The position numbers were made by a program, and so were the translations under genes. Of a stretch of DNA of 44,618 nt, positions 1-44,618 are shown one piece after another. Source of the stretch: Pseudonocardiales bacterium (lineage in GTDB: Bacteria > Actinomycetota > Actinomycetes > Mycobacteriales > Pseudonocardiaceae); NCBI GenBank assembly GCA_003244245.1, contig QHBY01000231.1:1-44618 (forward strand), read 5' to 3'. The notes beneath the pieces were generated by a model, which was not told where the DNA came from, did no database searches, and saw only the letters and a list, made by a program, of their open reading frames with translations. Positions within the stretch are counted from its first letter, which is position 1. The number at the start of each line of letters is the position of its first letter.

Positions 1-284
1 AGCTGGACGGCTGCCGGGTCCGGAGGGTTCCAGGCCGGCCCGAGCCCGGCCAGTCTCGGGTTCTCCAACATGTCCTGGACCGCACCGTGCGGCCGGACGA
101 CGAGGATCGGATGGGGGGGTGCTCCGGCGTACGCGGCCGCGGTGGTGGGATGGCGGCTGCTGCACAGGGCCACGAGATCGGACAGCTTGGTGACCGGCTC
201 GTCGATCTTCCTGCCGCCGCAGCCGACCAGCCCGGCGAGCAGCAGCGCAGCGGAGCAGACGTAATACCTGGATAGACTCTGCAT
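1..284 (-). CDS. putative lipoprotein (N-terminal part, truncated by window edge)
   Basis: Reverse-strand reading MQSLSRYYVCSAALLLAGLVGCGGRKIDEPVTKLSDLVALC... with a lipobox-like LVGC; open to the window edge. Not in the supplied ORF list because it is partial. Confidence 0.55.
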   Translation of the reverse strand, partial: MQSLSRYYVCSAALLLAGLVGCGGRKIDEPVTKLSDLVALCSSRHPTTAAAYAGAPPHPILVVRPHGAVQDMLENPRLAGLGPAWNPPDPAAVQ

Positions 285-561
285 CGCTGGCCTCTCCCGA
301 CCGGCCGCTGCGAGTCCCGGATCTCGCCGTGGCTGCGTCCTCGATCAACCCAACCGCGCCCCCGACCGTTGCCTCAGCGGCCGTGGTCCCGAGATTTAAT
401 CCAATGGTCATATTTCACGCAATACGGAATAAGGTCAACATCCCGCCGTTATGACCCGGCTTAGCAGATTTGGCCTGCGGCTCGATGAGGTCGCGGCGCC
501 ACTGACCGAAGACCCCAGCCGCAAGGTCGGCGGGTCCGGTGGCGTGTTCGCCCCTCGCTGT

Positions 562-1134
562 TCATGGGCGCCATGCTGGGCACCGCCTCTGGGCGAGCGG
601 CCACCCGGCGATCGGTTCGTACAGCGCGGAGCCGTCCGGTCCGGCGCCTAGCCGGCTGCGAATCAGGTGCAGCGAGGTGGCGACCCACGCGAGCCCTTCC
701 CACGGCGCGAGTCGCTCAACCAGCGGCAGCAGGTCAGCCGCGCCGTCGGACCGGGCCAGTGTGAGGTGTGGGTGGTACGGACGTTGTTCCACCGGCAGGC
801 GGCTGCGCCGGGCGGCGGCCCGTACCGAGTCGGCCAGCCTGCGCAGCCCATCGACATTCCCCTGCACCCCGATCCACAGCACCCGGTGCCCGAACCGGCC
901 GCCACCGCCGAAAGCCAGCGGCAGCGGCGGGTGCCGTGCGGCTGCCCGGTTCAGCCTGCGGGCCAGCTCGTCGACGACCTCGTCTGCTACCTCGCCGAGG
1001 AAGACCAGCGTCAGGTGCCACTGCTCTGGGCGGGTCCACCGAAGCTCCGGCGCCAGCTCACGCAGCGCCCCTGTGCTGGCACGCAGTTCCTCGACGACCG
1101 CATCCGGTGGTGTCAGGGCCACGAACAGTCGCAC
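562..1134 (-). CDS. thpR: RNA 2',3'-cyclic phosphodiesterase (2'-5' RNA ligase family, ThpR-like)
   Basis: MRLFVALTPPDAVVEELR...WHLTLVFLGEV (HxTL) ... YHPHLTLAR (second HxTL motif). Confidence 0.85.
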   Translation of the reverse strand: MRLFVALTPPDAVVEELRASTGALRELAPELRWTRPEQWHLTLVFLGEVADEVVDELARRLNRAAARHPPLPLAFGGGGRFGHRVLWIGVQGNVDGLRRLADSVRAAARRSRLPVEQRPYHPHLTLARSDGAADLLPLVERLAPWEGLAWVATSLHLIRSRLGAGPDGSALYEPIAGWPLAQRRCPAWRP

Positions 1135-1138
1135 CGGG

Positions 1139-1420
<282 letters not shown>

Positions 1421-1709
1421 TCATAGGGACCCCGGTGAGTACCCATACCTGAGAGTAATCGGGAGGTCCTCGCCATGTCCATGTCTCCGCGAACGCGCAC
1501 ACGACTGGTGGCCGCCGGAAATCGCGCGGAATTCAGGTCCCGCGTTGACCCACCGTCGACCTACGTCCCTGTTCCTCGCGTGGTGGTCACCGCCATTGCG
1601 GTCGAATCCACTCGGGCGGTTCGGGAACTGGAGTCGATCGGGTACTACTCCCGGAGTAGGGGACTATTGGCTCCGGGACAGGCGCGGAGCGATTACGGAG
1701 ACAGTGGCG

Positions 1710-1964
1710 ATGGTGCTCGAGTTGACGCTGCTGGCACTGGTGTGGCTCTTGGGGTTGACTGCGGTGCATCGGTGGTACCGACGCCGCCGCGGAGGCCCGA
1801 GCCCGTCCAGCGCCCCGCTGTGCAGCGGCAGTTCGAGCATCAGCGCGGACGCTTCCGGTTGCCTAGCTCTGGAGGGTGAGTCGCCGGGTGCAACGTCCTC
1901 TTCTGCCGCAACGTTGGTGATTGAGATTGGCGGTGGGGATATCGGCTCACAGTGGTGGGCATGA
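1710..1964 (+). CDS. small hypothetical membrane protein
   Basis: MVLELTLLALVWLLGLTAVHRWYRRRRGG... single N-terminal hydrophobic segment; part of ORF 1314..1964. Confidence 0.3.
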   Translation: MVLELTLLALVWLLGLTAVHRWYRRRRGGPSPSSAPLCSGSSSISADASGCLALEGESPGATSSSAATLVIEIGGGDIGSQWWA

Positions 1965-1976
1965 CGCCCTCGTCGG

Positions 1977-2855
1977 CTACGCGATGCGGTTGGACAGCCG
2001 ACCCAGGCCGGTGATCGACACCTCGACGAGGTCCCCGCTGGTTAGGAACTTGGGTGGGTCGAACCCAATTCCGACGCCAGCTGGGGTGCCGGTGGCGATC
2101 AGGTCGCCGGGCAGCAGCGTGATCCCTGCCGACAGGGTGACGATCAGTTCCGGGATGTCGAAGATCAAGTCCTTGACCGGGGCGAACTGGCGGCGTTCGT
2201 CGTTGACAGTGGTCTCGATCTGCAGCGCGGTCACGTCGGTGATCTCGTCGGCGGTCACCGCGTACGGGCCCAACGGGCAGTGCGTGTCCAGCGACTTGCC
2301 CAGCAGCCATTGCTTGTGGTCGCGTTGCAGGTCCCGCGCGGTGACGTCGTTGACGATCGTGTAGCCCCACACGTGCTTGTAAGCATGTTCGCGGGTGATG
2401 CCGCGTCCGCCGCGGCCGATGATCACGCAGAGTTCGCCCTCGTAGTCGAGTTCGCTCGTGACTCCGCGGTGCGGGGCGATGGCGGCGGTAGGTCCGGTGA
2501 CCGATGTCGTGGCCTTGCTGAACAGGATCGGCTTGGCTGGTAGTTGTTTGCACCGGCCCGGGGTGTCGTAGCCGCTGCGGCCGAACTCCGCGACGTGTTC
2601 GCGGTAGTTCTTCCCAACGCAGAAGATGTTCCGCCGCGGCGTGGGAATCGGCGCGAGCAACTCCACCGAGTCCAGCGGCAGCGTCGGCAACGCGACGGTG
2701 CGTTCGCGCAGCGCGGGCCCGAGTTCATCCCAGCCCTCGATCACCTCAAGCAGCCCGGCACCGGACGGGAGCAGCTCGCTGGCATCGCAGACGACACCGG
2801 CGTTGGCGACGCCGACCCGGCTCGTCGTCCCGGTGGAGAAGGTCACCAGCTTCAT
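1977..2855 (-). CDS. fumarylacetoacetate hydrolase (FAH) family protein
   Basis: MKLVTFSTG...NIFCVGKNYREHVAEFG...LDYEGELCVIIG...GYTIVNDVTARDLQ...LPGDLIATGTPAGVGIGFDPPKFL; ATG at 2853-2855. Confidence 0.92.
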   Translation of the reverse strand: MKLVTFSTGTTSRVGVANAGVVCDASELLPSGAGLLEVIEGWDELGPALRERTVALPTLPLDSVELLAPIPTPRRNIFCVGKNYREHVAEFGRSGYDTPGRCKQLPAKPILFSKATTSVTGPTAAIAPHRGVTSELDYEGELCVIIGRGGRGITREHAYKHVWGYTIVNDVTARDLQRDHKQWLLGKSLDTHCPLGPYAVTADEITDVTALQIETTVNDERRQFAPVKDLIFDIPELIVTLSAGITLLPGDLIATGTPAGVGIGFDPPKFLTSGDLVEVSITGLGRLSNRIA

Positions 2856-3116
2856 CGCTGAACCAATCTGACCAATTGAGCCCATATGAACTTCGCCGAC
2901 ACTACGCTGAAGACCCGTCATGCTAATCGACAGGCTGCGGAGACTCTGGTTTGCACAGCCCAAGGGCCATTACATCTTGGTCCACCGGCTGAACGTCCCG
3001 GTGGACGGTCCCCCCGCGGCACACGTTTCTCCTCGACGGGAGGCCCCTGTTTAGCGTCTAGCTGACAGTTGTTCTATCATCACAACCAGACAATCCCCTC
3101 GGCTTAGGAGACCTTC

Positions 3117-3479
3117 ATGGCGCGCAAGGTAGAGACCACACTCGTGGATGACATGACGGGTGACGCCGCTGATGAGACGGTGGCCTTCGGCCTGGATGGC
3201 GTCGAGTTTGAGATCGACCTTTCGGCAAACAGCGCGGGTGTTTTGCGGGATATTCTCGCGGACTACGCGAACGCGGGACGCAAGGTCGGCAAGCGCACCG
3301 CCGTGTCGAACGATCGCTCTCGTCCGTCCGCAACTCCCCGCGGGAATCGTGAGAAGGCCGCTGCGATCCGCGCATGGGCCCGCGAAGCTGGCCGCCAGGT
3401 GTCGGACCGTGGCCGGATCTCCGCTGAGGTAGCGAAGGCGTTCGAGGACGCACACCGTGGACTGGCGGTCGTGGGGTGA
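3117..3479 (+). CDS. lsr2: Lsr2 family nucleoid-associated protein (paralog 1)
   Basis: MARKVETTLVDDMTGDAADETVAFGLDGVEFEIDLS...IRAWAREAGRQVSDRGRISAEVAKAF; Shine-Dalgarno-like aggaga upstream. Confidence 0.93.
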   Translation: MARKVETTLVDDMTGDAADETVAFGLDGVEFEIDLSANSAGVLRDILADYANAGRKVGKRTAVSNDRSRPSATPRGNREKAAAIRAWAREAGRQVSDRGRISAEVAKAFEDAHRGLAVVG

Positions 3480-3934
3480 CGGTCGGGTGCGGCCCGGCGC
3501 GCCTGATCGGTGTTGGATCTCCGCGAGGGGTGTGGACTGGCGCATTTCTCCGCCCCCTCGTCGGTGTAAGCCCGCCTGGGCGGTCGGTGAGCGTGTCGAC
3601 CAATTCGTTGAACTCACCTGGCGGGCGCTGACCAGCGCCGTTCATGCGGCTTTCGACCCTGTAGACGGTCACAGCGGCCGCCGCACCACTTCTACGATCC
3701 GCTGCCCACCGTTGAACACTTCACGCAGGTCGACACCGCCTGAGCCGCAGCGGGTGCCGGTTGAGGATCCCTCACTGGCAACAGCAAACGTCCGCACATG
3801 CCGCTGTCCGCGCGGATGCCGACGCAGGCCTTGCGCAGCGACCCGTAAGGCCGCCCACCGGAACGTCCAACCGGGGTCGAGGGGCGTCGCAGGCTCCGTC
3901 GTCTCACCGAGCCGTCCACATGGTGCTTCGGCGT

Positions 3935-4187
3935 GCCTGACCCGTCTGCCCGGCCGACGCCTACCGCGACGCCGGCGGGCGCGGCAAGCTGCACCTCCGG
4001 GTGTTCCTGGCTGGGCGCTGGAAAAGGACGCCGCGCTGGCGATCGTGCACGACCAGTGTGGATCCAACCTGTTCGGTTCACCCGGCGGGGCTCAACGAGT
4101 ATGCTGAGCCGGGCTTCGAGCAGATCTACCTGCACGCGTCGGCCAGGAGCATCGACGCGTTCGGCGTCCACGTCCTACGGAGCTGTC
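3935..4187 (+). pseudogene. LLM-class flavin-dependent oxidoreductase C-terminal remnant
   Basis: Fragments in shifting frames: RPADAYRDAGGRGKLHLRVFLA, WALEKDAALAIVHDQCGSNLFGSP, LNEYAEPGFEQIYLHASARSIDAFGVHVL; collinear with the C-terminus of luciferase-like oxidoreductases. Confidence 0.6.
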
Positions 4188-5846
4188 ATGAGGTTGACCC
4201 GTACGTCCGACCTGTGGTGGAGGAACGCGGTCATCTACTGCCTGGACGTCGAGACCTACCAGGACAGCAACGGCGATGGACACGGCGACTTCCGTGGCCT
4301 GATCCAGCGCATCGACCACCTGCATCGGCTCGGTGTGACCTGCATCTGGCTGATGCCGTACTACCCGTCTCCGGACCGCGACGACGGCTACGACATCACC
4401 GACTTCTACGGCGTCGACGCCAGGCTGGGCAGCCACGGTGAGTTCGTCGAGTTCGTGCGCACCGCGCGCGACCGCGGCATCCGGGTGATCGCCGACCTCG
4501 TGGTCAATCACACCTCCGACCAGCACCCGTGGTTCCAGAGCGCCCGCAGCAGCCCCGACTCGCCGTACCGCGACTGGTACGTCTGGGCGGACGAGCCGCC
4601 CGCGGACGGCCCGCAGGGCATCGCGTTCCCGGACCAGGAGACCAGCGTCTGGACCTACGACAAGGTCGCCGGCCAGTACTACCTGCACCGGTTCTACAAG
4701 TTCCAGCCCGACCTCAACGTGGCCAACCCGGAAGTGCGCGACGAGATCGCGCGGACGATCGGCTTCTGGCTGCAGCTCGGGCTGTCCGGGTTCCGGGTCG
4801 ACGCCGTCCCGTTCCTGTTGGAGACAACCGGGCAGGACGACGCGGGCCAGCTCCCGGACCCGCACGACTACCTCGCTGACCTGCGGGCGTTTCTCGGCCG
4901 GCGCAGCGGTGAGGGCGTGCTGCTCGGCGAGGTCAACCTGCCGTACCCACAGACGATGACGTTCTTCGGCGCGGAGCGCGACGAGCTGACCATGTGCTTC
5001 GACTTCATCGGCATGCAGCGGATGTACCTGTCGCTGGCCCGCGGCAACGCCGAACCACTGGCCGAGGCGCTGCGCGACCGACCGGAGCCGCCCAAGGACG
5101 CGCACTGGGCGACCTTCGTCCGCAATCACGACGAGCTAACCCTGGACAAGCTCACCGACACGCAGCGCCAGGAGGTGTTCGAGGCGTTCGGGCCGGCCCC
5201 GGACATGCAGCTCTACGGCCGCGGGCTGCGCCGGCGGCTGCCGACGATGCTCGGCGGCGACCGAGACCGCATCCGGATGGTCTACAGCCTGCTGTTCTCG
5301 CTGCCCGGCACGCCTGTGCTGTTCTACGGCGAAGAGATCGGCATGGGCGAGGACCTCCGGGCGGAAGGCCGGCTCGCGGTGCGCACGCCGATGCAATGGT
5401 CACCGGAGCTCGGCGGCGGGTTCTCCACCGCCGAGGAGTCCGAGCTGTCCGGCCCGATCCCGGAGGGCGAGTACGGGCCTGAGCGCGTCAACGTCACTGC
5501 CCAGGAGCGCGACCCGGAATCGATGCTGTCCTGGATGCGGTTGCTGATCGAGTCCTACCGGGCCTGCCCCGAGCTGGCGTGGGGGCGCTACCAGGTGCTC
5601 GATGCCGGCGACGCCGCCGTGCTCGCGCACCGCTGCGACACCGAGGGCGGCACGGTCGTCGCGGTGCACAACTTGGGGGCGGACCCCACGAGCGCGTCGA
5701 TGAAGCTGACCGGGCTCGACGATTCATGCCTGCTGAGCGACGTGCTGGTCAACGGATCGAAACGGGTGACCAAGGACGGTTCGGTGACCCTCAAGCTCAA
5801 GCGGTACGGCTGCCGCTGGCTACGTGTCGAGCGTGATCACCGGTGA
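4188..5846 (+). CDS. GH13 alpha-amylase family protein, trehalose-synthase-like
   Basis: WWRNAVIYCLDVETYQDSNGDGHGDFRGL...VNHTSDQHPWFQ...GFRVDAVPFL...LLGEVNLP...FVRNHDELTLD...LPGTPVLFYGEEIGMG. ATG at 4188. Confidence 0.93.
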   Translation: MRLTRTSDLWWRNAVIYCLDVETYQDSNGDGHGDFRGLIQRIDHLHRLGVTCIWLMPYYPSPDRDDGYDITDFYGVDARLGSHGEFVEFVRTARDRGIRVIADLVVNHTSDQHPWFQSARSSPDSPYRDWYVWADEPPADGPQGIAFPDQETSVWTYDKVAGQYYLHRFYKFQPDLNVANPEVRDEIARTIGFWLQLGLSGFRVDAVPFLLETTGQDDAGQLPDPHDYLADLRAFLGRRSGEGVLLGEVNLPYPQTMTFFGAERDELTMCFDFIGMQRMYLSLARGNAEPLAEALRDRPEPPKDAHWATFVRNHDELTLDKLTDTQRQEVFEAFGPAPDMQLYGRGLRRRLPTMLGGDRDRIRMVYSLLFSLPGTPVLFYGEEIGMGEDLRAEGRLAVRTPMQWSPELGGGFSTAEESELSGPIPEGEYGPERVNVTAQERDPESMLSWMRLLIESYRACPELAWGRYQVLDAGDAAVLAHRCDTEGGTVVAVHNLGADPTSASMKLTGLDDSCLLSDVLVNGSKRVTKDGSVTLKLKRYGCRWLRVERDHR

Positions 5847-6079
5847 GCGCTGTCCGCGATGGTGTTCCAGAACATCAGCTCGTAGGCCTGGAACAGCCGG
5901 CCATAGGTGAACGCCTCGCCGGACTGCCGGCCCGCGTCGATGCCGGCCTGCAGCGCGGCCACGGCCTGCTCCTCGATTTCAGGCACCGGCGTGGCGAAGA
6001 AGTCGAAGAACCCGCACGCCTCGTCGTCGAAGCCATAGTGCTCGCGCATCGCACCCGCGATGGTGGCGGCCGTCGGCAT
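5837..6079 (-). pseudogene. TenA/THI-4/PqqC-like haem-oxygenase-fold protein, C-terminal remnant
   Basis: MREHYGFDDEACGFFDFFATPVPEIEEQAVAALQAG...LFQAYELMFWNTIAD; lacks the N-terminal helices. Confidence 0.5.
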
Positions 6080-6347
6080 CAGGAGCTCGCGGCCGGTGCA
6101 TGGCCCAGTCGCCGGTCCGCGGAGCCTCGCCCCGTTCCCGTCATCGCCCCAGCGGTGGCTGTCGCCCCCGGGTCCGAGCTACGCCTTTCCGTGCGAGCGG
6201 CGGCGGCCCGCGCCACACAACTCGGCGAGGCCCACGGGTGGTCGTGTTCCACCATCAGACCCGCGATGGACGGCTTGACGGCGAGGGTCTTGTCCACGGC
6301 GTCGTCCGCGCCGATGGGACGCTAGGGTCGGCGGACCGAGCGGTTAC

Positions 6348-6431
6348 GGTGATGTGCACCTGTCAACGGTTCGTGAGGGCAAGCTCGTGCGCTTCCGTGA
6401 GCACACCGATCTGGACGGGACTCTCAACTGA
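6348..6431 (+). pseudogene. SnoaL/NTF2-like C-terminal remnant
   Basis: GYGDVHLSTVREGKLVRFREHTDLDGTLN* resembles the xVRxGKIVxFRExxD terminal strand of SnoaL-like proteins; no N-terminal part found. Confidence 0.35.
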
Positions 6432-6525
6432 CCCGCTCCGGGCTGGCCGCGGCGCTTGCGACCGTGCCAGCCTTTCGACGCTGGCGGATCGTCCTTGGTG
6501 GGCCAATCACTGAACGGAGATCCCG

Positions 6526-7163
6526 ATGAAGCTCAGCTTGGCCGGTGTGGTGGTCCTCGCGCGCTCGGTGCCGCCGCCCTGGCCGGTTGCTCCAGCGGCA
6601 ATGAACCGGTGACGTCGACCGGCGCTGGGTCGACAAGCCTTCCCGGCATCACCACCCGCGGTCTCGGAACGGTCACCAGGACCCCGGACACCGTGACCGT
6701 CGTCATCGGAGTTCAGACCCGGGCGCAGAGCGCGAAGGGCGCCCTTGATGCCAACACCGGAAAGGCGACCGCGCTGATTGACGTGTTGAAGAGCAAGGGA
6801 GTCGCAGCAGCGGATTTGCAGACCAGTCAGCTGTCGGCCAACCCGACGTCTGACTCGGCGACCGGGCGGATCACCGGCTACGAGGTGACCAACCAGGTCA
6901 CGGCCAAGCTGCATGATATCGGCGCCGCCGGCGGGCTCATCGACGCCGCTGGTGAGGCGGCGGGTGACGCTGTGCGGCTGCAGCAACTCGCCTTCTTGAT
7001 CGATGACGACTCCGCATCACGGGCCCAGGCCCGGGCCGACGCGGTGCGGCAGGCGCAAGCACATGCCAAGCAGATGGCCGACGCGGCTGCGCCTGTCCCC
7101 ATCGAGCCCGGTGCACAGGAACTCGCCGTCATGGTCGAGGTCGTCTACGCCATCGACCAGTAA
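6526..7163 (+). CDS. SIMPL (DUF541) domain lipoprotein; apparent frameshift inside the signal peptide
   Basis: GITTRGLGTVTRTPDTVTVVIGVQTRAQSAKGALDANTGKATALIDVLKSKGVAAADLQTSQLSANP...; MKLSLAGVVVLA (ATG 6526) is in a different frame from ALGAAALAGCSSGNE. Confidence 0.8.
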
Positions 7164-7238
7164 GTCTCCGAGCGGCTGGTGGCGCCCCATTCGGCCTTGT
7201 CCAGCAGCCCGTCGGCGAGGATCCTCGGGTGCGTGGGC

Positions 7239-7679
7239 ATGGAGCTTTGTTGGATCGACGCCACTGCCGTGGACGCCGTCGTCGCAGCCAGCCACCTCTT
7301 CGACCACCACGTGGAGCGGCACTGGGTCCAGGACTTCTTGGTGGAGCCCGCTCACCACCTGTGTCTTGCCTACCAAGGCGGTGAGCCGGCCGGCTTCGTG
7401 TCAGGTGTCGAGCTGACGCACCCGGACAAGGGCACGGAGATGTTTCTGTATGAGCTCGCCGTCGATGACCGTTTCCGGCGTCGAGGCATTGGCTCAGCAC
7501 TCGTCGCAGCCCTCGTTGACCTCGCGCGGACCAGGGGGTGTTACGGCATGTGGGTCCTCACCGACGCAGACAACTCCGCCGCCCTCGCGACCTACCAGTC
7601 GAGCGGCCCCATCCAGCAGAGCGAGTCGGTGATGCTCACCTGGTGTCTCCACGGCGCCCATCACACGTTCGTGGACTAG
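7239..7679 (+). CDS. GNAT family N-acetyltransferase
   Basis: ...GTEMFLYELAVDDRFRRRGIGSALVAALVDLARTRGCYGMWVLTDADNSAALATYQSSG: acetyl-CoA-binding RRxGIG motif; AAC(3)-I-like layout. Confidence 0.85.
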   Translation: MELCWIDATAVDAVVAASHLFDHHVERHWVQDFLVEPAHHLCLAYQGGEPAGFVSGVELTHPDKGTEMFLYELAVDDRFRRRGIGSALVAALVDLARTRGCYGMWVLTDADNSAALATYQSSGPIQQSESVMLTWCLHGAHHTFVD

Positions 7680-7737
7680 TAGCACCGGCCGCGGGTGCAA
7701 CAACTCGACCACGGGAGCGTGGCGGCGGACCAGGCTG

Positions 7738-10700
7738 TTGGGGAACGGGAATCTCATGGGCGGCGAAGCGGGCGACGACGTCGTAGCCGCCCGCCCATCT
7801 GGAGACGTGGAGTTCCTCGTCCTGGGTCCGCTCGCTGCGGTGGGCCCGACCGGTGACGTGCTCTGTCTCGGTTCGCCGCGCCGGCGCGCGCTGCTCGCGG
7901 CGCTGCTGGTGCACGCCGGCACGGTCCTGTCGGTCGACCTGCTGATCGACCTGCTGTGGGGCGCCTATCCCCCGCTTACCGCGGCCACGATGGTGCACGG
8001 TGCGGTCGCGGGTCTGCGCCGGGTCGTCGGACCGGGCAGAGGTGCGCAAGCATCAACGCTGCTCCTGACGCGGGACGGCGGGTATGCCCTCGAGGTGCGC
8101 CCGGAGCAGGTGGACGCGGTCAGGTTCGAGCGGCTCGTCGCCGCCGGTCGGTCGCTGGTCGAAGCCGCACCGGCGCGGGCGTCAAAGACGCTGGCCGATG
8201 CGCTGGCCCTGTGGCGGGGGCCTGCCTTCGCCGGGGTCGAGGAGCCCTTCGCCCGGGACGCGGCTACTCGCCTCGAGGAGCTTCGCCTGGAGTGCGTCGA
8301 GGAACGGATAGAGGCGGAGCTCACGCTGGGCCGCCACCACGACGTGGTCGCTGACCTAGAGGCGCTGGTGGCCCAACATCCCCTGCGGGAGCGATTGTGC
8401 GCGCAGCTCATGGTCGGTACGTACCGCTGCGGCCGGCAGGCCGACGCGCTGGCCGCGTACCGGGCGCTGCGCCGGACCCTGCGGACCGAGCTCGGTCTCG
8501 ACCCCGGTCCGGACCTGCGGCGGCTGGAGCGGGCGGTCTTGCAGCAAAGCGATGACCTCGAGCGCGGCGGGTCCGTCCGAGTGGCGAGGCCACGAAGCGG
8601 CCTCCCGGTACCGATCAGCACGTTCGTCGGTCGCGTCCGCGAACGCGACGATGTGGCCGCCCTGCTGGCCAGGCACCGTTTGGTCACCCTCACCGGCCCC
8701 GGTGGCTCCGGCAAGACGCGGCTGGCCCTGGAGGTGGTGCGGGCCACGGTCGGCCGGACGGTGGCCGAGGCCTGGCTTGTCGATCTGGCGCCGGTGACGA
8801 CTCCGGCGATGGTTCAGGAGAAGGTCGCCGACACGCTCGGCATCCGCGCGGAACCGGGACGCGATCTCGCCGACACGCTCGCCGCGGCGGTGTCGGCCCG
8901 GGACGTCACAATCCTGTTCGACAACTGCGAGCAGCTCGTGGAAACGTGCGCGGAGCTCGCGCAGGGCCTGCTCGCGTCAACCGAGCGGGTGCGGCTGCTG
9001 GCCACCAGCCGGGAGCGGCTGGGCGTCCCGGGGGAGGCGGTCTACGTCGTGCCGCCGCTGGCGACCGCGTCCCCGCACGACGACTGGGATCAGGTGGCGG
9101 CCAGCGACGCGGTCCGCCTTTTTGCGGACCGCGCGGCTGCCGCGCGTCCGGGGTTCACCGTCACGGCGGACAACGCGCACCTCGTGCTGGAGGTGTGCCG
9201 CCGCCTCGACGGGCTGCCGCTCGCCCTCGAGCTGGCCGCCGCGCGCGCCGCGACCATGCCGCTGCGCCACCTCGCCGACCGGCTCGACGACCGGTTCCGG
9301 CTGCTCGACTCCGCCATCCGGGTGGCCACCCCCCGGCACCGGAGCCTGGCGGCGACAGTGGCCTGGAGCTACGACCTGCTGGACGGCCCGGAGCGGACCG
9401 TGTTCGAGCGGGTCGCGGTGTTCCCCGCGGCCTTCGCGCTGGACGCGGCCGAGGAGGTCGTCTCCGGGGACGGCCTGGCGGCCCGCGACGTCGGGATGCT
9501 GCTCTCCCGGCTGGTGACGGTCAGCGCCGTCCAGCTGGAGGACGGCCCCGACGGGGAGATGCGATACCGCCTGCTTGAGACCACGCGCCAGTTCGCCCGG
9601 CATCGATTGGACGAGGTCACGTTGGTAGGGCTGCGGGAACGGCACGCCCGCCGGTACCTCGCGCAGGCGCAGGAAGCCGAACCGCACCTCTTCCGGGCGG
9701 GGTCCGCGCGATGGCTGCCGCGGCTGCACAGCGAGCAGGACAACTTCCGGGCAGCGCTGGGGTGGTCGTTCGGGCCGGACGGGGACCCGGAGCTCGGCGC
9801 GCAGCTGGTGCGGTGCCTCTGGCATCCGTGGGACCTGCGCGGAGCCCGCGGGGAGGGCCTGCATTGGGTGCACGCCGGTCTCGACGCGATCGGGCCCGAC
9901 CTACCAGAGCAGCGCCTGCCGCTGCTCTCGGCGGGCGCACTGTTCCACCTCGGCAGGGCGGATTTCGACGCCGTCGCGGCACTGGCCAACGAGCAGCTCG
10001 CACTGGCCGGGGCGAGCGGTGCGCAGGACTGGGCGGGCGACGCGCTGGCGATGGCGGCCAGCGTGGCCTGGGCTCGTGGCGATTTCGCGCAGGCCCATTG
10101 CCTCTACGAGGACGCGGTTGCCGCCTCCCTCGCCGGCGGCGACCTGTGGCGCGCCGCGATGGAAGAGGCCCAGCTGGCCCGGCTGCATCGCGACCGGCAG
10201 CAGCTCGCGACCGCGCGGGCCGTCGCGCTGCGTGCCCTCGCGCACGCCCGCGAGGTGGGTGAGGACCTGGCCTGCGGACTTGCCCTCGACGTCCTCGCCT
10301 CGCTGGAGCAGCGGCGCGATGACGTGCCCGCTGCACAGCGCCTCGTGCAGGAGGCCCTCGTGCACTACCGCCGCGTGGGGTACGTCGAGGGCGAGGCCTC
10401 CGCGCTGCACCTGGCCGGGCGGCTCGCGCTCACCGCGCACGAGCCGCAGCCCGCCCGGGAGGCATTCGAACGTTCCATGCAGCTGTGCCGGCGGATCGGG
10501 CACCGGGCCGGGACAGCGACCGCACTGGAGGGATTGGCCGGCGTCGCCGCCATGGTGGACGACGACGAAGACGCCGTGCTGCTCCTCGGGGCCGTGACCG
10601 CGTTGCGTCGCGAGATCGGCGTCCCGGTGTGCGCAGAGGTGGCGGCGGAGCTCCTGCGGGAGCTGGATCGGCTCGCCGGCCGGCTCGGACCCCTTGCCGC

Positions 10701-10782
10701 CGAGCGGACGCTGCGCCAGGGCACCGAGCTGGCGCTGGACGAGCTCCTGCGGCGCATCAAGCGACCGGCTGCGCGCGATTAG
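7738..10782 (+). CDS. BTAD-domain AfsR/SARP-type regulator with NTPase and TPR region
   Basis: N-terminal OmpR-like and BTAD region (LGPLAAVGPTGD...LLIDLLWG...FERLVAAGRSLVE...RLCAQLMVGTYRCGRQADALAAYRALRRTLRTELGLDPGPDLRRLERAVL), Walker A GPGGSGKTRLALEV, LLATSRERLGVPGE, long TPR-like tail. Confidence 0.92.
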   Translation: MGNGNLMGGEAGDDVVAARPSGDVEFLVLGPLAAVGPTGDVLCLGSPRRRALLAALLVHAGTVLSVDLLIDLLWGAYPPLTAATMVHGAVAGLRRVVGPGRGAQASTLLLTRDGGYALEVRPEQVDAVRFERLVAAGRSLVEAAPARASKTLADALALWRGPAFAGVEEPFARDAATRLEELRLECVEERIEAELTLGRHHDVVADLEALVAQHPLRERLCAQLMVGTYRCGRQADALAAYRALRRTLRTELGLDPGPDLRRLERAVLQQSDDLERGGSVRVARPRSGLPVPISTFVGRVRERDDVAALLARHRLVTLTGPGGSGKTRLALEVVRATVGRTVAEAWLVDLAPVTTPAMVQEKVADTLGIRAEPGRDLADTLAAAVSARDVTILFDNCEQLVETCAELAQGLLASTERVRLLATSRERLGVPGEAVYVVPPLATASPHDDWDQVAASDAVRLFADRAAAARPGFTVTADNAHLVLEVCRRLDGLPLALELAAARAATMPLRHLADRLDDRFRLLDSAIRVATPRHRSLAATVAWSYDLLDGPERTVFERVAVFPAAFALDAAEEVVSGDGLAARDVGMLLSRLVTVSAVQLEDGPDGEMRYRLLETTRQFARHRLDEVTLVGLRERHARRYLAQAQEAEPHLFRAGSARWLPRLHSEQDNFRAALGWSFGPDGDPELGAQLVRCLWHPWDLRGARGEGLHWVHAGLDAIGPDLPEQRLPLLSAGALFHLGRADFDAVAALANEQLALAGASGAQDWAGDALAMAASVAWARGDFAQAHCLYEDAVAASLAGGDLWRAAMEEAQLARLHRDRQQLATARAVALRALAHAREVGEDLACGLALDVLASLEQRRDDVPAAQRLVQEALVHYRRVGYVEGEASALHLAGRLALTAHEPQPAREAFERSMQLCRRIGHRAGTATALEGLAGVAAMVDDDEDAVLLLGAVTALRREIGVPVCAEVAAELLRELDRLAGRLGPLAAERTLRQGTELALDELLRRIKRPAARD

Positions 10783-10815
10783 CCAACGGTTAGGCGGCGC
10801 GTCGAGGCTCGTCCC

Positions 10816-12183
10816 ATGACGACCGGCGCGCTGCACGTGGACCCGCCCGGCGAGGTCATCCGCCCGGGGGACGCCACCTACGACGAGGTCCGCGCCGTGT
10901 TCAACGCCATGATCGACCGCCGACCGCTCGCCGTGCTGCGGTGCCGGGAGACCGCCGACGTGGTGCGGGGCGTCGTGTTCGCCCGAGAGCACGACCTGCC
11001 GCTCTCGATCCGCGGCGGCGGCCACAACATCGCAGGCAACGCTGTCTGCGACGGCGGGATCATGCTTGACCTGTCGCCAATGAAGGACCTGCGGGTCGAC
11101 CCGGACCGCCGCACCGCCCGGGCGGGTCCGGGCCTCACTCTGGGCGAGCTCGACGGCGGAACGCAGCAGCACGGGCTGGCCACCCCGCTCGGCGCGGTGT
11201 CGGTGACCGGCATCGCCGGTCTCACCCTGGGCGGCGGGCTCGGCTGGCTCAACGGCAAGCACGGTCTCACGTGCGACAACCTGCTCGCCGCTGAGGTCGT
11301 GACCGCCGACGGTGAGGTGTTGCGAGCCAGCGCGGAGGAGAACGCGGACCTGTTCTGGGCCCTGCGCGGCGGCGGCGGGAACTTCGGCGTCGTCACGTCG
11401 TTCACCTACCGCCTGCACCCGGTCGGGCCGGTGCTCGCCGGCGGGCTGTCCTACCCGTGGACCCGGGTGCGGGAGGCCCTGCGATTCCACCACGAGTTCA
11501 TGGCGGCGGCCCCGGACGAGCTCTCCACCTCGGTCTCCCTCGCGCTGGACCCGGCCGGCGCGCCGGTCGTCACCGTCGCGGTCTGCTACTGCGGGCCGCA
11601 CGAGGAGGGGCAACGCGTCCTGCGTCCGTTCCGCGCGTTCGGCCCGCCCGTGGCCGACACCATCGGCGCCGTGCCGTACCTGGCGTGGCAGAGCGCGTCC
11701 GACGCGGCCTGGCCGTCCGGCCGGCTGCAGTACTGGAAGGCCGGCTGGTTGCGGCAGCTGACCGACGGGGCGATCGAGACCATGGAACGGTTCGTCCCGC
11801 GGATGCCGTCGGCCGCCAGCGGCGTCGGGCTGCAACGCATGGGCGGCGCGGCGAGCCGGGTCGCAGCGTCCGCGACCGCATTCGCGCAGCGCGCCGAGCA
11901 GTACGACTTTCTGATCACTTCCCAGTGGCCGGACCCCCGGGACTCCGCGCGCAACCTCGAATGGACCCGGGCGTTCTTCACAGCCATGCAGCCACACCTA
12001 GAAAGCGCCGCGTACGTCAACAACCTGGGCGCCGAGGGCCAGGAACGCGTCCGCGCAGCCTACGGAGACAACTACCCGCGACTCGCCGAACTGAAGCGGA
12101 CCTACGACCCCGCCAACGTGTTCCGGCTGAACCAAAACATCGCCACAGCAACTCCTCAGGCGCAAGGATCCCTGACGAGCTGA
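10816..12183 (+). CDS. FAD-binding oxidoreductase, BBE family
   Basis: LSIRGGGHNIAGNAVCDGGIMLDLSPMK...GLTLGGGLGWLNGKHGLTCDNL...FWALRGGGGNFGVVTSF...YDPANVFRLNQNI; His and Cys compatible with bicovalent FAD. Confidence 0.92.
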   Translation: MTTGALHVDPPGEVIRPGDATYDEVRAVFNAMIDRRPLAVLRCRETADVVRGVVFAREHDLPLSIRGGGHNIAGNAVCDGGIMLDLSPMKDLRVDPDRRTARAGPGLTLGELDGGTQQHGLATPLGAVSVTGIAGLTLGGGLGWLNGKHGLTCDNLLAAEVVTADGEVLRASAEENADLFWALRGGGGNFGVVTSFTYRLHPVGPVLAGGLSYPWTRVREALRFHHEFMAAAPDELSTSVSLALDPAGAPVVTVAVCYCGPHEEGQRVLRPFRAFGPPVADTIGAVPYLAWQSASDAAWPSGRLQYWKAGWLRQLTDGAIETMERFVPRMPSAASGVGLQRMGGAASRVAASATAFAQRAEQYDFLITSQWPDPRDSARNLEWTRAFFTAMQPHLESAAYVNNLGAEGQERVRAAYGDNYPRLAELKRTYDPANVFRLNQNIATATPQAQGSLTS

Positions 12184-12215
12184 CAGAATTGACAATCGCC
12201 AGTTCGTCGTCGACC

Positions 12216-12335
12216 CGGATTTGCAGACCAGCCAGGCGCGGCGGCGGCTGCGCCTGTCCCCATCGAGCCCGGCACCCAGGAACTTGCCGTCATGGTCGAG
12301 GTCGTCTACGCCATCGACCAGCAAGTCCTCCGGAT
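12216..12335 (+). pseudogene. partial, internally deleted duplicate of the SIMPL gene 3' end
   Basis: 12216-12235 matches 6811-6830 (19/20); from 12244 onward matches from 7083 (gcggctgcgcctgtccccatcgagcccgg...catggtcgaggtcgtctacgccatcgaccag); TAA of the parent is CAA here. Confidence 0.85.
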
Positions 12336-12805
12336 TGCGCTTCGAGCTGCATGGGTCGGACCCGGTGGGTGGGATTTCCCTCCCCTACTCGGCCGACCGT
12401 GATGATCTCGCACGTGATCGGTGCGCCGGAGCGTTCGATCCGAGCGTCGGCGGTGAGCAGCGCGGTTTTGTGCCGCTCGGCGGCGGCGACGTAGATTGCG
12501 TCGGCGTGGCGCAGCGACCCGGACGCGAGCGTCCATGCGCGGTGCACGTCGATCCACGGTGTTGCTTCGATCAGGATCTCAACCGACTCTGCGTCGTGCA
12601 GCGCCTGCGTGAGGTCCGCAGTCTGGAAGGGATGGCCGGCTCGGTTCGAGGCTGCGCTGAGCCCGGACATGATCTCGATTGCGAAATGCCCCGGCGCGCA
12701 GAGTGGCTCGGCGGCGGGCTGGGCGGTCAACGCGTCGCGGGCTGCGATCCCTCGTGGTCCTGGGTCGGCGATGGCGTCGATGATGAGCGATGCGTCGACG
12801 ATCAC
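12290..12805 (-). CDS. vapC: PIN-domain ribonuclease toxin (VapC/FitB-like)
   Basis: MIVDASLIIDAIADPG...HFAIEIMSGL...LRHADAIYVAAAERHKTALLTADARIER; C-terminus reads into the SIMPL remnant. Confidence 0.85.
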   Translation of the reverse strand: MIVDASLIIDAIADPGPRGIAARDALTAQPAAEPLCAPGHFAIEIMSGLSAASNRAGHPFQTADLTQALHDAESVEILIEATPWIDVHRAWTLASGSLRHADAIYVAAAERHKTALLTADARIERSGAPITCEIITVGRVGEGNPTHRVRPMQLEAQSGGLAGRWRRRPRP

Positions 12806-13077
12806 GGCGCCGGCCGGTTGATCAGCCGGTCAGCGCGCTCGGAGTGACCGTCCGCGATGGCGTCGAGCACTGCTCGCCGCTCATCAGCCGGCACCTCGGG
12901 CCGACCGTCCAAGCGCTCTGCTGTCCTGGCGAGCGCTGCCTGCCGGCGCAGGTAGGCAGCCTGCGCGTGAACGGCGTCGCGCAGATAGCTCTGCAGCGAC
13001 GTGCCCCGCTCGGCTGCTGCCGACCGGATCTGATCGAGGTCGTCGTCGGGCACGTCGCGGATCAGGACGTTCGGCAT
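12802..13077 (-). CDS. vapB: FitA/VapB-like ribbon-helix-helix antitoxin
   Basis: MPNVLIRDVPDDDLDQIRSAAAERGTSLQSYLRDAVHAQA; 4-bp overlap with the downstream PIN toxin. Confidence 0.87.
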   Translation of the reverse strand: MPNVLIRDVPDDDLDQIRSAAAERGTSLQSYLRDAVHAQAAYLRRQAALARTAERLDGRPEVPADERRAVLDAIADGHSERADRLINRPAP

Positions 13078-13085
13078 ACGGAAAT

Positions 13086-13103
13086 GCTATCAATCATGAT
13101 AGC
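13086..13103. promoter_or_regulatory. inverted repeat upstream of the vapBC-like operon, candidate autoregulatory operator
   Basis: GCTATCA-ATCA-TGATAGC, perfect 7-bp arms, 8 bp upstream of the antitoxin ATG. Confidence 0.5.
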
Positions 13104-13182
13104 CGTGATGCAAGCGCTTTGGCTCTGCTGTGCGCAGATGGTCGCGCCGGCACCGGCCAGGCTTCCCATAGTCGGCGCCAGC

Positions 13183-13671
13183 TCACCTGGTAGACAGCCT
13201 GGGTTGGGTGCTGGGGAGGAGGACCTGCAGCACAGCCGAAGCGGTCCGCCTCGATGTCAGCCCTGTGGCGATAATGGTGTAGTGCCCCGGAGGGTCCCTC
13301 TCCAGGATTCCGCCGTGTGTCACGCTGCCACTTAAGTCGGCGGGGAAAACGTCCATCACGCCGTTGGTCGGGCCGGTCCAGGAGAATCGCACGCCCTCCC
13401 TGGGCGAGAACCCCGAGGCGGTGGCTGAATAGGTACTGCCGATCCTGACCTGGGAGGTTGACAGCACCAACCGGGCGCTTGGCTGCTTCCGTAACACGAA
13501 TGCCGTGGCAGCCGCCGCGATGACGAGCGCGCTGACGGTAATGAGCAGTAGCCAGCGTCGATGTGGGCGACGATCAGCTCTAGACGCGCGGCCGTCTGGT
13601 GCGCGGTGCATTCGTGCGAGTATGGCGCAAGGTTCTGACAGCGCCCAGCAAAGAGTTGCGAGACCACTCAC
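13183..13671 (-). CDS. hypothetical membrane-anchored extracytoplasmic protein
   Basis: RRWLLLITVSALVIAAAATAFVLRK followed by a beta-rich domain (LVLSTSQVRIGSTYSATASGFSPREGVRFSW...). Confidence 0.5.
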   Translation of the reverse strand: MSGLATLCWALSEPCAILARMHRAPDGRASRADRRPHRRWLLLITVSALVIAAAATAFVLRKQPSARLVLSTSQVRIGSTYSATASGFSPREGVRFSWTGPTNGVMDVFPADLSGSVTHGGILERDPPGHYTIIATGLTSRRTASAVLQVLLPSTQPRLSTR

Positions 13672-13892
13672 TCAGGGTGCCTATCAGCGTCGCTCCGTGA
13701 TGGCGTCAGCGCCACCCTTGATCCCTAGTTGCGCCCCTGATCAGCGGTTTTGTCCAATCGGAGTCGTCGCGCAGGTGCGAATTATGGTCGTGGAACTGAA
13801 CCGGACCGGCCCGCCATCCGAACGCCAGGTGGGTAAAAGTAGATCGCGATCACGGCGGTCGTCACCGGATGCCGGATGGACGGAGTACAGCA

Positions 13893-14066
13893 ATGCAGCA
13901 GTTCCAATGCGGGCACGAGGAGTGCGGAAGCCAGTTCACCGCGGCCAACAAGGATGACCTGATGGCCCAGGTAGCAGAACATCTGAAGGACGCACACAAC
14001 GTCGACAACCCGACCCAGACCTTGATGGGGTACCTCGAGTCGACCTGCGTGACGGTAAAGCCTTAA
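13893..14066 (+). CDS. DUF1059-like small protein
   Basis: MQQFQCGHEECGSQFTAANKDDLMAQVAEHLKDAHNVDNPTQTLMGYLESTCVTVKP. Confidence 0.75.
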   Translation: MQQFQCGHEECGSQFTAANKDDLMAQVAEHLKDAHNVDNPTQTLMGYLESTCVTVKP

Positions 14067-14074
14067 GGCCGCTG

Positions 14075-14090
14075 CTCACCTCGGTGAGCG
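14075..14090. terminator. candidate hairpin terminator after the DUF1059-like gene
   Basis: GCTCACC-TC-GGTGAGC, 9 nt after the stop; no U-tract. Confidence 0.35.
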
Positions 14091-14312
14091 CCCCGTGTCG
14101 GTCTCGATGGTGCCTCCCGCGCTAGAGGCCGACACATGGGTCGCCGGTGCTCGCTGGCCAGTCCGTGACCTCGTCCGGCCCCGATCCTCCGCAGCTCCGC
14201 GACAGCTTGCAGTTCACGGGTAACTCCGCCGCCGCACCCGCGAGGGACGCGACCTTGAGGTGGCTCCTGGCGCACGGCGGCACCGCTGCACATTCGAGCC
14301 GCTGCGCTGGGG

Positions 14313-15029
14313 TCAGCCGCTGATGGCATGCACCGCACTGATCACGCCCAGGACGGTCATCACGAGCGCGGCGACGCGGGCGATCCACGCCAACGGGATC
14401 CAGCGCAGCAACTGCCGGCCGCCCAGGACGGCCAGGCCGCCGACCGCCCACAGGCCCAGCGTCGCGCCGAGTCCAACGCTGACCGGATCGTGGTACTTGG
14501 CGGCCAGGTTAGCGGTGAGGATCTGGGTGAGATCACCGAACTCCGCAACGAACAGCACCCCGAAGCTCGTCGCCGCTACCTTCCAGAAACCGGATGGCCG
14601 GAAGCTACGCCGGCTGCGGGCCCGGGTCAGCACGGCGGCCGAATCATGTGGCCTCCGCTCGTCGCCGCCGGACGCCGAGCCCGGCGCCTGCTCACGCCCT
14701 GGCGGCGTGCTCCCTGACGCATGGGGATCGTCCCCGCCGCGACGTAGCATCAGCACCGCCCCGGCCAGGAACAGCACCGCCACGATGGCTTCGACGATCC
14801 GGTGGGGCGCCAGGCTCAAGGCGCTGCCCGCGGCCACCGCGATGATCACATGCAGTGCGAAGGCCGCCGCCACCCCGACGAACACGAAACCGGGCCGGTA
14901 GCGGGTGCCCAGTACCAGACTCGCCAGCGCGGTCTTATCGGGCAGCTCGGCTACGAAGACGATGCCGAACACCGCGGCCAGCAGGGCCAGACTCACCGTC
15001 GCGGTTCCTCTCCTCGTAGCCTGTGCCAA
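14313..15029 (-). CDS. TMEM165/GDT1 (UPF0016) family membrane protein
   Basis: Two half-motifs: FVAELPDKTALASLVLGTRYRP and FVAEFGDLTQILTANLAAKYHDP. Confidence 0.9.
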   Translation of the reverse strand: MAQATRRGTATVSLALLAAVFGIVFVAELPDKTALASLVLGTRYRPGFVFVGVAAAFALHVIIAVAAGSALSLAPHRIVEAIVAVLFLAGAVLMLRRGGDDPHASGSTPPGREQAPGSASGGDERRPHDSAAVLTRARSRRSFRPSGFWKVAATSFGVLFVAEFGDLTQILTANLAAKYHDPVSVGLGATLGLWAVGGLAVLGGRQLLRWIPLAWIARVAALVMTVLGVISAVHAISG

Positions 15030-15041
15030 CCCGAGCGGTGC

Positions 15042-15929
15042 TCACACCGCGGTGGCGTGTCTGGTGGTGATCAGGTCGTGCAGGGCGGCGAGCCGGACGT
15101 GGCTCTGCTCGTCGGCTGGAGTGTAGGTGACCATCCGGGTACCGAGCCGTTGGCCGAACCACAGGTTGGTGTAGTCGAGGCGCAGTAGACCGACTCGCGG
15201 GTTGACGACATGCTTGGTGCGGTTCTCCGGGGCGCTCACCTCGTGGCGCTCCCAAAGCTCAGCGAACTCCGGTGAGGCCTTTCGAAGCCGTGCCACCAGA
15301 CACTTCCAGGCCGGCTCGGCGACATACTCGGCCATGGCGGCACGGTATTGGCCGACCATCCGGCGCACCGCGTCCTCCCGGTCGGGAAACGCCGCGTGCC
15401 AGGCCGGGTGGGTGATCATCAGCCACAAGCTGTTGCGGTCGGTGAACGGCAGCGCATCCAGGTCCTCGACCAGGTGGGCATAGGTGCGGTTGTAGGCCAG
15501 CAGGTCATACCGGGCGTTGGTGATGCACGCGGGGTACGGTTCGAGCTGGTCGAGCAGGACCTGGACTGAGGGGAACATCGACCGGCACTCCGGCTCGATC
15601 GTCGGCGGCGGGAAGCCGGCGAGAGTGAACAGGTGCGCGCGTTCGTGCGGGTCGAACAGCAGCGTCCGCGCGACCGCTTCGAGTACCTGGTCGGATACCC
15701 GGATGTCGCGGCCCTGCTCCAGCCAGGTGTACCAGGTGACGCCGACTCCGGCGAGCTGCGCGACCTCCTCGCGGCGCAGCCCGGGGGTGCGGCGTCGACC
15801 GGCCGACGGCATTCCCACCTGTTCCGGGGAGATCCGCTGCCGGCGGCTGCGCAGGAACGCGGCCAGCTCACGGCGGCGCAGCTCGTCGGCTGATACGGGG
15901 ATCGGTACGGCGATGGCTGGTGGCGGCAC
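15042..15929 (-). CDS. XRE-family HTH regulator with MmyB-like ligand-binding domain
   Basis: LAAFLRSRRQRISPEQVGMPSAGRRRTPGLRREEVAQLAGVGVTWYTWLEQGRDIRVSDQVLEAVARTL... Confidence 0.92.
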   Translation of the reverse strand: MPPPAIAVPIPVSADELRRRELAAFLRSRRQRISPEQVGMPSAGRRRTPGLRREEVAQLAGVGVTWYTWLEQGRDIRVSDQVLEAVARTLLFDPHERAHLFTLAGFPPPTIEPECRSMFPSVQVLLDQLEPYPACITNARYDLLAYNRTYAHLVEDLDALPFTDRNSLWLMITHPAWHAAFPDREDAVRRMVGQYRAAMAEYVAEPAWKCLVARLRKASPEFAELWERHEVSAPENRTKHVVNPRVGLLRLDYTNLWFGQRLGTRMVTYTPADEQSHVRLAALHDLITTRHATAV

Positions 15930-15949
15930 CCGTCCATCATGACCGAGGC

Positions 15950-17131
15950 TTAGCGTGTTAGCCAGGTGCCACGGATACCTGGATAACTACGCTCTTGGTA
16001 CCTGGCTCGGCCCGGCATCACAGTAGGCGTGGCGACGTTGCCTGCGGGCAACTGGACCAGCACCCCGGTGGGTGCCAGCAGGTGGCCGATCGGGTTGCTG
16101 CCCAGGAACGCGGCGAACAGGTTGCTCACCGGTGGCAGCTGGGCGACCCCGGCGGCGACCGTGGCGGGCACGCGCTGTGCCTGCAGGCCTGCAGCGAGGG
16201 TGGCCGGCAATGACGTCGCCAGGCCCGCGATCATCAGCGAGAAGAACACCCCGATCGACAGCGAGGTCCCGGCGTTCTGGAAGGTCGAGCGCATGCCGGA
16301 GGCCACGCCGCGCTGGCTGGCGGGCATGCGGGTCTCGACGATGCAGAACACCACCAGCAGCCCGATCCCGGCCGCCAGGCCGCCCAGCACCCACGGACTG
16401 GTCCCCCCGGTGGGGTACCCACCGTAGGGCTGGATACCGACGGTGATCGAGGCCAGCAGCACACCCGTACCCGCGGTGAAGGTCAGGTTGCCCAGCCAAT
16501 CGATCCGGGCCGGTCGGCGGGACCCGATCTCCCGCAGGCTGCGATACGACCACAGGGTGCCGACGATCCCGATCGGCACGTTGATCCAGAACACCGCACG
16601 CCAGTTGATCACGGCCAGCAGACCGCCGGCGAGCAGGCCGATGAACTGCCCGGCCAGCGCAGTGATCTGGTTGACGCCCAGCGCCATGCCGCGCTGCTCG
16701 ATCGGGAACGCATCGGTGAGGATCGCCGCGGAGTTCGCGGTGAGCATCGCGCCGCCGACGGCTTGCACGACCCGGAACCCGATCAGCCACAGAGCGCCAT
16801 CCGCCCCGGTGAACGGATCGACCGACAGGGCCAGCGACGCGACGCTGAACACCAGGAAACCCAGGGTTGTACATCGGCACCCGGCCGAAGATGTCGCCCA
16901 GCCGTCCGAACGTCGCCACCAGCACTGCCGAGGTCAGCAGGTATCCCAGATCATCCACAGCAGGTAGCCGATGTTCCCCGGCGCCAACGGATCCAGCCCG
17001 ATACCGCGAAAAATCGCCGGTAGCGCGATGATGACGATCGAGCCGTCCAGCGCAGCCATCAGCACACCCAAGGTGGTATTGGACAGCGCCACCCATTTGT
17101 AGCGATCGGATGCGGTTGCCGTCGGGCTCAC
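15950..17131 (-). pseudogene. MFS (DHA2/14-TM type) drug transporter, multiply disrupted
   Basis: Start GTG overlaps marR stop; frame 1 WVALSNTTLGVLMAALDGSIVIIALPAIFRGI...YLLWMI, frame 2 GYLLTSAVLVATFGRLGDIFGRVPMYN, frame 3 LGFLVFSVASLALS...; internal deletion at ETR/MPASQRGVASG; aberrant C-terminus. Confidence 0.85.
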
Positions 17132-17574
17132 AGCCGCTGCGCCAACTTCTCCAACAGCGGTATCGCGACGACCAGCTGGCGCTGCTCGGCCAGGCTGAAC
17201 TCGTCCAGCGCGCGGGCCACCCGCTGGGTATTCACGCAGCGGCGGTCTACCAGGATCGTCTGGCCGGCCGCGGTCACCGACATCACGACGCAACGGCCGT
17301 CGTCGGGATGCGCCCGGCGCTCGACGAGTTGGCGCTGCTCCAGAGCGGCCAGGGTCGCGCCCATCGCTTGCGGGCGCACCCGCTCCTCCTCCGCGAGTGC
17401 CCCCGGAGTCGCGGGGCCGTCCCGGTCCAGCCGGGACAGCACCGAGATCTCCGACAACGTCAGGTCGCCGGCCGCATGGCCTTGGCGCAGCCGGCGCACG
17501 ATCCGACCCAACACCACCCGCAGGTCACATCCGGCCCGAACCAGATCGGCAGGCAACGTCGCACCATCGCTCAT
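17128..17574 (-). CDS. MarR family transcriptional regulator
   Basis: LTLSEISVLSRLDRDGPATPGALAEEERVRPQAMGATLAALEQRQLVERRAHPDDGRCVVMSVTAAG. Confidence 0.9.
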   Translation of the reverse strand: MSDGATLPADLVRAGCDLRVVLGRIVRRLRQGHAAGDLTLSEISVLSRLDRDGPATPGALAEEERVRPQAMGATLAALEQRQLVERRAHPDDGRCVVMSVTAAGQTILVDRRCVNTQRVARALDEFSLAEQRQLVVAIPLLEKLAQRL

Positions 17575-17582
17575 GGATAGTC

Positions 17583-17624
17583 AACGTAGGCTTATCAACC
17601 TGAGTGTACGAGTTGACCTACGTT
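17583..17624. promoter_or_regulatory. nested inverted repeats in divergent marR/isochorismatase promoter region
   Basis: AACGTAGG (17583-17590) ... CCTACGTT (17617-17624) enclosing TCAAC (17595-17599) ... GTTGA (17612-17616). Confidence 0.5.
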
Positions 17625-17631
17625 CGAAGGG

Positions 17632-18186
17632 GTGACAGCGGTGGCTGAGCTTCTCGTCGTCGTGGACATGCAGAACGGGTTCCTCCGGGACGGCAACCTG
17701 GCCAGCGACCGGTGCTTGGCCGTGCTCCCAGCGGTGCTCCGGGAGGTAGACGAGGCTCTCGCCGCTGGGCACCGGGTGCTGTTCACCGCCGATACTCACG
17801 AGATCGACGATGCGGAGTTCGCCGTGTTTCCCGAACACTGCGTCCGTGGCACCCACGAGGCCGATCTGGTCGATGAGCTGCTCCCGCTGCTGGCCCGGGA
17901 CGATGTTCTGCTGTTGCGCAAGCGGCGGTACTCGGCGCTGTTCGAGACCGAGATGCAGGGTCACCTGCACCGCTTCGGCATCGACTCCGTGCGGATCTGC
18001 GGGGTATGTACCGACATCTGCGTCCTGCACACCACGGCGGACCTGCGCAACCGCGATTTTCCGGTGACGGTGGCTGTCCACGCCACCGGCACCTTCGAAG
18101 GTCCGGGGCACCCGGCGGATGCAGTGCAGGAGTTCTCCCTCATGCACCTGCGGCGAGTGCTCGGAGCGAGACTCGATTACGGCTAG
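17632..18186 (+). CDS. isochorismatase family cysteine hydrolase (nicotinamidase-like)
   Basis: LLVVVDMQNGFL...LFTADTHEIDDAEF...RKRRYSALFETEM...ICGVCTDICVLHTTADLR (catalytic D, K/R region, C). Confidence 0.88.
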   Translation: MTAVAELLVVVDMQNGFLRDGNLASDRCLAVLPAVLREVDEALAAGHRVLFTADTHEIDDAEFAVFPEHCVRGTHEADLVDELLPLLARDDVLLLRKRRYSALFETEMQGHLHRFGIDSVRICGVCTDICVLHTTADLRNRDFPVTVAVHATGTFEGPGHPADAVQEFSLMHLRRVLGARLDYG

Positions 18187-18274
18187 GCCACCGCTCGGCT
18201 AGCCTTCGTCGACCCCGGTCGTTGCTGCGTTAGGGTTACAGCCCCAACAGCTACCGGAGCTCGGAGGGTGCGAC

Positions 18275-18541
18275 GTGGAGGTAGGCCGCCAGCCAGCGGA
18301 ACTCTCGAAGGAGCAACGGGAGCAACTTCATCGAGCCCACCAGCGCCTGCGCAATACCTCGCACGCTCTGGAAGCGTTAACGGTGGTCGAGCCGGTCCGC
18401 GGCCGATGGGTTGCCGCGCCCGCGCCTGACGAGGCACTCGAGGCAGCACAAAACGACCTCTATAACGCGTGGCAGGAATTCTGGCGTGTCCATCAGGAGC
18501 TGCTGCGCTGCGATCTCCCTCCGGGCGTTCTCGGTGAATAG
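18275..18541 (+). CDS. hypothetical small helical protein
   Basis: MEVGRQPAELSKEQREQLHRAHQRLRNTSHALEALTVVEPVRGRWVAAPAPDEALEAAQNDLYNAWQEFWRVHQELLRCDLPPGVLGE; GGAGG-like site upstream. Confidence 0.5.
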   Translation: MEVGRQPAELSKEQREQLHRAHQRLRNTSHALEALTVVEPVRGRWVAAPAPDEALEAAQNDLYNAWQEFWRVHQELLRCDLPPGVLGE

Positions 18542-18714
18542 GAAACCCCTTGTTCACCCGGCCTGCAACCTCTTGTTCACCCCGGTACGGCGACTTTCCT
18601 GGGTTCCTGAGATTATCGTTCTTCGCTAACTGCGGCGCCCGTCAGTGTGATATCAATCAATGCATCAAGGCAAGCCTGCGCGGCTCACGTCAACGAGGCC
18701 GACGAGGAGGAACG

Positions 18715-18861
18715 ATGATTGAACCGGAGCACGTCGCGTCCGATCTGCCGGAGCTGGACCGTGCCGATGATCCCAGCGGTGGGGCGGTGGCCTGGGCGCT
18801 ACTGGCGATGAGTGCGACCCTGATCTTCAGCGGCATTTCTGCGGCAGCCTGGGCGTGGTAA
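18715..18861 (+). CDS. small single-TM protein (48 aa)
   Basis: MIEPEHVASDLPELDRADDPSGGAVAWALLAMSATLIFSGISAAAWAW preceded by gaggagg Shine-Dalgarno. Confidence 0.5.
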   Translation: MIEPEHVASDLPELDRADDPSGGAVAWALLAMSATLIFSGISAAAWAW

Positions 18862-18891
18862 TTGAACGCTCAAGCCCGCGCCGAAGGCCGA

Positions 18892-19389
18892 TCACTTCGC
18901 TGGCGGGGTGACCGGTAGGTCAGAGTTGAAAATGTCGATCACTGCCTTCCACGACCCATCGGCCTGCTTCTTCCAGACGTCGACGAACTTCCCCTTGTCG
19001 ATCGGGGGGTTGGCGAACGCGTAGGTTCCCGTGGAGTAGGCCAAGTCGCCGGAGCGGGCCACTTCCACCTTGGTGGTCTCGCTAGCGAAGGTCGTCCCAG
19101 CAGGAACGGAAGCGAATACCTGCATCCAGGTCTGGCGAATCTACTCCTTGGTCCGGGCGATCGGAGTGTTCGGTGCCAGCAGGACTGCTCCATCGCCGTA
19201 GTAGGAAACGGTGGCGTCGATCTACCCGGCCCCGATGGCCTTGAGCCAGGCTGCTTCTTCTTGGCGGATCGCCGCCGCCGCCCCCGGCCGTGGAATCGGC
19301 TTGCGCCGTGGAGCAGGCAGCTACGGAGCGGTCAGACCTGCGCAGCTGATCATCAATGCGATGAGGCGCAATGCGTGTTTCTTCGCCAT
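18892..19389 (-). pseudogene. NTF2-like (SnoaL/DUF4440-type) putative secreted protein with three in-frame TAG codons
   Basis: MAKKHALRLIALMISCAGLTAP*LPAPRRKPIPRPGAAAAIRQEEAAWLKAIGAG*IDATVSYYGDGAVLLAPNTPIARTKE*IRQTWMQVFASVPAG...WKKQADGSWKAVIDIFNSDLPVTPPAK; TAGs at 19321-19323, 19222-19224, 19141-19143; no frameshift. Confidence 0.8.
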
Positions 19390-19598
19390 TGTCTCGTTTC
19401 CAATCCCAGCAGAGCTTCGGCGTCGGAGCTCAGGTCGGCCCGGGCTTCCAGGGGTACGACCGTAAAAGTACGAGTGGTGCGTGGCGGCGATGCGATTAAT
19501 CGACTACTCGAATCAGGTGCGCGCGCATGCCCGCATGATCGACTACGCTGAAAGCCCGAGGCTGGCCGCCAGCCGCAGCGGCGGGGAAGGGTCAGCGC

Positions 19599-20676
19599 GT
19601 GATCGAGGAGGTACGTCCGGGTCACGAGCGTCACGCTGGCGCGAGTGCGGAACCCGGGGCCGGCGAGTTGAGCCCGTTCCAGGCGGTGAACCGCTTTTTT
19701 GATCAGGCGGCGGATCATCTGCACCTGGGTGATGATCTGCGGGCGGTGTTGGGAAGCTCCTATCGGGAGCTTCGGGTGCAGATTCCCCTCCGAATGGACG
19801 ACGGCTCAGGTCGGGTCTTCACCGGCTATCGGGTCCAGCACAACGGTGCCCGCGGCCCGTTCAAGGGTGGCATCCGTTACCATCCCGCGGCGGATCTCGA
19901 TCATGGATGCCTACTCCGTCCGGCACGGCTACTCCCCGGCGATCGTGACGGGAAAGCCCGTTGAGCTCGGCGGCTGCCTGGGGCGGGCCGCTGCCACCGG
20001 GCGTGGACTGGTGTACTGCCTGGCGGAGGCCGCGCGAAGCCTTCAGCTCGATCTCGAAGGAGCGACGGTCGTCGTCCAAGGGTTCGGCAACGTCGGCTCC
20101 TGGTTCGCGCGGCTGGTGGGCGGCCTGGGCTGCAAGGTCGTCGCTGTCTCCGACGTCGGCGGCGGGGTGTACGACGGGCGTGGCCTCAGCATCCTCGCGG
20201 TGCAGGAGCACGCCCGGCACGCCGGCACGGTGGCGGTCAGCCCCGGCACCGAGCCGATCAGCAACGCCGAGCTCCTCGAACTGGACGTCGATGTGCTCGT
20301 GCCAGCGGCGTTGAGCCGCGTCGTGAACGAAACCAATGCCACGGCGGTGCGCGCCTCGGTGCTCCTCGAGGCCGCCAACCACCCGGTCAGCTTCGGCGCT
20401 GATCAGGTCCTCACTGACCGCGGAGTCACCGTGATCCCCGACATCCTCGCCAATGCGGGCGGGGTGACCGTGTCCTACTTCGAGTGGACCCAGAACCTCC
20501 AACAATTCCGGTGGGACGAATCGCGAGTCAACGACGAGCTTCGAAAGACCATGTCGACTGCGTGGCGGTGGGTGCACGAGCGATCCGTCCGTGACAACGT
20601 GTCGCTGCGGCTCGCCGCGTTCGCCACCGCGGTCGAGGCAGTAGCCACTGCGGAACAGCTCCGCGGCTACATCTGA
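19599..20676 (+). pseudogene. NAD(P)-dependent glutamate (Glu/Leu/Phe/Val) dehydrogenase, internal deletion plus frameshift
   Basis: N-part ...FFDQAADHLHLGDDLRAVLGSSYRELRVQIPLRMDDGSGRVFTGYRVQHNGARGPFKGGIRYHPAADLD then, in another frame, MDAYSVRHGYSPAIVTGKPVELGGCLGRAAATGRGLVYC...GATVVVQGFGNVGSWFARL; catalytic Lys segment missing. Confidence 0.88.
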
Positions 20677-20734
20677 ACCATCGCTAGCCCAAGGATCCTC
20701 AATCGCTGCGTAGCAGGCGGCGAGTTCGGTGCGG

Positions 20735-22400
20735 TCGGTGGCGCGAGTTTGGCGCAGGCGCGGTAGAGGTGGCGGCGACGGCGGCCAAGGGGGGTGCGGC
20801 ACCTTCACATGCCTGCGTCAACCGGTGGGCGCGGGTGCTGGCGGCTTGGGCGGAGCCGCGCCTATTATGGCGGGTGTGTGCGGCGGTGGCCTGGGCGGCG
20901 GCGTCGACGGCCAGCAGCAGGGCGCCGATCTGTTCGAGTTGGACCGAAGCGGCGTGCAGCGCCGCGCCATCGTCGGTGGCCAGAGCAGCGGCGTGCGCGG
21001 CCGCAGCGGGGGCGCGGGGGCCGTCGACCTGGGTGGCCAGTTCGGCGAGCCGGCTGGTGTTGCGACGCGGCCACCTCGGCCGCTCGCCGGGCTAGCGTGA
21101 CGGCCTCGCTGACACCGCCCTCAGCGGCGGCGACCCAAGCCTGGGCGAGTAGCACCTCCGGTTCCAGGTAGAGCCAGGTTGGATGCCGCGCGGTCGTCAT
21201 GTCCATGAGAGCTTGGCGCGCTGACGCCACGTCACCGGTCATCCCGAGCGCGCCGGTGAGGGCTACCAGCGCGTGAAACGACCATCCGCCGGGGTCATCA
21301 CTTCCCCTGGTCCGGGGTGTCCTGGCAGCGCTCGCGGTACCGGCGCGAGGTGTGGTCGGCACGGTCCACCCACAAGGCCGCCGAGCAGCAGCGCCCGCAG
21401 CCACACGTCCACGACGACGGCCGCCTGATGCAGTCCGATCTCGAATGACTCGACGCGGGTGTCGATCCGCCGCAAGGTCTCCTCGACCCCATCAAGGCGG
21501 CCGAGCCCCCCGCAGGCCATCGCCAGACCCCACCCGGCCATTTGTGTCGCGGCCGGAGAGCATCGCGGATGGGCGAGCACCCCGGCGGCCGCCTCCGCGG
21601 CTTGGGCAGTCCGTCCGAGGAAGGCGTCCAGAACCGACCGCATCCTGGCCAGCTCCAAGGCTGCGGCGTCATCGGAGATGGTGATCGCGACGGCGTCGAG
21701 CACCTCCTCGGCCTCGGTGGGACGATGGAGCGTGAAAGCCAATCCGATCAACCGGGGGATGGCGGCCTGGGCTCGCTGGGCGTCGCTGCAAGCCATAGCG
21801 TCCAGCGCAGCCAGCTCGGTATCGCCGAGTTTGGCGCAGGCGCGGTAGAGGTGGCCCTCGACGGTGCGGACCGAGACGACGAGCCGGTCGGCGACCTGGC
21901 GGTTGGACAGCCCGCCGGCGGCCAGGGTGACGATCTCCCGTTCTCGGCTGGTCAGTGGTAGTGGCGCGGTCAGTATGGTCAGCGCGGGGATGCGGGCGCC
22001 TTCGCAGGCCTGCGCCAGCCGGTGGGCGCGCGCCCGCGGCCTGGCCGGAGCCCCGCCGCTCATGGCGGGTGTGTGCGGCGGCGGCTTGAGCGGCGGCGTC
22101 GGCGGCCAGCAGCAGGGCGCCGATTTCTTCGAGTTGAACCGAGGCGGCGTGCAGTGCCGCGCCGTCGTCGGCGGCCAGGGCGGCGGCGTGCGCGGCTGCG
22201 GCGGGGGCGCGGGGCCCGTCGACTCGGGTGGCCAGCTCGGCGAGCCGGTCGGCCACCGTGCGGTCACCGAAACAGACCGCCGTGTGCAGCGCGAACACCT
22301 CCACGGCGGGTTGGCCCGGGGCCGCGGCCACCTCAGCGGCTTGATGGGTTTGCGCGACGGCCTTGCTGGTCGAACCCTCGGCGGCGGCGGCATCATCCAA
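20735..22400 (-). pseudogene. tandemly duplicated, fragmented LuxR-family (LAL-like) regulator remnants
   Basis: [50 protein letters not shown] (~21810-21960) plus TPR-like pieces; near-identical blocks at 20870-21065 and 22060-22260, and at 20746-20772 and 21826-21853. Confidence 0.75.
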
Positions 22401-22520
22401 TTCGTCGCCGAGCGGGTGGCCCCGTACAAGCGCATTCGCGCCGTCGAGATCGTCGACGAGATTCCGAAGTCGCCATCCGGGCGCATTCTCAGACGCTTAC
22501 TCGAGAGCGAGAACGCGCGG
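22395..22520 (+). pseudogene. acyl-CoA synthetase / 4-coumarate-CoA ligase C-terminal remnant
   Basis: [36 protein letters not shown] in frame within ORF 21864..22811. Confidence 0.75.
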
Positions 22521-22800
22521 ACAGGGACTAGTTTGAGTGGCTGCGGTGACGATTCGCTTGTCGTCACCCAAGGCGCCGGGACGCAGCCGGTAACTGCGGG
22601 CCGCGTGACCGATCCCGATCTTTACCCGGTCCGCCTTGGGTGGGGACAGCCGAGTTGCTCCAGCCAGACTGGCGTGCGGAGCCCCGGCTGGTGGCGTCCA
22701 CGACCAGATCGCCGGACACCGCCAGCTCGTGACTGCCCTCGTCGCGGCGCACGATCCGTACCCCGCCGTTGGTCGCTGTCTGTGACCAGCCTGACGACGT
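22510..22800 (-). pseudogene. FAD-dependent monooxygenase remnant, frameshifted
   Basis: [28 protein letters not shown] / [13 protein letters not shown] / [34 protein letters not shown] in successive frames. Confidence 0.55.
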
Positions 22801-22986
22801 CGCAGCCCTAGGCAATGTACGGACGGCAGCGCCTTCGCCCGTAGCCGGATCTGGCCCTCCGCGACTACTGGCATCCGACCGGGGCCGGGTACGCGCGGCC
22901 CGGTGTCAGTCGCAGCACCGAGTTTTTACCTGCGGCTAACCCAGCTCAGGCCATGCGGTAACCAGCTGCTCCGTAGCGTCTGTGTC

Positions 22987-23199
22987 ATGACCCAGCACCT
23001 CACCCCCGCGGCCGGCCGCGAGGACAACGGCTTCCCCCGGCCGCGGACCGGGGGCAATGGCGCTCTTACCGCAGACCCCGTCGGTGACCTGGGTGTGCGG
23101 CCAGGTGACTCCAACCCGGCACGCATGCTGTCCGCCGTGCTGCTGCTCGCGATCACAATGATCATTATGGCGGTTGCGCTGGTGTTGTGGTTGACCTGA
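22987..23199 (+). CDS. small single-TM protein (70 aa)
   Basis: MTQHLTPAAGREDNGFPRPRTGGNGALTADPVGDLGVRPGDSNPARMLSAVLLLAITMIIMAVALVLWLT. Confidence 0.45.
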   Translation: MTQHLTPAAGREDNGFPRPRTGGNGALTADPVGDLGVRPGDSNPARMLSAVLLLAITMIIMAVALVLWLT

Positions 23200-23206
23200 T
23201 ACCTAT

Positions 23207-24721
23207 TCAGGTAGACAGCGGCGAGGCCGCTCCTTCGGCCCGGGTGGTGCCCGTGCGGCCGCGACCGGTCGCCGCCAGCGGCGGGGCGACGTCCTCCAGG
23301 GATCGGCCTTCGGCCGCCACCCCGAAGACCACCGCGACGAGTCCACCGGCGATCATCACCGCGGCGCCGAGCAGGTAACCCAAGAACAGCTTGAACGGTT
23401 GGCTACCGTCGCCGATGAGCGTCCCGTAGATGACCGGACCGAGCGCGCCGAAGGACTGCGCGATGGCGAAGAACACCGCGATCGCCTTCGCTCGCACCTC
23501 GAGCGGAAAGATCTCGCTGACCGTCAAGTACGCGGCGCTGGCGCCGGGTGAGGCGACGAAGAAGATCACGCACCAGGCGATGGTCTGGGTCGTGGCGGTG
23601 AGCAACCCGGCATTGAACAGGAACGCGCTGACGGCGAGCAGGATGCCGGAGGTGATGTACGTGCCGGCAATCATGGTCTTGCGACCGATCGTATCGAAGA
23701 GGTGCCCGATGGTCAGCGGACCGGCCAAGTTCCCGACGGCGAAGGCGATAAGGAATAGCGGCACCGACGTCGAGGACACCCCGTAGAACTTGCCCAGCAC
23801 CAGGGCAGAGGTGAAGAAGATCGCGTTGTACAGGAATGACTGACTGATCATCAGAGACGCGCCGAGCACGGCCCGGCTCGGATACTCCCGAAACAGTACC
23901 CGGGTCAAAGCTAGGTAACCGATCTGGTCGGCGGGCTGCAGGTCCATTGCCTTGCTCTGGTCCACCGGCGGCAGCGCCTTGCCGGACAGCTCCACTTCGT
24001 GCTCGATGTAGGAGATGGACTTCTCGGCGGCCTGCTCGCGACCGTTCATGACCTGCCATCGGGGACTTTCCGGCAGATTCCGCCTGACCACTAGAATCAC
24101 CAGACCCAGCACGGGCCCGATAAGGAAACCGATCCGCCACCCGATGCTGGGGCTCAACACGTTCAGCAGGATGAATGTGCCCAACGTGCCCAGTACCGCG
24201 CCCGCCCAATACGTGCCGTTGACCGCGATATCCACCCTCCCGCGGTAGCGCGCCGGGATCAGCTCGTCGATCGCGGAGTTGATTGCCGCGTACTCCCCGC
24301 CGATGCCCGTACCGGCGATGAAACGGGTTGCATACAGGAAGACGACCCAGCCGGTGCCGCTGCCCAGGGTCAGCGCGGTCAGGCCGCTGCCCACCAGGTA
24401 CACACCCAACGTGATCATGAACAGGTTTCGGCGTCCCAGCTTGTCCGACATCCGCCCGAACACCAGCGCGCCGACGACTTCGCCGACCAGGTACACCGTC
24501 GCGATCAGCCCGACCTCGGTCGAGGACAGATTGAGCGTGTCGCGCTGGTTGAGCACGGCGCCGACGGCGGTCGCGACCTGGATCTCGAGGCCGTCGAGGA
24601 CCCACGCCACGCCGAGCGCGACCACCATCCGGGTGTGAAACGACGACCAGGGCAACCGGTCGATCCGGGCGGGGATCAGGCTGCGCACCGCACCGGGCGT
24701 TACGTGGCTTGCGGCGGTCAT
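23207..24721 (-). CDS. MFS transporter (metabolite:H+ symporter type)
   Basis: 504 aa; GRMSDKLGRRNLFMITLG, RFIAGTGIGGEYAAINSAIDELIPARYRGR, SEIFPLEVRAKAIAVFF. Confidence 0.92.
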   Translation of the reverse strand: MTAASHVTPGAVRSLIPARIDRLPWSSFHTRMVVALGVAWVLDGLEIQVATAVGAVLNQRDTLNLSSTEVGLIATVYLVGEVVGALVFGRMSDKLGRRNLFMITLGVYLVGSGLTALTLGSGTGWVVFLYATRFIAGTGIGGEYAAINSAIDELIPARYRGRVDIAVNGTYWAGAVLGTLGTFILLNVLSPSIGWRIGFLIGPVLGLVILVVRRNLPESPRWQVMNGREQAAEKSISYIEHEVELSGKALPPVDQSKAMDLQPADQIGYLALTRVLFREYPSRAVLGASLMISQSFLYNAIFFTSALVLGKFYGVSSTSVPLFLIAFAVGNLAGPLTIGHLFDTIGRKTMIAGTYITSGILLAVSAFLFNAGLLTATTQTIAWCVIFFVASPGASAAYLTVSEIFPLEVRAKAIAVFFAIAQSFGALGPVIYGTLIGDGSQPFKLFLGYLLGAAVMIAGGLVAVVFGVAAEGRSLEDVAPPLAATGRGRTGTTRAEGAASPLST

Positions 24722-24740
24722 CGGTGCCTCCCGACAGTGG

Positions 24741-24758
24741 CGGGTAAACCGTTACCCG
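24741..24758. promoter_or_regulatory. perfect inverted repeat between divergent MFS and MarR genes, candidate MarR operator
   Basis: CGGGTAA-ACCG-TTACCCG. Confidence 0.5.
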
Positions 24759-24917
24759 GATACAACACTGGCCAACCGCGGCAGTCCACCGGTAGCGCAG
24801 CGGAGTCGGCCAGAGGCGCAGCGCCACCTCTCGGTGAACATCCTTGCCGGTGCGACAATCGCGGGGAATGCTTGATCTCGACAGCACATGTGTGCGGCAC
24901 GCAGTGAGGGGGGCTCG

Positions 24918-25391
24918 ATGGCTGGTCCCCGGGTGGCTGATGACATCAGGGTCGCGAGCCGGATCGGCACCGGCCTGGCCCAGCTCATCCGGCTCATCGA
25001 GCGCGCCGCCGTCGCCCGTGGCGAAGACCTTGACCGGCCGTCGTTCATGCTGCTCCACACGTTGGTCTGCCTTGGACCGTCGCGGGTCACCATGCTCGCC
25101 GCCGCGGTGCACTCCGACCCCTCCACGGTCAGCAGGCAGGGCGCCCATCTCGTCGAAATGGGGTTGCTGGAGCGGCGTGCCGATCCGGCTGACGGGCGTG
25201 CGTCGCTCCTTGCGATCACCGACGCCGGGACGGCCTTGCTCGAGCGGGCCCGGCAGCGCCGCGACGATCGGATCGAGGCAATCATCGGATCGTGGCAGCC
25301 CGCCGAACGGGAGCAGTTCGCCGATCTGATCGACCGCTTCACCGCCGGTTACGAGCGGAACTGGTGCGCCGGTCGGCCCCCCCAGGGCTGA
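24918..25391 (+). CDS. MarR family transcriptional regulator
   Basis: SFMLLHTLVCLGPSRVTMLAAAVHSDPSTVSRQGAHLVEMGLLERRADPADGRASLLAITDAG; alternative start at 24888. Confidence 0.88.
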   Translation: MAGPRVADDIRVASRIGTGLAQLIRLIERAAVARGEDLDRPSFMLLHTLVCLGPSRVTMLAAAVHSDPSTVSRQGAHLVEMGLLERRADPADGRASLLAITDAGTALLERARQRRDDRIEAIIGSWQPAEREQFADLIDRFTAGYERNWCAGRPPQG

Positions 25392-25395
25392 CCCG

Positions 25396-25905
25396 TCAGG
25401 CCCCTGGATCGGGCTGCAGGCCGCTGGCATCGAGGGCCCGCTGCCAGGAAGCGCGGATCTCCTGCTCTGCGTCCGTGACCCCTACCCAGTGGGCGCCCTC
25501 GACGCTCTTGCCGGGTTCCAGTGCTTTGTAGACCTCGAAGAAGTGCTGGATCTCCAGCTTGTAGAACTCGTCGAGATTGTCGATGTCACGCAGGTGCTCC
25601 ATGCGGGGATCCGCGCTGGGCACGCAGAGCACCTTGTCGTCACCCCCTTTCTCGTCGCGCATCCGGAACATGCCCACGGCCCGGCAGCGGATCAGGCAGC
25701 CCGGGAAGGTGGGTTCCTGCACCAGTACCAGCGCGTCCAGCGGGTCGCCGTCCTCGCCGAGGCTGTCCTCGATGAAGCCGTAGTCGGCCGGGTACTGGGT
25801 GGCCGTGAACAGCGTGCGGTCCAGCCGGATGCGGCCGGTCTTGTGGTCCATCTCGTACTTGTTGCGCTGACCCTTCGGGATCTCGATGGTGACGTCGAAC
25901 TCCAC
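25396..25905 (-). CDS. ppa: inorganic pyrophosphatase
   Basis: [62 protein letters not shown] (DGDPLD signature). Confidence 0.97.
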
Positions 25906-25946
25906 TGCACTCGTTCCCTTCCGCCGCTCGCGACAGCCCTACAGCT

Positions 25947-26006
25947 CCCGAACTCAACAGCAGAGCTGTTCGTGAGCGGTCCAACAGCTCTGCTGTTGAG
26001 TTCGGG
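25947..26006. repeat. perfect 24-bp inverted repeat with 12-nt loop
   Basis: CCCGAACTCAACAGCAGAGCTGTT-cgtgagcggtcc-AACAGCTCTGCTGTTGAGTTCGGG; each arm also contains AACAGC-N3-GCTGTT. Confidence 0.95.
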
Positions 26007-26075
26007 ACACTGAGCGCAGCTAAGACCCGGTGGCCCTCTAGTTTGCTCTGGGAACCGCGATGAGGGGAGAGGCCG

Positions 26076-27527
26076 GTGCCGGGATTCGGTGGCCGGATCG
26101 GTGCTGGGCTGCACCTGCCGGACCGACGTGGAAAGCGGATCGCGGTGGTCGTCGCCGTCCTGCTGTTCGCGGTGGTCGCCGGGATCGGTGTCGGGCTCGG
26201 CGTCACCACGTTGGGCGCGACAGGGCTGGCTGACCGGGTCGCGGCGACAGCGCCACCACCCCCGCCGGTGGTAGTGCGTCCAGCGCTGCGCCCGGCGACC
26301 GGCAATGGTCCAGTGCCGAGCCCCGGCGGGGTCGGCGCCGTGCTCGACCCGCTGATCGCGGCGGGCGGGCTGGGCACGCTGTCCGGTCAGGTGCTCGACC
26401 CGGCGACCGGCACAGTGCTCTGGCAGCAGGACCCAGGGGCAGCGCTGATGCCCGGATCAACCGCGAAGTTGCTCACCGCGTCGGCCGCGCTGCTCACGCT
26501 GGACCATCAGTCCCGGTTGCGCACCACCGTGCTGGCCGGTGCGGAGCCCGGCACCGTCGTGTTGGTCGGCGGCGGGGACCCCACCCTGTCCGCGGCGGGG
26601 CCCGGCACGGCGACCGGCTACCCGGGGGCCGCCCGGCTGGACGACCTGGTCGACCAGGTGCGGGTGCACGGCCCGGTGAGTCGCGTCCTGGTCGATGTGA
26701 GCCGCTATGTCGGCGACGCGTTCGCGCCGGGCTGGTTCCCCACCGACGTGGCCGGCGGGTACATCGCGCCGATCGAACCGATCATGCTCGACGGCGGCCG
26801 CGCGGATCCCAGCCAGGAGGTCTCCCCGCGAGCCGCCAAGCCCGCCACCGCCGCGGCGGCGGAACTGGCTCGCCGGCTGGGCGCCGACCCTGACACCGTC
26901 ACGGTCGGCTACGCCCCGACCGGCGCGGCCGTGCTCGGTGAGGTGTCGTCGCCGCCGGTGCAGGACCTGGTCGCCACCGCGCTGACCGAATCGGACAACG
27001 TGCTCGCCGAGGCGCTGGCCCGGGAGGTGGCCCGTGCGACCGGGGCGCAACCCTCGTTCTCCGGGGCTTCCCAGGCGGTGCTCACCGTGCTGCGCGGCCG
27101 CGGCTTCGACGTCAGCGGCGCCGCCATGGTCGACGGTAGCGGGTTGTCGATCAACGACGCCGTCCCGGCGACGCTGCTCACCGAGCTGCTGGGCGCGGCG
27201 GCCGCACCTGATCACAGTAACCCTGATCACAGCAACACCGACGAGCAGCGGACCGTCGCGCTGCGAGCGCTCCTGGTGGGGCTGCCGGTGGCCGGCGGCA
27301 GCGGCACGCTGGCCGATCGCTACCACGGCCCGGCGGCCGGCGGCCGGGGCTGGGTGCGGGCCAAGACCGGCACCTTGACCGGCGTCAACAGCCTGGCGGG
27401 CACCGTGCTGGACGCCGACGGCAGGATGTTGGTGTTCGCGCTGCTGTCCAATGGGCCCAACCCGGTGTCGGTCCGGCCACGGCTCGACGCGCTGGCAGCG
27501 GGGCTACGCTCGTGTGGTTGCCACTAG
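26076..27527 (+). CDS. dacB: D-alanyl-D-alanine carboxypeptidase/endopeptidase (PBP4, DacB type)
   Basis: PGSTAKLLTASAALLTLD (SxxK), SDNVLAEALAREVAR (SxN), RAKTGTLTGVNSLAGTV (KTG). Confidence 0.93.
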   Translation: MPGFGGRIGAGLHLPDRRGKRIAVVVAVLLFAVVAGIGVGLGVTTLGATGLADRVAATAPPPPPVVVRPALRPATGNGPVPSPGGVGAVLDPLIAAGGLGTLSGQVLDPATGTVLWQQDPGAALMPGSTAKLLTASAALLTLDHQSRLRTTVLAGAEPGTVVLVGGGDPTLSAAGPGTATGYPGAARLDDLVDQVRVHGPVSRVLVDVSRYVGDAFAPGWFPTDVAGGYIAPIEPIMLDGGRADPSQEVSPRAAKPATAAAAELARRLGADPDTVTVGYAPTGAAVLGEVSSPPVQDLVATALTESDNVLAEALAREVARATGAQPSFSGASQAVLTVLRGRGFDVSGAAMVDGSGLSINDAVPATLLTELLGAAAAPDHSNPDHSNTDEQRTVALRALLVGLPVAGGSGTLADRYHGPAAGGRGWVRAKTGTLTGVNSLAGTVLDADGRMLVFALLSNGPNPVSVRPRLDALAAGLRSCGCH

Positions 27528-27539
27528 TTCCGTACCGTC

Positions 27540-28628
27540 GTGGGTATGGGACACCCCGCGCTCGACACCCCGCAGGCGCCCCGGACGGGTCCGGCCGGCG
27601 CCCCGATCGACTGGGCGGTGGCCGCAGTCACCGCGCAACGCCTGCTACCAGCCGGTCCTGCGCTGCCCGCCGATGAGGCCGCCACGGCGGTGCGCCAGAT
27701 GCGGGCCATGTCGGTGAGCGCTGAGGAGCACGTGCGGAAGCTGACCGGGCTCGACGATGGCCGGTCCCCGCGGCCCGCCGAGGTGGTCGACCGACCCGGA
27801 TGGGTGGACGCGGCGGCCGAGGGCCTGTGCCGGTTGCTGGCCGACTACCGGATCCCGGAGGGGCGGGCCCGGCGCGTGCTGTCCACCACCACCGGCATGC
27901 AGGTGGGCGTGGCGTTGGCGTTCCTGGCTTCCCGGGTGCTCGGTCAGTACGACCCGTTCGGTGGCCCATCGGAACATCCGGGGCGGCTACTGCTGGTGGC
28001 CCCGAACGTGGTCACCGTCGGCCAGACGTTGGACGTACCGGCCGATGAGTTCCAGATGTGGGTCTGCCTGCATGAGGCCACCCACCGGTTGCAGTTCAAT
28101 GCCGTGCCGTGGCTGCGGGAGTATTTCTCCAGCCAGGTGCAGTCCTTCGTAGCTTCCACCGAAGACCCGGACACCGTTGCCAAGATGATCGGCAGGCTGC
28201 CCACGGCGCTGCGCGGGGTCCGGCGCGGGGAGGCGCCGGACGCCCTGGGCGTGCTGAGCATGCTCCAGGACCCCGAGCAGCGCGCGGTGCTGGACCGCCT
28301 GCTCGCCTTGGCCACCCTGCTGGAAGGGCACGCCGACCACGTCATGGACGCGGTCGGACCGTCAGTGGTGCCCTCGGTACGGCTGATCCGCCAGCGGTTC
28401 ACCGCCCGCCGCCAGGGCGGCAGCATCATCGAGCGGGTGCTGCGGGCAGTGCTGGGCATGGACGCCAAGCTGCGTCAGTACGCCGAGGGCGCGGCGTTCA
28501 CCCGCCACGTTGTGGATGCTGTCGGCATGGACGGGTTCAATGCGGTGTGGACCTCACCGGAAACGCTGCCCACCCGCGCCGAGATCATCGATCCGGCGGC
28601 GTGGCTGTATCGCATGGCCCCAGCCTGA
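27540..28628 (+). CDS. zinc-dependent metalloprotease, DUF2342 family
   Basis: MQVGVALAFLASRVLGQYDPF...FQMWVCLHEATHRLQFNAVPWLREYF...LATLLEGHADHVMDAVG. Confidence 0.9.
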   Translation: MGMGHPALDTPQAPRTGPAGAPIDWAVAAVTAQRLLPAGPALPADEAATAVRQMRAMSVSAEEHVRKLTGLDDGRSPRPAEVVDRPGWVDAAAEGLCRLLADYRIPEGRARRVLSTTTGMQVGVALAFLASRVLGQYDPFGGPSEHPGRLLLVAPNVVTVGQTLDVPADEFQMWVCLHEATHRLQFNAVPWLREYFSSQVQSFVASTEDPDTVAKMIGRLPTALRGVRRGEAPDALGVLSMLQDPEQRAVLDRLLALATLLEGHADHVMDAVGPSVVPSVRLIRQRFTARRQGGSIIERVLRAVLGMDAKLRQYAEGAAFTRHVVDAVGMDGFNAVWTSPETLPTRAEIIDPAAWLYRMAPA

Positions 28629-28639
28629 GCCCTGCCCGC

Positions 28640-29596
28640 ATGAGACCGCCCGACCCAGCGGTGTGCGAGGTGCGCGCCGCGGTTCGCCGGTTCCTGGCCA
28701 CCCACAACCCTGGGGATACCATCGCAGTGGCCTGCTCCGGCGGTGCCGATTCGCTGGCGCTGGCCGCCGCGACGGTGCACAGTGCCGGGCGGCTGGGCTT
28801 GGCGGTGCACGGCCTGGTCGTCGACCACCAGCTGCAGTCTGGGTCGGCGCAGGTGGCGCAGACCGCCGCGCAGGTGCTACGCGGGCTCGGCGCCACCGCG
28901 GTGCGGGTACTGCAGACCACCGTGGACGGTCCGGGGGGCCCGGAAGCGGCGGCCCGCAGGGCCCGGTACGCCGTGTTGCGCGAAGCCGCGCCGGCCGGGG
29001 CCCTGGTACTGCTCGGCCACACCTTGGATGACCAGGCTGAGACGGTGTTGCTCGGGCTGGGGCGAGGCTCAGGACCCCGGTCGGTCGCGGGGATGCGGGA
29101 GCTTGACCCACCCTGGGGTCGGCCGTTGCTCGGGGTGCGCCGGGCGGTCACCACCGCGGCTTGTGCCGCGCTGGGGCTCGTCCCGTGGACCGATCCGCAC
29201 AATGCGCAAACCCGGTTCCGGCGGGTCCGGCTGCGCACCGAGGTGCTGCCACTGCTGGAGGAGGTGCTCGCCGGCGGGGTGGCGCAGGCTCTGGCCCGCA
29301 CCGCCGGGCAACTACAGGAGGATCTCGACGTGCTCGACGGGCAGGCGCTCGGGTTGCTGGCAGCAGCTCTGCGGGACGCCGACCTCGACGTCGCGGCTCT
29401 TGCCCACGCGCCGGCCGCGCTGCGCCGCCGGGTGCTGCGTCGCTGGCTGCTCGACACCGGGGTGGCCGAGCTGACCGACGGCCACCTGCGGGCGGCCGAC
29501 GATCTCATCGGCCGATGGTCGGGCCAGGGCGCGTTGCGGTTGCCTGGCGATGTCGAGCTGGTTCGCGCACACGGGAGGCTGCATGTCTGTCGATGA
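28640..29596 (+). CDS. tilS: tRNA(Ile)-lysidine synthase
   Basis: [20 protein letters not shown] (PP-loop), [19 protein letters not shown], start ATG 28640. Confidence 0.93.
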
Positions 29597-30221
29597 CACT
29601 GCTGCCGATGACACTGCTGTGGATGACACCGCCGTCGATGCCACTTCTCACGATCCGGATGATGACCTGTATCCGGGCGATATCGCCTCGGTGCTGGTCA
29701 CCGAAGAGCAGATCCGGCACCGCACGGCGGAGCTCGCGCACCAGGTCGCCGCCGACTACCGGGCCCAACAAGACAAGGGCGACCTGCTGCTCGTCGGTGT
29801 GCTCAAGGGCGCGGTGATGTTCATGACCGACCTCGCCCGCGCGCTGCCCATCCCGGTGCAGCTGGAGTTCATGGCGGTGGCCTCCTACGGTTCGGCGACC
29901 TCATCGTCGGGAGTGGTGCGGATCCTCAAAGACCTCGACCGCGACATCGCCGGCCGCAACGTACTCATCGTGGAGGACATCCTCGACTCCGGGTTGACGC
30001 TGTCGTGGTTGTTGCGGAACCTGGCGACGCGTCGACCTGCCACGTTGGAGGTGTGCACGCTGCTGCGCAAGCCTGACGCGGTTCAGGTTGATGTGTCGGT
30101 GCGCTACATCGGTTTCGATATCCCTCAAGAGTTCGTCGTCGGGTACGGCTTGGACTACGGCGAGCGCTACCGCGACCTGCCGTACATCGGGACCCTCGCG
30201 CCGAAGGTCTACGCCGACTAG
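29583..30221 (+). CDS. hpt: hypoxanthine phosphoribosyltransferase
   Basis: [21 protein letters not shown]...[18 protein letters not shown]...[23 protein letters not shown]-terminal [10 protein letters not shown] repeats. Confidence 0.95.
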
Positions 30222-30454
30222 CGGTTCCCCGACCACTCATTTGTGGTGTAAGCCGGGACGCCAATACCACCCAGGGAGGGCTTGCACCGTCGCCTGGACC
30301 GCCAACTCCGGTTCATCCGCCAACCGGCGGCCGGGCCCGCCAGGTAGGGTGGTGCCAACGGGAGTGCTCTGCTGTCCTCGATGGTGGAGAGGCACTATCA
30401 AAGGACAGCACAGTCAGCTCAGGAGGGTCGAGGCCACCGAGGGGCCGTAGCCGC

Positions 30455-32830
30455 ATGGACCGCAAGAAAATACTTCGCAACCCGCTGTTGTGGGTGGTAG
30501 CCGGGTTGCTGCTCTACTACGCCTTTGGCTTCCTCCTCGACGACACCCGAGGATACAGCCAGGCCACCACCTCGCAGGCGTTGCAGCAGCTCAGCGCGCA
30601 CAACGTCAAGCAGGCGACGCTCGAGGACAAGGAACAGCGGCTGCGGCTGACGTTGGACCACCCGGTCCCGGGCATCCGCGGCACCAAGGTGCTCACCCAA
30701 TACCCCGAGCAGAGCACCGACCAGATCACCCAGGCATTGCGCGAGTCGCCGATTCCGGACGGCTGGGACACCAAGGTGACCCAGCAGTCCCTGCTGTTCC
30801 AGGTGCTGATCTACCTCATCCCGCTCGGCCTGTTGCTCCTGCTGCTGATGTGGATGATGAACAACGTCCAAGGCGGCGGCAACCGGGTACTCAACTTCGG
30901 TAAGTCCAAAGCCAAACAGCTGAGCAAGGACATGCCCAAGACGACTTTCGGCGATGTCGCGGGCGCCGACGAGGCCGTTGAGGAACTTGAGGAGATCAAG
31001 GATTTCCTCGCCAATCCGAGCCGGTACCAGGCGCTCGGCGCCAAGATCCCCAAGGGTGTGCTCCTCTACGGCCCACCCGGAACCGGCAAGACCTTGTTGG
31101 CCCGCGCGGTGGCCGGTGAGGCCGCCGTGCCGTTCTACTCGATCTCCGGCTCCGACTTCGTCGAAATGTTCGTCGGGGTTGGTGCATCCCGAGTGCGAGA
31201 TCTGTTCGAGCAAGCCAAGCAGAACTCCCCCTGCATCATCTTCGTCGACGAGATCGACGCGGTGGGACGGCAGCGTGGTGCAGGTCTGGGCGGCGGGCAC
31301 GACGAGCGCGAGCAGACCCTCAACCAGCTTCTCGTCGAGATGGACGGCTTCGACGCCCGAGGCGGCATCATCCTCATCGCCGCGACCAACCGCCCGGACA
31401 TTCTGGACCCCGCGTTGCTGCGGCCCGGACGCTTCGATCGGCAGATTCCGGTCTCCGCGCCGGACATCCAAGGTCGTCGGGCCATCCTCGAGGTGCACTC
31501 CAAGGGCAAGCCGTTCGATACCGATGTCGACTTCCAGGGGCTGGCCAAGCGCACGGTCGGCTTCTCCGGGGCCGATCTGGCCAACGTCATCAACGAGTCG
31601 GCCCTGCTCACCGCCAGGGAAGGCGGCAAGCTGATCAACGGTGCCGCGCTGGAGGAGGCGGTCGACCGGGTAATCGGCGGTCCGCGGCGCAAGAACCGGA
31701 TCATCTCCGAGCGTGAGAAGAAGATCACCGCCTACCACGAGGGTGGACACGCACTGGCTGCCTGGGCGATGCCCGACCTCGACCCGGTGTACAAGCTGAC
31801 GATCCTGCCCCGAGGACGAACCGGCGGGCACGCGCTGGTGGTGCCCGAGGACGACAAGCAGATGATGACCCGGTCGGAGATGATCGCCCGGCTCGTCTTC
31901 GCCCTGGGTGGGCGCTCGGCGGAAGAGCTGGTGTTCCACGAGCCGACCACCGGGGCATCCTCGGATATCGAGCAGGCCACCAAGATCGCCCGGGCGATGG
32001 TCACCGAATACGGGATGAGCGCGCGCCTGGGTGCGGTGAAGTACGGCCAGGAGCAGGGTGATCCGTTCCTCGGTCGCTCCGCGGGACGCCAGCCGGACTA
32101 CTCCCTCGAAGTCGCGCACGAGATCGACGAGGAAGTGCGGGCGCTCATCGAAGCGGCGCACACCGAGGCTTGGGACATCCTCAACACCTATCGTGACGTC
32201 CTCGATGAACTCGTGGTTGAGCTGCTGGACCGGGAGACGCTGCACCGTAAGGACCTTCAGCGCGTCTTCAGCCGGGTGGACAAGCGACCGCGGATCACGG
32301 CGTTCAACGACTTCGGTGGCCGTACTCCTTCGGACAAGCCGCCGATCAAGACCGCCGGTGAGCTGGCCAAGGAGCGTGGCGAGCCGTGGCCGCCGCCGGA
32401 ACGGACTCCCACCCCGGTGGGCGTGGCGCCAGGCGGGGATGACCTGCCAGGCGGTCCCCCGCACGGCCCACCCGGTCACCCCGGTCCCAATGGGGCGGGG
32501 CCGCACCCGGGCTACCCAGCGGGTTCAATCAATGGTGGCGGCACCGGATATCCGGCACCTGGACAGCCGACTCCGGGTTCGACGCAGGTGGGATTCCCGT
32601 CGTTCACCAAGTCCTATCCGCTGCCGCCACGCGGGTCGGAAAATCCGCAGGGGCCCGGCAGCCCGCCGAGCTCGGGTCCGCCAACCTATGGCGCACCGCC
32701 GGGGTGGCGCCCAGCCACCGAACCGCCCGCGCCGTCCTGGCGGCCCGCACCACCTGGCGCCCGCCCACCGCAGGAGCCGCCCCCCGATGACCAATCGACG
32801 CCCTGGTTCGGCGAGGACGGGCACCGCTGA
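30455..32830 (+). CDS. ftsH: ATP-dependent zinc metalloprotease FtsH
   Basis: [67 protein letters not shown]; Pro/Gly-rich C-terminal tail. Confidence 0.97.
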
Positions 32831-32841
32831 CGCTTTCCGAC

Positions 32842-33420
32842 GTGGCCACCCACCGAATGTTCGACCATGCCCGGGCCGAGGCGGCGGTGCGTGAACTACT
32901 GATCGCCTGTGGTGAGGACCCGGACCGGGAGGGGTTGCGCGAGACCCCGGCTCGGGTCGCGCGGGCCTACCAGGAGATGTTCGCAGGCCTGTTCGTCGAC
33001 CCCGACACGGTGCTGGAGCGGACCTTCGACGAAGGGCACGACGAGCTCGTGCTGGTCAAGGACATCCCGATGTACAGCCATTGCGAGCACCATCTGGTGC
33101 CCTTTCACGGCATGGCACACGTCGGCTACATCCCGAACACGGCCGGCCGGGTCACCGGGCTGTCCAAGCTCGCCCGGTTGGTCGACCTCTATGCGAGGCG
33201 CCCTCAGGTGCAGGAGCGGCTCACCTCGCAGATCGCCGACGCGCTGGTGCGCCGGCTGCAACCGCGGGGGGCGATCGTGGTGATCGAGGCTCAGCATTTG
33301 TGCATGGCGATGCGCGGCGTCCGCAAGCCCGGCTCGACCACCACGACGTCGGCTGTCCGGGGGCTGTTCAAGACCAGCGCCTCGTCCCGCGCCGAGGCGC
33401 TGGCTCTGATTCGGAGGTGA
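32842..33420 (+). CDS. folE: GTP cyclohydrolase I
   Basis: [21 protein letters not shown]...[30 protein letters not shown]...[15 protein letters not shown]. Confidence 0.96.
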
Positions 33421-34292
33421 TCGTGCACCCGGCGCTGCCCGATCCCGGCCGCTGCGCGGTGATCGGCATTCTCAACGTCACCCCCGACTCCTTCAGCGAC
33501 GGTGGCCGGTACTGCGACCGCGATGACGCGGTGGCGCATGGCCTGGCGCTGCACGCTGCGGGCGCCGATCTGGTCGACGTCGGGGGCGAGTCCACCCGCC
33601 CGGGGGCCCAGCGCGTCGATGCACCCACTGAGATCGCCCGGGTGGTACCTGTGCTGCGGGAGCTGGCCGCCAGTGGCGTGCCCTGCAGCGTGGACACCAC
33701 CCGAGCGGCGGTAGCTGAGGCTGCCCTGGAAGCGGGCGCGATCATGGTCAATGACGTCTCAGGGGGCCTGGCTGATCCGGCGATGGCGCCGGAGATGGCC
33801 CGCTGCCGGGTGCCGTGGATTCTCATGCACTGGCGCGGGCACAGCGACCGGATGGACGAGCTGGCCAGCTATTCCGACGTGGTCGCCGAGGTACGCGCCG
33901 AGTTGGTGGCCCGGGTGGACGCCGCGGTGATCGCCGGGGTCGACCCCGGCGCGCTGGTGCTGGATCCCGGGCTCGGCTTCGCCAAGACAGCGGCGCACAA
34001 CTGGGCGCTGCTGGGCCACCTCGAGGCGCTGACCGAGCTGGGGTTCCCGGTCCTTGTCGGGTCCTCCCGCAAACGATTTCTGGGCACCCTGCTGGCCGGG
34101 GGGACCGGTGCCGCACGTCGCTGCGACGGCCGGGACACCGCCACCGCAGCGGTGTCCGCGCTGGCCGCGGCAGCCGGCGCCTGGGGGGTACGGGTGCACG
34201 ACGCCGCAGCGTCTCGCGACGCCGTCGCTGTCGCCGCGGCCTGGCGACTCGGCGCCGCCGCGACCGTCGCACCGGGTGCGGGACCGCAATGA
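33417..34292 (+). CDS. folP: dihydropteroate synthase
   Basis: [18 protein letters not shown]...[17 protein letters not shown]...[13 protein letters not shown]...[14 protein letters not shown] start overlapping folE. Confidence 0.96.
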
Positions 34293-34693
34293 GCCCCAAA
34301 GGAAGCCGGCGAATCAGCGGTGACCGGATCACCCTGACCGGGTTGCGGATGCATGGCCACCACGGGGTGCACGAGCACGAGCGAGCGCACGGGCAGGAGT
34401 TCGTCGTCGACGCGACGATCTGGCTCGATCTCGGACCCGCCGCGGCCACTGATCGGCTGTCCGCGACGCTGGACTACGGCGCGCTGGCCCAGAGGGCCGC
34501 CCGAATCGTCAGTGGGCAGCCCTGCAACCTGATCGAGACGGTGGCCGCGCGAATCGCCACCGACCTGCTCACCGACCAGCGCGTCGAGGCCGTAGAAGTC
34601 ACCGTCCACAAACCCCAAGCCCCCATCCCCCTCCCCTTCGCGGACATCTCCGTAACCACTCACCTCTCCCGCGCCCCACGCCAAGGGCGTTGA
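34289..34693 (+). CDS. folB: dihydroneopterin aldolase
   Basis: ITLTGLRMHGHHGVHEHERAHGQEFVVDATIWLDLG...TLDYGALAQRA...LIETVAARIATDLL. Confidence 0.94.
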   Translation: MSPKGSRRISGDRITLTGLRMHGHHGVHEHERAHGQEFVVDATIWLDLGPAAATDRLSATLDYGALAQRAARIVSGQPCNLIETVAARIATDLLTDQRVEAVEVTVHKPQAPIPLPFADISVTTHLSRAPRQGR

Positions 34694-34694
34694 A

Positions 34695-34742
34695 GGATGC
34701 AGAACGCGCTGATTCGAGGCCGTTTTGGCGCGTTCTGCATCC
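34695..34742. repeat. 15-bp perfect inverted repeat, 18-nt loop, between folB and folK
   Basis: GGATGCAGAACGCGC-tgattcgaggccgttttg-GCGCGTTCTGCATCC. Confidence 0.92.
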
Positions 34743-34767
34743 AGAACGCGGTCGAGGGCAGCGTGCG

Positions 34768-35262
34768 GTGAGTGCGGGGGTGTTGTCGATCGGATCTAAC
34801 GTGGGGGATCGGTTGGGGTACTTGCGCGGGTGTGTTGAGAGTTTGGGTGGTTGGGTACTCGGGTTGTCACCGGTGTACGCCACTGAGCCGTGGGGGGGCG
34901 TGGCGCAGGATGAGTTCCTCAACGCCATCTTGCTGGTCGAGGACCCGACCGCCAGCGTGCCGGAGTGGCTACGCCGCGGGCAGGCTTGTGAGACCGCCGC
35001 ACAGCGCACCCGCGGAGTCCGGTGGGGACCGCGGACCCTGGACGTCGATGTGATCGACGTGGAGCAGACTCGGCGGGATGATCCCCAACTGACCCTGCCG
35101 CACCCCAGGGCGCACCAGCGGGCCTTCGTGCTGGTGCCCTGGCTCGATGTCGCACCCCATGCGGTGCTCGCCTGCCATGGCACGGTGGCCGACCTGGTTG
35201 CCGCGTTGCCGGCCGCCGAGCGGCGTAGCGTGCAGCGCCGCGACGACCTGGTGCTGCGCTGA
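34768..35262 (+). CDS. folK: 2-amino-4-hydroxy-6-hydroxymethyldihydropteridine diphosphokinase
   Basis: VLSIGSNVGDRLGYLR...VYATEPWGG...RGVRWGPRTLDVDVIDV...LPHPRAHQRAFVLVPWLDVAP. Confidence 0.95.
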   Translation: MSAGVLSIGSNVGDRLGYLRGCVESLGGWVLGLSPVYATEPWGGVAQDEFLNAILLVEDPTASVPEWLRRGQACETAAQRTRGVRWGPRTLDVDVIDVEQTRRDDPQLTLPHPRAHQRAFVLVPWLDVAPHAVLACHGTVADLVAALPAAERRSVQRRDDLVLR

Positions 35263-35280
35263 CTGTGAAGGGGGGTGCGG

Positions 35281-35745
35281 GTGACCTTCACCCGGGCCCG
35301 TGATCTGGTCGCCGCCGGCGTGATCGCGGCGGTGTTGGTGAACCTGCTGCTGCAGCTGTCCTATGGCGACGTGCCCACGTTGCCGCAGCCGGCCGGAACC
35401 ACGCTGCTCGTCTTTGCGATCGCCGAGGTGGTGCTGGGCAATACGCTGCGGGCGCGGATCCGCCGGCGTCCCGGAGCCCGGCCGGTGCAGGTGCTCACCG
35501 CGGCGAAGGCCCTCGTGCTGGCCAAGGCGTCCTCGCTGGCCGGCGCCCTCACGGCGGGAGCCTGGCTCGGAGTTCTCGGCTACGTGCTGCCACAGCGGTC
35601 GCTCCTGCAATCCGCCGCCTCGGACACCGTCGCCGCTTCGATCGGGGTGGTCTGCGCGGGGGCTCTGGTGGGGGCTGCGCTGTGGCTGGAGTACTGCTGC
35701 CGGACCCCGCAGGGCCCCGACGATCCGGAACCGGAGGACGACTGA
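35281..35745 (+). CDS. DUF3180 membrane protein
   Basis: FTRARDLVAAGVIAAVLVNLLLQLSYGDVPTLPQPAGTTLLVFAIAEVVLGNTLRARI; conserved position after folK. Confidence 0.88.
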   Translation: MTFTRARDLVAAGVIAAVLVNLLLQLSYGDVPTLPQPAGTTLLVFAIAEVVLGNTLRARIRRRPGARPVQVLTAAKALVLAKASSLAGALTAGAWLGVLGYVLPQRSLLQSAASDTVAASIGVVCAGALVGAALWLEYCCRTPQGPDDPEPEDD

Positions 35746-35835
35746 TCCGCCCGCGTCTCCCTGTTATCGCACGATAGCTGCCTGTCACCGCCTGAGGGTC
35801 TACAGCTGCCCCGGTGAGCCGGTACGGTATCCGCC

Positions 35836-36567
35836 ATGTCTGGGACCGCCGAGCCTGCGTCGCTGCCTGGCAGCGCTCGGGTCCTGATGATGAGCACGGT
35901 GGTCATGGCCGCGTCGGCCGCGGCCGTGCTAGCCCTGGGCACTCAGGATGCCCGCCTGCTGAGGCTGGGCGTTGTAGCGGCGCTGTGGGCGGCGCTGCTC
36001 GCAGCCTTCACCACGGCGCGGGCGCGGCGCGAGGTCAGCTCGCGAGCCGAGCACGCCGATCAGTTGCGGGCGGTCTACCAGCTCGAGCTCCAACGCGAGG
36101 TGGTTGCCCGGCGAGAACACGCGCTGGCCGTCGAGCGCGCGCTTCGCGAGCAGGCACAGCTATCGCAGCAGCGTGAGATCGGGCAGTTGCGGGCCGAGCT
36201 TGCGGCCATCGGAGGAAATCTGGCGCAGCTGGCGGCAGCGGCCACCACGTCGACGCCGGCGATCGCTTCGGTGGCTACCCCCGCCGCTATGCCCACCGCT
36301 CGGGGTGGCGCTACCTCCAGGGACAGCCTGGCTGGCCCCGGGTTCCCCGGTCCCGTCCGCCCAGAAGCGCCGAACTCCTATGGTCAGGGCCGCCACGGTG
36401 TTCCAAGCTGGGAACGGTCCGGACCGAACAACAACGGCTCATCCAACAACGGCGGCGGCGCGGCGCAAGCGCAACGGACAGTGCAGGATCTGCTGGCCGC
36501 CCACGGGCCGGCTTCGACCCCCCGGCGCGGGCGCACTCACAAGGACGGCACGGCTGCATCAGCCTGA
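35836..36567 (+). CDS. DUF6779-like protein (two TM segments plus coiled coil)
   Basis: VLMMSTVVMAASAAAVLALGTQDARLLRLGVVAALWAALLAAFTTARARREVSSRAEHADQLRAVYQLELQREVVARREHALAVERALRE. Confidence 0.7.
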   Translation: MSGTAEPASLPGSARVLMMSTVVMAASAAAVLALGTQDARLLRLGVVAALWAALLAAFTTARARREVSSRAEHADQLRAVYQLELQREVVARREHALAVERALREQAQLSQQREIGQLRAELAAIGGNLAQLAAAATTSTPAIASVATPAAMPTARGGATSRDSLAGPGFPGPVRPEAPNSYGQGRHGVPSWERSGPNNNGSSNNGGGAAQAQRTVQDLLAAHGPASTPRRGRTHKDGTAASA

Positions 36568-36585
36568 CCTAGGCTTCGAGGCCAT

Positions 36586-37298
36586 GTTGCGTCCTGGAAG
36601 CTGGACGAAGCCAGCGGGTGGGAGTCCCGCCCGGGTAGTCGTCGGAGAGCCCGGTAGCAGGCCCCGGTTCGTCGTGGAGACGCGGCGGGCTGAGCGGGGC
36701 GTCGAGAGCCTCTTCGGAGGGAGCAAGCACGCGGGCCGTAGCGCTACCAGGCGCGAGTCCGCAGCCTCGTCAAAGTCACAATGGGGGAGCCGAGCCGCTC
36801 ATGTCACGGTGAAGGCCACGTCCGATGGGTTGGCGCTCCGGAGATGCGCCCGTCGGGTCCCTCCGGGGTATGGGGAGCGGCACGTGCGCAGGGTTTCGTC
36901 ACGGAACAGGAGAGACCCGTCTGTGCAGCCTTGTCAGCAAAGACCACCGGTATAAGCCAATGGTGAAATCTGGTGGAGCACAGCGGGAGTCCGACGGGGT
37001 CGTAGTACCGCAGATCGCCGTGAGCAACGCGGCGGGAGGGAAGGGCCCCGACTTCGGTCACGAACGCTTGCTGATCAAGAAGCGCGGTCGCAACCTACGC
37101 GCCGGTCAGGCGGGACGCTGGACCGAATCCTGGTTCCACGACCAGGGACTACACAAACTGCTCGGCACCATCCGATACCCGAAGGCGGCGAAACCATGTC
37201 CAGAAGACCGTCGGTAAGCCGTATGCGGGAAAACCGCACGTACGGATTGAAAGGGGGATGGGGAAACAGAACCGCCGCGCGGCTCCTGCGCCCCTGAC
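36586..37298 (+). mobile_element. group II intron with reverse transcriptase/maturase ORF almost entirely deleted
   Basis: 5' part TTGCGTCCTGGAAGCTGGACGAAGCCAGCGGGTGGGAGTCCCGCC...; IEP N-terminal MVKSGGAQRESDGVVVPQIAVSNAAGGKGPDFGHE joined to C-terminal RGRNLRAGQAGRWTESWFHDQGLHKLLGTIRYPKAA; domain V-like AAGCCGTATGCGGGAAAACCGCACGTACGG (~37216-37245); 3' end CCCCTGAC(TAC). Boundaries +/- ~10 bp. Confidence 0.8.
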
Positions 37299-37303
37299 TA
37301 CCA

Positions 37304-38494
37304 ATGACTGGGTTCGGAGCGGCCGGCCAGAGCTCGCCGGGCATTCGTGCTCATTCCGGGCAGGTGCTGCTGGCTTCGCTGGGCATGGTTGTGCTGGCCG
37401 TCCCCTTTCTTGTCGCGCTCGGCCTCATCAGCACCAATGTTGGTGGTCTTGCTGTGCTGGTCGGCGCGATGGCGGCGGTCCTGCCAGTGTTGCCGGTGGT
37501 GGCGGTCTTCTTGTGGGTGGACCGCTGGGAGCCCGAGCCGCCGCGGCTGCTGCTCGCCGCGTTCCTGTGGGGCGCGGGGATCTCGGTGCTCGGCGCGGCA
37601 ACGGTTAACGACTCCGCGACAGCGTTCGGGGAGCAGGTGCTCGGCGCGGGAGGTGGTGACCTCGTCGGGGCGGTGATTTCCGCCCCGGTCGTCGAGGAGG
37701 CCTTCAAGGGCACGTTCCTGGTCGGTCTGCTGTGGATGCGTCGCCGCGAGTTCGACGGCGTGGTGGACGGCATCGTCTACGCGGGGCTGGTCGCCACCGG
37801 CTTCGCGTTCACCGAGAACGTTCTCTACTTCGGTCGCGCGTTCGCCATCGACGGGCTGGTCGGCGACGGCGGCGGGGTGGCCATCGTGTTCTTGATGCGC
37901 GGCGTGCTCGCCCCATTCGCGCATCCGGTGTTCACCGCGATGACCGGGATCGCCGTGGGGTTGGCGGTTCGCCGCCGCGACCGGACCCGGTGGGCGCTGC
38001 TGCCCTTCCTCGGGTACTTGGCAGCTGTGGGGCTGCACTCGCTGTGGAACGCATCTGCTGGTTTCGGCTTTCTCCCCACCTTTTACGGGGTAATCATGGT
38101 GCCGCTGTTCGGCGGGTTGGTCGCGCTGGTCCTCTGGCAGCGCCGTCGGGAACAACGGGTGATCTCTGCGGCGTTGCCGGGATTCGCCGGCGCGGGATGG
38201 ATCGCCCCCAGCGAGGTCCCGCTGCTGGCCAGCCAGGCCGGTCGGCGGGGATGGTCTGCCGCGGTGTGCCGCCAAGCGGGCGAAGCCGCCGGCGACGCGG
38301 TGCGCGACTACCAGCATGCCGTCACCGAACTCGCTTTCTCGCAAGACCGGAGGTATCCCGGTGCCGACACCGAGCGGTGGCATCAAGAGGCGTTGGATGC
38401 GCTGCTGGCCGCTCGGCAGCGGGCCCAGCGGGTCCCAAACTACCCGCGAGACTACCCGTTGAGTGAAGCTGCTCACCCGGACCGGCGCGAATAG
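37304..38494 (+). CDS. PrsW family intramembrane metalloprotease
   Basis: WVDRWEPEPPRLLLAAFLWGAG...APVVEEAFKGTFLVGLLWMRRREFDGVVDGIVYAGLVATGFAFTENVLYF (EExxK, FxxxE). Confidence 0.93.
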   Translation: MTGFGAAGQSSPGIRAHSGQVLLASLGMVVLAVPFLVALGLISTNVGGLAVLVGAMAAVLPVLPVVAVFLWVDRWEPEPPRLLLAAFLWGAGISVLGAATVNDSATAFGEQVLGAGGGDLVGAVISAPVVEEAFKGTFLVGLLWMRRREFDGVVDGIVYAGLVATGFAFTENVLYFGRAFAIDGLVGDGGGVAIVFLMRGVLAPFAHPVFTAMTGIAVGLAVRRRDRTRWALLPFLGYLAAVGLHSLWNASAGFGFLPTFYGVIMVPLFGGLVALVLWQRRREQRVISAALPGFAGAGWIAPSEVPLLASQAGRRGWSAAVCRQAGEAAGDAVRDYQHAVTELAFSQDRRYPGADTERWHQEALDALLAARQRAQRVPNYPRDYPLSEAAHPDRRE

Positions 38495-38566
38495 CTCCAG
38501 CGGGGTTAATCTGCGGCAGTCCGGTACCCGCGGCCAGCGCGGGACTGGAACATCTGGAGGACGGCA

Positions 38567-39505
38567 ATGCCGACGATGCCACGGTCGGGTACGCCCGCGC
38601 CCAGCGGCGCGTCGAGCAGAGCAGCCGGCCGTCCGGCCCGACTGGCCGTGGGCGTGGTCTCCGCCGGCCGGGTGGGGTCAGTGCTCGGCGCCGCTGTCTC
38701 CGGTGCCGGGCACGTGGTGGTGGGGGTGAGCGCGGTCTCCCGAGCATCCTTGCGCCGCGCCGCGAAGCTGCTGCCCGATGCGCCGGTGCTGCCTCCCGAC
38801 GACGTCGTGCGGCGGTCCGATCTGGTGCTGATCGCCGTCCCCGACGACGTGCTGCCTGGCCTGGTGTCCGGGCTCGCCACGACCGGGGCGTTTCGGGCCG
38901 GTCAAATCGTCGTGCACACCAGTGGCGCTCGGGGGGTGGACGTCCTGGCGCCGGCGGCCGCGCTCGGGGTGCTCCCGCTCGCGCTGCATCCCGCGATGAC
39001 CTTCACCGGAAGCGCGGAGGACGTCGCGCGGCTGGCGGCGGCCTGCGTCGGCGTCACGGTCGCCGACGAGACCGGCTGGAGCGTCGGCGAGGCGCTGGTG
39101 CTGGAGATGGGCGCCGAGCCGGTGTGCGTCCCGCCGGAGGCCCGACCGCTGTATCACGCGGCGCTGACCCACGGAGCCAACCATCTGGCCACCCTGGTGC
39201 GCGACGCGGTGGAGGCGCTGGAGGGGGCCGGTGTGGTGCCCGCCGAACGGCTGCTGGGCCCGCTGCTGGAGGCCGCGCTGGACAACACGCTGCGCCACGG
39301 CGACCGCGCTTTGACCGGCCCGGTGACCCGCGGCGACCTCGACACAGTACGGCTGCACCTGCGGGTGCTCGCGGACTCCACGCCGCAGCTGCTCGAGTCC
39401 TACCGGGCGCAGGCGATGCGGACAGCCGACCGAGCCGAGGCGGCCGGGCTGCTGGCTCCGGCGGTCGCCATCCAGATCCGGGAAACCCTGCAGGTACGAC
39501 GGTGA
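38567..39505 (+). CDS. Rossmann-like/DUF2520 domain protein
   Basis: GVVSAGRVGSVLGAAVSGAGHVVVGVSAVSR...SDLVLIAVPDDVLPGLV...LHPAMTFTG...ALTHGANHLATLV; directly upstream of panC. Confidence 0.9.
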   Translation: MPTMPRSGTPAPSGASSRAAGRPARLAVGVVSAGRVGSVLGAAVSGAGHVVVGVSAVSRASLRRAAKLLPDAPVLPPDDVVRRSDLVLIAVPDDVLPGLVSGLATTGAFRAGQIVVHTSGARGVDVLAPAAALGVLPLALHPAMTFTGSAEDVARLAAACVGVTVADETGWSVGEALVLEMGAEPVCVPPEARPLYHAALTHGANHLATLVRDAVEALEGAGVVPAERLLGPLLEAALDNTLRHGDRALTGPVTRGDLDTVRLHLRVLADSTPQLLESYRAQAMRTADRAEAAGLLAPAVAIQIRETLQVRR

Positions 39506-40401
39506 CCAGCCGGCTGCGCGGTGAACTGACCGTCCACGAAGATCCCGCTGCGCTGTCCGCGGTGACTCGCTCGCTGCGCTTAGCCGGGCATCCGGTCGTG
39601 CTGGTCCCGACGATGGGAGCGTTGCACGCCGGCCACCGGGCGCTGATTCGAGCCGCCCGGGCCATTCCGAGCGGCCGCACGGTGGTGTCGATCTACCTCA
39701 ACCCCCTGCAGTTCGGCTCCCGCCACGACCTGGACCGCTACCCCCGCAGCTTCGACGCCGACCTCGCGATGTGCCGGGAGGAGGGCGTGGAGCTGGTCTT
39801 CGCGCCCAGCGTGGCAACGATGTCCCCACCCGGCGGGGACACTACCGGGGACACCACCGTGTCACCCGGTGCGCTGGGTGCGCAGCTGGAGGGCGCCAGC
39901 CGAGCGGGTCACTTCGCGGCGGTGCTCACGGTCGTGGCCACGCTGTTCGGGATCGTCGCTCCGGATCGGGCGTTGTTCGGCGAGAAGGACTACCAGCAGC
40001 TGGTGCTCGTGCAGCGGATGGTGGCCGACCTGCAGATGGGTGTGCAGGTCCTCGGAGTGCCCACCGCGCGAGACGCTGACGGGCTCGCGCTATCGTCGCG
40101 CAACATTTACCTGGATGCCGAGGCACGGGGTGCTGCGGTCGCGTTGTCGGCGGCCCTGAGCGCCGGCGCGAAGGCTGGCGGGCAGGGTCATGACGCGGTG
40201 CTCGCAGCAGCCGGTGAGGTATTGGCCAGGCAACCCGCCGTCGCACTGGACTACCTGGCTCTGCGTAACCCCCAGCTCGGGCCGGCCCCGGCACAAGGAC
40301 CGGCCCGGCTGTTGCTGGCCGCTACCGTCGGCACCACCCGGTTGATCGACAACGTCGGCCTGCAGCTGAGTGCCGGCTCGAACGGACGAGGAGCCCCGTG
40401 A
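39502..40401 (+). CDS. panC: pantothenate synthetase
   Basis: [22 protein letters not shown]...[11 protein letters not shown]...[21 protein letters not shown]...[13 protein letters not shown] start. Confidence 0.96.
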
Positions 40402-40784
40402 TGTTCCGGACGATGCTGAAGTCCAAGATCCACCGGGCCACCGTCACCCAGTCGGATCTGCATTACGTGGGGTCGGTGACCGTCGACGAGGACCTCATGG
40501 ACGCCGCTGACCTGCTCCCCGGCGAGCGGGTGGCCATCGTGGACGTGACCAACGGCGCCCGGCTGGAGACCTATGTCATCCCCGGTGCGCGGGGCAGCGG
40601 GGTGGTCGGGATCAACGGTGCCGCCGCGCACCTGGTCGCGCCCGGCGACCTGGTGATCCTTATCGCCTACGCCACGATGGACGAGGCCGAGTCCCGGCAC
40701 TACCTGCCCCGGGTGGTCTTCGTCGACGACGGCAATCGAATCGTGCACGAGGGCAGCAATCCGGCGCACGCCCCGTGCGCCTGA
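40401..40784 (+). CDS. panD: aspartate 1-decarboxylase
   Basis: [39 protein letters not shown]...[21 protein letters not shown] (GS cleavage site). Confidence 0.97.
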
Positions 40785-40797
40785 CGGGGACGACCGA

Positions 40798-41595
40798 GTG
40801 CTGCTCACCGTAGACATCGGCAACACCAACATCGTCCTGGGCTTGTTCGCCGTCAATCGGGGGGCCGATGGCGAGGACGCCGCGCTGCTGCACGACTGGC
40901 GGATGCACACCGACGCCAGGATGACCGCCGACGAGATGGCGCTGACCGTCCGCGGACTGCTCGGTAGCTACTCCAGCAAGATCACTGGCATCGCCGCCCT
41001 GTCCACCGTGCCTGCGCTGCTGCGTGAGCTGAAAGTGATGGTGGACCAGTACTGGCCGCAGCTGCCGCGGGTGATCGTCGAGCCCGGGGTACGCACCGGC
41101 GTGCCGTTGCATTACGACAACCCCCGCGAGCTGGGTGCCGACCGGATCGTCAACACGCTGGCTGCCTATACCCTCTATGGCGGCCCGGCGATCGTGGTGG
41201 ACTTCGGCACCTCCACCAACTTCGACGTGATCAGCGAGCGGGGCGAGTTCCTCGGCGGCGCGCTGGCTCCAGGCATCGAGATCTCCATCGATGCGCTCGC
41301 CAGCCGGGCGGCGCAGCTGCTGAAGGTTCAGCTCGTCCGACCACGATCGGTGATCGGCAAGAGCACCGTGGAAGCCTTGCAGTCCGGGTTGCTGTTCGGT
41401 TTCGCTGGGCAAGTGGACGGGTTGGTGCAGCGAATCGCCGCGGAGCTGGCCCCCGGAGCCGAGGCCAGCGTGGTGGTGGTCGCCACCGGCGGGCTGGCCC
41501 CGCTGCTGATCGCCGAGTCCCAGACCATCACCCATCACGCCCCGCACCTCACCCTGCGGGGATTGCGAATGGTCTTCGAACGCAACATCAGCTGA
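40798..41595 (+). CDS. coaX: type III pantothenate kinase
   Basis: LLTVDIGNTNIVLGLF...PRELGADRIVNTLAAYTLYGGPAIVVDFGTSTNFDVI...GIEISIDALASRAAQL. Confidence 0.96.
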   Translation: MLLTVDIGNTNIVLGLFAVNRGADGEDAALLHDWRMHTDARMTADEMALTVRGLLGSYSSKITGIAALSTVPALLRELKVMVDQYWPQLPRVIVEPGVRTGVPLHYDNPRELGADRIVNTLAAYTLYGGPAIVVDFGTSTNFDVISERGEFLGGALAPGIEISIDALASRAAQLLKVQLVRPRSVIGKSTVEALQSGLLFGFAGQVDGLVQRIAAELAPGAEASVVVVATGGLAPLLIAESQTITHHAPHLTLRGLRMVFERNIS

Positions 41596-41738
41596 CCTCC
41601 ATCCGCCCGTCACAGCGAGACAACAGCCATAAGGTTCCAATAGACAGTCAGCTTGGCCTTGGAACTGCGGAAAGGTTCCAATTGGCGGGGGTACGACGCG
41701 CTGCGCGGGCTGGCTGAGCGGATCACTATGTTGTCGGC

Positions 41739-43238
41739 GTGAGCACGGAGCTGACCCATACAGACGACGACCTGCCTGACCAGATGCGGGTGCGCAGGCA
41801 CAAGCGGGAGCGGATGCTCGCTTCCGGGCCGCACCCATACCCCGTTGCAGTGCCGCGTACCCGAACCCTGAAGGAGATCCGCGACGCGTACGTCGGGCTG
41901 CCGCCAGACGCGGTCACCGGTGAACACGTCGCCGTGACCGGTCGGGTTATCTTCCTGCGTACCGCCGGCAAGCTCTGCTTTGCAACGTTGCGCGAGGGCG
42001 ACGGGACCGAGTTGCAGGCAATGCTCAGCCTGGTTAATGTGGGCGCCGACGGACTGGCCGCGTGGAAGGCTGATGTCGACCTCGGGGATCACGTGTCCGT
42101 GACCGGCGAGGTGGTCACGTCGCGTCGCGGGGAGCTGTCCGTGCAAGCCACGCAATGGCAGATGGCGGCCAAGGCGTTACGGCCTCTGCCGACTGCGCAC
42201 AAGGAACTGGCCGAGGAAACCCGCGTCCGCCAGCGTTATCTCGATCTCATCGTTCGCGATGCAGCCCGGCGGACCGCCCGGGTGCGGGCCGACGCGGTTC
42301 GATCGGTCCGGGCGATGCTGCATTCTCTCGACTTCGTCGAGGTTGAGACACCGATGCTGCAGATCGTGCATGGGGGTGCCGCGGCACGGCCGTTTGTGAC
42401 GCACTCCAACGCTCTCGACACCGACCTGTACCTGCGGATCGCCCCGGAGCTTTACCTCAAGCGTTGCGTGGTTGGCGGGATGGAGCGCGTCTTCGAGCTC
42501 AACCGGGTGTTCCGCAACGAGGGCGCGGACTCTACGCACTCGCCGGAGTTCACCATGCTCGAGGTGTACCAGGCCTACACCGACTACGAGGGCATGGCGC
42601 AGCTGACCCGCACGCTGTACCAGACGGTGGCCCGCGACGTGTTAGGATCCACAACACTTCGACTCGCCGACGGCAGCGAGTACGACATCGGCGGCCAATG
42701 GGCGCAGGTCAGCCTGTTCGGTGCAGTCTCGAAGGCCCTTGGCGAGGAGATCAGTCCGCTGACGGGCCGTGCGGAGTTGCTCGGCCACGCCGAGCGAGTA
42801 GGCCTTACGTGCAATCCTGCGTGGCTACCCGGAAAGCTGGTCGAGGAGTTGTTCGAGCACCTCGTCGTGCCCGAGCTGCACGCGCCGACCTTCGTGAAGG
42901 ACTTTCCGGTGGACACCGCCCCGCTGACTCGAGAGCACCGCAACGCTGTGGGTCTGGCCGAGAAATGGGATCTCTACATCCGGTCCGTCGAGTCCGCCAC
43001 TGCCTACTCAGAGCTGATCGATCCGGTCGCGCAACGGGAGCGTTTCGAGTCCCAGGCCGCGCTCACGGCGGCTGGTGATGACGAGGCGATGCCGCTGGAC
43101 GAGGACTTCCTGACCGCGATGGAGTACGGAATGCCGCCAAGTGGCGGCATGGGAATGGGGATCGACCGGCTGCTCATGGCGCTCACAGGTTCGGGTATCC
43201 GCGAGACCATCCTGTTTCCGCTGGTACGACCACAATAG
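41739..43238 (+). CDS. lysS: lysyl-tRNA synthetase, class II
   Basis: [11 protein letters not shown]...[64 protein letters not shown]...[29 protein letters not shown]. Confidence 0.96.
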
Positions 43239-43358
43239 CGGACTCCGGTGACAGGTAATTTCGCAATCTGTCCGGAAATGGGCTAACCTACTCGTTGTCG
43301 TTGTGGAGTCGTCGCGCGATGGCTCCGTCCACCACGTCCCTGAGGGAGGACGACGCGC

Positions 43359-43715
43359 ATGGCGCAGAAGGTCACCGTAACCTTGGTCGATGACCTCGAC
43401 GGGGGTACCGCCGAAGAGACCGTTGAGTTTGGTATCGACGGCGTGTCTTACGAAATTGATCTGTCGGCGGGTAACGCGGGGAAGCTGCGTGACTCACTGG
43501 CTGACTATGTCGGCAGCGCCCGCAAGGCGGGCGGTCCAGGCAGGGGTCGCAAGGTTGCAGGTCCGGTCCGCCGGGCTGGTAGTGGTGCCCGTGCATCGGT
43601 GGACCGCGAGCAGAACGCCGCGATCCGCGAGTGGGCCCGCAAGAACGGTTATAACGTCTCAGACCGCGGCCGCATCCCGGCTGAGGTGTTGGAGGCTTAC
43701 CACAAGGGGAACTAA
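43359..43715 (+). CDS. lsr2: Lsr2 family nucleoid-associated protein (paralog 2, canonical lysS-linked locus)
   Basis: [36 protein letters not shown]...[27 protein letters not shown]. Confidence 0.97.
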
Positions 43716-43725
43716 GCCCCGTATG

Positions 43726-43758
43726 CACCGGTGCCGCCTGGGTAGGGCGGTACCGGTG
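43726..43758. terminator. strong hairpin after lsr2
   Basis: CACCGGTGCCGCC-TGGGTAG-GGCGGTACCGGTG, 13-bp stem with one G:U, 11 nt after the stop. Confidence 0.7.
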
Positions 43759-43799
43759 TGTTGTGTAACCGGCCAAGTGTTCTCCTGTGCGGCCCCGGT

Positions 43800-44315
43800 T
43801 TAGTCTTTAAAGTCCGCCCCATGGTCGGCCCGGCCGGGAATGAGTGCGTCAGCCATGGCTGCTTGGGGGCGCTTGAGTACCCGGACTCCGTAAACGAAGG
43901 TGAGCGCGCCGCCGAGGTAGCCACCGGCGACGAGTAACACCCAGGAGATGACACCGATGGTCAAAGCCAACGTGATGATCTTCCCGCTGGTGTACCCAGC
44001 CAACTGCAACTCGAACGTCCAAGCGAACATGCCGGTGGCACTGGCCATGAGGGTCAGGTGCCACCAGCCTAGCGTGCGCGCGGGCGCATCCGCCGGAATA
44101 CCGAACAAGTCCACCAGGCCGGTGATGATGGTCGGTATGGCGGCGATCAGCCCGACCCCGATTGTGATCACGGATGCGGTGGCCATCGCGGCTTGCTGGA
44201 ACCCGGCCGCGCCGGCCACGAGCATCGCGACGCCAGCGGTATAGGCGCCGATACCGATGTCGGTCAGCGGCGCATGCGCAGGCTTGCCTGCGAAACCCTT
44301 CACCAGACTCACCAT
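43800..44315 (-). CDS. DUF2231-like membrane protein
   Basis: MVSLVKGFAGKPAHAPLTDIGIGAYTAGVAMLVAG... (PAHAxLTDIPIG-type start), four hydrophobic segments. Confidence 0.75.
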   Translation of the reverse strand: MVSLVKGFAGKPAHAPLTDIGIGAYTAGVAMLVAGAAGFQQAAMATASVITIGVGLIAAIPTIITGLVDLFGIPADAPARTLGWWHLTLMASATGMFAWTFELQLAGYTSGKIITLALTIGVISWVLLVAGGYLGGALTFVYGVRVLKRPQAAMADALIPGRADHGADFKD

Positions 44316-44432
44316 CGGACGGCTCCCTCCGTCGAAGCATGAATAACTCAGGGGCAGAATTACCCGCATCACAGTAAACGCGGCGCCCCTGGCAGCGGTT
44401 CATCAATCTGCGCAACTGGCCGCGATCGGGCC

Positions 44433-44618
44433 TCACGAGCGCACCAGCAGGGCGGCCCGGTCGACGCTCATCCGCATGCCTCGCACCTCGCCCACCGGAT
44501 CGCCGGCGAGTTGCGCTTGCTGAGGGGTGTCCGAGCTGATGATGACGGTGCGGCCTGAACACGTGTCCTCGGCGCGGTCGTCGATGAATACCCGACCGAC
44601 GTCGACCGCGCGGTTCTT
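44433..44618 (-). CDS. C-terminal end of a diacylglycerol-kinase-like lipid kinase (partial)
   Basis: VGRVFIDDRAEDTCSGRTVIISSDTPQQAQLAGDPVGEVRGMRMSVDRAALLVRS*; QxxGDPVG near the C-terminus. Confidence 0.5.
   Translation of the reverse strand, partial: KNRAVDVGRVFIDDRAEDTCSGRTVIISSDTPQQAQLAGDPVGEVRGMRMSVDRAALLVRS

What the first reader, a model, noticed from the sequence alone, without database searches (positions are those of the whole stretch)
36586..37298. Group II intron that has lost nearly all of its reverse transcriptase but keeps ribozyme ends, between DUF6779 and prsW
Seen: the 5' intron-like region, the typical intron-encoded protein N-terminus (MVKSGGAQRESDGVVVP...GGKGPDFGHE) fused in frame to the typical C-terminal tail (RGRNLRAGQAGRWTESWFHDQGLHKLLGTIRYP), then a domain-V-like hairpin (AAGCCGTATGCGG-GAAA-ACCGCACGTACGG) and a CCCCTGAC(TAC) 3' end. 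Known: group II introns carry RT/maturase ORFs of about 400-600 aa; here about 95% is gone. Inference: it may be a non-autonomous element that splices with a maturase in trans. It starts about 18 bp after the DUF6779 stop and ends about 5 bp before the prsW ATG, so splicing state would decide the 5'UTR and coupling of prsW.
Basis: partly seen in the sequence, partly recalled or inferred. Interest (0 to 1): 0.72.

Follow-up and report, generated by a model that had tools for sequence, protein, structure and literature searches.

The report
Group II intron targeting gene start codons
A mobile self-splicing intron that has lost its reverse transcriptase sits exactly at the start codon of a protease gene, and its relatives across Actinomycetota all sit at start codons that carry the mark of a leaderless promoter, many of them in essential genes, which looks like an insertion target not previously described for these elements.

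Summary
36587-37306 (720 nt) is a group II intron with domains I-III and V-VI kept. A single 1236-nt in-frame deletion (412 codons) removed the RT from domain IV; the cut is clear against full-length relatives. As an RT-deleted intron it is ordinary, like the TeI3 introns of Thermosynechococcus. The intron does not end 5 bp before the prsW ATG: it lies right after the native ATG (36584-36586), and its own conserved 3' end supplies a second ATG (37304-37306) in frame. A same-genus relative has the empty site. Relatives do the same: 32 of 32 distinct 5' junctions end in ATG/GTG, 28 of 32 have TANNNT exactly 6-8 nt before it and at no other spacing (random RTG 0.6%; sister subclass 0 of 9), and 38 of 39 3' junctions end in an ATG that opens a downstream ORF, including metG, serS, coaE, polA (twice), efp and glyA. 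This is the architecture of leaderless promoters. A 2015 review lists only three target types for bacterial group II introns. The recognition mechanism and the splicing state are inferred; the window copy may be a relic (no cognate maturase found).

The parts
36570..36575 (+). TAGGCT, putative -10 element (TANNNT) of a leaderless prsW promoter, 8 nt before the start codon
   Evidence: Sequence; TANNNT at spacing 6-8 in 28 of 32 junctions; empty site L049 has TAGGGT with the same 8-nt spacing. The TSS itself is not measured.
36584..36586 (+). Native prsW start codon ATG, now the 3' end of the 5' exon
   Evidence: Empty site in same-genus G005 (L049): gatgccATGACTGGG; RTG at 32 of 32 5' junctions of the lineage
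36587..37306 (+). RT-deleted group II intron, 720 nt (splice register uncertain: start 36585-36587, end 37304-37306)
   Evidence: Colinear with 1956-nt L137 apart from one deletion; Rfam D1D4-4 and domain V/VI
36612..36746 (+). Ribozyme domain I region, RF02003 group-II-D1D4-4
   Evidence: 87.9 bits, E 4e-18
36763..36869 (+). Further D1-D4 region, partial RF02005 match
   Evidence: 40.5 bits (cut-off 49), E 5.6e-10
36960..37062 (+). Remnant of the N-terminal part of the IEP reading frame (MVKSGGAQRESDGVVVP...)
   Evidence: 58-64% identity to the N termini of L095, L097, L098, L040
37062..37063 (+). Deletion junction in domain IV: 1236 nt (412 codons, in frame) missing relative to L137
37063..37190 (+). 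Remnant of the IEP C terminus (RLLIKKRGRNLRAGQAG...RYPKAA); former stop at 37191-37193 now AAA
   Evidence: 76% identity to the L095 IEP C terminus; frame read
37214..37298 (+). Domains V and VI, RF00029 Intron_gpII; AGC triad and GAAA loop present
   Evidence: 37.8 bits (cut-off 40), E 1.1e-5; domain VI covaries across 28 lineage members
37304..37306 (+). ATG at the intron 3' end, start codon of the prsW ORF as it now stands (A intron-borne)
   Evidence: 38 of 39 3' junctions; in G451 and G082 the 5' codon varies A/G while the 3' codon is always ATG
37304..38494 (+). Host gene prsW (PrsW-family protease), intact, 396 aa
   Evidence: PF13367 E 5.9e-57; up to 85% identity to orthologues in the same genus
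35836..36567 (+). Upstream gene, DUF6779 protein
   Evidence: PF20570 E 1.3e-20

Best explanation
The element is an RT-deleted copy of a distinct actinobacterial lineage of endonuclease-less group II introns that inserts, in the sense direction, directly behind the start codon of genes whose promoter abuts that codon (leaderless genes: TANNNT, 6-8 nt, C, RTG). Shown: the anatomy, the deletion, the empty site, the RTG|intron|...AATG|codon-2 junctions, the -10 signal at a variable spacing of 6-8 nt, and host genes that include essential ones. Inferred: (i) reverse splicing goes into the coding strand where RNA polymerase opens the promoter, because the -10 element lies at a variable distance and cannot be read by a fixed EBS2-IBS2 pairing; (ii) after insertion the host promoter starts transcription at the RTG, so the 5' exon is 1-3 nt, and splicing would rejoin it to codon 2 and regenerate the leaderless mRNA; (iii) because the intron's 3' end supplies an ATG, the ORF also keeps a start codon when unspliced. 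The window copy kept domains I-III and V-VI but, with no cognate maturase found, it either splices with help in trans or is a stranded relic whose ATG serves prsW.
For: Intron identity and deletion. Empty site L049. Junction set: 32 distinct 5' junctions, all RTG (21 ATG, 11 GTG); 39 3' junctions, 38 ending in ATG, nearly all opening an ORF of about 100 codons or more. TANNNT in 28 of 32, spacing histogram 6:10, 7:14, 8:4 and zero elsewhere from 0 to 44; control 198 of 31960 random RTG (0.6%) and 29 of 480 long-ORF starts (6%) in the same loci; C before RTG in 91%. Three of the four exceptions look like single departures from the same motif or spacing (my reading). Negative control: sister subclass 0 of 9 RTG, 0 of 9 TANNNT. 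Leaderless mycobacterial genes have a -10 hexamer, RTG at +1, a preferred -1 C and no Shine-Dalgarno (PMC4633059). Host genes: metG, serS, coaE, polA in two genomes, efp, galU, pyrE, glnE, glyA. In G451 the 5' codon is GTG 5 of 5 and the 3' codon ATG 5 of 5, so the A is intron-borne. Domain VI covariation. The lineage's IEP shows RVT_1 and GIIM only, so no endonuclease domain was found.
Against: No transcription start, splicing or protein N terminus was measured. Splicing with a 1-3 nt 5' exon is unusual. The 3' end in the AATG register departs from the AY consensus; the AAT register fits AY but adds a base to the 5' GUGCG. The window D1 has 13 private changes at otherwise invariant columns (others 2-8), which suggests decay. 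In G082, G451 and G438 the two ends of a copy lie on different contigs, so their 5' and 3' sides are not physically linked; ten copies (window, L095, L137, L098, L097, L242, L247, L096, L142, L250) have both ends in one locus. Ten of the 32 junctions came from a pattern that required TG (not R, not the -10).
Confidence: 0.82

Rival explanations
1. The window copy is a dead, non-splicing relic. prsW is translated from the intron-borne ATG on unspliced RNA, and the intron contributes only a start codon and a structured leader.
For: No cognate IEP found in the genome; 13 private changes in conserved D1 columns and 7 broken pairs; much shorter copies that lack most of D1 and all or nearly all of D2-D3 (380 nt in G141, 411 nt in G902, 442 nt in G497) still sit at the start of intact ORFs of 199-285 aa, so unspliced expression seems tolerated.
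Against: The window copy keeps D1-D3, DV with its AGC triad and DVI with no net indel relative to L137, unlike the miniature copies; the MAG is about 91% complete and fragmented, so an IEP could be missing. It also does not explain where the lineage inserts.
Confidence: 0.5
2. An ORF-less intron spliced and mobilised in trans by another intron's maturase, as in Thermosynechococcus.
For: Same anatomy as the TeI3 introns: DIV ORF deleted, N- and C-terminal remnants kept (PMC2882425); 11 RVT_1 matches in the genome.
Against: The nearest RT found (C498) is about 51% identical and its intron has a different 5' end; this is the only copy of the lineage in the genome, so no sign of proliferation.
Confidence: 0.3
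3. The start-codon pattern is survivorship: the intron lands at any CRTG and only insertions at leaderless starts are tolerated.
For: Insertion behind a start codon with a carried ATG would be mild for a leaderless gene; C precedes RTG in 91%.
Against: No copy was found at an intergenic or antisense CRTG, which should be neutral; the sister subclass is found away from start codons (0 of 9); the -10 is present in 28 of 32 with a strict 6-8 spacing.
Confidence: 0.12
4. The IEP reads TANNNT and RTG directly as a bipartite DNA site, without RNA polymerase.
For: Group II IEPs are known to contact distal 5'-exon bases (general knowledge, not tested here).
Against: The variable 6-8 nt spacing and the full match to the promoter signature including -1 C fit a melted promoter better than a fixed protein footprint.
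Confidence: 0.35

Closest known systems
ORF-less TeI3 introns of Thermosynechococcus elongatus (PMC2882425)
   Same: About 1.5-kb deletion in DIV that removes the IEP and leaves N- and C-terminal remnants; ribozyme kept.
   Different: TeI3 introns are multicopy, mobilised by related IEPs in the same cell, and target other introns, insertion elements or intergenic sites. Here there is a single copy, no cognate IEP was found, and the target is a start codon.
Group IIC (class C) introns
   Same: No endonuclease domain found; insertion tied to a transcription signal more than to a long homing sequence.
   Different: IIC introns insert after terminator hairpins or at attC; this lineage sits at the promoter/start-codon junction, and its 5' end differs from the published class C consensus.
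C.te.I1 of Clostridium tetani (PMC3919590)
   Same: ORF-less; annotated start codons of downstream ORFs lie in domain V/VI.
   Different: There splicing removes the annotated start codons and fuses reading frames; here the ATG lies at the intron's very 3' end, in frame with a host gene whose own start codon lies on the other side.
Azotobacter groEL intron at the stop codon (Michel et al. 2007, cited in PMC4465626)
   Same: An intron placed at a translation signal of a housekeeping gene.
   Different: Stop codon of one gene, not start codons of many unrelated genes, and no promoter signal.
Actinobacterial bacterial-G [g1] introns (PMC8919778)
   Same: Main intron IEP type reported in Actinobacteriota; possibly the same or a neighbouring clade (not tested).
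   Different: No start-codon or promoter specificity was found in the passages read.

Membership tests
Group II intron | Domain V with catalytic AGC triad and two-base bulge, followed by domain VI | tested here: met
   RF00029 37.8 bits, E 1.1e-5, just under the 40-bit cut-off; domain VI pairs covary across 28 lineage members
Group II intron | Domain I-IV ribozyme scaffold | tested here: met
   RF02003 87.9 bits; lineage alignment with 38 of 107 predicted pairs showing compensatory change
Group II intron | Related copies encode an RT/maturase in domain IV | tested here: met
   RVT_1, GIIM and TIGR04416 at 433 bits in L095
Group II intron | 5' GUGYG and 3' AY ends | tested here: inconclusive
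   Lineage ends are GTGCG or TTGCG and ...AATG; the exact splice register is not fixed by sequence
Group II intron | Splices in vivo or in vitro | not testable with these tools
   No RNA data
ORF-less group II intron (TeI3-like) | IEP removed from DIV, ribozyme kept | tested here: met
   1236-nt deletion relative to L137 with no other net indel
ORF-less group II intron (TeI3-like) | Closely related IEP elsewhere in the same genome | tested here: not met
   Closest RT about 51% identity, other subclass; only one lineage copy; the MAG is incomplete
Group IIC intron | Insertion downstream of an intrinsic terminator | tested here: not met
   No terminator-like site in 36400-37400; lineage sites are RTG with a -10
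Leaderless gene as target | -10 hexamer 6-8 nt before RTG, C at -1 | tested here: met
   28 of 32 and 91%, compared with the published signature (PMC4633059)
Leaderless gene as target | Transcription starts at the R of RTG | not testable with these tools
   Needs TSS mapping

The most novel reading that the evidence does not exclude
A phylum-wide lineage of group II introns homes to open promoters of leaderless genes, inserting between codon 1 and codon 2. It uses the host start codon as a 1-3 nt 5' exon and carries its own ATG at the 3' end, so it can live in essential genes whether or not it splices: a fourth target specificity, and possibly one guided by RNA polymerase.
Probability: 0.6. 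Interest if true: 0.92.

Novelty: new variant of a known kind. Interest (0 to 1): 0.8.

Why it matters
Bacterial group II introns are thought to avoid housekeeping genes, and three target specificities are recognised in a 2015 review (homing sites, terminators, attC; PMC4424553). A lineage that sits at leaderless start codons, including those of aminoacyl-tRNA synthetases and DNA polymerase, would add a fourth, link retrotransposition to transcription initiation, test how short a 5' exon can be, and show a way for an intron to be tolerated in an essential gene by carrying a start codon. It would also help start-codon annotation: each insertion marks a likely leaderless gene. The RT-less window copy and the 380-442 nt copies show the lineage decaying in place.

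Tried and rejected
Scans of the GTDB contig collection failed (no answer; cap), so copy numbers come from about 1,400 sampled genomes only. I looked by eye for an EBS1 loop pairing with IBS1 (CRTG) in D1 and found no consistent partner; not claimed. A splice register in which the whole 5' RTG is intron was rejected, because in G082 and G451 the 5' purine varies with the target while the 3' codon is always ATG. A leaderless promoter at the intron's own 3' end was considered and rejected: no TANNNT precedes the terminal ATG at 6-8 nt. A Shine-Dalgarno role for the conserved AAAGGGGG in the DV-DVI linker was considered; it is also part of domain VI pairing and is left open. Pfam and NCBIfam gave no real hit for the short remnant ORF; identity came from alignment to full-length IEPs. 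Literature: combined text searches for group II introns with leaderless, start codon or initiation codon found no report of this specificity, but most subscription papers, including Michel et al. 2007 and Simon et al. 2008, are not in the library.

Full report
1. Observation. The stretch given (36586-37298) contains a group II intron. Rfam finds the D1D4-4 domain I model at 36612-36746 with 87.9 bits, a partial second domain model at 36763-36869 and domain V/VI at 37214-37298 with 37.8 bits, E 1.1e-5, slightly below the curated cut-off of 40. The two peptide pieces are the N- and C-terminal parts of intron-encoded RTs: they align to full-length relatives at 58-64% and 76% identity, and one such relative (L095) carries RVT_1 and GIIM and scores 433 bits with TIGR04416. 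Compared with the 1956-nt intron of genome G512 (L137), the window copy is 720 nt and colinear, positions 1-476 and 1713-1956, with one clean 1236-nt deletion and no other net indel. The deletion is in frame (412 codons); the old IEP stop has changed to AAA.

2. As an RT-deleted intron it is ordinary. The ORF-less introns of Thermosynechococcus elongatus arose in the same way, by a deletion in domain IV that left N- and C-terminal remnants (PMC2882425).

3. The boundaries. A same-genus genome (G005, L049) carries the empty site: gatgccATGACTGGG, against the window's gaggccATG[intron...CCAATG]ACTGGG. The native prsW start codon is therefore 36584-36586, the intron follows it at once, and the intron's conserved 3' end ...CCCCTGACTACCAATG supplies the ATG (37304-37306) now annotated for prsW.

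4. The lineage. Searches of about 1,400 genomes gave 32 distinct genuine 5' junctions and 39 distinct 3' junctions from genomes of several families and classes of Actinomycetota. All 32 5' junctions end in ATG (21) or GTG (11). Of the 3' junctions 38 of 39 end in ATG, and nearly all open an ORF of about 100 codons or more. Host genes include methionine- and serine-tRNA ligases, dephospho-CoA kinase, DNA polymerase I (in two genomes), EF-P, GalU, PyrE, GlnE and serine hydroxymethyltransferase. In G451 the 5' codon is GTG in 5 of 5 and the 3' codon ATG in 5 of 5; in G082 the 5' purine varies and the 3' codon is ATG in 7 of 7. So the A of the 3' ATG comes with the intron and the 5' purine comes from the target, which leaves three possible splice registers within 2 nt.

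5. The promoter signal. In 28 of 32 junctions TANNNT lies exactly 6 (10), 7 (14) or 8 (4) nt before the RTG, and it occurs at no other spacing from 0 to 44 nt. In the same loci 0.6% of all RTG triplets and 6% of long-ORF starts show this. C precedes the RTG in 91%. This is the published signature of leaderless mycobacterial genes: a -10 hexamer, a preferred -1 cytosine, RTG at +1 and no Shine-Dalgarno (PMC4633059). The sister subclass of introns from the same search, whose 5' end is GTGCGCCCAG, shows neither feature in 9 junctions.

6. How it may work. Because the -10 lies at a variable distance, a fixed RNA-DNA pairing cannot read it. I infer that the endonuclease-less RNP reverse-splices into the coding strand made single-stranded by RNA polymerase at the promoter. 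After insertion the host promoter would start transcription 1-3 nt upstream of the intron; splicing would restore the leaderless mRNA, and the intron-borne ATG keeps the ORF translatable in principle if it does not splice. Copies of 380-442 nt that lack most of domain I and all or nearly all of domains II-III still precede intact ORFs (PSP1, thioredoxin-like and DUF1684 proteins), which suggests that unspliced expression can suffice. None of these steps has been measured.

7. State of the window copy. The catalytic parts are present, but D1 has 13 private changes at columns invariant in ten relatives (others 2-8) and 7 broken pairs (others 0-8). No second copy of the lineage was found in the assembly, and the nearest RT is about 51% identical and from the other subclass. 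The assembly is about 91% complete in 608 contigs, so absence is not proven. Relic or trans-dependent intron remain open.

8. Novelty. A 2015 review lists three target specificities for bacterial introns: homing sites, terminators and attC (PMC4424553). Text searches of the open library found no start-codon or leaderless-promoter specificity, but key subscription papers are not held. I rate it a new variant of a known kind: a group II intron with an apparently undescribed target.

9. Limits. Ten of the 32 5' junctions were found with a pattern that required TG before the intron (not the purine and not the -10). In multicopy genomes the two ends of one copy lie on different contigs; ten copies have both ends in one locus. 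TSS, splicing and protein starts are not measured.

Noticed in passing
L051 (G001:C175), about 2700-3500: In another species of the genus the same DUF6779-prsW gap holds a two-gene cassette that looks like a VapBC-type toxin-antitoxin pair instead of the intron (by eye from the ORFs).
   Followed up: no
L096 (G141), L142 (G497), L250 (G902), L102 (G210): Miniature derivatives of the lineage, about 290-442 nt with different internal deletions; three of them keep both ends exactly at a start codon, and L102's 5' end is more diverged.
   Followed up: partly
L097 and L098, between domain V and domain VI: Both copies carry a related extra stretch ending ...CGGGGGTCCCCAACACAGATAAGGGGG before domain VI, an unusual insertion in the DV-DVI linker.
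   Followed up: no
L040 (G058:C37): A lineage copy with an in-frame RT N terminus is truncated inside the RT next to an integrase/recombinase-like ORF.
   Followed up: no
own genome, 11 RVT_1 matches on 10 contigs: The MAG carries several other group II intron types (Rfam D1D4-1, -2, -3 and -4), most on short contigs.
   Followed up: partly
L266 (G082) and L261 (G451): polA is hit at its start codon in two genomes placed at different distances (same order and same class), which suggests a repeated or conserved target.
   Followed up: no
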